Below, in pieces: positions 1 to 64,000 of a stretch of DNA of 64,000 nt. Numbering within the stretch: the stretch's first letter is position 1; each line of letters begins with the position of its first letter. The stretch is from Flavobacteriaceae bacterium PRS1. Lineage in GTDB: Bacteria; Bacteroidota; Bacteroidia; Flavobacteriales; Flavobacteriaceae. The position numbers and the translations under genes were made by a program. Where the stretch lies: the NCBI GenBank assembly GCA_003709165.1, contig RDRZ01000004.1, positions 62,001 through 126,000 on the forward strand, written 5' to 3'. Under the pieces are notes generated by a model that saw only the letters and a list, made by a program, of their open reading frames with translations, was not told the origin of the DNA and did no database searches.

Positions 1-401
1 ATTTTGTACTCTTGAATATTTGCGTTCTGAACATCGTCTATAGTAATTTGACTGTCTGCTGCATTGTCGCGATAAAACACCAAAGGGAATTTATCGGGAG
101 GTTCTATCCCTAAAACAACAGCACTGCTTCTTGCGTTATTTTTAACAGGAATAGAATGGGTATTTACATTTTCACTTTGAAGGAAATCTACAATAAATTC
201 GCCCACTTTATCATTGCCGACCGCCGTTAACAAGCTGGTATCAACGCCTAATCTAGAACAGGCAACAGCAATATTAAGCGGTGAACCTCCAACAAAGGCA
301 TCAAAGCCTTTAATATCGTTAAATGAGACCCCAATGTTTTGCGAATACAAGTCTATGGAAGATCTTCCCAATGTAATTACATCATGTTTTTTATGCTCCA
401 T
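1..401 (-). CDS. iolC: 5-dehydro-2-deoxygluconokinase, partial (C-terminus beyond the window)
   Basis: PfkB-family sugar kinase that phosphorylates 5-dehydro-2-deoxy-D-gluconate in cytoplasmic myo-inositol breakdown. Only the first 133 codons are present; the ATP-binding C-terminal half lies off the left edge. The start MEHKKHDVITLGRSS and the GGSPLNIA substrate-side signature at residues 38-45 are typical of IolC. The start codon (ATG at 399-401) is three bases after the iolB stop, so the two are probably co-translated. Family membership is clear from sequence; assignment as IolC rather than another PfkB kinase rests on the iolB and iolJ neighbours. Confidence 0.85.
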   Translation of the reverse strand, partial: MEHKKHDVITLGRSSIDLYSQNIGVSFNDIKGFDAFVGGSPLNIAVACSRLGVDTSLLTAVGNDKVGEFIVDFLQSENVNTHSIPVKNNARSSAVVLGIEPPDKFPLVFYRDNAADSQITIDDVQNANIQEYK

Positions 402-404
402 ATA

Positions 405-1286
405 TTACTTTTTCCTGTTATTCATTTTGGCGGTTACCAAAGGTAAACGGCTATCTTTTGTAGTCCATGAATCGTAAATCCATTCATGATCAGGATCTGT
501 AGTATTTTCTAGACATTGATCGGATCCGGCTAAAAAATTAAGGTAATAACAGTGATATCCATGTTCGGCCACTACTGGGTGATACCCTTTTGGAATTATA
601 ACTACATCGTTATGACGAACTTTAATAATTTCGTCTAAAGACTCGTCCTTTGTATATACTTGCTGTATCGCATAGGCTTCAGGCTTTTGAAACTTATAAA
701 AATAGGTTTCTTCCTGATAAGGTTCTAACACATTACCATCAGCATCAAGTATTCTTTCATCGTGCTTATGTGCAGGAAACGAACTCCAGTTGCCAGAAGG
801 TGTATATACTTCTCTAGACACAATTCTACTACAACCAAATCCTGGAGGAACTAAATCGTTAAACTGTCGTGTTGCATTATCTCCACCAAAAATGACTACA
901 GGAGTATTTTCGGGAGTAACAAATTTTGCCGGGAAATCTTCGTCGGAAAGACACCAGCCATAGGCAATATCTAAATTTTTGCTTGTTGCCTCCAAAGTGA
1001 ATTGTGTTTTTCTTGGTAAATATAATGTGTGAGCAATTCCGCTGAATACATCTTTTCGACCATTTATAGTTTCCCAATTTCCTTTAGAACTTTTTACTTT
1101 AAAATTCCCTCCTAACAAAACAATAACCATTTCGTTTTCTCGAGTGTTGCTTTTCCATATTTCGTCCCGTTTCATTTCTCTGGCTTCAAAATGTAAATAG
1201 TTCCAATTGGCAGATTGAGGTGTTATATTATGATAGATACTAGATGCTCTATTTGGTTTTATAAGTAACGGAGATTTATTTTTCAT
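405..1286 (-). CDS. iolB: 5-deoxy-glucuronate isomerase
   Basis: A 293-residue cupin of the KduI/IolB family, the usual length. It isomerises 5-deoxy-glucuronate to 5-dehydro-2-deoxy-D-gluconate in inositol catabolism. Family landmarks are the FPAHKHDE metal-ligand segment in the second half and the GYHPVVAEHGYHCYYLN stretch near the C-terminus. The start overlaps the end of iolJ by 11 bases and the stop is followed after three bases by iolC, so the three genes form one tight operon. Earlier pathway enzymes (IolG, IolE, IolD) are not in the window and may lie further left. Confidence 0.92.
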   Translation of the reverse strand: MKNKSPLLIKPNRASSIYHNITPQSANWNYLHFEAREMKRDEIWKSNTRENEMVIVLLGGNFKVKSSKGNWETINGRKDVFSGIAHTLYLPRKTQFTLEATSKNLDIAYGWCLSDEDFPAKFVTPENTPVVIFGGDNATRQFNDLVPPGFGCSRIVSREVYTPSGNWSSFPAHKHDERILDADGNVLEPYQEETYFYKFQKPEAYAIQQVYTKDESLDEIIKVRHNDVVIIPKGYHPVVAEHGYHCYYLNFLAGSDQCLENTTDPDHEWIYDSWTTKDSRLPLVTAKMNNRKK

Positions 1287-2244
1287 AACAGACCTGTTTT
1301 AAGGATAATTTTAACTCACTTACTTTCCCTGTTGCATTTAAAAGATCGAATTTTTCAAGCATAAATTTCTCATAAGCATCAATTACTGTTTTTCCTGGAA
1401 TTATAGGATCAAACAAATCAGGTGTATTATTAAAAAACTCTCTATGAACTCGCGTCCATATAAGTCTAATATCTGTAGCAATATTTATTTTACAAACCCC
1501 ATATTTGATTGATTTTACTATCTCTTCAGATGATACACCTGCTGCACCTTCGGTCAAACTTCCACCATTTTGATTAATTCTTTCAATTTCTCTCTTATCA
1601 ACTGCCGAACCACCATGTAAAACAATAGGAAACTTTGGAAGTCGTTGTTGAATGTCTTGTAGAATATCGAACTGAATTCCTTGACCACTTGAAAATTTAT
1701 ATGCTCCATGACTTGTTCCAACTGCTACTGCCAAACTATCACAATTTGTAAGTTTGACAAATTGCTCTACTTCTGAAGGTTGCGTGTATTTTGCATTTTT
1801 CTCATCAATGGAAATATCATCTTCAACGCCACTGAGAACACCCAATTCTGCTTCTACAAATACATTGTTCAAATGTGCTTTTTGCACAATAGCTTTTGTC
1901 CTGCTAATATTTTTATCAAAATTATCATGAGAAGCATCAATCATAACAGAATTATATTTATTGGAAGAGATGGCGTCTAAAGCATGCTCTTCATCTCCAT
2001 GGTCCAAATGAATCGCAAATGTAGCTTTGGGATATAATTTTGAAGCAGCACCAATCATTGAAATTAACATTTCAGTTCCGGCATAATTTCTAGCTAAAGG
2101 AGTTGTTTGGACGATAAAAGGGGCATTGCCTCGCTCACCAGCTTGAAACAAACCGAGTATTTGTTCCATATTAAACACATTCACAGCTGCAATGGCATAT
2201 TTACCATAACAATTAGTGTAAAATATTTTAGGAGAAACTATCAT
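1276..2244 (-). CDS. iolJ: class II aldolase, probable 6-phospho-5-dehydro-2-deoxy-D-gluconate aldolase
   Basis: A 322-residue class II (zinc) fructose-bisphosphate-aldolase family protein. Visible motifs are HLDHGD at residues 79-84 (catalytic Asp81, zinc ligand His82), EAELG near 131, GTSHGAYKF near 176 and LHGGSAV near 209. In an iol operon this enzyme cleaves the IolC product into dihydroxyacetone phosphate and malonate semialdehyde, which completes the pathway. It is first in the minus-strand operon and overlaps iolB by 11 bases. A generic glycolytic aldolase is possible by sequence alone; the operon context makes the inositol role much more likely. Confidence 0.85.
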   Translation of the reverse strand: MIVSPKIFYTNCYGKYAIAAVNVFNMEQILGLFQAGERGNAPFIVQTTPLARNYAGTEMLISMIGAASKLYPKATFAIHLDHGDEEHALDAISSNKYNSVMIDASHDNFDKNISRTKAIVQKAHLNNVFVEAELGVLSGVEDDISIDEKNAKYTQPSEVEQFVKLTNCDSLAVAVGTSHGAYKFSSGQGIQFDILQDIQQRLPKFPIVLHGGSAVDKREIERINQNGGSLTEGAAGVSSEEIVKSIKYGVCKINIATDIRLIWTRVHREFFNNTPDLFDPIIPGKTVIDAYEKFMLEKFDLLNATGKVSELKLSLKQVCYEK

Positions 2245-2264
2245 ATAGTTCTGATTTATATATT

Positions 2265-2280
2265 ATCATAAATTTATGAT
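2265..2280. promoter_or_regulatory. 16-bp perfect palindrome in the iolJ leader
   Basis: ATCATAAATTTATGAT is a perfect palindrome about 20 bases upstream of the iolJ start codon. It could be a repressor site or form a small mRNA hairpin near the ribosome binding site. No regulator gene is seen nearby. Function is inferred only from position and symmetry. Confidence 0.4.
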
Positions 2281-2339
2281 GACATCTTCAAAACAACAAT
2301 AAAATATTTATTTTATTAATAAAATGAAGCAAAAACTAT

Positions 2340-2355
2340 ATGCAAAGGTTTGCAT
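2340..2355. promoter_or_regulatory. candidate LacI-type operator upstream of the iol operon
   Basis: ATGCAAAGGTTTGCAT has perfect 7-base arms around a central GG and resembles LacI-family half sites of the TGCAAA type. It lies about 95 bases ahead of iolJ, where a catabolic repressor would act. The cognate regulator is not in the window. Confidence 0.5.
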
Positions 2356-2452
2356 AAAACAGTAGTTATAGGGTTAAAAAGTTTAAATTTCTCTTGTCTT
2401 TAATTAGTTCCTATTATTTCAATAGATGCTCAAACCTTTATACATCCATACT

Positions 2453-2526
2453 ACTCCATATTACTCTTTTCACAATTAAATAGTTGCTGATAAACTCCGT
2501 ATTACCCCACAACACTCCACATTACT
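2453..2526. repeat. three direct repeats of a 13-base unit in a non-coding stretch
   Basis: Copies begin at 2453 (ACTCCATATTACT), 2494 (ACTCCGTATTACC) and 2514 (ACTCCACATTACT), consensus ACTCCNNATTACY. The whole non-coding stretch 2356-2586 holds nothing else I can support. Short spaced direct repeats like these can be arm-type recombinase sites or regulator sites; neither is proven. They sit at the boundary between the iol operon and a patch of accessory and decayed genes. Confidence 0.45.
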
Positions 2527-2586
2527 ATACAATAGATGGGTACATGTGGGACCACTTTATTTTCTAGAAAACTAAAGTAATTCTAT

Positions 2587-3015
2587 TTAATAACTAGTTA
2601 GGTTCTCATAACTATATATAGCTTGATTTGTTTCTAAATCAAAGTAAGCGATTTGTCCAAATTGATTGGGAGGGTAATTTTCAATTTTCCTATATCTTTC
2701 ACCATGAATTTGATTTGCAAATTTGATAATGTCTCTTTTTGTGACTGGTTTATCAATATCTTTTGAGATTATTTTTTTACCTATTAATACTGTTGCTGTT
2801 CCGATTGCAGCACCCAATACAGAACTTTTGTCAATAATTGGTTTTTTTGTAATTTCAGTAGTAGTTGTAACCTCTACTTTTGGTGCTACACTTTTATTTT
2901 TCTCTTGATTATTTCTTACGCGACAACTATCAGAACAGTATTGTTGTACTTTTCTACGTTTGGGAACATATTGTTTTTGACAATAGTTGCAGGTATACAG
3001 ATATGTTTCATTCAT
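2587..3015 (-). CDS. zinc-ribbon protein with a hydrophobic segment, function unknown
   Basis: A 142-residue protein with an N-terminal zinc-binding motif of four cysteines (C9, C12, C27, C31, a CxxC...CxxxC pattern), then a linker and a hydrophobic stretch at about residues 67-80 that may span the membrane. The C-terminal 45 residues (KFANQIHGERYRKIENYPPN and onward) are soluble. Zinc-ribbon modules of this kind bind nucleic acid or protein. I do not recognise the family. It is monocistronic, and its neighbours are direct repeats on one side and a gene remnant on the other. Confidence 0.65.
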   Translation of the reverse strand: MNETYLYTCNYCQKQYVPKRRKVQQYCSDSCRVRNNQEKNKSVAPKVEVTTTTEITKKPIIDKSSVLGAAIGTATVLIGKKIISKDIDKPVTKRDIIKFANQIHGERYRKIENYPPNQFGQIAYFDLETNQAIYSYENLTSY

Positions 3016-3084
3016 AATTATACGTTAAAGATACGTAAATTTAACGTATAAATTAGAATTCTTAATTATTCCACATTTTTTCAA

Positions 3085-3237
3085 CTACGACTTATATCTT
3101 TGTGTAAAAGGAGCCCTATATCCAAACTGTTCCGCTATTTCTTCTTCACTTAAATCAGGTTGTTTTATTAAGTTATTCAGAATACCAGACATCCTTTCAA
3201 GATTTAGATTAAAACTAGAATGAAAGTAGACTGACAT
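3085..3237 (-). pseudogene. 50-codon remnant, possibly the N-terminus of a DUF4007-like protein
   Basis: A short open frame beginning MSVYFHSSFNLNLERMSGIL and ending at TAG (3085-3087). Its opening (aromatic-His-x-Ser-Phe, then a helical stretch and LSEEEIAEQFG) reminds me of the N-terminus of DUF4007 proteins, which occur near DNA phosphorothioation and other defence loci. That resemblance is from memory and weak. The protein stops abruptly after a segment that looks like the start of a helix-turn-helix, which suggests truncation. It might instead be a genuine 50-residue peptide. Confidence 0.35.
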
Positions 3238-3322
3238 ATTATTTATGTTTTAAATTATTTCTAATATACACTACTAATCTAATTAAAAAATGTCGTATTA
3301 TTATTAATTATCGTCATATTTT

Positions 3323-4798
3323 ATGTTTCTAACAAAAACAAACTTCATACAATACCTCAATTGCCCAGAATCAGTATGGCTACTAAAAAACAAACCAAAT
3401 GAATATCCAAAAGGGGAATTTTCTCTTTTTCTTGAGAAATTAATAAAAGAGGGTTATGAGGTAGAAGAATACGCTAAAAGACTTTTTCCAAATGGAATCA
3501 ACTTACCTGAAAAAGAATCTCCTGAATACACAAAACGAAAATTAGAAAAGAAGTATAAATATTACTTTCAACCAGCTTTTAAAAGCCCTAAAGGAGTATT
3601 TGCAAGAATAGACATATTAGAAAGGTTAGATGTTAAAACTTGGCACATATACGAGATAAAATCTTCTACATCAATTAAAAAGGACAAAAACAATAATCAT
3701 TTAATGGATGTTTGTTTTCAAAAGTATGTATTGCAAGAAAATGGGATGAAGGTTTCAAAATCGTCAATTATACATCTAAATAGAGAATATGTAAAAAAAG
3801 GAGACATTATACCAGAGGAACTTTTACAAATTGAAAATGTAAATGACGAATTAGATGAACTTTATTCATCTGTTGTAAATGAAATAAATGCAGCAACAAA
3901 TTTTATTAGTAAAGAAGTAATTAATCAAGATGTTTGTTCTTGTAGATGGAAAACACGGTCTAATCATTGTGATAGCTTTAATTATTTCAACAAAAAAATC
4001 CCTGATTACAGTATTTATGAAATAGGCAGAATATCAGCTAAAAAAGTTGGATTATTAGTTGATAATGACCAAACAAGTATTTTGGATATTCCATTTGATT
4101 TTGTGCTAAATACTAATCAACAAACGCAAGTTGAATCTGTAAGACAAGAACAGCCAATTATTAACTATGATAACATTATAAGGCATTTAGATGGTTTAGA
4201 GTTCCCCCTTCATTTTATAGATTATGAAACATATGCTAGCGCCATTCCTAAATTAGATGGGATGAGCCCACACAAACATTTACCTTTTCAAGTATCTATA
4301 CATACTTTAGCGGAAGACGGAACTTTAACTCATTTTGAATTCTTATTAGAAACTATGGAAATGCCTAATGCAATGTTAGGGGCTATGCAAGAATTTACAG
4401 GATTAGATGGCACATTTATATCATGGCATGCAAGTTTTGAAATTGGAAGAAATAATGACCTAAAAGAATGGTTACCAGAATACAATTCATATTTAAATTA
4501 TGTTAATGAGCATATGTTTGATTTAGAAACTATTTTTAAAAAGGATTACATTGACTATAGATTCCATGGGTCAAGCTCTATAAAAAAAGTTTTACCAGTA
4601 ATTGCTCCTAATTTATCATATTCTGAATTAGAGGTTAATAATGGCACCATGGCATTAGATACATGGGGCAGAATGGTATTGGAAGAAGAATTTAATGATG
4701 ATATAGAACAAACAAGAATGAACTTATTTGAATATTGTAAATTAGACACATTGGCAATGGTTGAGATTTATAGAGCATTAAAAATCCTTATAGCTTAA
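3323..4798 (+). CDS. DUF2779 protein: Cas4-like PD-(D/E)XK nuclease fused to a DEDD exonuclease-like domain
   Basis: A 491-residue protein of the DUF2779 type. The first half fits a RecB/Cas4-like nuclease: D97 (RIDIL), E111 and K113 (YEIKSS), and Q133 in FQKYVL. A possible iron-sulphur set is one early cysteine (C14, YLNCPE) and three late ones (C205, C207, C216), as in Cas4 and AddB. The second half resembles a DEDD 3'-5' exonuclease: D300 and E302 (FIDYET), SWHASFE near 367, and D474 in KLDTLAMVEIY. It is probably a DNA or RNA processing nuclease; substrate and pathway are unknown. It stands alone between two gene remnants on the opposite strand. Confidence 0.75.
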   Translation: MFLTKTNFIQYLNCPESVWLLKNKPNEYPKGEFSLFLEKLIKEGYEVEEYAKRLFPNGINLPEKESPEYTKRKLEKKYKYYFQPAFKSPKGVFARIDILERLDVKTWHIYEIKSSTSIKKDKNNNHLMDVCFQKYVLQENGMKVSKSSIIHLNREYVKKGDIIPEELLQIENVNDELDELYSSVVNEINAATNFISKEVINQDVCSCRWKTRSNHCDSFNYFNKKIPDYSIYEIGRISAKKVGLLVDNDQTSILDIPFDFVLNTNQQTQVESVRQEQPIINYDNIIRHLDGLEFPLHFIDYETYASAIPKLDGMSPHKHLPFQVSIHTLAEDGTLTHFEFLLETMEMPNAMLGAMQEFTGLDGTFISWHASFEIGRNNDLKEWLPEYNSYLNYVNEHMFDLETIFKKDYIDYRFHGSSSIKKVLPVIAPNLSYSELEVNNGTMALDTWGRMVLEEEFNDDIEQTRMNLFEYCKLDTLAMVEIYRALKILIA

Positions 4799-4799
4799 T

Positions 4800-5009
4800 C
4801 TATTCCACTATTCTAATATGTCCATCATAAATTTCAATTTCTCCGACCAGACCTAAAACATATTCTAATAGATACACAGGGCTTTCTGTTAAGCGGTCTT
4901 TAAACTCTTGTCGTAAAGCTAATAAATATAGTGCCTGACGATGTACCCCAACAATACCACATCTCACTTGTTTGTTATATGCATCTACTACAAATAAAAA
5001 TCCGTATAT
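4800..5009 (-). pseudogene. gene fragment without a start codon, family unknown
   Basis: On the minus strand an open frame encodes YGFLFVVDAYNKQVRCGIVG and runs to a TAG at 4800-4802, about 69 codons. The composition is protein-like. There is no ATG: an in-frame TAA lies immediately upstream at 5010-5012, and only an internal GTG is available. This looks like the C-terminal remnant of a lost gene. Its stop lies within a few bases of the end of the DUF2779 gene, tail to tail. I do not recognise the family. Confidence 0.4.
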
Positions 5010-5059
5010 TTAGTTTTACTAACTAACTATTCATAATTAAAATCTTCAAAAAAATACGC

Positions 5060-6199
5060 ATGCAATTATTTAGCGAAAATAAAACAGCCAATTACATTAA
5101 ATACGCCATAGGTCAGATTGTTCTAGTTGTAATAGGGATTTTAATTGTTTTAAGTATAAATAATTGGAACGAAAAGCCAAAAATCAAATTAAATAAAATC
5201 ACATTTAATTACAAAATCATCATATTGTTACTGCTTGTTGTTACAAGTAGTTGCAAACCAATTTATCTAACGAAGTCATTCAAAATAAAGCAAGTACCAG
5301 AAGTGCCAAATTATAAACTCGAAAGCAGTTGGGCTGTTTTACCTTGGACATATTCAGAAGAATTACAAAAACTCTCATCTCAAGAACAAGACACGCTTAT
5401 AGCTGATGTGTTTTACGTATATCCTACCTTATTATTAGATAAAAAAGATACCCGTTGGAATGTGTCTGTTAACGATTCAGTTCAAAACAAAAGAGTATTA
5501 AATGTTGCAGTTCAGTTTCAGGCATCAGCTTGGGCAACAGCAGGAAAATTGTATATTCCTTTTTATAGACAGGCACATATACGAGCATATTCAATGTACA
5601 ATCAAGGAGGAAAACAAGCTTTTGAAATTGCCTATAAAGATGTTAAAGTAGCTTTTGAAACCTATTTAGATACATATAATAATGGCAGACCAATAATTAT
5701 TGCAAGTCATAGTCAAGGCACAACACTTACAAAACGTTTACTAAAGGAATTTTTTGACGGTACGCCTTTACAAAAACAATTAATTGCAGCATACATTCCA
5801 GGAATAGGAGTATCTCCAAACGAGTTTACATATATAAAACCTATGACCACACCAACTGCAACAGGTGGATTTGTATCTTGGAATACATATAAAAAGAATA
5901 GCTATCCAAAAAAATATGATATTTGGTACAAAGGGAAAGTGACTTCTAACCCAATAACCTGGGATATTGCAACAACTACTGATTTTTCACAGCACAAAGG
6001 GTTTTACTTCACTAATGGAAAATATTATGAAAAAGCATTAAAAATTACTATTACTGATGGATTGGTCTGGACGACATTACCACGTTTTCCCTTGCGCATA
6101 TTTGCGTTATTTAAGAAGAATTATCATTCAGGAGACATCAATTTGTTTTGGAAAGACATAAAAACCAACGCAAAATTGCGTGTTAACGCATGGAATTAA
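5060..6199 (+). CDS. DUF3089-type alpha/beta-hydrolase lipoprotein with a DUF6090-like N-terminal graft
   Basis: A 379-residue protein with two unlike parts. Residues 1-40 (IKYAIGQIVLVVIGILIVLS then NNWNE) match the membrane anchor typical of flavobacterial DUF6090 proteins. Residues 52-65 form a second hydrophobic segment ending in a lipobox, with Cys65 as the lipidation site. From there a DUF3089-like alpha/beta hydrolase follows, with nucleophile Ser218 in ASHSQGT. There is no ATG, GTG or TTG between the two parts, so the lipoprotein seems to have lost its own start and acquired one from a DUF6090 gene. The native substrate is unknown. Lipid attachment may be impaired by the extra helix. 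Confidence 0.7.
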   Translation: MQLFSENKTANYIKYAIGQIVLVVIGILIVLSINNWNEKPKIKLNKITFNYKIIILLLLVVTSSCKPIYLTKSFKIKQVPEVPNYKLESSWAVLPWTYSEELQKLSSQEQDTLIADVFYVYPTLLLDKKDTRWNVSVNDSVQNKRVLNVAVQFQASAWATAGKLYIPFYRQAHIRAYSMYNQGGKQAFEIAYKDVKVAFETYLDTYNNGRPIIIASHSQGTTLTKRLLKEFFDGTPLQKQLIAAYIPGIGVSPNEFTYIKPMTTPTATGGFVSWNTYKKNSYPKKYDIWYKGKVTSNPITWDIATTTDFSQHKGFYFTNGKYYEKALKITITDGLVWTTLPRFPLRIFALFKKNYHSGDINLFWKDIKTNAKLRVNAWN

Positions 6200-6395
6200 T
6201 ATGTTATTAACAATATTAAAAGAGAAATGTAAGCACGAAATATTGCAGATATCATTCACCCCTTTTTACTGAAAAGCCCTATGAATAAAAGGATAGCTAG
6301 AAAACCTCTTAACTTTTAGCTTCAAGTTCTAACTCTGTCCAAGGTGCTATTTTCAGTTTTTATACTTAAAAGTTATGTTCAGAAAGCAATTTTTA

Positions 6396-6427
6396 TTTGC
6401 AAATACATAGTATATACCTTACATTTG
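6396..6427 (+). promoter_or_regulatory. Bacteroidota-type promoter for the DUF5679 gene
   Basis: A TTTG (-33) at 6396-6399, a 20-base spacer, and TACATTTG (-7, an exact TAnnTTTG) at 6420-6427. It lies 43 bases ahead of the small gene at 6470. The rest of 6200-6395 shows no gene or clear signal. Confidence 0.6.
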
Positions 6428-6469
6428 AAATAGAAACAATTTAATCAAACACAAAAATCTTTAAAAATT

Positions 6470-6613
6470 ATGGAAGGATATTGCGTAAAATGTAAAGCGA
6501 AAAGAGAAATTCAAGATGGTGCTGAAGTCACTATGAAAAATGGCAGAAGAGCTATGAAAGGTAAATGCCCAACTTGTGGAACAGGTATGTTCAGGATATT
6601 AGGAAAGGCTTAA
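6470..6613 (+). CDS. small DUF5679-type zinc-ribbon protein
   Basis: A 47-residue protein starting MEGYCVKCKAKREI, with two CxxC knuckles (C5/C8 and C33/C36) around a basic middle (MKNGRRAMKG). This matches the small DUF5679 zinc-ribbon family, widespread and uncharacterised. It has its own good promoter and is followed by a strong hairpin terminator, so it is a well-expressed single-gene unit. A role in nucleic acid binding is inferred from the fold and charge only. Confidence 0.8.
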   Translation: MEGYCVKCKAKREIQDGAEVTMKNGRRAMKGKCPTCGTGMFRILGKA

Positions 6614-6690
6614 GTTAGTTAAACATTTATGGCTGTATTGGCTATAAAATTTTAATAAATTTCAGTTCTAATGTCAGAACCAAAATAAGA

Positions 6691-6722
6691 AATCCAACTT
6701 ATGAAGATAAGTTGGATTTTTT
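6691..6722 (+). terminator. rho-independent terminator after the DUF5679 gene
   Basis: Perfect 12-base stem AATCCAACTTAT / ATAAGTTGGATT with a GAAG loop, followed by a T run. It lies between the small gene and the tRNA. Confidence 0.8.
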
Positions 6723-6728
6723 GTTTAA

Positions 6729-6800
6729 GGCTCCATAGTTCAAGGGATAGAACAAAAGTTTCCTAAACTTTAGATCCAGGTTCGAATCCTGGTGGAGTCA
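6729..6800 (+). tRNA. tRNA-Arg (anticodon CCT)
   Basis: A 72-nt cloverleaf. The acceptor stem GGCTCCA pairs with TGGAGTC and the discriminator is A. The anticodon stem AAAGT/ACTTT encloses TTCCTAA, giving CCT (reads AGG). The T arm is CCAGG-TTCGAAT-CCTGG. CCA is not encoded in the gene. Confidence 0.93.
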
Positions 6801-6826
6801 CTATTTTTTATAAATGCACACAATAT

Positions 6827-8317
6827 TTAGTATTTTGAGTTAACAAAATCAAACCGCTCTCCAAAAACTTCAAGATAACTTACTTTAGCTTCCGAATTCA
6901 TTCTGAAATCAAGCATTGCTTTTCCATAATATTGTTTATCAAATGTAATTTGATAGGTATCGTAGTGCCAATGAGATAAAATGCCTTTTACAGTATTATT
7001 TAAGTTATATCTAATACCTTGATTAGTTTCAGTGATTTTTACTATACCATATTGTTTATGCTTATAGGTTCCTAAAACTTTACTAATTGGTAATGAAGCA
7101 ATTGTTTCAAGGATTCGTTTAGGTTCTTTTTGTTCCGTTTTTTGAGAATAAAGATCTTTAAACTCAGTACTCCAATCTCTGGTGATTTTTCCATCCATAA
7201 AAAGGTCGAAAACTGTGTACATAATGGCGTGACGTAATTCTAAGTGATCTAAATTTCCCATAACATAAACACCTATATTTTCTTCAGGGATTAAACCAGC
7301 AATAGCTATCATACCTGGAAGACTTCCTGTATGAAATTGTACCATTTTACCTCTATAATCGTGTTGAAACCATCCTAAACCATAAGTCGTCCAATTTGGT
7401 TTGGTAAGCTTTTGCGTTGGATAAAACTCGTTAGATGGAATTATTTGTTGAGGTTTAAATAATTCTTTAAAATTTCTATCACTAATTAAAGTATCTCCTT
7501 TATGGGTGCCATCATTTAGTAAAAACTGAATCCATTTCCCAATGTCATTTATACTTGACCACATAGAGCCAGCTGGACCAATTTCATCCGCAATAAGCTG
7601 ATCAATTTTTATGATTTTACCCTCATGAGGAAAGTGAGCATCTGCTTTATTCTTGATGTCCTTTACCATTTCATACTTGGCAAAAGTTTCATTCATTTCT
7701 AAAGGAATATAAATACGTTCTTTTAAAAAAGATTCCCAAGATTGACCACTTACTTTCTCAATAACTTTACCAGCTGCTAAATACATAAGATTTTGATAAA
7801 TAAAACTGGACCTTAAAGAGTATGAAGGCTTAACATCTCGCATTTTATAAAGTGCACTATCACCACTTATTTGCATCCATCCCCAAAGATAGTCTGTGTT
7901 TCCAAGCCCTGTTCGGTGAGTTAGTAAATCTCTAACAGTAATTTCGCGGGTCATATATGGGTCGTAAAGCTGAAAATCTGGCAAGTATTTAATAACATGA
8001 TCGTCCCATTTTAGTTTGCCTTCATCTGCCAACATTGCTAATGCAGCTGCAGTAAAAGCTTTGGTAGTTGACATGCAACCAAATAACGTATGTTTGTCCA
8101 CAGGTTTATTTTCACCTAACGTACGAATACCATAGGTTTTTGTAAAAACAATCTCACCATCTTTAACAACTGTTACTGCTAACCCTGGAGGATTCCATAC
8201 TGTTAAAGCATTTTCAATATAATCATCTAATAATTTTACTTGTTTTTGTACTGACTGAGCAATGGTATTTAATGAAATAGTAAATACGAATAGGAAAACA
8301 AATAATCTGGTTTTCAT
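6827..8317 (-). CDS. secreted serine hydrolase, class C beta-lactamase family
   Basis: A 496-residue protein with a signal peptide (MKTRLFVFLFVFTISLNTIA). The beta-lactamase/transpeptidase-like domain shows the three serine-hydrolase motifs: S83-T-T-K86 (nucleophile Ser and Lys), Y174-Q-N176, and HTG in QFHTGSLPGM. The last 100 or so residues form a lipocalin-like tail like those on many such enzymes. These proteins are usually periplasmic or exported peptidases or esterases rather than antibiotic-resistance enzymes; the substrate cannot be told. It is a single-gene unit, tail to tail with the tRNA. Confidence 0.85.
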   Translation of the reverse strand: MKTRLFVFLFVFTISLNTIAQSVQKQVKLLDDYIENALTVWNPPGLAVTVVKDGEIVFTKTYGIRTLGENKPVDKHTLFGCMSTTKAFTAAALAMLADEGKLKWDDHVIKYLPDFQLYDPYMTREITVRDLLTHRTGLGNTDYLWGWMQISGDSALYKMRDVKPSYSLRSSFIYQNLMYLAAGKVIEKVSGQSWESFLKERIYIPLEMNETFAKYEMVKDIKNKADAHFPHEGKIIKIDQLIADEIGPAGSMWSSINDIGKWIQFLLNDGTHKGDTLISDRNFKELFKPQQIIPSNEFYPTQKLTKPNWTTYGLGWFQHDYRGKMVQFHTGSLPGMIAIAGLIPEENIGVYVMGNLDHLELRHAIMYTVFDLFMDGKITRDWSTEFKDLYSQKTEQKEPKRILETIASLPISKVLGTYKHKQYGIVKITETNQGIRYNLNNTVKGILSHWHYDTYQITFDKQYYGKAMLDFRMNSEAKVSYLEVFGERFDFVNSKY

Positions 8318-8457
8318 TTTAATAGAGGTTTAATTAATTTAATACAAGTTACTAAACAATTTTAGACTATAACGAAATAATATTAACAAGAACTTATATG
8401 AATATTGAAAGTTTTTTTAAGTTATTTGCACTTAATTATGTTTAATGAATAGTTACA

Positions 8458-10485
8458 ATGAGAAGAATAATATTCCTGGCAACATTTCTATTTACTATTG
8501 TAGCGTCTGCACAAATTTTTGAACCTGTTAAATGGGAGTTTGAATCTCAAAAGATTAGCGATAACGAGTATGAATTAATTTTTACTGCGATTATCGACGA
8601 ACATTGGGCAGTATATTCTCAATTTATTGACGATGGTGGACCAATACCTACAGAGTTTACCTTTGAAGAAAATGAGACTTTTATATTAATGGATGGACTT
8701 ATTGAAAGTGACGAAAATAAGGTAACCAAACACGACCCTGTTTTTGATATGATTGTGTCTAAATTTTACAATAAGGCTGTATTTAAACAAAAGATAAAGG
8801 GTAATGAAGACAATGTAATAATTAAAGGGAGTCTCGTATTTATGACCTGTGATGACGAACGATGTTTGGCTCCAATAGATGTGTCTTTTGAGTTTAATCT
8901 ATCTTCAACAGGAGCTAGTATTGGTAAGGAAACTATAATAGATAATGTTGAAATTAATGATGAAGACACAAATAGCATATTATATGGATTATCACCCAGT
9001 GACATCACAAAATCCGATTTAAATTGTGAAAACGAATATATATCAGTAGTAGGAGATGTAAAAGGAGAAAAATCCCTTTGGAATATTTTTGTTCTTGGTT
9101 TTTTGGGTGGTTTATTAGCACTTTTAACACCTTGTGTATTTCCAATGATTCCGTTAACGGTTAGTTTTTTTACAAAGAAAAACGATCAAAAGAAAAATTC
9201 TGGAATTTCTAAAGCCATACTATATGGGTTTTTTATCTTAGCAGTTTATTTAATATTGAGCATTCCGTTTCACTTATTAGATTCGGTAAATCCAGACATT
9301 TTAAATGAGATATCGACCAATGTCTGGTTAAACGTAATTTTCTTTTTAATATTCCTGATTTTTGCATTCTCCTTTTTTGGATATTTCGAGCTTACGCTTC
9401 CGGCAAGTTGGACGAATAAAACTACTCAAGGAGAAAATACAGGAGGTATTTTAGGTATATTTTTTATGGCATTAACACTTGCTTTAGTGTCATTTTCTTG
9501 TACAGGACCAATATTAGGATCACTATTAGCAGGCTCTTTAACAGCCGATGGAGGAGCCTGGCAGTTAACAGCAGGAATGGGAGGTTTTGGCTTAGCTTTG
9601 GGCTTACCATTTGCGTTATTCGCTATGTTCCCTAATATGTTAAATGCCTTACCAAAATCTGGTGGTTGGTTAAATACTGTTAAAGTGGTATTAGGGTTTT
9701 TAGAATTAGCATTAGCCTTTAAATTCTTATCGAATGCCGATTTAGTAAAACATTGGGGAATTTTAAAAATTGAAATATTCTTAGGATTATGGATTATCAT
9801 TTTTGCAGGTTTAACACTTTACATATTTGCAAAAATTAAGTTTCCGCATGATTCTCCAGTAAAGAAACTATCCTTTTTTAGAATATCTTCTGGAATATTA
9901 GTTGCTGCATTTACTGTGTATTTAGTTTCCGGATTCAGAATAAATAAAGATACCAATACATATACTCCTTTAACTTTATTAAGTGGATTAGCGCCACCTG
10001 TTGGATATAGTTTCTTGTTCCCGAAAGATTGCCCGAATAATTTGGAGTGTTTTAAAGATTTAAAAACGGGAATTGCTTATGCTCAAAAAGTAAATAAACC
10101 CATTATGCTCGACTTTACAGGCTATGCTTGTGTTAACTGTCGTAAAATGGAAGAGCATGTTTGGCCAGACAAAACGATAGACAGCTATTTGCGAAACGAC
10201 TTTGTGCTCATTTCGTTATATGTGGACGATAAAAAAGAATTACCTCAAGATCAGCAAATAGAGGTAAACAGAATAAATGGAGGCACTCGAAAACTGGAAA
10301 ATTATGGACATAAATGGGCGAATTTTCAAACACAATTTTTTCAAACCAACTCACAGCCTTATTATGTACTAATGAGCCCAGATGGAACACAAATTCTAAA
10401 CCAACCTATTGCATATACGCCAGATGAGGAAGATTATACACAGTTCTTACAATGCGGATTAGAGGTTTTTAATCAATTGAAATAA
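8458..10485 (+). CDS. dsbD: DsbD-like thiol:disulfide interchange protein
   Basis: A 675-residue membrane protein that passes electrons from cytoplasmic thioredoxin to the periplasm. After a signal peptide comes an N-terminal DsbD-alpha-like domain with C131 and C136 (TCDDERCLAP). The membrane domain carries the two expected cysteines (LLTPCVFPMIPL and SFSCTGPILG). A C-terminal thioredoxin domain has the CVNC redox motif (YACVNCRKMEEHVWPD). All modules of a full-length DsbD are present. Likely clients are cytochrome c maturation and periplasmic disulphide repair. Confidence 0.9.
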   Translation: MRRIIFLATFLFTIVASAQIFEPVKWEFESQKISDNEYELIFTAIIDEHWAVYSQFIDDGGPIPTEFTFEENETFILMDGLIESDENKVTKHDPVFDMIVSKFYNKAVFKQKIKGNEDNVIIKGSLVFMTCDDERCLAPIDVSFEFNLSSTGASIGKETIIDNVEINDEDTNSILYGLSPSDITKSDLNCENEYISVVGDVKGEKSLWNIFVLGFLGGLLALLTPCVFPMIPLTVSFFTKKNDQKKNSGISKAILYGFFILAVYLILSIPFHLLDSVNPDILNEISTNVWLNVIFFLIFLIFAFSFFGYFELTLPASWTNKTTQGENTGGILGIFFMALTLALVSFSCTGPILGSLLAGSLTADGGAWQLTAGMGGFGLALGLPFALFAMFPNMLNALPKSGGWLNTVKVVLGFLELALAFKFLSNADLVKHWGILKIEIFLGLWIIIFAGLTLYIFAKIKFPHDSPVKKLSFFRISSGILVAAFTVYLVSGFRINKDTNTYTPLTLLSGLAPPVGYSFLFPKDCPNNLECFKDLKTGIAYAQKVNKPIMLDFTGYACVNCRKMEEHVWPDKTIDSYLRNDFVLISLYVDDKKELPQDQQIEVNRINGGTRKLENYGHKWANFQTQFFQTNSQPYYVLMSPDGTQILNQPIAYTPDEEDYTQFLQCGLEVFNQLK

Positions 10486-10550
10486 AGAGAAAAATAAGGA
10501 TAAAATAATTCAAATCTATACAGCTTTAGTGTAACACAAATCACTTTATT

Positions 10551-11183
10551 ATGTTAGAAAATTTTTGGTTTAATGTAGAATACGGGATTAACCATGTATT
10601 AGATTTTAATGCTTACGACCATGTTCTTTTTTTAATGGTACTAACAGTTCCTTACGTGTTTAAAGATTGGAAACGTGTATTGTTGTTAGTTTCGGTATTT
10701 ACAATTGGTCACACCTTGTCTCTAATATTGGCAGCTTATAATATTGTTGGTATTAACGGAGTTTTAGTTGAATTTTTAATACCGCTAACAATATTAATTG
10801 TAGCCTTGTACAATGTGTTTAAAGAAGGGAAAAGAGTTAAAGAACATAAAACAGGAATCTTATTTATTACAACTCTATTTTTTGGATTAATACATGGTAT
10901 AGGTTTTGCTCGGGAATTTAAAATGTTTATTGGTAAGGATGAAAGCAAGGTAGAACCACTTTTAGAATTTGCTTTAGGAATAGAAATATCCCAAATTATT
11001 ATTGTCTTTATGGTGTTGTTTTTAGGGTTTATTGGGCAAACCATTTTTAGATTTTCAAAACGTGATTGGGTTATGGTAATTTCTGCAATTGTAGTAGGAT
11101 TAGTTATTCCAATGATAATAAATAGTGATTTTCTTTTTAGAGGTGTCCTTAAGTTAATAGGAACCCTTATAAAAGGTTGGTAA
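10551..11183 (+). CDS. HupE/UreJ-family membrane protein
   Basis: A 210-residue protein with about six hydrophobic helices. The motifs FTIGHTLSLILA near the start and FGLIHGIGFAREF in the middle, with a late GIEISQI, fit the HupE/UreJ_2 family. Some members are thought to carry nickel or cobalt; in Bacteroidota the role is unproven and no urease or hydrogenase genes are nearby. It lies 65 bases after the dsbD-like gene on the same strand and may be co-transcribed. Confidence 0.8.
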   Translation: MLENFWFNVEYGINHVLDFNAYDHVLFLMVLTVPYVFKDWKRVLLLVSVFTIGHTLSLILAAYNIVGINGVLVEFLIPLTILIVALYNVFKEGKRVKEHKTGILFITTLFFGLIHGIGFAREFKMFIGKDESKVEPLLEFALGIEISQIIIVFMVLFLGFIGQTIFRFSKRDWVMVISAIVVGLVIPMIINSDFLFRGVLKLIGTLIKGW

Positions 11184-11268
11184 AACTTTAATGACACTTA
11201 AGTTGTAATTGAAATAGTAAGCAAGTATATTCGTTATACCATTTTATTATAAATTGACGATTTAATTA

Positions 11269-11700
11269 ATGCCAGAAAAAAAACAGTTAAAATACGATAT
11301 CGCATATTTACGAATGGCTGAAGTGTGGGGAGAATTATCCTATTGCCAACGCAAACAAGTTGGAGCCCTTATTGTTAAAGATAGAATGATAATTTCCGAT
11401 GGTTACAATGGTACGCCAACCGGGTTTGAAAACGTTTGCGAAGGCGAAGAGGGTTATACAAAATGGTATGTGTTACATGCCGAAGCCAATGCTATTTTAA
11501 AAGTAGCTGCTTCAACACAATCCTGCAGAGGGGCAACATTATATATAACACTTTCTCCTTGTAAAGAATGTAGTAAATTAATCCATCAGGCAGGAATTAT
11601 AAGAGTAGTATATAGCAAAGCATACAGAGAAGATTCTGGATTACAATTTTTAAAAAAAGCAGGAATAGATATAAAACTTATAAGTGATTTAAAACAGTGA
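11269..11700 (+). CDS. deoxycytidylate (dCMP) deaminase family protein
   Basis: A 143-residue zinc deaminase. The HAE motif (H70-A-E72, LHAEANAI) and PCKEC (P97, C98, C101) supply the zinc ligands and catalytic glutamate. The N-terminal RMAEVWGELSYCQRKQVGAL and the CEGEEGY region fit dCMP deaminases (ComEB type), which convert dCMP to dUMP for thymidylate synthesis. The stop overlaps the GTG start of the following protease gene (GTGA), so the two are translationally coupled. Confidence 0.85.
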   Translation: MPEKKQLKYDIAYLRMAEVWGELSYCQRKQVGALIVKDRMIISDGYNGTPTGFENVCEGEEGYTKWYVLHAEANAILKVAASTQSCRGATLYITLSPCKECSKLIHQAGIIRVVYSKAYREDSGLQFLKKAGIDIKLISDLKQ

Positions 11701-13289
11701 ACATTCAAAAAAATTATCTGCCTCTAATTATTGGTGTAGCAATTGCTACTGGAATTTTTATTGGAGGAAAGTTAAATTTTGGCGATTCTTCCAATAGATT
11801 ATTTACTTCAAATTCTAAAAAAGATAAACTAAACAGACTTATAGACTTTATTGATTATGAATATGTTGACTATGTAAATACAGATAGTATTGTAGATGTT
11901 ACTATTAACAACATTCTGGATAATTTAGATCCACATTCTACATACATTCCCAAAAAAGACCTCAAAATCATTACTGAAAACATGAAAGGCGATTTTGTAG
12001 GAATTGGAGTAAGTTTTTATACCTATAGAGATACAGTTACGGTAATAAGAGCATTAGAAGGAGGACCGAGTATTAAAGCCGGAATAAAAGGAGGAGATCG
12101 CATTTTAATTGCCAATGGAGAGTCTATTTATGGGAAAAACTGGAGTAATGAAGCGGTTGTAAACAGGCTTAAAGGCGAAAAGAATACTTTAGTTAATTTA
12201 AAGATATATAGAAGAGGAGAACCAGAACTTTTAGAGTTTAAAGTAAAACGCAGCGAAGTTCCGATTATAAGTGTTGATGCTGCATATATGCTCACCAATA
12301 ATTTGGGATACATTAAAATAAATCGTTTTGCACAATCTACCTATAAAGAATTTAAGAAAGGGCTTAACAAACTTCAAGATAAAGGAGCCACAAAACTTAT
12401 TTTAGATTTACGTGATAATCCAGGAGGATTTTTAGGCATAGCAGAACAAATTGCCGATGAATTTTTAGAAAAAGGAAAACTTATTTTATTTACTAAAAAT
12501 AAAAAAAGACATATCGAAAAAAGTTTTGCAACCAATCGGGGTAGCTTTGAAGAAGGCGAAGTATTTGTACTTATCAACGAAAACTCTGCTTCAGCAAGCG
12601 AAATAATAGCAGGGGCTTTACAAGACAACGACAAAGGCACCATTGTTGGTCGTAGGTCTTACGGAAAAGGATTGGTACAACGCGAAATGTCTTTAGGAGA
12701 CGGAAGTGCTATACGCCTTACAGTATCGCGATATTACACACCAACAGGACGTTCTATACAGCGTTCTTATAAAAATGGAAACAAAGATTACTACCACGAA
12801 TATTTTGAAAGAATAGACAATGGCGAACTATCGAATGCGAGTAAAATAAAAGTTGCCGACTCATTAAAATTCATAACTCCAAAGGGTAAAGTTGTTTATG
12901 GTGGAGGAGGAATTATTCCTGACGTATTTGTTCCTATTAATAAAAAAATGGAAAATGAAATAGTAAATCGTATTTTGGATAGAGGTATTATGAGCTATTT
13001 TGTTTTTGAAGATTTAGATAAGGACAGAAGTATTTACGAAGGCATTAATGAAGAAGATTTTATTACTGATTTTGTTGTAAGTGATGCACTTCTAAATCGT
13101 TTTAATGATTATTTAAATGCCAGAACGAGATTTAAAATAGTTTTTGTAGCATACAACGATGAAATAAAATTTTATATTAAAGCAACTTTTGCTCAGCAAT
13201 TATATGGTAGTGAAGCATACCAAAAAATTGTAAACACTAATGATGTGATGATAGATAAGATAAAACAGTTAATTCAGGAAAGTAAATAA
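11697..13289 (+). CDS. ctpA: S41-family C-terminal processing peptidase
   Basis: A 530-residue periplasmic serine protease with an N-terminal membrane anchor (residues 8-23). A PDZ domain spans roughly residues 95-185 (GDFVGIGVSFY then GGPSIKAGIKGGDRILIANG). The S41 core follows, with the catalytic dyad Ser299 (NENSASASEI) and Lys324 (SYGKGLVQ), 25 residues apart as expected. Such enzymes trim or degrade periplasmic proteins by their C-termini. The gene starts with GTG inside the stop of the deaminase gene (GTGA overlap). Confidence 0.92.
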   Translation: MNIQKNYLPLIIGVAIATGIFIGGKLNFGDSSNRLFTSNSKKDKLNRLIDFIDYEYVDYVNTDSIVDVTINNILDNLDPHSTYIPKKDLKIITENMKGDFVGIGVSFYTYRDTVTVIRALEGGPSIKAGIKGGDRILIANGESIYGKNWSNEAVVNRLKGEKNTLVNLKIYRRGEPELLEFKVKRSEVPIISVDAAYMLTNNLGYIKINRFAQSTYKEFKKGLNKLQDKGATKLILDLRDNPGGFLGIAEQIADEFLEKGKLILFTKNKKRHIEKSFATNRGSFEEGEVFVLINENSASASEIIAGALQDNDKGTIVGRRSYGKGLVQREMSLGDGSAIRLTVSRYYTPTGRSIQRSYKNGNKDYYHEYFERIDNGELSNASKIKVADSLKFITPKGKVVYGGGGIIPDVFVPINKKMENEIVNRILDRGIMSYFVFEDLDKDRSIYEGINEEDFITDFVVSDALLNRFNDYLNARTRFKIVFVAYNDEIKFYIKATFAQQLYGSEAYQKIVNTNDVMIDKIKQLIQESK

Positions 13290-13295
13290 TATTTC

Positions 13296-13499
13296 TTAAG
13301 ATTTCCTTTTTTGAATTTTCTCAATCCGCTTTGAAATTCTTAAAATTGCAAGTAATAAAATAACACAAAGTCCCGCAAACATAGTAATAAAAGCTATAAT
13401 ACTTTCACTGCCAAAAGGGGCGTTAAAATCTATTTTAGTAAAGTTATAAATAACAAGTATAACTGCAATTACCGAAAGAATGGATGTGAATATTTTCAT
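13296..13499 (-). CDS. small two-helix membrane protein, function unknown
   Basis: A 67-residue protein with two hydrophobic helices (residues 5-22 and 32-56) and a basic tail (RISKRIEKIQKRKS). No family recognised. It lies tail to tail with the ctpA-like gene (6-base gap) and downstream of marC on the same strand, about 95 bases away. Confidence 0.6.
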   Translation of the reverse strand: MKIFTSILSVIAVILVIYNFTKIDFNAPFGSESIIAFITMFAGLCVILLLAILRISKRIEKIQKRKS

Positions 13500-13593
13500 A
13501 AGTTAACAGACTTAAGGGCAAGCCTACGAGACATTATTGGATTAATTTTTTCTATTTATATACAAGATTCGGATAATTGAACCCACTGGTGGG

Positions 13594-14172
13594 TTAAAAT
13601 AATGCTTTTATGTTTGCTGTAAATAATTTCACAGCAATTGCTAATAAAATAACGCCAAATATTTTACGTGTAATACTAATCCCGTTTTTCCCTATAATGC
13701 GTTCAATTCTAGCTGAGGTTTTTAAAACAATATAAATAACGATAACATTAACAATTACAGCAACAATAATATTTTCAATTCTAAATTCTGCTCGTAACGA
13801 AAGCAATGTTGTTAAACTTCCAGGACCAGCAATTAACGGAAAAGCCAATGGAAAAACCGAAGCAGTTAAATTTGAGCCTTCATCATCTTTATAAAGTGTA
13901 ATGCCTAAAATCATTTCTAAAGCAATAAAGAACAATATAAAAGATCCAGCAACAGCAAAAGAGTTCACATCAATTCCTATAAGGCTTAAAATACGTTCGC
14001 CAAGAAACAAAAAAACAATCATGATAACTCCAGAAATTATAGATGCTTTTTCGCTCTGTATGTGTCCGTATTTTTTGCGCAAATCAATAATTATAGGAAT
14101 ATTTCCAACAATATCTATTACTGCGAACAACACCATAAATGCTGTAAATATTTCTTTAAAATTTAATTGCAT
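13594..14172 (-). CDS. marC: MarC-family integral membrane protein
   Basis: A 192-residue membrane protein with six hydrophobic helices. FMVLFAVIDIVGNIPIIIDL near the start and FPLAFPLIAGPGSLTTLL in the middle are MarC-family signatures. Function is unknown; the old link with multiple antibiotic resistance was not upheld. A small hairpin (AACCCA/TGGGTT, 13580-13595) overlaps the stop codon, without a clear T run. Confidence 0.88.
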   Translation of the reverse strand: MQLNFKEIFTAFMVLFAVIDIVGNIPIIIDLRKKYGHIQSEKASIISGVIMIVFLFLGERILSLIGIDVNSFAVAGSFILFFIALEMILGITLYKDDEGSNLTASVFPLAFPLIAGPGSLTTLLSLRAEFRIENIIVAVIVNVIVIYIVLKTSARIERIIGKNGISITRKIFGVILLAIAVKLFTANIKALF

Positions 14173-14248
14173 TTTGTTTGAATCTAAATTTTGGCAAAGG
14201 TCGTTATTTAATATCGATTTGTAATATTAATAAACAGTAAAGTTTCTC

Positions 14249-14256
14249 TATTTTTG
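14249..14256 (+). promoter_or_regulatory. -7 element of the DUF3109 gene
   Basis: TATTTTTG is an exact TAnnTTTG match 25 bases ahead of the GTG start. A TTTG lies further upstream than usual, so the -33 half is uncertain. Confidence 0.4.
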
Positions 14257-14281
14257 TGCAAATTTTAATGTTAGGATTAAA

Positions 14282-14857
14282 GTGTTTCAATTAGGAAAAA
14301 CAATAGTTTCTGAAGATATTATAGAGAAAGACTTTATGTGTAATTTAAGCGCGTGTAAAGGAGCTTGTTGTGTAGGTGGTGATGCTGGAGCACCTTTAGA
14401 GGAAGAGGAAGTCAAGATTTTACAGAAAATGTATCCAAAAATAAAACCTTTTTTAAGACCAGAAGGGATTAAAGTTATTGAAGAGCAAGGAGTTTTTGTC
14501 ACTCTTGAAGATGGTGAATTAGAGACACCATTAGTAAATAATGAAAATTGCGCTTATGTTAGTTTTGATAATAGAGGCGTTGCAATTTGCGGGATAGAAG
14601 AGGCTTACAATCAAGGTGAAATATCGTGGAAAAAACCTGTGTCATGCCATTTGTATCCTGTTAGAGTTAAAGATTACAGTGAGTTTTCGGCAGTTAATTA
14701 CCATAAATGGAAAATTTGTGATGACGCTTGTACTTTAGGGAAAGAGCTTCAAATACCAATCTATAAATTTGTAAAAGAAGCTCTTATCCGAAAATTTGGC
14801 GAAGATTGGTATATGGAACTTGAAAAAGTTGCTAAAAGCATGAATACTTCGGGTTAG
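14282..14857 (+). CDS. DUF3109 family cysteine-rich protein
   Basis: A 191-residue soluble protein with conserved cysteines: CNLSACKGACC near residues 20-30, then ENCAYV, VAICGIE, VSCHLYP and KICDDAC. This is the DUF3109 pattern, which may bind zinc or an iron-sulphur cluster; the role is unknown. The start is GTG, chosen because MFQLGKTIVSEDIIEKDF is the usual family N-terminus and no in-frame ATG lies upstream. Its stop overlaps the end of the opposing histidine kinase gene. Confidence 0.88.
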   Translation: MFQLGKTIVSEDIIEKDFMCNLSACKGACCVGGDAGAPLEEEEVKILQKMYPKIKPFLRPEGIKVIEEQGVFVTLEDGELETPLVNNENCAYVSFDNRGVAICGIEEAYNQGEISWKKPVSCHLYPVRVKDYSEFSAVNYHKWKICDDACTLGKELQIPIYKFVKEALIRKFGEDWYMELEKVAKSMNTSG

Positions 14858-16813
14858 CCCTTTTCGTAAGAGATTAAATCAATCGGAATATCAAGAATCA
14901 CTTTTGTGCCTGATGACCTACCTTGTTTATCATGTAAATCTTCAATTTTTATAGTATACATATTGGTATAGCGTTTCGAGAAATTTGCTAAACGCTCTTT
15001 AGTTAATGAAATTCCAACCGATTTTCGTTTCAATGTTTTTTGTTTTTTTATTTCTCTTGAAGCTTTTCTTCCAATACCATTGTCAGTTATTGAAATAGTA
15101 ATATGCTTTTTTTGTTTTTTTCTACTTTTAATTCAATTTTTTTATCTTCTTCTTTTGAAGATAAACCATGCCAAATAGCATTTTCTAAAAAAGGCTGTAT
15201 AATTAGTGAAGGTACTTTAATATTATGAGTATTTACATTTTCGTCTATTAAGATTTTAAATTCTATGGCATTAGAAAACCGAATGTTTTCAATATTCATA
15301 TAAAGCTCCATGGTATCAAGCTCATCAGAAAGCGGAATCTCTTTTTCGGAAGAAGCCGCAAGGATTTTCCGAATAAGTTTCGCAAACTTGTTTAAATAAT
15401 AAACGGCATTTTCCTTTTCATTATTAATAATATATAGCTTAATAGAATTTAAAGAGTTAAAAATAAAATGAGGATTCATTTGGCTGCGAAGCATGTCTTG
15501 CTCTAAAGTTAATATTTTCTTTTCTTGCTTTAAATTTTTGTGTCTGTCATAAACTGTAAAAAGAATCGATACTAAAATAATTACTAATAATCCAAAAAGA
15601 AGTGCGAGTTTGTTCTTTTCCAACTTTGTTTTTACAAGTTCATTTTCATCAGCTAATGCCTTAATGGTATTGCTTTTTCTATCGCTTTCATATTTTAAGA
15701 CCAAATCGTTTATATAATTCAAATCGCGTTCATTATTAATAGATTTTTCTAATTCTTTAGCCATTTTAAATTCTTGCAAAGCAGTTTGATAATCCCCTTT
15801 TTTAGTGTTTAATTCTGAAAGACGATTTCAAGCCATACTTTTTTAAATATCCAAAGCTATATTGAGATACTTTTCTGCTTGAGTTAAATGGTTTAATTCA
15901 TACTTTACCCAACCTAAATTCATATAAGAATTAGAAATATAAAATTGATCTCCAACTTCTAAAGCCTTTATGAGAGTGCTTTCTGAAAGTTTAAGAGCAA
16001 CCAAAAACTTTTTTGTTTAATATAAATCTGTACGATACTATTGTTGCATATTACGCGACCTACTTCTGAGTTTATTTCGTTATTATATTCCAAAGATGTT
16101 TCATAATATTTTAGAGCATCTTCAAGACGACCTTCAGCCTCTTTAATAAAACCGATATTTTCATAATTTATAGCGAGACCTAATTTATTGTTCAAGCTTT
16201 TTTCTATGGTAAGCGAATTGGTAAATTGCTCTAAAGCAAGATCGTATTGCTTAAGAGACAAATAGATGTTTCCCATACTATTTTGAGATACTGCTATACC
16301 AAGCTTTATATCATAAGAAGGTGTTTCAACAGTATTGGCAATGTTTAGAGCTTTTGCATGGTAATCTAAAGCAGAACGAACAAAGTCCATTCTTCTGTAA
16401 ACTACACCTTGCATATTTAAACTTAGCATCATTAACTCTTTATTATTAACTTCTTGGGCTAATTCTTCAGCTTGTTTATGGTTTTCAAGAGCTTTAGTGT
16501 AAAGAGAGAAGTTTCTATAAATGATTCCTAGTGAATTTAAATCATAACATTCACCTTCTTTGTATTTTAAAAAGTGGCTTTCGATAGCTAAATGCTTCAT
16601 TAGTATGGTGTCTCTTCTATATTTACGAAAGATTGATTTTATGGTACTAAATTCTGAAGGTCTTAAAACAAGAGCTTTTTTTACAACATCTTCAAACTCG
16701 GTATTTAAAGATTCCTGAGCTATGGTATTAGATATGCCAAGAATAAACGGAATAACTATAAGCCAAAATTTTTTTAACTTAATCATGGAACTTGCATATG
16801 TGTTAATAGGCAT
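14854..16813 (-). pseudogene. TPR-containing sensor histidine kinase, broken by frameshifts and stops
   Basis: Read end to end, this is one kinase of about 650 residues: signal peptide, TPR repeats (for example NSMGNIYLSLKQYDLALEQF), a membrane helix (ALLFGLLVIILVSILFTVY), a His-kinase phosphoacceptor region (MNPHFIFNSLNSIKLYI) and an ATPase domain (DNGIGRKAS). It is split into three reading frames. A frameshift occurs near 16000-16012 after IYIKQKSF, in-frame stops TAA (15843-15845) and TGA (15828-15830) interrupt the region before the membrane helix, and a second frameshift falls in A-rich tracts near 15105-15125. The start overlaps the stop of the response regulator gene (TAATG). Real decay or sequence error cannot be told apart here. 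Confidence 0.85.
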
Positions 16814-17547
16814 TATAATTTTTGTAAAAAAGCAGATTTTCGTTGTCTGGCAACAGGAATTTTATGATTGGATTCCATAACGACATAACCTTCAGATTTT
16901 AAAAATTCTTTGATCTTATTTAAATTGACTATGAACGAATTATGAATTCTAAAAAATTTGTGTTCTGGCAACATACTATTTACTTCCTTTAATTTTTTGG
17001 TAACAACAAGTTTTTGATTTTTTGTTAAAAAAAAGGTGCTGTAATTACCATCAGACCCAATAAATAAAATGTCTTCGACTTCAAGAAAGACTAATTTACC
17101 ATCTGTATTTATTGTAATTTTTTTAGTATTTTGCTTTTTATTTATATCTAAAAGAAACCTCTCTAATTTATTTGAATTTAAAATTCTCGAGTTGAACTTT
17201 ATTATTTTTTGTATCGTATCACTTAAATCATCAGAATCAATTGGTTTTAGCAGATAATCTATGGCTTCGTGTTTAAGAGCTTTTATAGCATACTCATCAT
17301 AAGCAGTTGTAATAACAACAGCGAAATCCCGATTCGTTAATTTTTCGAGAAATTGAAATCCGTCCATGGTAGGCATTTGTATGTCTAAAAACAAACAATC
17401 TGGAATATTGGTTTTTAAAAAAATCAAGGCATCTTCAGGATTGGTAAAGGTTTTTACGATTTTAACAGCTTCACTAAAATGAGTTAGTTCCCAAGATAAA
17501 CTTTGGATGGCTTTTGGCTCGTCATCAACAATTACTGCATTTAGCAT
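16813..17547 (-). CDS. LytTR-type two-component response regulator
   Basis: A 244-residue regulator with a receiver domain (acidic pair VDDEP, phosphoacceptor Asp in CLFLDIQMPTMDG, signature Lys in YLLKPID) and a C-terminal LytTR DNA-binding domain (DGNYSTFF, FFRIHNSFIVNLNKI). It is upstream of and overlaps by one base the TPR histidine kinase, its obvious partner. The regulator itself is intact. Target genes are not evident. Confidence 0.92.
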   Translation of the reverse strand: MLNAVIVDDEPKAIQSLSWELTHFSEAVKIVKTFTNPEDALIFLKTNIPDCLFLDIQMPTMDGFQFLEKLTNRDFAVVITTAYDEYAIKALKHEAIDYLLKPIDSDDLSDTIQKIIKFNSRILNSNKLERFLLDINKKQNTKKITINTDGKLVFLEVEDILFIGSDGNYSTFFLTKNQKLVVTKKLKEVNSMLPEHKFFRIHNSFIVNLNKIKEFLKSEGYVVMESNHKIPVARQRKSAFLQKL

Positions 17548-17810
17548 ATATAAAAATAGTTAGAGTACTACTGTTTTTTTAACAGCTTATATAAAAGATA
17601 GTATTTAAGGTATAAAAAGTTTTTGTAAAACTTCTAAAATTAAAAATATAAAAAGACATACCATCCAAACACAAAAACAAACTATCTATACATTTAAATA
17701 TTGTATTGACATATTTTTTAAGATATTTGGTTAGCGAATTTATATAGGTTTAAACAAAATAAATGAGTGATATAGGAAATCACTTTTATATTAATTGCTA
17801 TTAATCAATT

Positions 17811-17838
17811 AAAAACCATAATTTCTTCTGGTTTTTTT
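17811..17838 (+). terminator. orphan rho-independent terminator 1
   Basis: Stem AAAAACCA / TGGTTTTT with a 10-base loop, followed by a T run. No protein gene precedes it on this strand. Confidence 0.55.
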
Positions 17839-17908
17839 GTTTATTTTTTTATAAATAAAACTATTCTTTATTTTATTATAGTTTTAGTTAGTTTAGTTAA
17901 TTATAGGG

Positions 17909-17938
17909 AAAAGTGAGAGTAGACTACTCTCACTTTTT
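17909..17938 (+). terminator. orphan rho-independent terminator 2
   Basis: Near-perfect 14-base arms AAAAGTGAGAGTAG / CTACTCTCACTTTT around a single A, then T. It could act on both strands. Confidence 0.65.
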
Positions 17939-18127
17939 ATTTGCACTAATATATAATAAATAATACTAAAAAATCTTTTAAAGAATTAATTTTTTGGAGT
18001 TTCACTAAATGCGCTATATCAAAGAGTTACACGATTACAAGTAATTTTAAAAATTTGATAATCAGCTATATAAGACTATTTTTTAATTCAACTTCATTTA
18101 AGAGTAAACTCACACGTTGTTAAAAAC

Positions 18128-18157
18128 TTGTTAATAATGTTTATAAAAATAGCTTTC
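18128..18157 (+). promoter_or_regulatory. probable nrdB promoter
   Basis: TTG at 18128-18130, a 19-base spacer, and TAGCTTTC (one mismatch from TAnnTTTG) at 18150-18157. It leaves a leader of about 75 bases before nrdB. Confidence 0.35.
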
Positions 18158-18240
18158 TTTTTCGCCCTCAATTTTAAATATTTGTAAGTATCAATTAGAG
18201 TCTAAAAAACTCGATTAAAAATTTATAACCAATAACCAAT

Positions 18241-19221
18241 ATGTCACAACAAATTGAACCTATTTTACAAGAAAACAAAAATCGATTTGTTATTTTCCCT
18301 ATTCAACATCATGACATTTGGGAATGGTATAAAAAACAAGAAGCAAGTATTTGGACTGCCGAAGAAATAGATTTACACCAAGATCTTTATGATTGGAATA
18401 ACAAATTAAATGATGACGAACGCTATTTTATAAAACACGTTTTAGCCTTTTTTGCTGCAAGCGATGGTATTGTAAATGAAAATTTAGCCGAAAATTTTGT
18501 TTCAGAAGTGCAATACACCGAAGCTAAATTCTTTTATGGATTCCAGATTATGATGGAGAATATACATTCTGAAGTATATTCGTTATTAATCGATACCTAT
18601 GTAAAAGACGATAAAGAAAAGAATGATTTATTTACAGCCATCGATACGTTTCCTGCCATTAAAGAGAAAGCAGATTGGGCTTTAAAATGGATAGATAGTC
18701 CAAGTTTTGCTGAACGGTTAATTGCTTTTGCAGCCGTTGAAGGCATTTTCTTTTCTGGAAGTTTTTGCTCCATTTTCTGGCTTAAAAAAAGAGGCTTATT
18801 ACCTGGGTTAACATTTTCAAACGAACTTATTTCAAGAGACGAAGGTCTACATTGCGATTTTGCTGTGCATTTGCACGAGAATCATATAATAAATAAAGTT
18901 TCTAAAGAACGAATTACATACATATTAACCAATGCATTAGATATTGAACGCTCATTTATTACTGAATCACTTCCAGCAAGTTTAATCGGGATGAATTCAA
19001 AATTAATGACACAATATCTTGAATTTGTTACCGATAGACTTTTGGTAGATTTTAACTGCGAAAAAGTATATAATGTAACCAATCCTTTCGACTTTATGGA
19101 CATGATTTCATTGCAAGGAAAAACCAATTTCTTTGAAAAACGCGTGTCAGAATATCAAAAAGCAGGAGTTCTTCATAAGGAAGAAGATAAAGATAAGTTC
19201 AGTTTCGATGCCGATTTTTAA
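18241..19221 (+). CDS. nrdB: class I ribonucleotide reductase, beta subunit
   Basis: A 326-residue ferritin-like radical subunit that generates the radical used by NrdA to reduce ribonucleotides. The metal and radical region is clear: EE at 41-42 with a nearby Asp, VNENLAENF near 78, [17 protein letters not shown] at 104-120 (Glu106 and His109 ligands, Tyr113 the likely radical site), [10 protein letters not shown] and [17 protein letters not shown]. The C-terminal tail that docks to NrdA ([10 protein letters not shown]) is intact. nrdA follows on the same strand after 260 non-coding bases. Confidence 0.93.
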
Positions 19222-19322
19222 TTAAGCACAAACGTTCAAAAGGTTACTTTTCAGAATCCAATTAAAGTATTATTCCTTCAGCAAAGGGAGCATAAACAAA
19301 CATACCAATAGATAATTAAACA

Positions 19323-19347
19323 GAAGCTTCCTTTGTTTAGAAGCTTC
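19323..19347 (+). other. hairpin between nrdB and nrdA
   Basis: GAAGCTTC occurs twice around a 9-base loop. Each copy is self-complementary, so the element is both a direct and an inverted repeat. There is no T run, so it may pause or protect the transcript rather than end it. The rest of 19222-19481 shows nothing I can support. Confidence 0.35.
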
Positions 19348-19481
19348 CAAAACAACACTTTAGTTTTACCAAACTAAATTTCTAAACCCTGTTCTGATTT
19401 GTTTCAGAATTAAATTTAGACTAACTAACTAATCCTTTTTCAGATAACCAATATCAGAAAAAATAAAACGTATTCCACAGT

Positions 19482-21959
19482 ATGTATGTAGTAAAAAGAG
19501 ACGGCAGAAAAGAACCAATAATGTTCGACAAAATCACTTCGAGAGTGAGAAAAATGTGTTATGACTTAAATAGTCTAGTAGATCCTGTAAAAATTTCTAT
19601 GCGAGTTATAGAAGGATTGTACGATGGAGTTACTACAAGCGAGCTTGATAATCTTGCGGCAGAAGTAGCTGCAACAATGACAACAGCACATCCAGACTAT
19701 GCAAAACTTGCTGCTCGAATCTCTGTTTCCAATTTACATAAAAGTACCAAAAAAACATTTAGTGAAGTCATGACAGACTTGTACACTTATGTAAATCCAA
19801 GAACAGAAAAAAAAGCACCTTTACTTTCAGAAGAAGTATATCAAGTAATTATAGATAATAAAGAAAAATTAGATTCTACAATTATCTATAATCGCGATTT
19901 TGGCTACGATTTTTTTGGCTTCAAAACTTTAGAACGCTCTTACCTTTTAAAACTAAATGGCAAAATTGCTGAACGACCTCAACACATGCTAATGCGTGTT
20001 TCTGTCGGAATTCATTTAAACGATTTAGATGCTGTAATAGAAACTTACGAGCTCATGTCTAAAAAATATTTTACACATGCAACTCCAACATTATTTAATT
20101 CAGGGACACCAAAACCACAAATGTCGTCTTGTTTTTTATTAACTATGAAAGATGATAGTATTGAAGGCATTTACGATACCTTAAAACAAACGGCGAAAAT
20201 CTCGCAATCGGCTGGCGGAATTGGCTTGTCTATTCATAATATTCGCGCAACAGGAAGTTACATTTCTGGCACTAATGGCACAAGTAATGGCATTGTCCCA
20301 ATGCTTCAAGTGTTTAATGATACAGCACGTTATGTCGATCAAGGTGGTGGAAAACGCAAAGGGAGTTTCGCTATTTATTTAGAACCGTGGCATGCCGATA
20401 TTTTCGATTTTCTTGAATTAAAGAAAAACCACGGAAAAGAAGAAATGCGTGCACGCGATTTGTTTTATGCGATGTGGATCTCAGATTTATTTATGAAACG
20501 CGTTCAAGAAGATGCAAGTTGGACGCTTATGTGTCCAAATGAATGTCCAGGATTATGTGACGTATATGGAGAAGAATTTGAAACGCTATATACTAAATAT
20601 GAAGCAGAAGATAAAGGACGCAAATCGATTAAAGCACGTGAACTTTGGGAGAAAATTTTAGAATCTCAAATTGAAACAGGAACACCATATATGTTGTATA
20701 AAGATGCAGCTAATCGTAAATCTAATCAAAAGAATTTAGGGACTATTCGATCTTCAAATTTATGTACAGAAATTATGGAGTACACGTCTCCAGACGAAAT
20801 AGCTGTATGTAATTTAGCTTCAATAGCATTACCAATGTTTATTAAAAATGGTGCATTCGACCATAAAGAACTCTTCCGAATTACTAAGCGTGTTACTAAA
20901 AATTTAAACAGAGTAATAGACAGAAATTACTATCCTGTAAAAGAAGCAAAAACTTCTAATTTTCGTCATCGTCCAATAGGTCTCGGCGTACAAGGACTTG
21001 CTGACATCTTTATTAAATTGCGATTGCCTTTTACAAGCGACGAGGCAAAACAATTAAACAAAGATATTTTTGAAACACTTTATTTTGCAGCTGTTACAGC
21101 ATCAATGGAAGAAGCAAAAACAGATGGACCTTATCAAAGCTATAAAGGTTCACCTATTAGTAAAGGTGAATTTCAGTATAACCTTTGGGGAATTAAAGAT
21201 GAAGAATTAAGTGGACTTTGGGATTGGGCAAAACTGCGTAAGCAAGTACTAAAACATGGTGTTCGCAACTCTTTATTAGTAGCACCAATGCCAACAGCAA
21301 GTACTTCTCAAATTTTGGGTAACAACGAATGTTTCGAACCATATACGTCAAACATTTATACACGACGCGTACTTTCAGGCGAGTTTATTGTTGTAAACAA
21401 ACACTTGCTGGAAGATTTAGTAGAATTAGGACTTTGGAATGATGGTTTAAAACAAGATATTATGAGAGCCAATGGTTCTATTCAAGGCATTGATAACATT
21501 CCAGATGACATTAAAGAGCTGTATAAAACGGTTTGGGAGTTAAGCATGAAAGACATTATAGATATGTCTCGCCAAAGAGGATATTTTATTGATCAATCAC
21601 AATCATTAAATTTGTTTTTGGAAGGAGCTACTATGGCAAAACTAACATCAATGCATTTCTACGCATGGAAAAGTGGCTTAAAAACCGGAATGTATTACTT
21701 ACGTACAAAGAGTGCTGTAGATGCTATTAAGGTTACATTAGATAATAAAAAGAAATCTGAACCAGCAGTTGAGGCTGTTGATGTAAATGAAACTTTAGTT
21801 TCACAACAAAAACAACTAGCTGTTAAAACTGCTGAAAAATTCGCAAAGCAAACCAGTACAGAAGTTGAAGTAAAACCAATGTCAGCCGACGAAATGAAAG
21901 CCTTGGTTGCTCAGGCAAAAGAAGCTGAAGGAGACGATTGTTTGATGTGTGGGTCTTAA
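19482..21959 (+). CDS. nrdA: class I ribonucleotide reductase, alpha subunit
   Basis: An 825-residue catalytic subunit. The N-terminal ATP-cone regulatory domain is present ([20 protein letters not shown]). The catalytic barrel carries the expected cysteines (PQMSSCFLL near 215 and SSNLCTEI near 428) and the [11 protein letters not shown] stretch. The C-terminus ends GDDCLMCGS, with the swinging-arm pair C820 and C823 used for re-reduction. A repeat hairpin and a strong terminator follow. Confidence 0.95.
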
Positions 21960-21964
21960 TAAAA

Positions 21965-21990
21965 TGTCATTCCTGCGTAGGCAGGAATCT
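21965..21990. repeat. short GC-rich palindromic repeat (REP-like)
   Basis: The palindrome ATTCCTGC-GTAG-GCAGGAAT lies within TGTCATTCCTGCGTAGGCAG, a sequence type scattered in many bacterial genomes. It is much richer in GC than its surroundings. It sits directly after the nrdA stop. Confidence 0.6.
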
Positions 21991-22000
21991 AAATAATATC

Positions 22001-22040
22001 AAGCATCTCTTTCTATGATTTTGAAAGTGATGCTTTTTTT
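22001..22040 (+). terminator. rho-independent terminator after nrdA
   Basis: AAGCATC-t-CTTTC pairs with GAAAG-t-GATGCTT across a 9-base loop and is followed by a run of T. Confidence 0.8.
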
Positions 22041-22073
22041 GTTAAGTTAAAAAATTCTTTATAAGAATTTAGT

Positions 22074-22511
22074 ATGGATAAATTTCTAAAAGTAGCTATA
22101 GATGAAGCAAAGAAAGGATTAAAAGAAGGAGGAATACCTATTGGTTCTGTTATTGTTTACCAAGGAAAAATTATCGGAAGAGGGCATAATCGGAGAATTC
22201 AAGAAGGTAGTGTTGTGCTTCATGGAGAAATGGATGCCTTTGAAAATGCAGGACGACAATCTGCCAATGTCTATAATTACTGCACATTATATACAACCTT
22301 ATCGCCTTGTGCCATGTGTAGTGGCGCCATATTATTGTATGGAATTCCTAGAATTATAATTGGAGAAAACAAAAGTTTTTTAGGCGAAGAAGCACTTTTA
22401 AAATCTCGAGGAGTTGATGTAATGGTTGTCGATAATCAAGAATGTAAAGATATGATGACTTCGTTTATTACAAACAATCCTGAATTATGGAATGAAGATA
22501 TAGGTGTTTAA
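22074..22511 (+). CDS. cytosine deaminase (fungal Fcy1-like)
   Basis: A 145-residue zinc deaminase with the HGE variant of the active-site motif (H50-G-E52, VLHGEMDAFENAGR) and PCAMC (P78, C79, C82). The GHNRR...LHGE...TLYTTLSPC...LYGIPR...GEN pattern is strikingly like yeast cytosine deaminase, so free cytosine to uracil is the best guess for the reaction, in pyrimidine salvage. A single-gene unit closed by a hairpin terminator. Confidence 0.82.
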   Translation: MDKFLKVAIDEAKKGLKEGGIPIGSVIVYQGKIIGRGHNRRIQEGSVVLHGEMDAFENAGRQSANVYNYCTLYTTLSPCAMCSGAILLYGIPRIIIGENKSFLGEEALLKSRGVDVMVVDNQECKDMMTSFITNNPELWNEDIGV

Positions 22512-22560
22512 ACCATTCTTTCATTTTATAAATATTAAGTTAGACAAAGATACAAAACAA

Positions 22561-22584
22561 AAAACCACCCAATGAGGTGGTTTT
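22561..22584. terminator. bidirectional terminator between cytosine deaminase and pit
   Basis: Perfect 9-base stem AAAACCACC / GGTGGTTTT with a CAATGA loop, A-rich on one side and T-rich on the other. It serves two convergent genes. Confidence 0.8.
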
Positions 22585-22604
22585 TATTCTAAACATATTA
22601 TGAT

Positions 22605-24920
22605 TTATTTTCCAGAAGTATCTTCAGGACTAGAAGGTAAAGTCGCAGGTTCAACCGAACTATCATGCGCATTATGATACTCTTCTAATAAATTCATTGT
22701 TGCATTTAGTAAATCTTTAGTTTCTAATAACAAGCTAAAATATAGTGTTGTGTTTTTAGGACTTCCTCCTTCTGTTCGTGTACGTTCAACTTGTTTTTGA
22801 ATTTTTTCTTTCACTAAATCATAAACTACTTTTTTGTTATTTAAAAGGCTACCAATTTGTTCAAATGAGCGAGAAACAAATGCTTTCTTGGTATTATTAA
22901 ACAACTCTTCAATTGCATCATCAATTTGCTTAAGGTCTTTTATTTGGTTGAATTTTAATTTTTTATGATTGTTATTTACATGCTTATGACTTATTTTAGA
23001 AATGTATTCTAACGATTGGGTCATGTCTTGCAGATATCCTAAAATATGAATATAAAAATGACTGGCGCCAACACTAGAATCGTCTAAATTTTTAATAAAA
23101 TAGAAAATATTGTCACGCAATTCATCTACTTCAGCCGAAAGTTTAACAATCTGTTTCTTATTCTTTTTAAGCGCAGATAAATCTTGAAGTGCAAGACCTT
23201 GAATAGCATTAGTGTAAATACGGTTACCGCGTTTTACAACATTAGCAATATTTTTAGCACTTTCATAAATTACGCCTTGTACCGAGCTGCTTTCAGCTTT
23301 TTCCAAACTGTCTTCAGCTTTTGTTTCTTTAGAATTTTTCTTGTGAGAAATATAATTTCTGCCTAAAAGTAATACAGCAAAAAACAATAAAATTGCAATA
23401 GCAGTTGGACCACCAAGATTAATTAAATATACCATTATGGCGGCGGCAGTAAAAGCACTTATTGCGGTAAAAAACCAACCTCCAATAATATTCAATACAC
23501 CTGCAACACGATACACAGCACTTTCGCTTCCCCAAGCGCGATCTGCAAGCGAGCTTCCCATAGCAACCATAAAGGTTACATAGGTTGTAGAAAGTGGTAA
23601 TTTATAAGATGTGGCAATAGATATTAAAACTCCGGCAACCATTAAATTTACCGATGCTCTAACCATATCAAATGCAGGAAGCTCATGTGTTTTTTCTTTA
23701 GATAAAGTAATAACAGGTTTTTCAAATTGTTTTTCAATTTTAGCTTTCCATGTTTCAGGTAAAATATAAGACGATATTTTAGAAGACCCTATAGCAAATC
23801 TCACCAATCCACGAGATAAAAAATTAGGTTGAAAACGTTCTTTAGTTTCACCTTGACTGGATAAATCTATAGATGTTTTTACTACAGCTTTAGCTTTACT
23901 GGAAAACCATAATGTAAGAACCATAATCATGCCTGCTATAAAGAGAAGCAATGTTGGTGTTGGTACTTTTGATGCTAAAACTTCCATACTAAACTCATGT
24001 GCAGGGATACCTGAAGCTACCCATGCTTCGTACGATTGCCATGCAGCAATCGGCACACCAATAAAGTTTACCAAGTCGTTTCCGGCAAATGCTAATGCTA
24101 AAGAAAAGGTTCCTACAATAATGATTAGTTTGTATATATTGGTTTTAAGATAATTAATTAACCCATATGACAATAATGACCAGAATACTAAACTAACTAC
24201 AATAATTGAGAGTACTTGTGTTTCTAAAAAATCTTTTATTGTTGCTCCACCAATAATATCGAAACCTTGTTTAGCCACATCGGCACCTTTTATGCCTTTC
24301 ATAAGAATAAAATACACAATTGCAGTTAAGGCAACACCACCAAATAGCGCACCAACCCATTTGGCTTTTTGTTCGAATTCGTAAGACAATAACAATCTGG
24401 AAACCCATTGTACAAGTGCACCTATAGAAAATGCGACGATGACCGAAAGTAGTATTCCGAATATTATCATTGTAGCCTTGGATGTGTTGATATAGTTTAC
24501 TACATCGGAAAAATCTCCACCGTCTGCCGCAATTTTTATGAGTGCCATAGCAACAGCAGCACCTAATAATTCAAAAACAATAGAAACAGTAGTAGAAGTT
24601 GGTAAACCAAGTGTATTGAAAAAATCTAATAAGAGGATATCAGTAATCATTACTGCCATAAAGATGTACATAATCTCATCGAACATAAACTCTCCCGGAT
24701 TAAAAATGCCTTTTCGTGCTACTTCCATCATTCCGCTGGAAAAAACAGCTCCAACAGCAATACCAATACTGGCAACAATCATAATTGTTCTAAACGAAAT
24801 TGCTTTAGAGCCTAAGGCAGAATTTAAAAAGTTTACAGCATCATTACTTACACCTACAACCAAATCAGCAACAGCTAAAATGGCAAGTGCAACAACCATT
24901 AATAAGTATATATTGTCCAT
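22605..24920 (-). CDS. pit: PiT-family inorganic phosphate transporter
   Basis: A 771-residue inner-membrane protein with two copies of the PiT signature: VVGVSNDAVNFLNSALGSKA near the N-terminus and a partner GNDLVNFIGVPIAA near residue 280. About a dozen hydrophobic helices are visible. Unlike the roughly 500-residue E. coli protein it has a long soluble C-terminal extension (from about residue 540) with predicted helices, resembling a PhoU-like or coiled regulatory domain. It lies 69 bases downstream of a phosphate-type porin gene on the same strand, so outer- and inner-membrane steps of phosphate uptake are probably co-expressed. Confidence 0.9.
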   Translation of the reverse strand: MDNIYLLMVVALAILAVADLVVGVSNDAVNFLNSALGSKAISFRTIMIVASIGIAVGAVFSSGMMEVARKGIFNPGEFMFDEIMYIFMAVMITDILLLDFFNTLGLPTSTTVSIVFELLGAAVAMALIKIAADGGDFSDVVNYINTSKATMIIFGILLSVIVAFSIGALVQWVSRLLLSYEFEQKAKWVGALFGGVALTAIVYFILMKGIKGADVAKQGFDIIGGATIKDFLETQVLSIIVVSLVFWSLLSYGLINYLKTNIYKLIIIVGTFSLALAFAGNDLVNFIGVPIAAWQSYEAWVASGIPAHEFSMEVLASKVPTPTLLLFIAGMIMVLTLWFSSKAKAVVKTSIDLSSQGETKERFQPNFLSRGLVRFAIGSSKISSYILPETWKAKIEKQFEKPVITLSKEKTHELPAFDMVRASVNLMVAGVLISIATSYKLPLSTTYVTFMVAMGSSLADRAWGSESAVYRVAGVLNIIGGWFFTAISAFTAAAIMVYLINLGGPTAIAILLFFAVLLLGRNYISHKKNSKETKAEDSLEKAESSSVQGVIYESAKNIANVVKRGNRIYTNAIQGLALQDLSALKKNKKQIVKLSAEVDELRDNIFYFIKNLDDSSVGASHFYIHILGYLQDMTQSLEYISKISHKHVNNNHKKLKFNQIKDLKQIDDAIEELFNNTKKAFVSRSFEQIGSLLNNKKVVYDLVKEKIQKQVERTRTEGGSPKNTTLYFSLLLETKDLLNATMNLLEEYHNAHDSSVEPATLPSSPEDTSGK

Positions 24921-24989
24921 AATTTAGTTTAAAATAGTTAGCAAATATCTATAGTGTTTTTCAATAAAATGTTATCTAATTGTTATGTT

Positions 24990-26183
24990 TTAAAAATGTA
25001 AATCGAATTGTAACCTGTACATGAGTACATAATTATTATTTGCGATATCTATATATGTAAAATCTGATTGAACTTTTAAACTATGACCAACAATATATTT
25101 TGAAACACCTAAAGTGTATTCGTTTTTCATATTTGCGCCTGTTATATTTTTATCTAAATTAGTATTAGAATAACGACCTGCAATTTCCCAATTACTTTTA
25201 AAAAGATAACCTGCTTGTACATTTAATGCGTTACCAACTTTTACGACGACCCCAGTTAATGTTCCATCAGAGTTTTTTGCTATAGGATCATTGGAATCTC
25301 TGTTTACATATTCTCCCATAAATGAAAAGCCCTTATATTTAAAAATGGCATCTATAAATAAAGTAGAAATATTGGTTTCATAAAAACCATTATCAGTTTC
25401 CATATATTTACCTTGGTTACTTCTTGTTTTAACTGCATTATTATTAAAATCATAAGAAACTCCAAAGGCTAATTTTGGTTTAGGTTCACGGCTTAAATCA
25501 CCACCTTTGTAATCGCCTTTACTAGTAAAGTTACCAAAAGGTAATAATTCTATTCGACTAGTAAACTGATATCCGCCGAGATTTCCAGTAGTTACATTTC
25601 TACCTTCACCTTGTGATATTGCAAAAATTTCTCTTATTATAAAATTATTTGATAAATTAATATGATGTCTAAATTGGACACCCATATCTCTGTCTAAATT
25701 AAATCCAGCATTAAGGATTGATCGATCTACAAATTGCAAATTAGCAGAAGATATAACGCGTTCTCTATTTCCAGGGAGTTTGGTTTGACCAAACCATAAC
25801 TCGAAATTTTGGTAAAAATTCCATTTCATCACTGCATCAATAATATATCTTGGCGCATTACCGGTAAATTTTGAAGCACCAGAAATGTCTCTATTTGATA
25901 AACCTAATTCTAATTTATATTTAAGTTTTGGGCTAAATGCATAACCATCAAACTTTAAACGTGCCCGTCGAACTAAAAAATTAGTTTCTGGGCTTTCACC
26001 ATCTTCCCAAACAGCTATTCCTAAAAACTGCATTCTTACACCAATTTTCATCGTCCATGAACTATCTTGACTAACAAGATTAAAGAGCCCTTTTCCGAAT
26101 TTAGGCGATGATGACTCTTGAGCGTTTATATTAGTTATTACTAATAATAGAAATAGTACGCAGAACGTATTTTTAAATTTCAT
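24990..26183 (-). CDS. phosphate-selective porin O/P-like outer membrane protein
   Basis: A 397-residue outer-membrane beta-barrel with a signal peptide (MKFKNTFCVLFLLLVITNIN). Alternating beta-strand pattern throughout, an early MKIGVRMQFLGIAVWED and RRARLKFDGYAFSPKLKYK, and a C-terminal strand ending in aromatic residues (LMYRLQFDLHF) fit the OprO/OprP family. Position just upstream of pit supports a phosphate role; other anions or polyphosphate are possible. Confidence 0.85.
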   Translation of the reverse strand: MKFKNTFCVLFLLLVITNINAQESSSPKFGKGLFNLVSQDSSWTMKIGVRMQFLGIAVWEDGESPETNFLVRRARLKFDGYAFSPKLKYKLELGLSNRDISGASKFTGNAPRYIIDAVMKWNFYQNFELWFGQTKLPGNRERVISSANLQFVDRSILNAGFNLDRDMGVQFRHHINLSNNFIIREIFAISQGEGRNVTTGNLGGYQFTSRIELLPFGNFTSKGDYKGGDLSREPKPKLAFGVSYDFNNNAVKTRSNQGKYMETDNGFYETNISTLFIDAIFKYKGFSFMGEYVNRDSNDPIAKNSDGTLTGVVVKVGNALNVQAGYLFKSNWEIAGRYSNTNLDKNITGANMKNEYTLGVSKYIVGHSLKVQSDFTYIDIANNNYVLMYRLQFDLHF

Positions 26184-26289
26184 ATTAGAATGTTAGTTTT
26201 TGTCGTTGCAAATAACCAACTCTAATGTTAAGTTAATGTTTCCTAAAGATTATTAAATAATATATCTTGCGTACACTTAACATGATACT

Positions 26290-27636
26290 ATGAATTGGGA
26301 ACAATTACTCTCCTTAAAACGCTTTGGCGACACTAATAAACGATTACGAAAAGAACAAGACGAAACACGCTTGGGGTTTGAGGTCGATTACGATCGTATT
26401 ATTTTTTCTTCTGAATTTAGAAGCCTTCAAGACAAAACTCAAGTTATTCCATTATCGCAAACCGATTTTGTACATACACGTTTAACACACAGTTTGGAAG
26501 TGAGTGTTGTAGGAAGGTCTTTAGGAAGACAAGTTGGCGTAAAATTGTTAGAAAAATATCCTCATTTAAAAGAAGTTCATGGGTTTCAAGTCAATGATTT
26601 TGGAGCTATTGTAGCTACAGCAGCATTAGCGCATGATATAGGTAATCCACCTTTTGGTCATAGCGGAGAAAAAACTATTGGAGAATTTTTTAAAACAGGA
26701 AAGGGAAAACAATTTAAAGAACAGCTTACTGAAAAAGAGTATCAGGATTTATGCGATTTCGAAGGCAATGCGAACGGGTTTAAAATACTAACGCAAAGTA
26801 GGGAAGGAAGAGATGGAGGCTTACGTTTAAGTTATGCGACTTTAGGAGCTTTTACTAAATACCCAAAAGAATCACTTCCAAAAAAACCTACTAATCATAT
26901 TACAGATAAAAAATATGGATTCTTTCAATCTGAAAAAGAAATTTTTATTGAAGTTGCAAACGAATTAGGATTAATTCAAACAAGACACGGCAAAGACATA
27001 AGTTTTGCCAGGCATCCACTTGCATATCTGGTAGAAGCGGCAGATGATATTTGCTACACAATTATAGATTTTGAAGACGGTATTAACTTAGGATTAATTC
27101 AAGAAGAATTTGCTTTAGAATATCTTATTAATTTGGTTAGAGACACCATTAATACCAGTAAATATAATACATTAACCAATGTGCAAGACAGAGTTAGCTA
27201 TTTACGAGCTATCGCAATTAATACCTTAATAAATGAGGCCGTGACTGTTTTTATGAATAATGAAGATGAAATTTTAAAAGGAAATTTTTCGACTGCATTG
27301 TTAGACAAGAGTAAATATGAAGCTCAAATAAACGACATTATTAAATTAAGTGTCGAAAACATGTATCAATCTAAAGAAGTTATTGATAAAGAGATTGCTG
27401 GGTACGAAGTTATAACTAAACTGTTGGACACTTTTATTAATGCAGTTAACAATGCGTTTTATGGGGAAGCTTCGAGTTACGATAAATTGATTTTAAAACT
27501 ATTGCCTAGCACAATAAATTTTAATGAAACAGAAATTTATCTCAGGATGCTAAATGTTTGTCATTACGTGTCGCTTTTATCTGATAGTAATGCAGTATTA
27601 ACCTATAAAAAATTAAAAGGATTTCAATTTAATTAA
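26290..27636 (+). CDS. dgt: deoxyguanosinetriphosphate triphosphohydrolase
   Basis: A 448-residue HD-domain dNTPase that removes tripolyphosphate from dGTP and related nucleotides. Family landmarks: FSSEFRSLQDKTQV near residue 40, the first metal His in TRLTHSLEVS, the HD pair in LAHDIGNPPFGHSGE, and the later VEAADDICYTIIDFEDG, which supplies the last Asp. Full length. It starts divergently from the porin gene. Confidence 0.92.
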   Translation: MNWEQLLSLKRFGDTNKRLRKEQDETRLGFEVDYDRIIFSSEFRSLQDKTQVIPLSQTDFVHTRLTHSLEVSVVGRSLGRQVGVKLLEKYPHLKEVHGFQVNDFGAIVATAALAHDIGNPPFGHSGEKTIGEFFKTGKGKQFKEQLTEKEYQDLCDFEGNANGFKILTQSREGRDGGLRLSYATLGAFTKYPKESLPKKPTNHITDKKYGFFQSEKEIFIEVANELGLIQTRHGKDISFARHPLAYLVEAADDICYTIIDFEDGINLGLIQEEFALEYLINLVRDTINTSKYNTLTNVQDRVSYLRAIAINTLINEAVTVFMNNEDEILKGNFSTALLDKSKYEAQINDIIKLSVENMYQSKEVIDKEIAGYEVITKLLDTFINAVNNAFYGEASSYDKLILKLLPSTINFNETEIYLRMLNVCHYVSLLSDSNAVLTYKKLKGFQFN

Positions 27637-27683
27637 TAAAACAATCCTTAAATTTATAGTGTCCAATTCTTATTTTAAACTTA

Positions 27684-30600
27684 ATGATTATGAAAAATCG
27701 ATTATTATTTTCCGTAATGGCACTTCTGTTTACAGCTATTTCTGTTTTTTTAATTAAAAACAATAAAACTGAATCAAAAATTGAAAAATCAAGAGAACAA
27801 CACAAATTAGCATTACAGAACAGTCCATTTAGCACCTCAAAAAACCTTTCGGAAAAAGATCGCAAAGCTTTAGGATTGCCGCCAAATGCATATAACGAAC
27901 GTATGTGGGAGTTAACAATGGATCCACAAACAGGAAGACCAATGCCTGAAAGACTATATGCTCTACAGAGTGAATTGAAATTACAAAGGGTAGCTAAAAG
28001 AGGAGTTGGTGGAGATGCTAATAATGCTTGGGTAGAGCGTGGACCAAATAATCAAGGAGGAAGAACAAGAGCAATAATGTATGATCCAAATGACGGAACA
28101 AATAAAAGAGTTTTTGCTGGTGGAGTTAGCGGAGGCCTTTGGGTAAATAATGATATTACAAATGCAAATTCTAGTTGGTCTGAAGTTAACTTGCCACAAA
28201 ATTTATCTATATCTAGTATTGTATACGATCCAAATAATACAATGACCTTTTATGTTGGTACTGGAGAATCGTATGTTGGAGGAACTGTAAATGGGAATGG
28301 ACTATGGAAATCAATAGATGGAGGAGTTAACTGGGAAAGAATTTTTGGAGGAGCGACTGCAAATGGAGAAGGAGCAAATGTTACTGTAAATTCACCTGGT
28401 TCAATTGTTGGTAATTACACTGCCATTCAAGCAGCTTTTGGATCACCTCTTACATCAATTACTGGGAATTTAGTTTTGGTTAGTGATGGAACTGGATCTC
28501 CTACCGAAGGCTGTTTTGCTTTAACAAACGGAGGAGCTGTTTCAGGAAATATAGCAGTTATAGAAAGGGGTAGTTGCACTTTTGCTTCAAAAGTAAAAAA
28601 CGCTGAAAATGCAGGAGCAATAGCAGTTCTTGTTATTAATAACGTAGCAGGACCTCCAATAATAATGGGAGGAGGAGATTATACAATTTATATACCTGCA
28701 GTAATGATTTCACAAGCTGATGGTCAAACTATATTAGCTGAAATTGGGAATACAGTAAATGTAACAATTGAGCCTAATGTTACTCCTTTCTCTGGAAATT
28801 TTGTTTCAGGAGGAATACAACATATTAACGATATAGCTATAAGAGATGTCGGTTTAACAAGTGAAATTTATGTAGCTGCTGCAGCCTCTTTGTTTGCAGA
28901 TGCTAATCCAACAGGTTTTTTAGGAACAGGAGCTTATGGCTTATATAAATCTACCAACAATGGCATTACATGGACTTTATTAACTTTGCCAGTTAATGGC
29001 GGAAATAGTGCTATTGCACCTAATGATATAGAAATTGGACCAGATAATAAGGTTTGGGTGTCCACGACAAGAAGTTTAGTGTCACCAGCTGATCCAGGAG
29101 GGCAAGTGTTATCTTCTTCTGATGGAACAACTTTTACACTTAAACACACTATTACAAATGGAAGAAGAACTCAAATTGCTGTTTCTGCATCAAATGCAAA
29201 TAAAATTTATGTTTTGGCACAATTGACTTTTGGCACAAATGGTGTAGAAATAATACTCACTGATGATGGTTTTACCACACAAACAAGTTTAACATTACCA
29301 AATGATGTAGATACCGGGATTCCTTCAACAGATTTTACTCGAGAACAATCTTTTTACGATTTAATGTTAGAAGTGGATCCTACTAATGATGCTGTAGTAT
29401 ATGTTGGAGGGATCGATTTATTTAGATCTACTAATAATGGATCGAGTTGGAGTCAACTTTCTAAATGGTCAAACAATAACGATTTAGCTACTTTAAATGT
29501 GCCTTTGGTTCATGCCGATCAACATGCATTTATTTTCGACCCTTCAGATGCAACAAAAGCAACAATTAGTAACGATGGAGGTGTTTTTTATGCTACATCA
29601 TTATCAGGCACACAAGTAATTAATTCTAGAAATAAAGATTATAATACAGTCCAATTTTATTATGGAGCTATAGATAAATCTGGAGGTACCGATGATTTAA
29701 CCGGAGGAACCCAAGATAATGGCACTCAATTTAAACTTAATGCTACAGCCGGAGCTAACGGGTTTTCTGATCCCTTTGGTGGTGATGGTGGCTATACCGA
29801 AATTGATAATGGTGGGACATATATGATACAAAGCTACCCTAGAAACAACCATCGTTTTATTAGTTACCCAAGTCTTTCTACCCGATATTATATTACAGCA
29901 ACAAAAGATGGGCTGAGTGCTGATGGAAGCTTTATTAATGAGGCAGCCCTCGATACTAATTTAGATATATTTTATTCTAATTCAAGTACAAGTACTCCAA
30001 CATTCAGTATCGAGAGAACTTCTAATTTTGTCGCTGGGACAGGAGGCATTGTTAATACGAGTTTAACAAATGCGCTTTTAAATGCTTCGCCAACAGCTTT
30101 TAAAGTATCTCCTTTTACTGGAGGATCTACAAAATTATTTGTTGGGCTTACTAATAGTACGTTATTACGTATTGATACTGCAAATGGTAGCCCAACATGG
30201 AATAATATTACTGGAGGAAGTTTTGTAGGAAGTATTTCTGATATTGAATTTGGTGAAACAGAATCTGACATATTTGTAACAATGCATAATTATGGAGTAA
30301 TAAGTATCTGGTTCACAGATGATGCTGGCTCAACTTGGACAAGTATTGAAGGCGATTTACCAGATTTGCCAGTAAAATGTATTTTACAAAACACTTTAAT
30401 CCCTAATGAGTTAATTATTGGTACAGATCTAGGAGTTTGGGCAACTGAAGATTATACAGTTACCAGTCCTGTTTGGGTTCAGGCATATAATGGTATGAGC
30501 GATGTTACTGTTGTTGATCTTGATGTAAGAACATCCGACAATGTAATTTTAGCAACGACACACGGCAGAGGGTTATTTACAAGCCAGTTTACCTCTGTTC

Positions 30601-30869
30601 CATTAAGTGTAGATGATAATGCTATTGTTAACAATTCAATTAAAGTCTTCCCGACAGTATCAAATGGAGAATTTTCTATTCTTTCAAAAAATTCTTTGGG
30701 AAAGGTTGAAATGTCATTATTTACTATTACCGGACAAAAAGTTTATACCACAACTTTCGAACTCTCTAATATTAAAAAGAACTTTAATTTAAGTTTAAGT
30801 TCTGGCTTATATTTAATAAAAATTAAAGGCGATAATTTTGAAGAAACCAAAAGAGTAATTATAAAATAG
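27684..30869 (+). CDS. large exported protein with PA domain, BNR/sortilin-like repeats and T9SS sorting domain
   Basis: A 1061-residue secreted protein. The likely true start is the second ATG (27690, MKNRLLFSVMALLFT), which gives a cleaner signal peptide. BNR-type beta-propeller repeats (GLWKSIDGGVNWERI, LYKSTNNGITWTLL, LFRSTNNGSSWSQL, WFTDDAGSTWTSIEG) surround a protease-associated (PA) domain at about residues 232-362 (core IAVIERGSCTFASKVKNAEN). The last 80 residues form a type A T9SS sorting domain (KVFPTVSNGEFSI...GLYLIKIKGDNFEETKRVIIK), so it is exported by type IX secretion. No protease catalytic motif is visible, so a binding or adhesion role is as likely as enzymatic. Confidence 0.85.
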   Translation: MIMKNRLLFSVMALLFTAISVFLIKNNKTESKIEKSREQHKLALQNSPFSTSKNLSEKDRKALGLPPNAYNERMWELTMDPQTGRPMPERLYALQSELKLQRVAKRGVGGDANNAWVERGPNNQGGRTRAIMYDPNDGTNKRVFAGGVSGGLWVNNDITNANSSWSEVNLPQNLSISSIVYDPNNTMTFYVGTGESYVGGTVNGNGLWKSIDGGVNWERIFGGATANGEGANVTVNSPGSIVGNYTAIQAAFGSPLTSITGNLVLVSDGTGSPTEGCFALTNGGAVSGNIAVIERGSCTFASKVKNAENAGAIAVLVINNVAGPPIIMGGGDYTIYIPAVMISQADGQTILAEIGNTVNVTIEPNVTPFSGNFVSGGIQHINDIAIRDVGLTSEIYVAAAASLFADANPTGFLGTGAYGLYKSTNNGITWTLLTLPVNGGNSAIAPNDIEIGPDNKVWVSTTRSLVSPADPGGQVLSSSDGTTFTLKHTITNGRRTQIAVSASNANKIYVLAQLTFGTNGVEIILTDDGFTTQTSLTLPNDVDTGIPSTDFTREQSFYDLMLEVDPTNDAVVYVGGIDLFRSTNNGSSWSQLSKWSNNNDLATLNVPLVHADQHAFIFDPSDATKATISNDGGVFYATSLSGTQVINSRNKDYNTVQFYYGAIDKSGGTDDLTGGTQDNGTQFKLNATAGANGFSDPFGGDGGYTEIDNGGTYMIQSYPRNNHRFISYPSLSTRYYITATKDGLSADGSFINEAALDTNLDIFYSNSSTSTPTFSIERTSNFVAGTGGIVNTSLTNALLNASPTAFKVSPFTGGSTKLFVGLTNSTLLRIDTANGSPTWNNITGGSFVGSISDIEFGETESDIFVTMHNYGVISIWFTDDAGSTWTSIEGDLPDLPVKCILQNTLIPNELIIGTDLGVWATEDYTVTSPVWVQAYNGMSDVTVVDLDVRTSDNVILATTHGRGLFTSQFTSVPLSVDDNAIVNNSIKVFPTVSNGEFSILSKNSLGKVEMSLFTITGQKVYTTTFELSNIKKNFNLSLSSGLYLIKIKGDNFEETKRVIIK

Positions 30870-31011
30870 AGATTAGTAAGTAGGGTTAATCCTTATGAGG
30901 CTGTTTTAGTATAGGAAGAAATATATCAAATATTACTTTTTATCGATATTATTTGCTTTTTATCGAGTTATTGATTATGTTTACACAATCTTAACCCAAA
31001 GATTTATCATA

Positions 31012-31092
31012 ATGAAAAAAAACCTACTTGCAGCAATAGTTGTATTTTTCTTCACTTTTATTGTATTACTTATCATTAGCAATATTTTGTAG
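31012..31092 (+). CDS. 26-residue hydrophobic peptide or truncated gene start
   Basis: MKKNLLAAIVVFFFTFIVLL and a few more hydrophobic residues, then TAG. It looks like an isolated membrane helix or the 5' end of a broken gene: another hydrophobic frame continues just downstream out of register (about 31093-31180). No recognised family. Confidence 0.3.
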   Translation: MKKNLLAAIVVFFFTFIVLLIISNIL

Positions 31093-31183
31093 TAGGAAAA
31101 TAAAAGGGAGCGAAAAAAGATTATTTCACTATGGTATTATTATAATCACAATTAGTAATTATTTGCTATTTAATTTTTTAATT

Positions 31184-31333
31184 ATGATTAAAAATAAAAA
31201 CATACAAATGGGATTATTAGTGTTTTTTATAACATTAATAGGGTTATTAACACTTGTTAAATTTTATCCAGAAGATCAATCTGTGACAACAGATGTAAAT
31301 ACCCAAGAAAAACTAGAGATTGCCTTTAAATAG
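31184..31333 (+). CDS. 49-residue single-helix membrane protein, unknown
   Basis: Begins MIKNKNIQMGLLVFFITLIG, with one membrane helix (about residues 9-24) and an acidic tail. A longer version from the ATG at 31040 is possible in the same frame and would add three more hydrophobic stretches. Its end overlaps the tail of dxs by 21 bases. Confidence 0.35.
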   Translation: MIKNKNIQMGLLVFFITLIGLLTLVKFYPEDQSVTTDVNTQEKLEIAFK

Positions 31334-33111
31334 GTTATCAATTTCTTGTTTTATACCAAGTGAATTTAAGAAAGTTTGCTCCTTTAACTCATTTATGTTT
31401 CCTTGTTCAATAAAAACATCAGGAATTCTTAATAGTTTGATGCTATTGGTATAATTATTTTCAGAAGCAAACTCTAGAACAGCACTTCCAAATCCACCTT
31501 TAATAGAATTATCTTCAATAGTGACAATATACTTATACTTTTTAAAAATGGCATGTAATAATGCTTCGTCTAAAGGTTTTACAAATCGCATATCGTAATG
31601 TGAGATATCATTTTTATTTACAGACAATTTAATAGCCCCATTTACATTTTTGGCTATTGTACCAATACTTAAAACAGCTGAGATTTTACCTTTTTTTAAT
31701 TGCACGCCTTTTCCGATTTCAATTTTAGAAAATGGTTGTTTCCAATCTATTGTTATGCCACGACCACGTGGATAACGAATTGCTATTGGACAATCTAATC
31801 CAAGTTGAGCAGTGTACATTATGTTTCTAAGTTCTACTTCGTTTCGAGGCGCAAAAACAATAAGGTTTGGAATACATCTTAAATAAGCTAAATCAAAAAC
31901 ACCATGATGTGTTGCGCCATCTTCGCCAACTAAACCAGCGCGATCCAAACAAAAAATAACAGGAAGCTTTTGCAAAGCAACGTCATGAATTACCTGGTCG
32001 TAGGCACGTTGTAAAAATATAGAGTAGATATTACAAAAAGGAATTAATTCTTGAGTTGCCATTCCTGCTGCAAGAGTTACTGCATGTTGTTCGGCGATTC
32101 ATACATCAAAAGCGCGATCGGGAATTTGTTCCATCATGTATTTTAAAGAACTTCCTGTTGGCATTGCAGGAGTAATACCAACAATCTTTTTATTTTTTAG
32201 GCAAGCTCAACTATAGTATATCCAAAAACATCCTGATATTTTGGTGGCTGTTGAATAAAGCCAGATTTGGAAAGAATTTCTCCTGTCTTAGCATCAAATT
32301 TCCCTAGAGCATGATATTTTACCTGATTGTCTTCAGCTTGTTTTAAGCCTTTCCCTTTTGTGGTAATAAGATGTAGAAATTTAGGACCTTTTATAGATTT
32401 AAGACGCTCCAATTCCGAAATAACTTTATAAATATCATGACCATATATTGGACCAGAATAATTAAAATTTAAGGCTTCAAAAATATTATCTTGTTTTTGA
32501 GCTCCTATCTTAACATTGGTTAAATATTGTTTTAACGCACCAACACTTGGATCAATACCAATAGCATTGTCGTTTAGAATAACTAGTAAATTGGCATCGG
32601 TAACTCCCGCGTGATTTAAGCCTTCAAAAGCCATTCCGCTAGCAATAAAGGCATCTCCAATAATTGCAATATAATGTTTTTTAAAATCGCCTTTTAGTTT
32701 TGAAGCGATAGCCATTCCTAATGCTGCCGAAATAGAAGTTGAAGAGTGACCAACTCCAAAAGTATCATACTCACTTTCATTACGTTTTGGAAAACCACTA
32801 ATGCCACCAAATTGTCTGTTGGTATGAAAAATGTCTTTTCTCCCGGTTAATATTTTATGTCCGTAGGCTTGATGCCCAACATCCCAAATCAATAAATCTT
32901 CAGGAGTATTAAATACATAGTGTAAAGCAATAGTAAGTTCAACGACTCCAAGACTAGCACCTAAATGTCCTTCTTTTGTTGCTACTATATTTATAATAAA
33001 TTCGCGTAATTCTCGGACAAGTAGAGGTAAGTCATCTTTGTTTAATTGACGCAAGTCTTTTGGTGAGTTTATATTATTCAGTAAATTATATATTCGATTA
33101 CAAATGTACAA
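31313..33111 (-). pseudogene. dxs: 1-deoxy-D-xylulose-5-phosphate synthase with a frameshift and a nonsense codon
   Basis: DXS makes the first intermediate of the MEP isoprenoid pathway from pyruvate and glyceraldehyde-3-phosphate (thiamine diphosphate enzyme). Residues are recognisable throughout: GHLGASLGVVELT, WDVGHQAYGHK, GVGHSSTSISAALG, then IAEQHAVTLAAGM and DRAGLVGEDGATHHG. Two lesions break it. After TIVELA the frame is lost (TAA at 32197-32199, one base short in an A-rich run), and in the second part the Gly of DVGIAEQH is TGA (32099-32101). The start is TTG, and position 155 in the GDA motif is Phe where a small residue is usual. The whole gene spans about 599 codons. Confidence 0.88.
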
Positions 33112-33134
33112 GATGAAATTGTATTTTTGACAAT

Positions 33135-33584
33135 ATGGAAAATCCCTTTGATGATATTTATTTTATGAAAAAAGCACTCCAAGAAGCGGAAACTGCTTTT
33201 GATAAGGGTGAAATTCCTATTGGTGCTGTCATTGTTATAGAAAATAGAATTATTGCCAGAACACATAATTTAACCGAGACTCTAAACGATGTTACAGCTC
33301 ATGCCGAAATGCAAGCCATTACAGCTGCTGCAAACTTTTTAGGGGGAAAGTATCTTAAAAATTGCACCATGTTTGTTACATTAGAACCTTGCCAAATGTG
33401 TGCAGGAGCTTTGTATTGGAGTCAGATTAGTAATATTGTTTTTGGAGCAAAAGATGGGCAACGTGGTTGTGGCGTTATGGGAACAACATTACATCCAAAG
33501 ACTAAAATAAAAGGTGGAATTATGACCGAAGAAGCTTCGAAATTAATGAAACGTTTTTTTGTTGAGAAACGTAATTTGAATTAA
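33135..33584 (+). CDS. tadA: tRNA-specific adenosine deaminase
   Basis: A 149-residue zinc deaminase that converts A34 to inosine in tRNA-Arg(ACG). HAE (H56-A-E58, TAHAEMQAI) and PCQMC (P85, C86, C89) supply the zinc site; EIPIGAVIV, ARTHNLTE and FVTLEPCQMCAGAL are typical of TadA. It starts 23 bases from the divergent dxs start, so the two probably share a compact promoter region. Confidence 0.9.
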   Translation: MENPFDDIYFMKKALQEAETAFDKGEIPIGAVIVIENRIIARTHNLTETLNDVTAHAEMQAITAAANFLGGKYLKNCTMFVTLEPCQMCAGALYWSQISNIVFGAKDGQRGCGVMGTTLHPKTKIKGGIMTEEASKLMKRFFVEKRNLN

Positions 33585-33594
33585 ACAAAGAGTT

Positions 33595-33822
33595 TTACTT
33601 ACTCTCATGATTCCGCATTTTATCAAGATTTTCTTTTGTTAGCATATAATCTTTTACATCTTTACATTTCCATCTGTAATATGAAAACAAAGGAAATACT
33701 ACAATAAATAAACTTACTACACCAAACCCAATAAGTTTTTCAGTATAAGATACATCTAAAAAATAGCCAGCAACAATACTTGCAATGGATGCAATAAATA
33801 AAAATGCAATTATGTATTTCAT
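33595..33822 (-). CDS. small two-helix membrane protein next to the chloride channel gene
   Basis: A 75-residue protein with two hydrophobic helices (residues 2-22 and 31-49) and a charged C-terminus (LTKENLDKMRNHESK). Its ATG overlaps the stop of the upstream CLC gene by one base (TAATG), so it is co-translated and may act with the channel. Family not recognised. Confidence 0.65.
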   Translation of the reverse strand: MKYIIAFLFIASIASIVAGYFLDVSYTEKLIGFGVVSLFIVVFPLFSYYRWKCKDVKDYMLTKENLDKMRNHESK

Positions 33823-35606
33823 TACTTCGTGAAATTAATAAGTTGCCGTCGGTACGCTGTAAGTAAACGTGATTTTGAAATAAACCCGTAATATTTACCG
33901 TCTTTTATTACTACCAGATTCCAGGCGCCGCTTCCTTTAAATTTATTTAAAATCTCTTCAGCTGAATCTTTTTTATAATAAATAATATCAGAAGCACTAT
34001 GCATTAAGCTCCTGACTTTTACAGTATCATATAAATCTTTATCAAACATAATACTCCTGATATCATTTAGAGTTAGGATTCCTAAAAATTCATTATCTTC
34101 ATTTACGACCGGAAAATGATTGCGCGACGATTTTGCAACTGCATTATTAACAACTTCTCCCAAAGTCATTTCAGGGTAAAGCGAAATAAAATTTGTTTCA
34201 ATTACTTTATCAATGTTTAACGACATTAACACATTTTTGTCTTTATCGTGAGTAATGAGTTCCCCTCGCTTGGCTAATTCCGACACATATATATTATGAG
34301 GAATATAGTGTTTAGTAATTAAAAAAGAAATTGAAGCCACGATCATTAACGGTATAAAAAGCTCATAACCACCAGTAATTTCAGCAATTAAAAATATGGC
34401 AGTTAATGGTGCTTGTAAAACGCCAGCCATTAATCCTGCCATACCCACCATAGCAAAATTAGTTAATGATAATTGGTGGCTAAACACATTACTGTAATTT
34501 ATAATCATTGCAAGTACATATCCAGAAATACTACCTGTAAAAAGTGTTGGGGCAAAAACGCCTCCAACACCTCCAGCTCCAAAAGTAAAGGACATTGCAA
34601 TGACTTTAAATATTACCAGACCTAACAGGAGTGATATAATAATCCAAATATTATCTGAAACTATATTAAAAATATTATTAGTGATAACTTCAGCAATATT
34701 CCCTCTTAAAACATTATTAATAGTTTCAAACCCTTCACCAAAAAGAGGCGGAATAAAAAATACAATTACTCCTATTATACTACCTCCAATTAACAGTCGT
34801 TTATAAGGGCTTTTAAATCGTTTAAAAAAAGTATCGACAGCAAAATATACTTTGCTAAAGTAAATAGAAGCCATTGCCGAAGATATACCAAGAAGGATAT
34901 AAAATACAACATCATTTAACTCAAACTTATCTTGAATTTGAAAATGGAGTAATACATCATCACCAAAAAAGAAATATGAGGTTAATACTGCCGAAATTGA
35001 AGCTAAGAGTAAAGGAATCATTGAAGCAATAGTGAGTTCTAAACTAAAAATTTCTACAGCAAATATAATTGCTGCTATAGGAGCTTTAAATATTGAGGAC
35101 ATTGCTCCTGCAGCAGCACAGCCAATAAGTAAAGTTCTTGCTGTTTGATTTAAATGAAATAATCGTGCAAAATTAGAACCTAAAGCTGCTCCCGTTGCAA
35201 CGGTTGGACCTTCCAGCCCAACAGACCCTCCAAATCCAACTGTTAGTGGTGCTGTTAAGAGTGACGCCCACATTTGATGCCTTGGCATAATTCCTTTTTG
35301 TTTGGAAATAGCATATAAAGTAGAAGGAATTCCATGGCCAACTTTTTTACGTATAATATATTTTATGGTAAGGAAAACAAGCAGTAAGCCAATAATTGGA
35401 AATATAAAATAAAATGCCTGATGTATGTTTTTTATAAACTCGCCTTCTAGTAATTGTTGAATAAAATGTGTTAGGTTTTTTAAAGCGACAGCTCCAAGAC
35501 CTGCTAATAATCCAATTACTATACTTAGGATATAAATAAATTGCCTATCAGAAATATGTTTATATTTCCAAATTAAAAAGCGGGTTAATCGTGTTTTTTT
35601 TGGCAT
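33822..35606 (-). CDS. CLC-family chloride channel/transporter with CBS domains
   Basis: A 594-residue membrane protein. The selectivity-filter segments are visible: GHGIP (residues around 92), GLEGP with the gating Glu in GGSVGLEGPTVATG, and GGVFAPTLFTGS in the second half. The C-terminal 150 residues hold two CBS domains (LYPEMTLGEVVNNAVAKSS and YKKDSAEEILNKFKGSG), which usually sense nucleotides. Whether it is an exchanger or channel cannot be decided here. Confidence 0.9.
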   Translation of the reverse strand: MPKKTRLTRFLIWKYKHISDRQFIYILSIVIGLLAGLGAVALKNLTHFIQQLLEGEFIKNIHQAFYFIFPIIGLLLVFLTIKYIIRKKVGHGIPSTLYAISKQKGIMPRHQMWASLLTAPLTVGFGGSVGLEGPTVATGAALGSNFARLFHLNQTARTLLIGCAAAGAMSSIFKAPIAAIIFAVEIFSLELTIASMIPLLLASISAVLTSYFFFGDDVLLHFQIQDKFELNDVVFYILLGISSAMASIYFSKVYFAVDTFFKRFKSPYKRLLIGGSIIGVIVFFIPPLFGEGFETINNVLRGNIAEVITNNIFNIVSDNIWIIISLLLGLVIFKVIAMSFTFGAGGVGGVFAPTLFTGSISGYVLAMIINYSNVFSHQLSLTNFAMVGMAGLMAGVLQAPLTAIFLIAEITGGYELFIPLMIVASISFLITKHYIPHNIYVSELAKRGELITHDKDKNVLMSLNIDKVIETNFISLYPEMTLGEVVNNAVAKSSRNHFPVVNEDNEFLGILTLNDIRSIMFDKDLYDTVKVRSLMHSASDIIYYKKDSAEEILNKFKGSGAWNLVVIKDGKYYGFISKSRLLTAYRRQLINFTK

Positions 35607-35624
35607 GAAAAACTTATATAATGT

Positions 35625-35692
35625 CTGTTCGAGCGCATTCCAGAACTAAAAATAAAGTGAAATAAACACGTCTCGACTGCGCTCGACGAGAC
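35625..35692. repeat. REP-like inverted repeats between clc and aspS
   Basis: GTCTCG (35670-35675) pairs with CGAGAC (35687-35692) around a GC-rich centre, and TCGAGCGCA (about 35629) can pair with TGCGCTCGA (35678-35686). GC content is far above the surroundings. The element lies between aspS and the clc gene. Confidence 0.5.
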
Positions 35693-35708
35693 AATATTAA
35701 ATATTAAT

Positions 35709-37463
35709 CTACGATTTTAAATCAAGTTTTAAACTTAACTCTTTTAATTGAGCATCATCAATTGGTGCTGGTGCATCTATCATTACATCTCGCCCAGAAT
35801 TATTTTTCGGGAATGCAATAAAGTCACGAATGGTTTCTTGACCTCCAAGTATGGCAACCAACCTATCTAATCCAAAGGCTATTCCTCCATGAGGTGGCGC
35901 ACCATATTCAAAGGCATTCATTAAAAAGCCAAATTGTGCATTAGCTTCTTCTTTTGTAAAACCTAAATAGTCGAACATTAAGGCTTGTGTTTTTTTGTCG
36001 TGAATTCTTATAGAACCTCCTCCGATTTCAATTCCGTTTAGTACCAAATCGTAAGCATTGGCTTTTACATCGCCTGGATTTGTTTCTAATAATTCTAATT
36101 GTCCTGATTTTGGCGATGTAAATGGATGATGCATCGCATGGTAACGTTTTGCGTCTTCGTCCCATTCTAAAAGCGGAAAATCAGTAATCCAAAGTGGCGC
36201 AAATTCTTTAGGATTACGTAAGCCTAAATGTTCTGCCAGTTCCATACGCAACGCACTTAATTGTTTTCTTACTTTAGTTGCATTACCTGAAAGCACACAA
36301 ATTAAATCTCCTTTTTTAGCTCCTGTAATTTCAGCCCATTTTGCTAAATCGTCTTGGTTGTAAAATTTATCTACTGAAGATTTATAACTACCATCGTCAT
36401 TACAACGTACATAAACCATTCCAAGAGCACCTACTTGTGGTCGCTTAACCCAATCAATAAGTTTATCAATGTCTTTTCTTGAATATTCGTTTCCGTTAGG
36501 TACAGCAATACCAACCACCAATTCGGCTTGATTAAAAACATTAAAATCTTTATGTTGTGCAACAGCATTTAGTTCGCCAAATCCCATTCCAAATCTAATG
36601 TCTGGTTTATCGTTTCCATATTTTTGCATGGCTTCTTCATAGGTCATTCTTGGGAATTTTTCAACGGTTACACCATTAACTTCTTTAAGTAAATATCCTA
36701 TTAAGCCTTCAAAAACATTTAAAATATCTTCTTGCTCTACAAATGCCATTTCACAATCTATTTGTGTGAATTCTGGTTGTCTGTCGGCACGTAAATCTTC
36801 ATCTCTAAAACATTTTACAATTTGAAAATACTTATCTATTCCACCAACCATTAGCAATTGTTTAAAGGTTTGAGGTGATTGAGGAAGCGCATAAAATTGA
36901 CCTTCGTTCATACGAGAAGGTACAACAAAATCTCTCGCACCTTCTGGTGTAGATTTTATTAAATAAGGTGTTTCAACTTCAATAAAGCCTTCATTAGTTA
37001 AATAATTACGAACATGCTGAGTAACTTTATGTCGAAATATTAAATTGTTTTTTACAGGATTTCGTCTAATATCAAGGTAGCGATATTTCATACGCAACTC
37101 TTCGCCACCATCGGTTTGGTCTTCAATAGTAAAAGGAGGAAGCAAAGATTTATTTAAGACAATTAATTCAGAAACTAATATTTCAATATCACCAGACGGA
37201 AGATTGGGATTTTTTGAAGTGCGTTCAATGACAGTGCCTTTAACTTGAATTACAAATTCACGACCAAGTGTTTTGGCTTGTTCCATTAGAGTTTGAGAAG
37301 AACGTTCTTCATCAAAAATAAGCTGCGTAATTCCATAGCGATCACGAAGATCTATCCAAAGCATGAATCCTTTATCACGCGTTTTCTGCACCCAACCAGC
37401 AAGAGTAACTTCTTTATTGATATGTGTATCTCTTAATTCACCACAAGTATGGCTTCTAAACAT
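35709..37463 (-). CDS. aspS: aspartyl-tRNA synthetase
   Basis: A 584-residue class II synthetase. The N-terminal OB-fold anticodon domain (residues 1-105, [20 protein letters not shown]) is followed by motif 2 ([20 protein letters not shown]), the bacterial insertion domain and motif 3 ([16 protein letters not shown]). Full length. It charges tRNA-Asp (or both Asp and Asn tRNAs if non-discriminating, which the sequence alone does not settle). Confidence 0.95.
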
Positions 37464-37483
37464 ATTATAGAAATGTTAAGGTG

Positions 37484-37491
37484 CAAATTTA
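37484..37491 (-). promoter_or_regulatory. -7 element of the aspS promoter
   Basis: On the minus strand TAAATTTG is an exact TAnnTTTG match about 20 bases ahead of the aspS start codon. No convincing TTTG is seen at -33. Confidence 0.45.
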
Positions 37492-37579
37492 AGGAAATAG
37501 TGATTAGATATATTGAATTAAATACATTTTTTAAACCATTTTATTACACTTATATTAGCTTAACTAAATATAATGCTAT

Positions 37580-38410
37580 TTATTCATTAATCTTTCTTAC
37601 CATAGAGTTTGCAGAAGCAGAAGAAGGGTACATTTCAATTGCTTTTTTATAATACTTTAAAGCATTTTCCATATCACCTTCGTTATAATAAAATTCACCC
37701 ATTGAATCGTAAGAATTGTAACTTTTATAAAGATCCAAATATTCATCAAAATGATTTTTAGCTTTATCTTTTTCACCAATTCCATAGTAAAAGTAACCTA
37801 ATGAATTAATTATTGGAGGGATCATATAAGAATGATCACCATTAGTTGGTAGAGAATTTGGATCACCTTTTTGATCTCTTATCTCAGATAGCAATAATTC
37901 CATTTCTCTAATTCTTTCATTAGAATCTGGATTTGAAAAAGCATAGTAGAAATGAATTAATTTACCTTTAGGTTCAAGTTCTCTCATTTTAGACCATAAC
38001 TCAAAAGAACCTTCTGATCCTAAAGGCCAATTATTTCCCTTTGGTAAATCAAGAAGTGAAACAAAAACTTTAGAAGTTTCATTGTTATCAGCTACTAATT
38101 CTTTTGCTTTTTGAATATGCATTTTTTGTTTTTCAGATCCATCAATTGCAAATCCAGCCAAAACAACATGAGGGCCAAAAAGTGAAGAATCATATTCCAA
38201 AACTTTTTCAAAAAACGTCATAGATTTTTCGTATTCAAAATTGTACATATGTTTCATTGCGTGATGAAGCATTTCATTAGCATTGGTATTGTCTCCATTC
38301 CATTGAATATATGATCCATCAGTAGCGTCAAAAGTCCATTGATTATTTTGATTAGTTTTAGTCCCACAACTTAAAACTAGAATTGATAAAATAAGAATTA
38401 TTTTTTTCAT
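37580..38410 (-). CDS. TPR-repeat lipoprotein
   Basis: A 276-residue lipoprotein (lipobox SILVLSCGTK, Cys15) with TPR-like repeats. The last one is clear: SMGEFYYNEGDMENALKYYK near the C-terminus; an earlier one is NFEYEKSMTFFEKVLEYD. TPR modules mediate protein contacts; partner unknown. It follows the NTF2-like lipoprotein gene by 11 bases and is probably its operon partner. Confidence 0.75.
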   Translation of the reverse strand: MKKIILILSILVLSCGTKTNQNNQWTFDATDGSYIQWNGDNTNANEMLHHAMKHMYNFEYEKSMTFFEKVLEYDSSLFGPHVVLAGFAIDGSEKQKMHIQKAKELVADNNETSKVFVSLLDLPKGNNWPLGSEGSFELWSKMRELEPKGKLIHFYYAFSNPDSNERIREMELLLSEIRDQKGDPNSLPTNGDHSYMIPPIINSLGYFYYGIGEKDKAKNHFDEYLDLYKSYNSYDSMGEFYYNEGDMENALKYYKKAIEMYPSSASANSMVRKINE

Positions 38411-38421
38411 AATATTAATTT

Positions 38422-38955
38422 CTAATTTAAGGATTTTTCTTTAGCTTTCCCTTCCTCGTTAAAAGCTGTTGGATTAAAAAATTGAACTTCTTCAATGATT
38501 TTATTGTCTTTCCAAAGATATGATATGTGAAAACGAATACTTATCTCTTTTCCAGTGTATTTTCCATCTGCTTTCATTTCGCTCCATATATTAGTCCATA
38601 TTTTTCCATTGGAATAATAGGTTGTTTCTATCTCTAAATTAGGATAATCTTCGTATTCAGATTTTTTAAATTCGATATTATCAAACATATCATATATATT
38701 ATTAATACCCTCAATAAATTCCTCTTTATTTATGACTACTCCATCAGGATTTGTGTGTTTTAAGTCATCAGAAAAAATCTCCTGTAGATAAGAAATATCT
38801 TCAGCAGCAACAGCATCAAACACCTTTTGAATCATTTGTGATTTTTCATCATCTTTTCTTACTTCACCAAACAAATTACTTGATGAGGATAATTTTGGAT
38901 TGTTACAAGAAACTGTAAATAGACCAATTAGAATTAAATAGCAGATTTTTTTCAT
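38422..38955 (-). CDS. SnoaL/NTF2-like domain lipoprotein
   Basis: A 177-residue lipoprotein (lipobox LIGLFTVSCNNP, Cys17) with an NTF2/SnoaL-like alpha+beta barrel: IQKVFDAVAAEDISYLQEIF, DDLKHTNPDGVVINKEEFIE, then strands with RFHISYLWKDNKIIEEVQFF. These folds may be enzymes or binding domains; no catalytic residues can be named. First gene of a two-gene unit with the TPR lipoprotein. Confidence 0.75.
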   Translation of the reverse strand: MKKICYLILIGLFTVSCNNPKLSSSSNLFGEVRKDDEKSQMIQKVFDAVAAEDISYLQEIFSDDLKHTNPDGVVINKEEFIEGINNIYDMFDNIEFKKSEYEDYPNLEIETTYYSNGKIWTNIWSEMKADGKYTGKEISIRFHISYLWKDNKIIEEVQFFNPTAFNEEGKAKEKSLN

Positions 38956-39059
38956 TTTTTATATTTTCAGATTCATGAACAATATATTAAATAATTGCCA
39001 AAAAACATTAATTTTAAAAATTTTTTTAGTTTTTTTGTGGAAACCAATAAAAATATATT

Positions 39060-41918
39060 ATGATTAAAAATTACTTAATTCTTTTGGTGTTCTTTTTAGG
39101 AGCAGCAAATTTTATTGAGGCTCAAGAAGTTACAGGAACAGTTTTAGACGATACGTCTCAACCGTTGCCAGGAGTTTCAATTATTATTAAAGGAACTTCA
39201 ACAGGAACTACATCAGACTTTGATGGAAACTTTTCTATTAGTGTAAGCGATGGAGATGTATTAGTGTTTTCTTATGTTGGCTTTGATACTCAAGAAGTCA
39301 CAGTAAGTGGGAATACTGTAAACGTAACTATGCAAGCAGGAGTTGCATTAGACGAAATAGTTTTATTAGGTTCTAGAAATAGAGGTAGAACTGTAATAGA
39401 TACTCCAGTACCAGTAGATATTATTGATGTTGCTAAACTTGCGGCAACTGGTCCACAAACAACAGTTAATGAAATTTTAAATTATGTAGCGCCTTCATTT
39501 ACTTCAACTACTCAAACAGTATCTGATGGTACAGATCACGTTGATCCAGCTTCTTTAAGAGGTCTTGGACCAGATCAAGTATTAGTTTTAATTAACGGGA
39601 AAAGACGTCACAAGTCTTCTTTAGTTAATGTTAATGGAACAGTTGGAACAGGATCTGTTGCTACCGATTTAAATGCACTAGCAGCTTCTTCAATAGCTAG
39701 AATTGAAATTTTACGTGATGGTGCAGCAGCACAGTATGGTAGTGATGCTATTGCTGGTGTAATTAACATCGTCCTTAAAAAGGCTACAAATGAACTTGTT
39801 TTGAATGTGAATTCTGGAGCTAACTTCAGTCAACATTCTGAAAAATATGACGATGGTGGAGTAGATGGTGAAAAATTTCAAATAGATGCTAACTATGGTA
39901 TTGATTTAGGTAAAAACGGAGGGTTTATTAATTTCACGGGATCTTTAGAAAATAGAGGAGCAACAAACAGAAGTGACACCATGGGAAAAGTTATCTATAC
40001 CATGTTTGATGTTGCCACAAGAAATTTGGGTTATGATCAAGCTTATGCTATGAATCCAAGCGCTTTAGCAGCTTATGTAGGAAGTTTAGACCCTTCTTTA
40101 CAAGCAGTTTATAATGCAGGAATCGCCAATGGAGATTCATTTTTAGATATTATTAATTCAGATTCTGACTTGCCTGGAGCAGCGCCAATTTCTGAATATG
40201 AATTAGCTGCAAGAGGATTAGATAGAGACGATTTTAGAATGAAAATTGGTCAATCAAAATTAAGAAGCGGTAAGTTTATGATGAATATGGAACTTCCATT
40301 AGACGATAATGGATCAGTACTGTACTCGTTTGGAGGCATTAGCTCCAGAGATGGTTTAGCAGCAGGTTTCTTTAGAAGACCAGCTTACACAGATGGTAGA
40401 GGAACAACAGAGGCTTTAGCTAACGGATTTTTACCTCATATAGCGTCTAGAGTTATAGATAAATCATTTGCTGCCGGTATTAAAGGTCTGATTGGAGATT
40501 GGAATGTAGATTTTAGTAATACTTATGGAACTAATAGTTTTGATTTTACTATTAAGAATACTACAAATGCTACATTAGGAGCTTCAACACAAAGACAGTT
40601 TGAAGCGGGTGGATTTTCTTTTGCTCAAAACACAACTAATTTAGATATTTCAAAATTCCACGATGATATTTTTGAAGGATTTAATGTGGCATTTGGTGCT
40701 GAATACAGAGTTGAGAACTATCAACTAAAATCCGGAGAAGAAGCGTCTTGGGCAAGTTATGATGTAAATGGAGAAGTTGTAACACAAACTACTCCAGATG
40801 CAGATAAAGTATATAGTTATTTTGGAAGTTTAGTTCCAGGAGGTTCACAAGTATTTCCGGGCTACAGACCAAGTAATGAAGTTGATCAAAGCAGAAATAG
40901 TTATGCAGGATATATAGATTTAGAAGCAGATATCTCTGATTCATTTTTGTTAACAGCAGCATTTCGATATGAAAACTATAGCGATTTTGGAGACACTTTT
41001 AACTGGAAAATAGCATCTAGAGTTAAAGCTTCTGATAATTTTACAATTAGAGCGGCAGCTAGTACTGGTTTTAGAGCACCTGATTTGCATCAAATATATT
41101 TTAATGCAACTTCAACATTATTTATTAATGGCATCCCTAACGAAGTGGGAACATTTGGGAACACTAGTAGATTGGCACAATTGTTAGGCATTCCTCGATT
41201 AAAAGAAGAAACTTCTGATAACTTTAGTTTAGGATTTACTGCTAAATTGCCAGATGTTGGCATGAAAATAACCGTTGATGCTTATATTGTAAATGTTGAC
41301 GATAGAGTAGGGCAAACAAGAAATTATAAGCCACCAGGAGATACACCTCCATCTGAAGTAGATATTATTTTTGCTGATGCAGCAGCTGGGCAAGCTAAAT
41401 TCTTCACTAACGGTTATAGCACAGAATCTTCAGGAATTGATATAGTTATAGATCATAATATCGGAATCGGAGAAGGTAATTTACATAATAGCCTTTCTGC
41501 ATCTTTTTCTAAAACTGATGTGACAAATGTAAAAAGTATTTTAGGGGTTCCAATTTTAGATGATAGAGCTATTGGTTTTATAGAATCTGCGTTACCTAAT
41601 GAGAAAATTAATCTTACAAATGTTTATAGTGTTAATAAGTGGAATTTTATGTTACGTAATGTTTATTTTGGAGCAGTAAACGATCCAGATAATGGTGATG
41701 AGTATGGAGCAAAAGTAGTTACAGATATATCTGCTACTTATAATTTTGCTGATAACTTAACATTTTCATTAGGAGCTAACAATCTTTTCGATGTGTATCC
41801 AGACGAAGTTAGACCAAGTGGTAATTATGGGAGACAATTTGTTTTCTCTCGTAGAACATCGCAATTTGGTTTCAATGGTAGATATGTATATGGAAGATTA
41901 ACATTCACATTAAAATAA
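39060..41918 (+). CDS. TonB-dependent outer membrane receptor
   Basis: A 952-residue receptor. After the signal peptide comes a carboxypeptidase-like regulatory domain (VTGTVLDDTSQPLPGVSII...DFDGNFSISV), then the plug (LRGLGPDQVLVLINGKRRH, ILRDGAAAQYGSDAIAGVIN) and a 22-strand-type barrel. It is closer to siderophore/cobalamin-type receptors than to SusC in plug motifs and has no SusD next to it; the following gene is a small lipoprotein. Its first 100 residues are very similar to those of the SusC-like protein at 44181. Substrate unknown. Confidence 0.9.
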   Translation: MIKNYLILLVFFLGAANFIEAQEVTGTVLDDTSQPLPGVSIIIKGTSTGTTSDFDGNFSISVSDGDVLVFSYVGFDTQEVTVSGNTVNVTMQAGVALDEIVLLGSRNRGRTVIDTPVPVDIIDVAKLAATGPQTTVNEILNYVAPSFTSTTQTVSDGTDHVDPASLRGLGPDQVLVLINGKRRHKSSLVNVNGTVGTGSVATDLNALAASSIARIEILRDGAAAQYGSDAIAGVINIVLKKATNELVLNVNSGANFSQHSEKYDDGGVDGEKFQIDANYGIDLGKNGGFINFTGSLENRGATNRSDTMGKVIYTMFDVATRNLGYDQAYAMNPSALAAYVGSLDPSLQAVYNAGIANGDSFLDIINSDSDLPGAAPISEYELAARGLDRDDFRMKIGQSKLRSGKFMMNMELPLDDNGSVLYSFGGISSRDGLAAGFFRRPAYTDGRGTTEALANGFLPHIASRVIDKSFAAGIKGLIGDWNVDFSNTYGTNSFDFTIKNTTNATLGASTQRQFEAGGFSFAQNTTNLDISKFHDDIFEGFNVAFGAEYRVENYQLKSGEEASWASYDVNGEVVTQTTPDADKVYSYFGSLVPGGSQVFPGYRPSNEVDQSRNSYAGYIDLEADISDSFLLTAAFRYENYSDFGDTFNWKIASRVKASDNFTIRAAASTGFRAPDLHQIYFNATSTLFINGIPNEVGTFGNTSRLAQLLGIPRLKEETSDNFSLGFTAKLPDVGMKITVDAYIVNVDDRVGQTRNYKPPGDTPPSEVDIIFADAAAGQAKFFTNGYSTESSGIDIVIDHNIGIGEGNLHNSLSASFSKTDVTNVKSILGVPILDDRAIGFIESALPNEKINLTNVYSVNKWNFMLRNVYFGAVNDPDNGDEYGAKVVTDISATYNFADNLTFSLGANNLFDVYPDEVRPSGNYGRQFVFSRRTSQFGFNGRYVYGRLTFTLK

Positions 41919-41925
41919 AAAAACT

Positions 41926-42696
41926 ATGAAAAAATTTAATAAAATTTATAAACTATTACTAGTCTTACCATTAATCTTTATGGTAGGCTGTGATGATAGT
42001 GATGACATTGTTGAGGTATTAACTCAAACAACTACAACTACTGTAAACACGGTATTTATAGAAACTAATGCTACTCATGACGATTCGGCTAGATATGCTG
42101 GCCTTGGTTTCTCAAATACAATTACAGTTGGATCAAACAACCCTGTGTCATCAGATTTAGCAGTTGCTTTTTCTGTGACTAAAGACGGAGGTGCTGCTGT
42201 TGACGGTTCAGATTACACTATAAATAACGCTGTTATTTTAGAATCTGAAAGTTTTGGAACTGGAGATATTACTTTTTTAGAATTAGGTCGATATGAAGTC
42301 AGAATAAATTCGCCTAGTGGTGAGGTTAATAACAAAGAAATATTTGTTGTAGCTCCATCGGCAACAATTTCAATCGAGTGGGATGATTCTTATTACGATT
42401 ATGATCATTATTTATTTGTTGGAAACCAGGATTTTGATGGAGAAATAATAGCAAATACATTTGGCACAACAAGTTTTGAAACATTTACTGCTAGTTTGCC
42501 AGAAGGAAAGACTTCAATATATATTGATGACTATTGGAATGATAATGCAAGTATTCCTGTGATACTTACAGTTGATTTTGGCGGGAATGTTTCTACCTTC
42601 GATGTTATAATGGACAAGGATAAATGGGTACTCGTTATTGATGCTGGTCTGGATGAAGATGGAAATCCTGCTTTAACTTTTACAGATCTTAATTAA
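41926..42696 (+). CDS. surface or periplasmic lipoprotein, partner of the TonB receptor
   Basis: A 256-residue lipoprotein (lipobox LPLIFMVGCDDSDD, Cys22) rich in beta strands, Thr and Asp. The acidic residues just after the lipid cysteine could be a surface-export signal of the Bacteroidota type, but this is inference. It begins 7 bases after the TonB receptor stop and a strong terminator follows, so the two genes form one unit. It may be the substrate-binding partner. No family recognised. Confidence 0.7.
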   Translation: MKKFNKIYKLLLVLPLIFMVGCDDSDDIVEVLTQTTTTTVNTVFIETNATHDDSARYAGLGFSNTITVGSNNPVSSDLAVAFSVTKDGGAAVDGSDYTINNAVILESESFGTGDITFLELGRYEVRINSPSGEVNNKEIFVVAPSATISIEWDDSYYDYDHYLFVGNQDFDGEIIANTFGTTSFETFTASLPEGKTSIYIDDYWNDNASIPVILTVDFGGNVSTFDVIMDKDKWVLVIDAGLDEDGNPALTFTDLN

Positions 42697-42714
42697 TATA
42701 TCAAGTTTAGATTT

Positions 42715-42746
42715 AAAAAGAGCTTCTTTTAAGAAGCTCTTTTTTT
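42715..42746 (+). terminator. rho-independent terminator after the TonB receptor unit
   Basis: Perfect 12-base stem AAAGAGCTTCTT / AAGAAGCTCTTT with a two-T loop, followed by more T. Confidence 0.85.
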
Positions 42747-42761
42747 ACAATTTATTGTATT

Positions 42762-44033
42762 ATGATTAAGGTTAATCAAAATATTCAAAATCTAAAGCCT
42801 TCAGCAACTTTGGCTATTAACCAGAAAGTAGTTGCTTTAAGAGAAAAAGGGGAAACTATTTTTCATTTTGGATTTGGACAATCTCCTTTTCCTATCCACC
42901 AATCTATTGTAAATGCATTAAAAGATAATGCTACAAATAATCACTATTTACCTACAATTGGGTTGGATGTGTTAAGAAATACTATTGCTAAATTTCTAGA
43001 AAAGCATCAAGGGATTAAAGCAGAAAGTGATTTTATTTATATTGGTCCTGGAAGCAAAGAGTTATTATACCAAACCATATTAATTTTAGACAGTACTTTT
43101 TTAATTCCAAAAGGGAGTTGGGTAAGTTATGGACCTCAAATTAATTCTAAAAATGGAGATTATGTTATTTTAGAAACTAGTTTGAAAAATAATTTTAAGC
43201 TAACTTCAGATACTTTATCAGCATATTGTGAAGCCAATCCCAATCTACAAAAAGCATTGATATTAAACTCCCCTAATAATCCAACTGGAGCAGTTTATAC
43301 AGATGAAGAATTAGAACAATTAGCAGTAGTTTGTAGGGAAAATGATATTATTGTCCTTTCTGATGAGATTTATTCTCAAATAAATTTTAATGAAGACTTT
43401 TCTCCAAGTATTTCAAAATTTTATCCAGAAAAGACAATTGTTTTTGGAGGCTTAAGTAAAGTGTTTTCCGCAGGAGGATATCGATTAGGATTTATGTCTT
43501 TACCCAAAGATTTACAGTTTTTGCATAATACTTATCGATCTATGTTTAGTGAAACATTTAGTGCTGTTTCTTCTCCAATACAATTTGCTGCCATTGAAGC
43601 ATTTAAAATGAATGATGATATTAAGAAGCAAATTAAAGATTGTTCAGCAATTTTAAAAGGAGTGTCTCAATATATTGCTTTAAAACTAAAAGAAGTAAAT
43701 ATTGAATGCACAGAACCACAAGGAGCTTTTTATATGATGATTGGTTTTAATAATTTTAAAGAACAAATTAATACAATGGGAATTAACACAAGTACTCAAT
43801 TAGCAAATTATTTGTTAGATAATTTCAGTGTTGCACTTTTGCCTTCATCAGATTTTTATTTTCAAAAGGAAGAATTATTTTTTAGATTGGCTTTTGTAGA
43901 TTTTAATGGAGAAGAAGTATTGAGAGCCTATAGGAATAACTCATCTATTGATGCTAATTTTATAAAAAAATTCTGTTCTAATATATTTGGAGGAATTGAT
44001 AAAATTATAAAATTTATAAAGCACTTATCTTAA
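42762..44033 (+). CDS. PLP-dependent class I/II aminotransferase
   Basis: A 423-residue fold-type I aminotransferase. The substrate and cofactor signatures are LNSPNNPTGAVYTD, VLSDEIYSQINF and the PLP lysine region FGGLSKVFSAGGYRLGF. The sequence resembles aspartate/aromatic-type aminotransferases but substrate specificity is not readable. It starts 15 bases after a terminator and lies between two TonB uptake units on the same strand, which suggests that it could act on a product of one of them; this is inference only. Confidence 0.85.
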   Translation: MIKVNQNIQNLKPSATLAINQKVVALREKGETIFHFGFGQSPFPIHQSIVNALKDNATNNHYLPTIGLDVLRNTIAKFLEKHQGIKAESDFIYIGPGSKELLYQTILILDSTFLIPKGSWVSYGPQINSKNGDYVILETSLKNNFKLTSDTLSAYCEANPNLQKALILNSPNNPTGAVYTDEELEQLAVVCRENDIIVLSDEIYSQINFNEDFSPSISKFYPEKTIVFGGLSKVFSAGGYRLGFMSLPKDLQFLHNTYRSMFSETFSAVSSPIQFAAIEAFKMNDDIKKQIKDCSAILKGVSQYIALKLKEVNIECTEPQGAFYMMIGFNNFKEQINTMGINTSTQLANYLLDNFSVALLPSSDFYFQKEELFFRLAFVDFNGEEVLRAYRNNSSIDANFIKKFCSNIFGGIDKIIKFIKHLS

Positions 44034-44180
44034 ACAATTATCATTAAAAAATTACCAATAAAAGAGTTGTTTATATGATGATTTCTTAATTTAATTGTGT
44101 TAAATAAATAATTAACGCAGACAGAAAGGGCATAATTCTTTTTTTTTTTGTTTCTTTCGCATAACTAAAAACAATAAATT

Positions 44181-47141
44181 ATGTTAAAAAACTATTTAAT
44201 CCTTTTGATGTTTTGTTTAGCATCAAATTTTATTAGTGCACAGATGGTATCGGGAACTGTTTTAGACGACGCCTCTATGCCTTTACCTGGAGTTACTATA
44301 GTTGTCAAAGGCACGACAACTGGAACAGCTACAGATTTTGACGGAAATTACTCGATTAGCGCGAGTAATGGAGACGTGCTAGTATTTTCTTTTGTTGGGT
44401 TTGAAACTCAAGAAGTGACAGTTACAAGTAATGTTGTAAATGTTACTATGCAATCTGGAATTGCTTTAGAGGAAATTGTGATAACAGGACTAGCAACTTC
44501 AATTAAACGAAGTAATGCAGCTAATGCAGTAGCAACTATATCTGCTGACGAATTAGGAGGTAGAACACCACCACAAACATTAGATGGAGCATTATCTGGT
44601 AAGTTTCCAGGAGCTTTAGTGACTTCTAATTCAGGTTCTCCAGGTGGAGGGTTATCAGTTAAATTAAGAGGGATTACATCTATTAATGGTAATTCCCAAC
44701 CTTTGTATATTATAGATGGTGTTTATATTGATAACAGTAGCATCTTTTCTGCAGGATTGAATGATGTTTCTAATGCTTCTGGTGGAGGAGCTAGTGCTAA
44801 CAGTAATCAAGATAATGCAACTAATAGAATTGCAGACATTAACCCTGATGATATTGAAAGTATTTCAATTTTAAAAGGAGCATCTGCTTCTGCTATTTAT
44901 GGTTCTCGTGGAGCCGCTGGAGTAATTATAATTACAACTAAAAGAGGGAAACAAGGAAAAACAATAATAAATTTTTCTCAATCTAATGGCTGGAATGAAG
45001 CAATAAATTTACAAGGTCAGAGAAATTGGACAGCAGATTTAGCCGAAAGTGCATTTGGTCAAGGAGCATTGTATTCTGCTGCTGAAGCTGCAGGAACATT
45101 AACTGACTATGAAAAAGAATTATTTGGAGAAAAAGGATTTATTTCAAACACTAATGTTAGTATATCTGGCGGAAATGAAAAAACAACTTTTTTCACAGGA
45201 TTTACACGTAATCAAGAAGATGGTATAGTTAAAAACACTGGCTATGATAAGTCTTCTATTAGACTGAATTTAGATCATAAGTTTACTGATAATATTAAAT
45301 TTTCATTAACTACTAATTATATTAATTCTTCAGCAGATAGAGGTTTCTTTAATAATGATAATAGTGGAACTACGCTTGGAGTTGCATTGGCTACAGGAGT
45401 ACGTCCTTGGGATTATTTATTTCCTGATGAAAACGGGAATTACCCGGATGCTCCTCATGGAGCTTCGAATCCATTACAAACAAGAGATTTGATGACAAAT
45501 AACGAACGGGTTAATAGGTTTATTGGAGGAGGAACAATTGATGTTAATTTATTAAGAACAGACAGCCAAAGTTTAAAATTTGTTGCTAAAGCAGGTGTAG
45601 ACCATTATGATATGACTGCGAAAGTAATTTTCCCCAAAGAATTACAGTTTCAAAAATCTGAAAACGGAGGATTAAATGGTGTTTCAGCTATTACAATTAC
45701 AACTAATACTAACGCTAACTATTCAGCTTATTTAGTCCATAATTATTCGACGGATAATGATTTAAGTTTTACAACTTCAGCAGGAGTAACTAAACAAGAT
45801 TTCTCACAGAATATTGTTAGAGTTATTGCTTCAGATTTAATTGCATCTGAAACAAATGTTAATCAAGCTGCTAATGTAAGTACTGATCAAGTTAGATTAG
45901 AACAAGAAGATTTTGGATTTTTTGCTCAAGAAGAGTTTAATTATCAAGATAAATTAATTGCAACACTAGGTGTTACAGGAGATAAATCAACCAACAATGG
46001 AGACATTAATGAATTTTTCTATTACCCAAAAGGATCGTTAGCAGTTAATTTAAATAACTTTGATTTTTGGGGGAGTAGTGATGTTTTAAATAGATTTAAA
46101 ATACGTGCTGCTTACGGTGAAGCAGGTACTTTTGCTGCTTTTGGTTCTTTATTTACTATTTTCAATAATACTTTAGCAGATGGGAATGTAGGAATTATAG
46201 TTCCTGGAACAAGAGGGAATCCTAACATTTCTCCAGAAAGGCAAAAAGAATTTGAAATAGGATTTGATGCTGGGTTTTTAAACAACCGCATATCTGTTGA
46301 ATTTTCATATTATAAGAAAAAGGTAGAAGATCTTTTATTACGTGCAGATGTTCCAACGTCAACAGGTTTTTCAAGCGAATGGAAAAATGCAGGCGAACTT
46401 GAAAACAAAGGAGTTGAGATTGGTGTTAATGTACAAGTTTTTGATTCTGAAGATTTTTCCTGGAATTCAAATATAAGCTGGTTTACAAACGAATCTAAAA
46501 TGACTAGATTAGATGTTCCTACATTTAACCTAGGAGGTTTTGGAAATAGTTTAGGACAATTTCAAATTGAAGAAGGGAAAAGTGTCACTCAAATTGTTGG
46601 GACAACAGGTCCTGGGACTCCTGTAAGTGTATTGGGAGATGCAGAGCCAGATTTTCAAATGTCTTTTATTAATGATATTAGATATAAAGATTTTACATTG
46701 TCTTTTTTATGGCATTGGAAAAAAGGTGGAGATAATATTAACTTAACAAAATTACTGTCCGATTTTGGAGGAACAAGTGCGGATTTTGATGATTTTGATG
46801 TTGATCCTGATGGATTAATTCCTAATGGTAATTATAGAATTGTTAATGGTCTTTTTGCAGGAAATGCAAGACCTTTTGTAGAGGATGCTTCCTATTGGAG
46901 ATTAAGAGAAATTGGTTTATATTATACCGTTCCTGAAGAAACTATTAATAAATGGTTTGATGGTGTTGTATCTAATGTTAAACTAGGGTTTTCTGGACAT
47001 AACCTAATCAATATTTTCGATTATAATAGTTACGACCCTGAAGTTTCAAACTTTGGTGGTACTGGTTTGTCGACTGGTGTAGAGGTTACTCCTTTTCCAT
47101 CTTCTAAAAGATATATGTTCCATTTATCAATGCAATTTTAA
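44181..47141 (+). CDS. SusC/RagA-family TonB-linked outer membrane protein
   Basis: A 986-residue nutrient receptor: signal peptide, carboxypeptidase-like domain (VSGTVLDDASMPLPGVTIV), SusC plug motifs (SIKRSNAANAVATISADEL, LRGITSINGNSQPLYIIDGV, ISILKGASASAIYGSRGAAG) and the barrel, ending SSKRYMFHLSMQF. The SusD partner starts 18 bases later. No glycoside hydrolase, sulfatase, peptidase or sensor is adjacent, so the imported ligand (glycan or peptide) is unknown. Confidence 0.95.
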   Translation: MLKNYLILLMFCLASNFISAQMVSGTVLDDASMPLPGVTIVVKGTTTGTATDFDGNYSISASNGDVLVFSFVGFETQEVTVTSNVVNVTMQSGIALEEIVITGLATSIKRSNAANAVATISADELGGRTPPQTLDGALSGKFPGALVTSNSGSPGGGLSVKLRGITSINGNSQPLYIIDGVYIDNSSIFSAGLNDVSNASGGGASANSNQDNATNRIADINPDDIESISILKGASASAIYGSRGAAGVIIITTKRGKQGKTIINFSQSNGWNEAINLQGQRNWTADLAESAFGQGALYSAAEAAGTLTDYEKELFGEKGFISNTNVSISGGNEKTTFFTGFTRNQEDGIVKNTGYDKSSIRLNLDHKFTDNIKFSLTTNYINSSADRGFFNNDNSGTTLGVALATGVRPWDYLFPDENGNYPDAPHGASNPLQTRDLMTNNERVNRFIGGGTIDVNLLRTDSQSLKFVAKAGVDHYDMTAKVIFPKELQFQKSENGGLNGVSAITITTNTNANYSAYLVHNYSTDNDLSFTTSAGVTKQDFSQNIVRVIASDLIASETNVNQAANVSTDQVRLEQEDFGFFAQEEFNYQDKLIATLGVTGDKSTNNGDINEFFYYPKGSLAVNLNNFDFWGSSDVLNRFKIRAAYGEAGTFAAFGSLFTIFNNTLADGNVGIIVPGTRGNPNISPERQKEFEIGFDAGFLNNRISVEFSYYKKKVEDLLLRADVPTSTGFSSEWKNAGELENKGVEIGVNVQVFDSEDFSWNSNISWFTNESKMTRLDVPTFNLGGFGNSLGQFQIEEGKSVTQIVGTTGPGTPVSVLGDAEPDFQMSFINDIRYKDFTLSFLWHWKKGGDNINLTKLLSDFGGTSADFDDFDVDPDGLIPNGNYRIVNGLFAGNARPFVEDASYWRLREIGLYYTVPEETINKWFDGVVSNVKLGFSGHNLINIFDYNSYDPEVSNFGGTGLSTGVEVTPFPSSKRYMFHLSMQF

Positions 47142-47159
47142 AATTTAATAAAAGAAAAA

Positions 47160-48467
47160 ATGAAAAATATAAGAAAGTTTAATATAATAATTTTAACCAT
47201 AGGTTTTTTAGCGTTTACTTCGTGTACGTTAGACGGTGGTGAAAGTTTAAACGGAGCGAGTACCTCTTCAATATCAGATGATTTATCACGAGGAGAATTA
47301 CCGCAAGCAATATCTGGAATACTTTCAGATATGAGAGATCGCTTGAACACACAAGTTGATGTGCAAAGTATAATGGGTAGAGAATACTACTACTTTACCA
47401 GTTCAGACCCTCGTTTTGAAGGAGATGTTGTAACCGGGAATTTAGATAACCAAACGTTTTATACAACAACACCTTGGGGGACAAGATATGCAGCTGTAAA
47501 AGAAGTAAATTTGGTATTATCTGGATTAGCTAATACGACTTCTGATTTTTCTGCTGCAGAAATAGCAGCAATAAGAGGTGTTCTTAATACACTTAAAGCT
47601 CATGAATTATTAATGGTATCTAACAATCAATATACCAATGGGATTAGAATTGATGTTGCTGATCCTGATAATTTAGGGCCTATTGTAGGTTATGATGAAG
47701 CACTAACAGCTATAGCTGGTCTCTTAACAGATGCAGCAAATGATTTAGCTTCGGGAGGGTCAAGCTTGCCTTTTAATTTAACATCTGGATATAGTGGTTT
47801 TGATACACCAACAGGATTTTTACAATTTAACAAAGCATTAACAGCAAGAGTAGAGGCTTATAGAGGGAATTCTTCAGCAGTATTATCTGCATTAGGAGGC
47901 TCTTTTATGAATATGACAGGTGATTTAACAACAGGTGTTTATCATACGTTTTCTTTATCTGGAGCAGATTTAGCAAATCCTCTTTTTATTGCTCAAAATC
48001 AAGAAGCAAACGTTAGGGTAGCGCATTCTAGCTTTTTGGCAGATGCTGAGGCTGGTGACTCCAGAATAAACAAAGTAACCTTAAGAGATACACCAAGAGA
48101 AGCTTCAGGCTTAGTTGGAACACATGACGTTTGGATATATCAATCGCTAGAAGATAGTACCCCAATTATTAGAAATGCTGAATTGATTTTATTATATGCT
48201 GAAGCAAATATGGTTTCTAATCCAGCGGAAGCTGTAAACGCTATTAATGTTATTAGAAATGCTGCTAGTCTTGGTGATTATGCAGGAGCACTAACACCAA
48301 GTGCATTAGAAGATGAAGTACTGAATCAAAAAAGATATGAATTGTTTGGTGAAAGCCATAGATGGATTGATATGAGAAGATTTGGTAGACTTAGTGAATT
48401 GCCTAACGATAGACCAGGAGATATGGTTCCTTCAGCAGTTCCAATTCCAAATGATGATGACTTCTAG
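47160..48467 (+). CDS. SusD/RagB-family surface lipoprotein
   Basis: A 435-residue lipoprotein (lipobox GFLAFTSCTLDGG, Cys21) with the SusD/RagB helical scaffold: TPWGTRYAAVKEVNLVLSGL early, KALTARVEAYRGN midway, and the C-terminal NAELILLYAEANM...AVNAINVIRN...NQKRYELFGESHRWIDMRR hallmark. It caps the SusC barrel and captures the ligand at the cell surface. Slightly short for the family. Confidence 0.95.
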   Translation: MKNIRKFNIIILTIGFLAFTSCTLDGGESLNGASTSSISDDLSRGELPQAISGILSDMRDRLNTQVDVQSIMGREYYYFTSSDPRFEGDVVTGNLDNQTFYTTTPWGTRYAAVKEVNLVLSGLANTTSDFSAAEIAAIRGVLNTLKAHELLMVSNNQYTNGIRIDVADPDNLGPIVGYDEALTAIAGLLTDAANDLASGGSSLPFNLTSGYSGFDTPTGFLQFNKALTARVEAYRGNSSAVLSALGGSFMNMTGDLTTGVYHTFSLSGADLANPLFIAQNQEANVRVAHSSFLADAEAGDSRINKVTLRDTPREASGLVGTHDVWIYQSLEDSTPIIRNAELILLYAEANMVSNPAEAVNAINVIRNAASLGDYAGALTPSALEDEVLNQKRYELFGESHRWIDMRRFGRLSELPNDRPGDMVPSAVPIPNDDDF

Positions 48468-48488
48468 TATTTAACAACAGTACTAAAG

Positions 48489-48521
48489 AAAAAACCGAAG
48501 CAATTTTTTCTTCGGTTTTTT
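48489..48521. terminator. bidirectional terminator between susD-like and RND genes
   Basis: Perfect 12-base stem AAAAAACCGAAG / CTTCGGTTTTTT with a 9-base loop. It separates two convergent units and can serve both. Confidence 0.85.
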
Positions 48522-48525
48522 CTAT

Positions 48526-51500
48526 TTATACCTCGTCCAAAGCTATTTTAGGAGCAGTCTTATCTTTTAACCACATTTTAAATATGGTAACTAAATAAAA
48601 CAAGATTGGAACAATAATTAAAGTTAGGAAGGTTGCTATAATTAAACCGTAAATAACGGTTTTTGCTAATGGTCCCCAAAAAATAACATTATCCCCACCA
48701 AAATATATATTAGGATTAAAATCACTAAACAGGGTATAAAAATTTATATTAAACCCAGTAGCCAGCGGAATCAGTCCTAAAATTGTTGTAATAGCAGTTA
48801 ATATTACTGGACGTAAACGTGCTTTTCCGCCTGTTACAATGGCTTCAAATAAAGTGTTTTTATCTACATATTCGTTTTCATCAATATTGAATTCAATTTT
48901 TTTTCTATCAATTAAGAGCTGTGTATAATCTAAAAGAACAACGCCATTATTTACTACAATTCCTGCTAATGCAATAATTCCCATCATAGTCATCATTATT
49001 ACAAAAGGAGCTCCCGAAATTATTAAACCGCCAAACACACCAATCAAACTTAAAAAGATTGCCAACATAATAATTGCTGGTTTTGTAACCGAATTAAATT
49101 GAAATATCAAGATGAAAAAGATTAATGCTAAACCTTTTAAAAAAGCACCATTAAGAAATTTTTGTTGTTTGTCTTGCTCTTCAATCTGTCCGGTAAAATC
49201 TATTTTTACAGATTTTGGCTTGTGATTGAAATTTATCATTTCATGTTGAATTTTTCCTACAATCTCTCCAGCGTCTGTGTAACCGGGAGTTAAAGCAGAA
49301 TAAACAGTAACCACACGCTTAATATCCTTGTGCTTGATAGAACTAAAACCCGAATTATTTTTTTGCCGTGCTATCACAGACACGGGAATCTCTTTTATTT
49401 TGCCTGTTGCCTGATCTCTAAATGTAATCTTCTGATTAAAAATTGCACTAGTATTGTATCTGTGTTTTTTATTGAATCGTACATAAATATCATAATCTTC
49501 ACCAGCTTCTTTATAAATGCCTGCTTTAGCGCCAAAAATAGAATTGCGTAATTGTTGCCCAACTTGGCCTGCACTTACACCAAGTTCTCCTGCTTTTTTA
49601 CGGTCAACTAAAACTTGCATGGATGGTTTGGATTTGTTTACATCTATTTTGAGTTCATCAATTCCAGGAATATTTTTACTGTTGATAAAATCACGCATCC
49701 TTTCAGCAGTAGCGATTAATTCGGTATAATCATCGCCTTCCAGTTCAATATTTATCGGGTAGCCTTGTGGAGGACCAGCATTGTCTTTTTCCACACTAAT
49801 AGCAACTCCAGGAAATTTATCTTTTAAATCTTCACGTATTTTTTTAAGTAATTCCCTGCTTTTCGCTCCTTTCCGGTATTTATACTCACGCATAGAAGCT
49901 GTTATTTTGCCTCGATGTGGCATTTCGGTTACTGCTGCATCAGTTTGTGGATTTCCTGCGCCTTCACCTACTTGTGACACGGCACTTTCGGTCATAAAGT
50001 TGTAATCTCCATCTTTATATTCTTCAGCATTAATTACATTATAAACTCTTTTTTCAATGGCTTTGGTTATGGCATTCGTTTTTTCAATATCTGTTCCTTG
50101 AGGATATTCTATGTAAACAATGATTTGATTAGGTTCATTATCTGGGAAAAATTCAATTTGGGTTCGTTTACTTGCTATCGAAGCCCCAAAGCCTCCAAAA
50201 GCTATAAATAATAAAAGTACAGTTCCAAGGCTAATTGCATAAGGTTTCCATCCTTTTAAAGCTGCTCTTAATATTTTTTCGTAAAACCGTTCTAATTTAG
50301 GCAAGCTATTTCTTTGAAATGAATTTGCTGCATTACGTAATACCAATCTATACACCCATAGTATAAGCATAGTAACTATCATTACACTTCCTATAGCTCG
50401 ATATTCACCTCCAAAAATTAAAATGAGCAATCCGACAACAGTCAATATTGCCGAAATAACAACAATGCGTTTTATGGGCATTTCTTCATCCTCTATTTTC
50501 ATAAATTGAGACACCATTACCGAATTGAAAAAGATAGCCACAAATAATGAAGATCCCAAAACCACTGAAAGAGTGATAGGGAAATATATCATAAATTCTC
50601 CCATCATTCCTGGCCACATTCCAAGCGGAATAAAAGCTGCTATTGTTGTAGCTGTAGAGATTATAATTGGAAATGCAATCTCACTTATTCCTTTTTTAGC
50701 GGCTTCAATACGGTTTAACCCTTCTGTTTCCATCAATCGATACACGTTTTCGACCACAACAATTCCATTATCTACCAACATACCAAGACCCATTATTAGC
50801 CCAAATAAAATCATTGTATTCATGGTGTAGCCCAGAGCATTTAATATCATTAATGACATAAACATCGACATTGGGATTGCAAAACCAACAAATAATGCAT
50901 TTTTAAGTCCTAAAAAGAACATTAAAACCAATACAACGAGCATTATACCGAAGATGATATTGTTTACCAAATCATCTACTTGACCAATGGTTTTAGAAGA
51001 TTGATCGTTTGTAATTGTAACTTTTAAATTAGGAGGAAAAACGTTTGATTTGGCATTTGTCACAATTCTTTCAATTTTTTCGGCAGCAGCAACCATGTTT
51101 CTGCCGGAACGCTTTTTAACATCCAGCATTACAACGGGTTCTCCAAACTCTCTTGCATAAGTAGTACGCTCTTTTTCTTTAAAAGCTACTTCAGCAACAT
51201 CTTTTAGATATATAGAATTCCCTTTTTCTGTTTTTACAACAAAATTTTCTAAATCTTTTGGGTTTTCAATCTCACCTATTATTCTAATAGTACGACGTTG
51301 TCCACTTGCAATTAAATTACCAGCAGACATTGTTGTATTTCCGTTTTTAATGGCTCCAATAATATCGCTAAAACTAACTTGAGCTGCCATCATTTTATAG
51401 ATATCTACTGCAACTTCAACTTCTTTGTCTTGGGCACCACGAATGTCAACCTGTTTAATTTCTAATAAATCTTCGATTTCGTCTTGTAGGTATTCGGCAA

Positions 51501-52014
51501 ACTCTTTAAGTTTTTCAACAGGATAATCACCTGAAATATTAATGTTAAGAATTGGCATTTCTTCTGAAAATCTTATATCAAAAACATTGGGCTCCACTTT
51601 GGCATCGTTAAATGTTGGCCAGTCTTCGTTCGAAGTTTCAGTATCAACTTCATCTTTTACTTTTTGTTTAGCTGCTTCTACAGTAATACCATCATCGAAT
51701 TCTACAATAATCATTGAAAAATCCTCTTGCGATGTTGAAGTGATTTCTATTACATTGCTTACCGTTTTAAGCTTTTCTTCTAAAGGGTCTGTGATTAATT
51801 TTTCTATGTCTTCGGCAGTATTTCCAGGAAATACGGAGTTTATATAAATTTTGGTTTCTTTCACTTCCGGAAAATTTTCTCTTGCCATACTAAAATATGC
51901 CGAAATACCAGAAAATAATATTAAAACCATCATAACATAAATGGTGGTTTTATTATTTATTGCCCAAGATGATAGCCCAAACTCTTTATCTATTTTTTTT
52001 CGCTGTTTCGTCAT
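48526..52014 (-). CDS. RND-family efflux transporter (AcrB-like)
   Basis: A 1162-residue inner-membrane proton-driven pump, a little longer than AcrB (1049). Features are the N-terminal helix, periplasmic porter domains and twelve membrane helices. VVLVLMFFLGLKNALFVGFA and the proton-relay region GLIMGLGMLVDNGIVVVENV are visible. The duplicated half has MMTMMGIIALAGIVVNNGVV. Last gene of the tetR-tolC-adaptor-pump operon. Drug, bile or metabolite export are all possible. Confidence 0.92.
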   Translation of the reverse strand: MTKQRKKIDKEFGLSSWAINNKTTIYVMMVLILFSGISAYFSMARENFPEVKETKIYINSVFPGNTAEDIEKLITDPLEEKLKTVSNVIEITSTSQEDFSMIIVEFDDGITVEAAKQKVKDEVDTETSNEDWPTFNDAKVEPNVFDIRFSEEMPILNINISGDYPVEKLKEFAEYLQDEIEDLLEIKQVDIRGAQDKEVEVAVDIYKMMAAQVSFSDIIGAIKNGNTTMSAGNLIASGQRRTIRIIGEIENPKDLENFVVKTEKGNSIYLKDVAEVAFKEKERTTYAREFGEPVVMLDVKKRSGRNMVAAAEKIERIVTNAKSNVFPPNLKVTITNDQSSKTIGQVDDLVNNIIFGIMLVVLVLMFFLGLKNALFVGFAIPMSMFMSLMILNALGYTMNTMILFGLIMGLGMLVDNGIVVVENVYRLMETEGLNRIEAAKKGISEIAFPIIISTATTIAAFIPLGMWPGMMGEFMIYFPITLSVVLGSSLFVAIFFNSVMVSQFMKIEDEEMPIKRIVVISAILTVVGLLILIFGGEYRAIGSVMIVTMLILWVYRLVLRNAANSFQRNSLPKLERFYEKILRAALKGWKPYAISLGTVLLLFIAFGGFGASIASKRTQIEFFPDNEPNQIIVYIEYPQGTDIEKTNAITKAIEKRVYNVINAEEYKDGDYNFMTESAVSQVGEGAGNPQTDAAVTEMPHRGKITASMREYKYRKGAKSRELLKKIREDLKDKFPGVAISVEKDNAGPPQGYPINIELEGDDYTELIATAERMRDFINSKNIPGIDELKIDVNKSKPSMQVLVDRKKAGELGVSAGQVGQQLRNSIFGAKAGIYKEAGEDYDIYVRFNKKHRYNTSAIFNQKITFRDQATGKIKEIPVSVIARQKNNSGFSSIKHKDIKRVVTVYSALTPGYTDAGEIVGKIQHEMINFNHKPKSVKIDFTGQIEEQDKQQKFLNGAFLKGLALIFFILIFQFNSVTKPAIIMLAIFLSLIGVFGGLIISGAPFVIMMTMMGIIALAGIVVNNGVVLLDYTQLLIDRKKIEFNIDENEYVDKNTLFEAIVTGGKARLRPVILTAITTILGLIPLATGFNINFYTLFSDFNPNIYFGGDNVIFWGPLAKTVIYGLIIATFLTLIIVPILFYLVTIFKMWLKDKTAPKIALDEV

Positions 52015-52025
52015 AATGTTTTGGC

Positions 52026-53195
52026 TTAATTATTTTCAACTTGTACAGTTTGCCCTTCTTCTACACGTCGAGCCCCTTCATTTATAACTTCAGTTCCGTT
52101 TTCAATTCCACTTAAAACTTCAATAACATCTCCTTGTGTTTTACCAGTTTGTATAATTGCTTTTTTAACTACCGCAATATTATCTTCTTGTTTATCTATT
52201 ATAACATAGATATATTGTTCCCCTTTTGAATTTTCCGAAACAATACTTTGAGGAATCAGCAATGCTTTTTTGTTGGTATAATCGTTGATTTTTAATTTGA
52301 CAGTAAGGTTTAGTTTGATGCTTTTATCCTTATTTGGCACAGCAATTTCTACTTTAAATGTTCTGTTTGCAGGATTGATATAATTACTTGCCTGACGTAT
52401 TTTTGCATGAATTGTTTTTCCTAAAACAGGAAATTCTACTATTACAGTTTTGTTTTTAACCACAGTTAAGATATTACTTTCGGGCACATTGGTTTCTATA
52501 TACATATTATCCAGATTAACAATACGCATAAGTTGAGATTGACCTGGAGCGACAACGCTCCCTTGTTCGGATATTATATCATCTATTGTTCCAGAAAAAG
52601 GAGCTTTAACAATTGTTTTATCCAGTTGAATTTGAATTTGATTAACCATTTGTTGTTGTACTTCGAAATTGGATTTTGCTTGTAAATATTGCATTTCGCT
52701 TCCGATGTTTTGCTTCCATAATCGGTCTTGGCGTTCAAAAGTAGTTTTAGCCAAATCCGACCGGATTTGTAATTGTGCCAGTTGTTGACTTAATCCGCCA
52801 TCGTCAATTTTTGCTAAAATCTGCCCTTTTTTTACATATTGTCCTTCTCTAACATAAACTTTAGAGAGTATTCCAGCATATTCCGGATAAATTACTAAAA
52901 GGTTTTTTGTGCTTACATTACCCTGTAATTCCAAATAATGATTAAATACTTCTTCTTTTACGGTAAACGTTGAAATTAAAGCAACTTTTTTTGTGGTATC
53001 TAATTCATCAATTTTGGCATCGAGTTGTTTTAACTGCTCAACGATTTCTATTTGTTTCGAAATTATCTGGTCTTTTTTAGCTCTAATTGCTTCTAAATTA
53101 TTTGTAGCTATCACGTCTTCGACAGATTTTTTCTTGTCAGATCCGCAAGAAAAAATCAGTATTGTTAGAACTAGTATTGTATATATGTGTTTCAT
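52026..53195 (-). CDS. efflux RND periplasmic adaptor (membrane fusion) lipoprotein
   Basis: A 389-residue HlyD/AcrA-type adaptor anchored by a lipobox (TILIFSCGSD, Cys17). A coiled-coil hairpin lies at about residues 25-65 and 135-180, a lipoyl-like half motif in VYVREGQYVKKGQILAKIDD and its partner IVKAPFSGTIDDIISEQGSV, then beta-barrel and membrane-proximal domains. It bridges the pump and the TolC-like channel. It follows the tolC-like gene after a 124-base gap that contains a REP-like repeat. Confidence 0.92.
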   Translation of the reverse strand: MKHIYTILVLTILIFSCGSDKKKSVEDVIATNNLEAIRAKKDQIISKQIEIVEQLKQLDAKIDELDTTKKVALISTFTVKEEVFNHYLELQGNVSTKNLLVIYPEYAGILSKVYVREGQYVKKGQILAKIDDGGLSQQLAQLQIRSDLAKTTFERQDRLWKQNIGSEMQYLQAKSNFEVQQQMVNQIQIQLDKTIVKAPFSGTIDDIISEQGSVVAPGQSQLMRIVNLDNMYIETNVPESNILTVVKNKTVIVEFPVLGKTIHAKIRQASNYINPANRTFKVEIAVPNKDKSIKLNLTVKLKINDYTNKKALLIPQSIVSENSKGEQYIYVIIDKQEDNIAVVKKAIIQTGKTQGDVIEVLSGIENGTEVINEGARRVEEGQTVQVENN

Positions 53196-53220
53196 GTGTT
53201 TGTATTTAATGTTTTTTAAT

Positions 53221-53256
53221 GGTCATCCCGATAATCATCGGAACTATTCGCTAATA
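53221..53256. repeat. REP-like repeat, copy A (in the tolC-adaptor gap)
   Basis: GGTCATCCCGATAATCATCG and the following bases form an imperfect CCGAT/ATCGG hairpin. It is about 90 percent identical to the copy at 57398-57433, including the downstream ACT-TTCG-TAATAA part. Confidence 0.6.
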
Positions 53257-53318
53257 AATATTCCTTTTGGATATAAAGCTTTTTTCATAAGCTCGATTCA
53301 TAATGATTTGGTTTCGTA

Positions 53319-54659
53319 TTAATTAATGATATTTAAGACCGTTTCTAAGTCTGCTTTTTTTGTAATTACATTTAACATCGCTTGCAGATAGTCTTGTTGT
53401 GACGCGTAAAGTTGAGTTTGTGCTTGGTGTAAATCGAAACTTGAAGCAATCCCTTCAAAGAATTTTATTTGATTTTTTTTCTCAATACGTTCGGCAAGGG
53501 TTAAATTTTCTTTTTTGTTTTCATAATCTTCTATTGCAAACCGATAATTGCTTTTGGCTGAAGCAATTTGTAGCTTTATATTTTGTTCTGCTTCTGTTAA
53601 ATCTTCTTCGGCCTTTTCCAGATTAATTCTTGCCCTTTGAGTAGCAGAACTTCTTTCAAGAGAACTAAAAATAGGAATGTTCATACTTACACCAAATAAC
53701 GAAGAACCAAACCATCTTTCATTGGAGTTAGTAAATGTGAATTGATCACTATAACCAGTATAACCACCATTTAAAAATGCTGTTAACGTAGGTAGCGCTT
53801 TCCATTTTTCAAGTTTTAATAATAGTTCTTTAGACACTTTATCATTTGATGCGATTCTGAAATCAATGGTGTTCTCAATATTTTCATCGGCTTCGAGCAA
53901 GTTTAAAACAATATTATTCAAGGTCAAACTTTCCAGATTATCTATTAAAATTGTTTTAGAGTTTAGATCGATACCAATGGTTATGTTAAACATTTGATAT
54001 GCTAAAGTTTTTAATCTGGATATGTTTCTTAAATTACTTTGTACTCCAGATAATGTAATTTGTAATTGTTCAACACTTTCTTGTTCTTCCAAACCGTTTT
54101 CAAATATTTTTGAAATTTCGAAAAGATTTTTTTCGAGAACTGCTACATTTCTCTCTAAAATACTTATACTTTCTTCGGCTAATAATACATTACCGTAAGC
54201 ATTTATTACGGCTTTTCTAACTTCAAGATCTGTTTTTACTTTAGCATTTTCAGAAATATCCAGAAACACTTTTGCCGATTGAAGACCTACAATATATGAG
54301 CCATCAAATATTTTTTGATTTATAACTATAAAAGCATTCATAGATTGTTTTGTACCAAATTCTATTTCAGCAAATTCACCTGGATTACCTCCAAAAAACT
54401 CGGCAGGAATTAAAGATACTTGCTGTTTAAGCCAATTGTTATAGTCAATTTTTGCACTTATTTGAGGCAAACCTGTAGCTGTTGTTTCCCATTTAAGTTC
54501 CTTTGCAAATTCTATATCTCTAGCGGCATTTTTTGCAGTTCTATTATTAACCAAAGCATAATCTATAGCCTCTTTTAAGCTAAAACTATACGAATCTTCT
54601 TGAGAAGACCCTAAAACCGAGAATAGTAAACCAGTTATTATTAGTAGCTTATTTTTCAT
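53319..54659 (-). CDS. TolC-family outer membrane channel
   Basis: A 446-residue outer-membrane efflux protein with a signal peptide (LLIITGLLFSVLGSSQ) and two long-helix repeats: AIDYALVNNRTAKNAARDIE in the first half, and RINLEKAEEDLTEAEQNIKLQIA with QTQLYASQQDYLQAMLNVI in the second. It forms the exit duct for the RND pump. Its start overlaps the end of tetR by 11 bases. Confidence 0.92.
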   Translation of the reverse strand: MKNKLLIITGLLFSVLGSSQEDSYSFSLKEAIDYALVNNRTAKNAARDIEFAKELKWETTATGLPQISAKIDYNNWLKQQVSLIPAEFFGGNPGEFAEIEFGTKQSMNAFIVINQKIFDGSYIVGLQSAKVFLDISENAKVKTDLEVRKAVINAYGNVLLAEESISILERNVAVLEKNLFEISKIFENGLEEQESVEQLQITLSGVQSNLRNISRLKTLAYQMFNITIGIDLNSKTILIDNLESLTLNNIVLNLLEADENIENTIDFRIASNDKVSKELLLKLEKWKALPTLTAFLNGGYTGYSDQFTFTNSNERWFGSSLFGVSMNIPIFSSLERSSATQRARINLEKAEEDLTEAEQNIKLQIASAKSNYRFAIEDYENKKENLTLAERIEKKNQIKFFEGIASSFDLHQAQTQLYASQQDYLQAMLNVITKKADLETVLNIIN

Positions 54660-55269
54660 TATTTATGATTGATTTTGAATGTGTTATTTGGTTTAAAAAT
54701 TCTAATCCTTTTGAAGTACAAATACCTCTTATGTGATATTCTAAATAATGCTCCATGAGCATATTCATGGAAAACTGCTCATTAGGAAATAAATCTTTGT
54801 CTTTAATTGCAATTATGGAGCTAAAATATATTCTAGAAATAAAATCGATATGTATTTCTTTTCTGAATAATTTTTGTTTAATACCACGTTCTAAATTTTC
54901 GGTCACACATTCTTGCATAATATCAAACTGCTTTTTCTTGAGCGTAGCAAAAATTTGCGGATAATATTTTTGTAGCTGATATTGTGGAGACGATTTTTCA
55001 TCTTTTAGATGATTCATTACCAACTTTTTGATATCATAAAATTCTTCAATGGGATTTTTTTCTAATGCACAAATACAATCGATACCACTGCAAATTCTTT
55101 CAAAAAGCGAAAGAGTAACAGCTTCTACTAGTTTCGTTTTATTATCAAAATGGATATAAATAGTTTTTTTTGAGATGCCAATTTTATTGGCCAAATCATC
55201 CATAGTTATACTCTTAAACCCATAGTTTAAGAACATATCAGTAGCATTTAATAATATTTTATCTCTCAT
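54649..55269 (-). CDS. TetR/AcrR-family transcriptional regulator
   Basis: A 206-residue repressor with an N-terminal TetR helix-turn-helix (LNYGFKSITMDDLANKIGIS then KKTIYIHFDNKTKLVEAV) and a variable ligand-binding C-terminal domain. First gene of the efflux operon, overlapping tolC by 11 bases, so it probably represses its own operon through the inverted repeat just upstream. Confidence 0.92.
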   Translation of the reverse strand: MRDKILLNATDMFLNYGFKSITMDDLANKIGISKKTIYIHFDNKTKLVEAVTLSLFERICSGIDCICALEKNPIEEFYDIKKLVMNHLKDEKSSPQYQLQKYYPQIFATLKKKQFDIMQECVTENLERGIKQKLFRKEIHIDFISRIYFSSIIAIKDKDLFPNEQFSMNMLMEHYLEYHIRGICTSKGLEFLNQITHSKSIINNEK

Positions 55270-55278
55270 AAATGAATG

Positions 55279-55309
55279 CGAAAGTACAACTGGAAACTTT
55301 AAAAACCAA
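55279..55309 (-). promoter_or_regulatory. probable promoter of the efflux operon
   Basis: On the minus strand a TTG (55307-55309), 20-base spacer, and TACTTTCG (55279-55286, one mismatch from TAnnTTTG). The expected start of transcription is a few bases ahead of the tetR start codon. Confidence 0.4.
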
Positions 55310-55318
55310 AAAAGTTTC
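55293..55318. promoter_or_regulatory. candidate TetR operator
   Basis: Perfect inverted repeat GAAACTTT (55293-55300) and AAAGTTTC (55311-55318) with a 10-base spacer, overlapping the -33 part of the tetR promoter. Location and symmetry fit autorepression by the TetR protein. Confidence 0.55.
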
Positions 55319-55393
55319 TAAAGTTTTGTGTGTTTTTAACATTTATATTTTCAAGACACTTTTTAATATGATGAATTGACTTATTTTAGCAAC

Positions 55394-56368
55394 ATGTTAT
55401 CTATTGAAGACTATCGGAAAGAATTTGTCTATTATTTGAATCGGTTTATAAGTCCAAAAGAACCAAGAAATCTTTATGACCCAATTCATTATATTTTACA
55501 ATTAGGCGGAAAGCGTTTGCGCCCGGTTTTAACCTTAATGACTGCTGAAATTTTTGACTGCGACTACAAAAAGGCATTAAATGCAGCATTAAGTGTTGAA
55601 GTGTTTCATAATTTTTCTTTAGTTCATGACGATATATTGGATGTTGCCCCACTACGACGAGGTAAAGAAACTGTGCATGAAAAATGGAATATAAATATTG
55701 GGATTCTTTCGGGAGATGCGATGCTCATTATAGCCTATCAGCTTTTTGAAAATTATGAATCAAAGACATTCCAAACTTTAGCAAAATTATTTAGTAAAAC
55801 AGCACTTGTAGTTTGTGAAGGGCAACAATACGATATAGATTTTGAGGTTAGAAACGACGTTACTAATACGGAGTATTTAAAAATGATTGAGTATAAAACA
55901 GCCGTTTTGGTTGCAGCAGCAATGCAAATGGGAGCCATTATAGCTAAAGCGTCTCTTGAGGATCAAAATAGTATTTATGAGTTTGGTAAAAATCTCGGAA
56001 TTGCTTTTCAGTTGCAAGATGATTATTTGGATGCTTTTGGAAACCCTGAAACCTTTGGAAAACAAGCAGGAGGAGATATTATTGAAAACAAAAAAACGTA
56101 CTTATATATTAAGGCACTAGAGTTTTCTTCGGATAAAGGGAAACAAGAATTACATGATTTGTTTAGCTTATCGCCAAACAATAGTGTACATAAGATTGAA
56201 AGAGTCAAGCAAATTTTTTTAACAAGCGGTTCTGCTGAAGCCACAAAAAATGCAATAGAATATTACACAAACAAAGCATTTTCTGTTTTAGAAACGTTGA
56301 ATATTTCAGAAAACAAAAAAAATGTTTTAAAACAATTTGGAACGCAGTTGATGAATAGGGATGATTAA
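55394..56368 (+). CDS. polyprenyl (all-trans) diphosphate synthase
   Basis: A 324-residue prenyltransferase that elongates isoprenoid chains by condensing isopentenyl diphosphate. Both aspartate-rich metal sites are present (LVHDDILD and FQLQDDYLDAFG), along with GGKRLRPVLTLM and GDAMLI. The ATG at 55394 (MLSIEDYRKEF) is preferred over a TTG 18 bases upstream. Probable product is the menaquinone side chain or undecaprenyl-type precursor. Its end overlaps the end of moaA by 4 bases. Confidence 0.9.
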   Translation: MLSIEDYRKEFVYYLNRFISPKEPRNLYDPIHYILQLGGKRLRPVLTLMTAEIFDCDYKKALNAALSVEVFHNFSLVHDDILDVAPLRRGKETVHEKWNINIGILSGDAMLIIAYQLFENYESKTFQTLAKLFSKTALVVCEGQQYDIDFEVRNDVTNTEYLKMIEYKTAVLVAAAMQMGAIIAKASLEDQNSIYEFGKNLGIAFQLQDDYLDAFGNPETFGKQAGGDIIENKKTYLYIKALEFSSDKGKQELHDLFSLSPNNSVHKIERVKQIFLTSGSAEATKNAIEYYTNKAFSVLETLNISENKKNVLKQFGTQLMNRDD

Positions 56369-57372
56369 CCCCCAATAGTAATCATACTTCTATTTTGAGT
56401 ATGAAGTTTTGGCTCTTGTAATTTTTTCAAGGTATCCATTCCGCCTCTAACTTTTAATTTTGCTTGTACTGCTTTTTCAATTATAGGGCCTATCGATTTC
56501 CCTGCGCGAAGTGTTGTAAGTAAATCTGATTCGGTTGCAGAAAATAAACAGTTTTTTAAGTATCCGTTGGCTGTTAGCCTTAGCCTGTTGCAAGTATCAC
56601 AAAAGTGGTTAGTCACAGAGCTTATAACCGCAAATGAGCCTTTATAACCTTTAATCTTATAATTTTTTGAGGTATCATTTGGAGCATCTTGTAATCTTTC
56701 AATTTGTTCTTCAGAATAAAAACTATTTAGTTTTTTCATTATTTCTGCATAAGAAACCATCTTTTTCATATCCCATTTATTACCATCAAAAGGCATAAAT
56801 TCAATAAAACGAAGAGATACTTGAAGGTTTTTTGTGAGCTGAACCAAATCTATTATTTCGTCATCATTAAAGCCTTTTATCATAACAGTATTAATTTTTA
56901 CTTTAAAGCCTTCAGAAACCAAAAGCAAAATATTATTATAAACTTTTTCAAAATCGTTACGACGTGTAATTTCTTTAAACTTTGCTGCATCTAAAGTATC
57001 TAAACTCACATTAATATTTTGTAATCCATTTTCCTTAAACGTTTCAATAAATTTATCTACAATAACTGCATTAGTAGAGATAGAAAGTTCTACTGGCAAT
57101 GAGGCCAATTTTTCTAAAATAACAGGAATGTCTTTGCGCATCAAGGGTTCGCCTCCGGTTAACCTTATTTTAGTAACTCCGTTTTCAACAAATGTTTTTG
57201 CTATAGTATATATTTCCTCACAGGTCATTAAACTTGATTTCGGAGATAATAAAACGCCTTCTTCCGGCATACAATAGGTACATCGTAAATTACAGCGTTC
57301 TATAAGTGAGATGCGTAAATATGTATGCACTCTGCCAAAAGTATCTGTCATTATGTTGTTATTCTGTTTCAT
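56365..57372 (-). CDS. moaA: GTP 3',8-cyclase (molybdenum cofactor step 1)
   Basis: A 335-residue radical-SAM enzyme that with MoaC turns GTP into cyclic pyranopterin monophosphate. The N-terminal cluster is C27, C31, C34 (ERCNLRCTYCMPEEG), the C-terminal cluster lies in NHFCDTCNRLRL and LKNCLF, and the chain ends with the Gly-Gly tail (MITIGG) needed for activity. The second Met (residue 8) is the more usual start. Last gene of the operon, separated from moaCB by 101 bases with a REP-like repeat. Confidence 0.95.
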   Translation of the reverse strand: MKQNNNIMTDTFGRVHTYLRISLIERCNLRCTYCMPEEGVLLSPKSSLMTCEEIYTIAKTFVENGVTKIRLTGGEPLMRKDIPVILEKLASLPVELSISTNAVIVDKFIETFKENGLQNINVSLDTLDAAKFKEITRRNDFEKVYNNILLLVSEGFKVKINTVMIKGFNDDEIIDLVQLTKNLQVSLRFIEFMPFDGNKWDMKKMVSYAEIMKKLNSFYSEEQIERLQDAPNDTSKNYKIKGYKGSFAVISSVTNHFCDTCNRLRLTANGYLKNCLFSATESDLLTTLRAGKSIGPIIEKAVQAKLKVRGGMDTLKKLQEPKLHTQNRSMITIGG

Positions 57373-57397
57373 GTCTCAATATTTATTGATTGTCAAA

Positions 57398-57433
57398 GGT
57401 CATCCCGATAACTATCGGGACTGTTCGTTAATA
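57398..57433. repeat. REP-like repeat, copy B (between moaCB and moaA)
   Basis: CCCGATA-AC-TATCGGG forms a perfect 7-base stem. The 36-base unit matches the copy at 53221-53256 with few differences. Confidence 0.6.
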
Positions 57434-57473
57434 ATCATTTTCGTTGAATAATAAAATTCGTGTGCTCGTTTCA

Positions 57474-58385
57474 TTAGTAGTGTCTTGCTCCTTTTAAAAT
57501 TCTGAAAATGTGTAAAACTGAAGGAAAAATAGCCTCCATAGACTCTCTTGCTCCATTTGTGGAACCTGGCAACGCCAAGACCAAACTGTTTTTTATAGTT
57601 CCGGCAACACTTCTTGAAAGCATAGAATATGGCGTTCGGTCTTGCCCATAATTACGAATAGCTTCTTCAATTCCTGAAATTCTTCGGTCTAACAAGGGCA
57701 ATAAAGCTTCAGGTGTTACGTCTCTTTTTGATAGCCCTGTTCCACCAGTAAAAATAATAAGATCAATTCCTTTTTCCTGATAGCTTTTAGCTTTTTCCTG
57801 AATGATTTCTTTTTCGTCTGGAATAATAATATAATCTGAAATTTTCACATCACAGTCTTCCAATTTTTTAATAATTGCCTTACCAGCTTTATCTTCTTTT
57901 TGTCCTGCCGAAATTGTATCGGAACACACAATTACCGCTGCTGTTAAGTCTTTTCTAAAACGGTCTCTAAAATCGGACTTTCCACCTTTTTTACTCAATA
58001 GTTTTATGTGATGAATCTCGATGCCTTTATCAATAGGTTTTAGCATGTCGTACATATTTAAAGCCACAATACTTGCACCATGCATAGCTTCAACTTCGAC
58101 ACCAGTTTTGTAAATGGTTTTTACAGTAACTATAATTATGATTTCCAATTCATTTATTTGGTATTCAACAGAAGTGAATTCAATTGGTAAAGGATGGCAA
58201 TCTGGAAGCAAATCCGGTGTTTTTTTAATACCGAGTAAACCTGCTGCTTTGCTCATTGCAAAGACATTTCCTTTTGGAACTGTATCATTTTCAATGGCTA
58301 CAATAGTTTCAGGTTTACTGACTCTTACTATGGCTTGCGCAATTGCAGTACGAAGTGTATTAGATTTGTTTGTTATATCGACCAT
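57474..58385 (-). CDS. moaCB: bifunctional MoaC/MoaB (cyclic pyranopterin synthase plus molybdopterin adenylyltransferase-type domain)
   Basis: A 303-residue fusion. Residues 1-145 match Moa[59 protein letters not shown]. The rest matches MoaB/Mog[51 protein letters not shown] and [11 protein letters not shown]. MoaC completes cyclic pyranopterin formation; the MoaB part adenylylates molybdopterin or is a paralogue of that enzyme. The fusion is common in Bacteroidota. Three bases separate it from moaE. Confidence 0.93.
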
Positions 58386-58388
58386 ATT

Positions 58389-58832
58389 CTAACTATTTAC
58401 CTTCCATTGGTGTGTTTCGTCTTCAAAAATTTCTTTTCCAAAAACGGGAACATTGGCTTTTATTTCTTCAACAATATATTCTATCGCTTTAAAGACTTCT
58501 TTTCGTCTTGGTGAAGACACAAAAACAAACATACAGATTTCTCCCACATTAACTTTGCCCAGACTGTGATAAATGTGCATACAGTTTAAATCGAACTTAT
58601 TAAAAGCAGCTTCTCTAATCTCGTGAAATTTAGCAATTGCCATTTCTTCATAAGCTGTGTATTCTATAGTTGAAACGGTTTTATTATCTATCGTATCTGC
58701 ACGCACTTGCCCTAAAAAAATATTGTGTGCACCAATACTTGTTTTGGATTGATGTTTTTCAATTGATGTTGCTATAAACTCTGAAGAAATTGCACCTTCT
58801 TTAAATACATTTTTGGGCTTCTTGTCTTTCAT
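58389..58832 (-). CDS. moaE: molybdopterin synthase catalytic subunit
   Basis: A 147-residue MoaE. Landmarks: GAHNIFLGQVRADTIDNK, LEYTAYEEMA-type segment (IEYTAYEEMAIAKFHEI), MHIYHSLGKVNVGEICMFVF, and the C-terminal VPVFGKEIFEDETHQW with the catalytic lysine. It inserts the dithiolene sulphurs from thiocarboxylated MoaD into the pterin. It lies directly between moeB and moaCB. Confidence 0.95.
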   Translation of the reverse strand: MKDKKPKNVFKEGAISSEFIATSIEKHQSKTSIGAHNIFLGQVRADTIDNKTVSTIEYTAYEEMAIAKFHEIREAAFNKFDLNCMHIYHSLGKVNVGEICMFVFVSSPRRKEVFKAIEYIVEEIKANVPVFGKEIFEDETHQWKVNS

Positions 58833-58834
58833 TT

Positions 58835-59920
58835 TTATTGTTGTTTATGGAGTTGATTTATATATTCTAATATTTCTGAAGCACCTTCTTTTATACTATA
58901 ACTATTGTTAATATGATGCTTTTGTAAGACAGAGACAGCTTTTTTACTTCTAATTCCAGATTGACAAAAGATTATTTTTTCCTTTTTTGAATCTATTTTG
59001 TCTAAATTATTTTCAAATTCGCTTAACGGAATATACGTTGGATTAAGACTGTCAACTTTAGGAAATTCATCTTTTTCTCTAACATCAATAAATTGAATGT
59101 TTCTCTTTTTAAAAGCATCTTCAATTGAAATTTCGGGCGGATTAAAATTACAATTAAGTTCTTCAACAGTATTTGGAAAACTTTCTTTTTTTGATAACAC
59201 TTTTTTGATTTCGCTTTCAACTTTATGGATTATTAAAGTTGTAGTTTGCGTTGTTAAAGCATTATAGCAAAGTAATTTTCCAGAAAGAATATTTCCTAAA
59301 CCTAAAATAATTTTAAGTACTTCGTTGGCTTGCATACTACCAATAATTCCTGGTAAAACTCCTAACACTCCAATTTCGGAACAATTTGGTATTGCGCCTT
59401 CTTTTGAGGGAGTTGGAAACAAACAACGATAACTCGCGCCATTTTGATAATTAAATACTGCAACTTGACCTTCAAATTTATAAATGGCTCCATATACTAA
59501 AGGCTTGTTCGTGATAATTGAAGCATCGTTGATTAAATATCTTGTAGCAAAATTATCTGTACCATCGACAATAATATCGTAGTCTTTAAAAAGTTCTAAA
59601 ACATTTTTATGTGTTAGCTTTTCAGGATAAGTGTGTATTGAAATAGTATCATTTAAATCTAATAATCGTTGTTTTGCAGCAATTGCTTTATTTTTTCCTA
59701 ACGAAGATGTGCCGAAAAGCACTTGCCGTTGCAGATTTGATTTTTCAACTATATCAAAATCTACAATCCCAATAGTGCCAATTCCTGCAGCAGTTAAGTA
59801 TTGCAAAACAGGACAACCTAAACCTCCTGCACCAACAACCAGAACTTTGGCTTGAGTGAGTTTGTCTTGACCTTTTTGTCCGATTTCTGAAAGGATTATA
59901 TGTCTGTTATATCTATTCAA
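58835..59920 (-). CDS. moeB: MoaD-activating adenylyltransferase with rhodanese domain (MoeB/ThiF type)
   Basis: A 361-residue E1-like enzyme. The adenylation domain has the GAGGLGCPVLQYLTAAGIG nucleotide loop, DFDIVEKSNLQRQVLFG and DGTDNFATRYL; the C-terminal rhodanese domain ends with an active-site Cys loop (IIFCQSGIRSKKAV). It activates the MoaD C-terminus and probably supplies sulphur via the rhodanese. The usual second zinc cysteine pair seems incomplete (only YRCLFP in the first pair), so zinc binding is doubtful. Between moaD and moaE. Confidence 0.92.
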   Translation of the reverse strand: MNRYNRHIILSEIGQKGQDKLTQAKVLVVGAGGLGCPVLQYLTAAGIGTIGIVDFDIVEKSNLQRQVLFGTSSLGKNKAIAAKQRLLDLNDTISIHTYPEKLTHKNVLELFKDYDIIVDGTDNFATRYLINDASIITNKPLVYGAIYKFEGQVAVFNYQNGASYRCLFPTPSKEGAIPNCSEIGVLGVLPGIIGSMQANEVLKIILGLGNILSGKLLCYNALTTQTTTLIIHKVESEIKKVLSKKESFPNTVEELNCNFNPPEISIEDAFKKRNIQFIDVREKDEFPKVDSLNPTYIPLSEFENNLDKIDSKKEKIIFCQSGIRSKKAVSVLQKHHINNSYSIKEGASEILEYINQLHKQQ

Positions 59921-59929
59921 TTTTAAATT

Positions 59930-60163
59930 TTATCCTCCTGCAAATGGAGGTAATAAAGCTATTTCGGTTTGTGTAATTATCGTTTCTTTTGAAACGATTT
60001 CGTTATTCTGTGCAACCTGAAAATGGGTTTCTTTAAGTTTAGGATACTTTAAATAAACAGTTTCAAGAAACTCATTAATTAGCGTTCCTGAAAATTCAAA
60101 TTGTTCTTCGTTACATTGTGTGATTTCGGCGATAAGTCCAAAATATTTAATGGTTAATTGCAT
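59930..60163 (-). CDS. moaD: molybdopterin synthase sulphur carrier subunit
   Basis: A 77-residue ubiquitin-like protein ending in the essential Gly-Gly (LLPPFAGG). MoeB adenylates this tail, which is then thiocarboxylated and donates sulphur to MoaE. MQLTIKYFGLIAEIT at the start is typical. Small, intact, and next to moeB. Confidence 0.93.
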   Translation of the reverse strand: MQLTIKYFGLIAEITQCNEEQFEFSGTLINEFLETVYLKYPKLKETHFQVAQNNEIVSKETIITQTEIALLPPFAGG

Positions 60164-60171
60164 TGTTGTTG

Positions 60172-60774
60172 TTATTGTTGTTTCAGACCTGTCAGGTTTT
60201 CAAAACCTGACAGGTCTCTTAAATGGTGTTGTGTATTTATATTTACTGTAAATTTTTCTAATTCTGTATTTAATGTAATGGTCTTTACTTTGCATTGTTT
60301 AACCGCAAATCGTAATCGTTTTTCACCTTGTTGTAAAAGCTCGAAAAACTTGTTTTTACAATGTGTTTTATACATCGCAATGAGTGGCATTGTCTTGCCT
60401 TTACTTTCAAGTTGAATTACGTCTATATGCTCTTCAATATTGGCTGTCAGTTTTTTTAATGTTTCAGTATTTATTAAAGGTACGTCGCAACTCAACACCA
60501 AATTATTTTCGGTATTAGAATGATGCAATCCTGAGTATATTCCTGCTAATGGTCCGGAATTTTCTATTAAATCGTTCACTCTTTTAAGGTTCAAAATATC
60601 ATAATCCGAATTATTTGAAACAATTATGATGTCTTTTACCAGAGGCTGCATCGCTTCAATAATATGCTGAATAAAAGCCTTTTCGTTTAATAGTAAAAAC
60701 CCTTTATCACTCCCTATTCGTGAGCTTTTTCCTCCTGCAAGAATAATTCCAGTAATGTGTTTGTTACTATTCAT
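60172..60774 (-). CDS. mobA: molybdenum cofactor guanylyltransferase
   Basis: A 200-residue nucleotidyltransferase that adds GMP to make the guanine dinucleotide cofactor. The N-terminal GTP-binding signature is TGIILAGGKSSRIGSDKG, with later NSGPLAGIYSGL and LSCDVPLI (metal-binding Asp). The last 15 or so residues (RDLSGFENLTGLKQQ) are encoded by a 33-base palindromic repeat, so this tail looks acquired. Its start is one base from the stop of tauE. Confidence 0.92.
   Translation of the reverse strand: MNSNKHITGIILAGGKSSRIGSDKGFLLLNEKAFIQHIIEAMQPLVKDIIIVSNNSDYDILNLKRVNDLIENSGPLAGIYSGLHHSNTENNLVLSCDVPLINTETLKKLTANIEEHIDVIQLESKGKTMPLIAMYKTHCKNKFFELLQQGEKRLRFAVKQCKVKTITLNTELEKFTVNINTQHHLRDLSGFENLTGLKQQ
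60185..60217. repeat. 33-bp perfect palindrome forming the 3' end of mobA
   Basis: AGACCTGTCAGGTTTT, a central C, then the exact complement to AGGTCT. A 16-base-arm hairpin that lies inside the coding end of mobA, just ahead of moaD. It could also influence translation or stability of the downstream moaD message. Confidence 0.75.
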
Positions 60775-61539
60775 TTAAAGCGTTATTAATTTTACTGAAG
60801 CTATAACCAATACTATTGCCAATAAGTATCTTAAATTCTGATTGTTCATTTTTTTACTTCCTAAGTAAGCTCCAAAAAACCCTCCAACTATGGCAATAGC
60901 GACTAAAGCAAAAGACTCTATATTTATTAAAACTCCACTACTTATTTGTCCTACTAATCCTGATGCAGAGTTTACCCAAATAAACAGGGCTGAAACTGCT
61001 GCAGCTTCTTTCATTTTTCCCCAATGCAACAACAGGATTATTGGTGTTAGAATAATGCCTCCACCAATACCTATTAATCCAGAAAAGAAACCAATTATTC
61101 CACCAACAACTATTCCTTGCCAAAGTTTTATGTCCTTAATTTTAGTGCTTTCTTTCCTGCCTGACGGCAAGGCAGGTCCGAATACATTCAGCATTTTAAG
61201 GATTGCAAAAATTAACAAAACACCTAATATTTTTTTATAAAGTGAAGCGTCAACTTCAATCATTCCACCAATAAAAGCCATCGGAATTGAAGCAATAGCA
61301 AATGGAATAAACAATTTTCTGTTAAAAAACCCTTCTTTGTAATAATAATAAAACGCAATAGCTGACACAAAAATATTAAGCAATAATGCTGTTGGTTTCA
61401 TGACTTCAGGTGCAAAAGAAAATAATGCCATTAAAGCCAGATAACCACTTGCTCCACCATGACCAACACTTGCATATAAAAACGATACAACAGGCAGAAT
61501 TAGTAAAAAAAGCCAAATATGGTCTATGTCAAAAATCAT
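60775..61539 (-). CDS. TauE/SafE-family anion exporter or permease
   Basis: A 254-residue membrane protein with about eight hydrophobic helices. The duplicated signature is visible (YASVGHGGASGYLALMALF in the first half, GFFSGLIGIGGGIILTPIIL in the second). The family moves sulphite, sulphoacetate and related anions. Embedded in a molybdenum cofactor operon, it might serve molybdate or a product of a molybdoenzyme such as sulphite; both are inference. A loop segment (GPALPSGRKES, about residues 122-132) is encoded by a GC-rich palindromic repeat. Its ATG overlaps the stop of the reconstructed modE gene (ATGA). Confidence 0.85.
   Translation of the reverse strand: MIFDIDHIWLFLLILPVVSFLYASVGHGGASGYLALMALFSFAPEVMKPTALLLNIFVSAIAFYYYYKEGFFNRKLFIPFAIASIPMAFIGGMIEVDASLYKKILGVLLIFAILKMLNVFGPALPSGRKESTKIKDIKLWQGIVVGGIIGFFSGLIGIGGGIILTPIILLLHWGKMKEAAAVSALFIWVNSASGLVGQISSGVLINIESFALVAIAIVGGFFGAYLGSKKMNNQNLRYLLAIVLVIASVKLITL
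61156..61176. repeat. REP-like palindrome inside the TauE/SafE coding region
   Basis: CCTGCCT-GACGGCA-AGGCAGG, a 7-base GC-rich stem. It keeps the reading frame and encodes a short loop between membrane helices. Confidence 0.65.
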
Positions 61540-61875
61540 AATTTATTTATCTTTAAAACCTGTTCGTCTAAAAATTTCCAACAGTTTTTATTGATACTTT
61601 CAAAAGCAATAACTAAAGATTTTCCATAAGGTGTTAATTGAGCCCCCCCCCCCTCCTTTACCACCAATATTAGAAATTGTAACAGGTTTTTTTGCTGCCT
61701 TATTTACAGTATCGATAAGATGCCAAGCCTTTTTGTAAGACATTTTTAAGGTTTTAGCAGCCTTTGATAAAGACCCTGTTTTTTCAATAGCTTTTAACAA
61801 ACGCATTCTTCCTTCACCTAATAAAACGTTGTTGTTAGTTTCAATCCAAATTCTGCTTTTAATTTTATATACCAT
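61536..61875 (-). pseudogene. modE: ModE-like winged helix-turn-helix regulator, out of frame at a G11 tract
   Basis: The N-terminal 79 residues match the DNA-binding domain of ModE: RIWIETNNNVLLGEGRMRLL, then KTGSLSKAAKTLKMSYKKAW and SNIGGKGGGG. The conserved glycine loop is encoded by an 11-base G run (61643-61653 on the minus strand). With one G fewer the frame continues as AQLTPYGKSLVIAFESINKN to a TGA at 61536-61538 that overlaps the tauE start (ATGA), exactly as in an intact operon. The current frame instead ends at about 61600. The molybdate-binding domain of classic ModE is absent, as in short ModE-like regulators. Phase variation, decay or a sequencing error are all possible. Confidence 0.85.
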
Positions 61876-61881
61876 TCTGCT

Positions 61882-63063
61882 TTAGTTTATGGGTAATATA
61901 ATTACTTCAACATCATCATTAATATTAATTGCATTTATAGATTCTGGCACATAAACAAAAGAATTTGCCAAAGCAAAAGTGTGAAGCATTGCAGAGCTTT
62001 GCCCTTCTAATATTGTTACATTTCCGTTCTTTAAAATAGCTTTTAAAAACTGTGCTCTATCTCCTTTTTTAATATATTCTGAATTCGATTTTGCAATTAC
62101 TTTAGTTAGCGAGTAATCTGAATTTCCAGCTATTTTTTGCAATGCAGAATTTACATATATATAGAAACAACTCAAGGCAGCAGCAGGATTTCCAGGAAGC
62201 GCAAATATTGTAGTGCCTTCTTTTACTCCAAAAAACAAAGGCTTCCCAGGTTTTTGTTTTACCTTATAGAAAATTTCTTTTACACCAAGCTCAATTAAAG
62301 CTTTGCCAACAAAATCGTAATCGCCAACCGAAATTCCACCGGTAATTATAATCATATCATTTTTTTTAATGACTTTGTCTAACTTTGCTAAAGTATTAGT
62401 ATAGTTATCGTTGATTTTATGTTGTGAAATATTTGTAAAACCGAGACTGCTTAAAGCATTTAATAACATTATAGAATTACTTTCATATATTTTGCCATAA
62501 GGCAAAGACTTCCCAGCTTTAATAAGTTCGTCTCCTGTAACAATAACTGCAATTGAAGGTTTTTTATAAACTTCAACTTCGGTTATTCCTAATGAAGTTA
62601 AATAACCAATGGAAGCAGGAGTTAATTTTATTCCTTTTTTTAATGCAACTTTTCCCTTCTTAATTTGTTCGCCTAATGGGCGAATGTTTTTACCTTTTGA
62701 AACGACATCATCAATTTCAATTTTTTGCCCATCCACAGTAACTTTTTCTTGCATAATTACGGCATTAGCTGTTTCTGGTACTGCTGCTCCAGTAAAAATG
62801 CGTACAGTATCACCTGTTTTTAAAATAGGCTGATTCTCATCGCCAGCTTTAACCTCATCTATTAAATTGTAAGTTGTTTTATCGTGAATATTAATTGCAT
62901 AGCCATCCATTGCAGATTGATTAAAAGGAGGCATATTTATTGGTGAAAATACATCTTCAAACAATACAAAGCCACAAGTGTTTACAACATTTTTAGTTTC
63001 TTTAAATTCTAAAGGGGAAGTATTTTCTTGTACAGCTTTAATAGCTTGTTCAACAGTAATCAT
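61882..63063 (-). CDS. moeA: molybdopterin molybdenumtransferase
   Basis: A 393-residue MoeA that inserts molybdate into adenylated molybdopterin. MPPFNQSAMDGYAI near residue 44, GDTVRIFTGAAVPETANAVI, the MPT-binding domain TGDELIKAGKSLPYGKIYES with IIITGGISVGDYDF, and KQKPGKPLFFG plus ALPGNPAAALSCFYIYV are all typical. First gene of the Mo cofactor operon, 6 bases ahead of modE and just downstream of a ModE-box-like palindrome. Confidence 0.95.
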   Translation of the reverse strand: MITVEQAIKAVQENTSPLEFKETKNVVNTCGFVLFEDVFSPINMPPFNQSAMDGYAINIHDKTTYNLIDEVKAGDENQPILKTGDTVRIFTGAAVPETANAVIMQEKVTVDGQKIEIDDVVSKGKNIRPLGEQIKKGKVALKKGIKLTPASIGYLTSLGITEVEVYKKPSIAVIVTGDELIKAGKSLPYGKIYESNSIMLLNALSSLGFTNISQHKINDNYTNTLAKLDKVIKKNDMIIITGGISVGDYDFVGKALIELGVKEIFYKVKQKPGKPLFFGVKEGTTIFALPGNPAAALSCFYIYVNSALQKIAGNSDYSLTKVIAKSNSEYIKKGDRAQFLKAILKNGNVTILEGQSSAMLHTFALANSFVYVPESINAININDDVEVIILPIN

Positions 63064-63071
63064 TTTTAATA

Positions 63072-63097
63072 TCGTTATATCTATGCGAATATAACGA
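63072..63097. promoter_or_regulatory. ModE-box-like palindrome upstream of moeA
   Basis: TCGTTATAT (63072-63080) and ATATAACGA (63089-63097) are perfect 9-base arms with an 8-base spacer. This is very close to the CGTTATAT / ATAACG half-site pattern of E. coli ModE operators. It lies 9 bases ahead of the moeA start codon and overlaps a TATATTCG that could be the -7 element, so binding would block transcription of the whole operon. Confidence 0.7.
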
Positions 63098-63140
63098 AAT
63101 TAATTTAGAATAGAATTTTTTAAAAAGAGAATTAAATGTA

Positions 63141-63530
63141 TTAAAAATAAACTCTTACAAATGGTATCCAAGGGTCTGCATAAATACTTTTATTTTTATC
63201 ATAGAGGACATCGTAGCGAATCCCAAAAGTTATATTTCCGGTTCGGTAACCAGCACCAATAAACAATGCGGTATACCAGAAATTTTCATCTGGATTACTC
63301 ACAAAATTTTGGTTAAAGTCTCTATTAATATTTAGTTCTTCTAATTCAACAGAAAACTGTAATACATCAACAGGACTATATAATCCAATAAGGCTTCCTC
63401 CTAAAACGTTAGACTTATAAATATTCTTTTGTTCGCTAAACGTCCAATTTAAACCAATCCCTAAAGCAAAAGACTCATTAAATTGATAAATAGCACTTGG
63501 TGCTAATGTTGCACTAAAAAATTCATTGCG
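63141..63530 (-). pseudogene. outer membrane beta-barrel protein, N-terminus missing
   Basis: About 128 residues of a flavobacterial outer-membrane barrel: FFSATLAPSAIYQFNESFAL, NVLGGSLIGLYSPVDVLQFS, GAGYRTGNITFGIRYDVLYD and a final strand ending in IPFVRVYF. Such proteins normally begin with a signal peptide and about 30 more residues, which are absent. Instead the sequence upstream (from about 63530) encodes part of a glycosyltransferase, so the N-terminus has been replaced by foreign sequence. Confidence 0.75.
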
Positions 63531-63888
63531 GCACTTTTTACAATAGTTGCATTCCACAATTTCTTATAAAAGAAATGTGTGACCATTAGCATGATTTTTT
63601 TTGCTGAAAAATATCTGACCCCATTAGAGAACATACAACAGCTTTTTTAGTAGCCATTTTTGCCAGAAACCCACAGAAGCTGTAATGAGCATGAATAATA
63701 TCATATTCGGAAGTCTTAAGTAGCTCTCGCAATTTCTTAATAGTTTGTAAGTAACCTTTAGCTCCACCTTTTGTTAAATAAAAATTATCAACGTTAATTC
63801 CTTGTTGAATTAATGAGGCTCTTTGAAAATCAACAACACTGTTTGATTTTTCTTTACCATAAGCCCTGAACACAAATAATACCTTCAC
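63524..63888 (-). pseudogene. glycosyltransferase family 4-like, N-terminal part only
   Basis: The first 120 or so residues of a GT4 enzyme: MKVLFVFRAYGKEKSNSVVD, LKTSEYDIIHAHYSFCGFLA, VCSLMGSDIF. The frame slips at a T run near 63605-63610. Restoring one T gives SAKKIMLMVTHFFYKKLWNA then TIVKSAAM, typical of the next part of the family. The reading then runs straight into the outer-membrane protein at about 63524-63530, so the catalytic C-terminal domain is gone. Confidence 0.75.
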
Positions 63889-63913
63889 TTTTCTCCTTTG
63901 TATTGAAAATCCT

Positions 63914-64000
63914 CTAAATTATTTCCGGGCAATTTAGTTCATTATGTTTTGTAATACACTCATTGTCCAAATAAAATTTCCATAATCTTTCTCTCCACTC
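63914..64000 (-). CDS. C-terminal end of an unidentified protein, cut by the window edge
   Basis: The last 28 codons of a minus-strand gene (EWRERLWKFYLDNECI and onward) ending at TAG 63914-63916, 26 bases before the glycosyltransferase start. Too short to assign; the neighbour suggests cell-surface polysaccharide synthesis, but this is a guess. Confidence 0.4.
   Translation of the reverse strand, partial: EWRERLWKFYLDNECITKHNELNCPEII

Follow-up and report, generated by a model that had tools for sequence, protein, structure and literature searches.

The ModE-like gene and its operon

The window, the whole stretch of 64,000 nucleotides that was analysed, contains a molybdenum cofactor operon with the gene order moeA-modE-tauE-mobA-moaD-moeB-moaE-moaC/B-moaA, in which the modE-like gene is second (Table 1). 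The wing or glycine loop of this gene was read directly on the minus strand as an uninterrupted run of eleven G (GGA-G11-CTC) in the context ...AAT ATT GGT GGT AAA GGA GGGGGGGGGGG CTC AAT..., in agreement with a preliminary description that had reported a ModE-like domain with its GGKGGGG loop written as 11 G. The frame that begins at the start codon at 61875 no longer follows ModE from the loop onward and reaches a stop at 61600, approximately 16 codons past the tract, giving an open reading frame of around 91-93 residues with the C-terminus ...GGKGGGGGSINTLWKIFSYCF. The ModE continuation, AQLTPYGKS..., is found in another frame, which reads GGGAQLTPYGKSLVIAFESINKNCWKFLDEQVLKINKL up to a TGA at 61538-61536 that overlaps the ATG at 61539-61537 of the following TauE-family gene (ATGA). 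The frame is therefore broken by one surplus G, as the preliminary description had also stated. The C-terminal half beyond the tract gave no sign of decay and in this second frame agreed with the protein of the nearest relative, G001; together with the intact relatives this indicates that the gene was intact until recently. The tract lies within the coding frame and its length sets that frame, which is the arrangement seen at a phase-variable locus.

Table 1. Features of the cofactor operon in the window
Feature	Position	Strand	Basis or remark
moeA, immediately upstream in the operon	61882..63063	-	Pfam MoeA_N, MoCF_biosynth, MoeA_C
ModE-like single-domain regulator as written, cut short just past the Gly loop	61600..61875	-	HTH_1, TIGR00637 partial
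G11 tract	61643..61653	-	In ModE-like gene
ModE C-terminal half in the other frame (GGGAQLTPYGKS...INKL, stop), undamaged	61536..61652	-	Matches relative's protein
TauE/SafE-family permease, ATG overlapping modE stop	60775..61539	-	PF01925; ATGA overlap
Remaining cofactor operon: mobA, moaD, moeB, moaE, moaC/B, moaA	56365..60774	-	NCBIfam; Pfam for mobA

The truncated frame matched HTH_1 with an E-value of 2.6e-5, which is under the Pfam cut-off, and aligned to positions 2-63 of TIGR00637 with 66 bits, where the curated cut-off is 98.5 bits. The intact short homologs of the phylum sample also all fell under the TIGR00637 cut-off, with a maximum of approximately 91 bits, indicating that this cut-off selects full-type domains; the gene was accordingly filed as ModE-like and not as a curated member. 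A winged helix-turn-helix with SYKKAW and a GGKGGGG loop followed by (A/T)xLTxYG was found across two frames in the window and within a single frame in G001. The winged helix-turn-helix, SYKxAW and the GGKGGGG-A-LT-YG loop are shared with the ModE N-terminal domain (TIGR00637; Escherichia coli ModE, PDB 1B9M/1O7L; single-domain PDB 2IJL), and the intact copy of G001 matched 2IJL at 1.1e-16 and 1O7L/1B9M at 1.7e-12. Unlike E. coli ModE, the gene is approximately 112 residues long and lacks molybdate-binding domains, and the window copy stops just past the loop. No C-terminal Mop/TOBE domains were found, the G001 gene of approximately 112-114 residues having no further domain, and the gene is not classed as a full molybdate sensor. 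In E. coli ModE the region past the wing loop continues into a helix used for dimerisation, so a product without this part is probably inactive. If the frame break is real, translation would terminate 61 bases short of the tauE start, without the overlap, and coupling to tauE may thereby be lost. A literature search on the function of the ModE loop returned nothing useful.

Rarity of the tract and comparison within the genus

The genome had been described as AT-rich, consistent with the GC content of 32% measured for the window, in which no other run of G or C exceeds 5. The genes present and the related genomes point to a member of the Bacteroidota, probably of the Flavobacteriales. Across the assembly of 2,416,480 bases the G11 tract is the sole G/C run of at least 8, followed by four runs of G7; a repertoire of such tracts, which is usual but not required for phase variation, is thus absent from the remainder of the 2.4-Mb assembly. 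The codon GGG makes up 10.9% of the glycine codons in the window, and since ten consecutive Gs need three GGG codons in a row, the chance is approximately 0.0013 per given triple.

The preliminary description had proposed that the tract be compared in close relatives, and had named mixed glycine codons without length variation as the result that would speak against its interpretation. In G001, which belongs to the same genus but is a distinct species, the loop reads GGA GGT GGA GGA GCT within an open frame of approximately 112-114 residues, and the loops of G002 (GGT GGT GGA GGC) and G003 (GGA GGA GGA GGT) are also intact. Mixed codons, an intact frame and no long tract were therefore found in all three genus members that have the gene, and mixed codons are also seen in the remaining homologs of the order, so that a tract kept at varying length was not seen among these relatives. 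The result named in advance was largely obtained, holding for 3/3 genus members and nearly all other relatives.

Apart from the tract, 2 bases between 61571 and 61875 distinguish the gene from that of G001; over 61567-62340 the count is 10 substitutions, to which the tract adds 3. The three differences within the tract are all glycine-codon third positions changed to G, with the one surplus G beside them, and all are packed into 11 bp. Of the third-position differences in the gene, 3/4 are within the three tract codons (P ~2e-5, calculated post hoc), and a scan for a cluster of such density across the whole high-identity patch gave P 0.04, making the clustering a moderate anomaly. This pattern fits poorly with independent drift and is better explained by a single local event or by an error. 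Separately, the patch itself (61428-62340) has approximately 98-99% identity to G001 with flanks of roughly 90%, which suggests that there may have been recent recombination between species or strong local conservation.

A sequencing error had been put forward as the main alternative, and at the clustered changes to G this remains a live explanation. In that case the surplus G, if not the entire tract, would be a consensus error and the cells would carry an intact mixed-codon loop like that of G001, a reading that we place a little short of even odds. The assembly is in 61 contigs and is 85% complete, and three changes to G with one G added, within 11 bp of sequence otherwise nearly identical to G001, is what such an error could produce. 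Illumina reads are known to contain errors in GG-rich contexts (PMC3622629), and with two-colour chemistry T is over-called as G (PMC13218037), while among the matches listed implausible poly-G runs occur in many public draft genomes, often near contig ends. Against this, substitution miscalls add no base, and the site is in the interior of a contig that is ≥126 kb long, not at its end. Approximately 14 kb aligned at >90% to G001 without any other gene-internal frame-shifting indel, the other gaps lying at gene edges or in intergenic sequence; generic assembly indel noise was rejected for this reason, as the genes compared keep their frame otherwise. The G001 loop sequence GGAGGTGGAGGA is present intact four times in the assembly, on C7 (twice), C10 and C43, with one copy on the same contig as the tract, and a systematic motif-driven miscall was therefore judged unlikely. 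These four are among about 41 matches to GGHGGHGGHGGH that were assembled intact in the genome.

Survey of ModE loops

An order sample of 396 genomes gave a match in 41, with 42 matches listed, and a phylum sample of 395 genomes gave approximately 108 listed matches; 83 loops of the ModE family were read at the DNA level. Among the 42 order matches, only the present genome (G000) had a close homolog whose frame was shortened, the others being mostly at least 111 residues and the other short frame being a weak partial match of 77 residues in G045. Among the strong phylum matches the profile alignment ended at position 64, within the loop, only in G000 and G654. The G654 gene runs on in frame past the loop, leaving G000 as the only frame break at the loop among the approximately 108 phylum matches. 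In G654 (L229, C39:2720-2851) the ModE glycine loop is fused in frame to an apparent later molbindin part of a longer ModE, as though the loop region had undergone an internal deletion or been misassembled.

Besides G11, the only runs of at least 8 in the 83 loops were a G9 in G613 (L256, C44:15358) and a G8 in G647 (L236, C1:306800-308000), both in frame and in distant genomes, the G647 match being located on a single 7.0-Mb contig. These runs indicate that G runs arise sporadically in the loop without a frame break, and both loci are candidates for slippage studies. Pattern scans of the class and phylum samples gave one further ModE, the G9 gene of G613, and a collection-wide DNA scan for GGxGGxAARGG+G9 gave no ModE-like gene by eye among at least 119 places listed. 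Pattern matches in G924 and G995 were rejected as ModE because they are glycine-rich repeat proteins.

Ordinary gene loss, in which a fixed frameshift marks the onset of pseudogene formation, would be consistent with a stop approximately 16 codons past the tract and with a regulator that is perhaps dispensable, given its match in few genomes of the order sample. There is however no second lesion, and the main part of the gene has one other third-position difference from G001, so that only a very recent loss would be possible; we consider this reading unlikely.

The preliminary description had raised the possibility of a phase-variable switch, which the comparisons do not bear out. Changes in tract length would in that case turn ModE on and off with a selected effect on the molybdenum-cofactor genes. 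A length of 11 bases is within the slipping range, each base changes the frame, and the gene is otherwise undamaged. Against a switch, the tract is missing in the genus and in nearly all of the family, and almost every other ModE gene in the survey has an open frame; to our knowledge a molybdate regulator is also unlike the usual targets of phase variation, which are surface or restriction-modification functions. Runs of 9C in mycobacteria produce >1% frameshifts (PMC10159617), and since a long G run would be expected to slip, variation may exist in a population with the tract. Poly-G/C contingency loci, such as those of Campylobacter jejuni, also have an intragenic G tract that sets the frame, but the tract here is isolated, not conserved and without a repertoire, and its target is a metabolic regulator. 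A single tract of at least 8 in the genome compares with 29 loci with G/C runs of at least 7 in C. jejuni NCTC11168 (PMC4965091). At a contingency locus one would expect the tract to persist in relatives or to have counterparts elsewhere in the genome; neither holds, which gives no support for selected switching, and true phase variation is considered improbable. A broader proposal, in which G tracts arise repeatedly in the conserved four-glycine wing loop (G8 in G647, G9 in G613 and G11 here) and reversible slippage acts as a switch for the cofactor operon in this lineage, is considered highly improbable.

Origin of the tract

The G11 tract is best explained as a private and very recent homopolymer event in one genome, either a real slip or a local error, and not as an evolved switch (probability approximately 0.75). 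This is supported by the tract itself, the frame break, the intact relatives and a gene that shows no decay in its other parts. The ModE wing loop requires four consecutive glycine codons before alanine or threonine, and third-base changes to G can turn this loop into a pure G run that then readily gains or loses a G. In the present genome the loop would have become G10-like and acquired one surplus G, truncating the ModE-like regulator before its C-terminal helix; the order of these events is one that we infer. Consensus error and recent gene loss are both arms of the private-event explanation, and the confidences given to them overlap with it. The presence of the surplus G, or of the whole tract, in living cells is considered slightly favoured; if the tract is real, its eleventh G could still stem from stutter in the library.

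Draft genomes contain private homopolymer frameshifts and consensus errors, which are likewise single-base, homopolymer-linked breaks of an otherwise intact gene in one genome; the present case differs in that the surplus base has three base differences beside it. If the tract is real and switching, it would show a metal-cofactor regulator to be phase-variable in a group for which we know of no familiar G-tract switching. As it stands, the locus is a caution that a glycine-rich loop can mimic a switch through a single private frameshift or consensus error, most of which is resolved by examining relatives.

Two further features were observed in the window. The TauE-family gene contains a palindrome-like 21-mer, CCTGCCTGACGGCAAGGCAGG, at 61156-61176 as an in-frame 21-bp insertion, which is absent in G001, occurs as one copy in the window and is possibly a small mobile REP-like element in coding sequence. 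Dispersed short repeats at approximately 53185-53304 and 57352-57479 have matches on many contigs of each of the three genus relatives.
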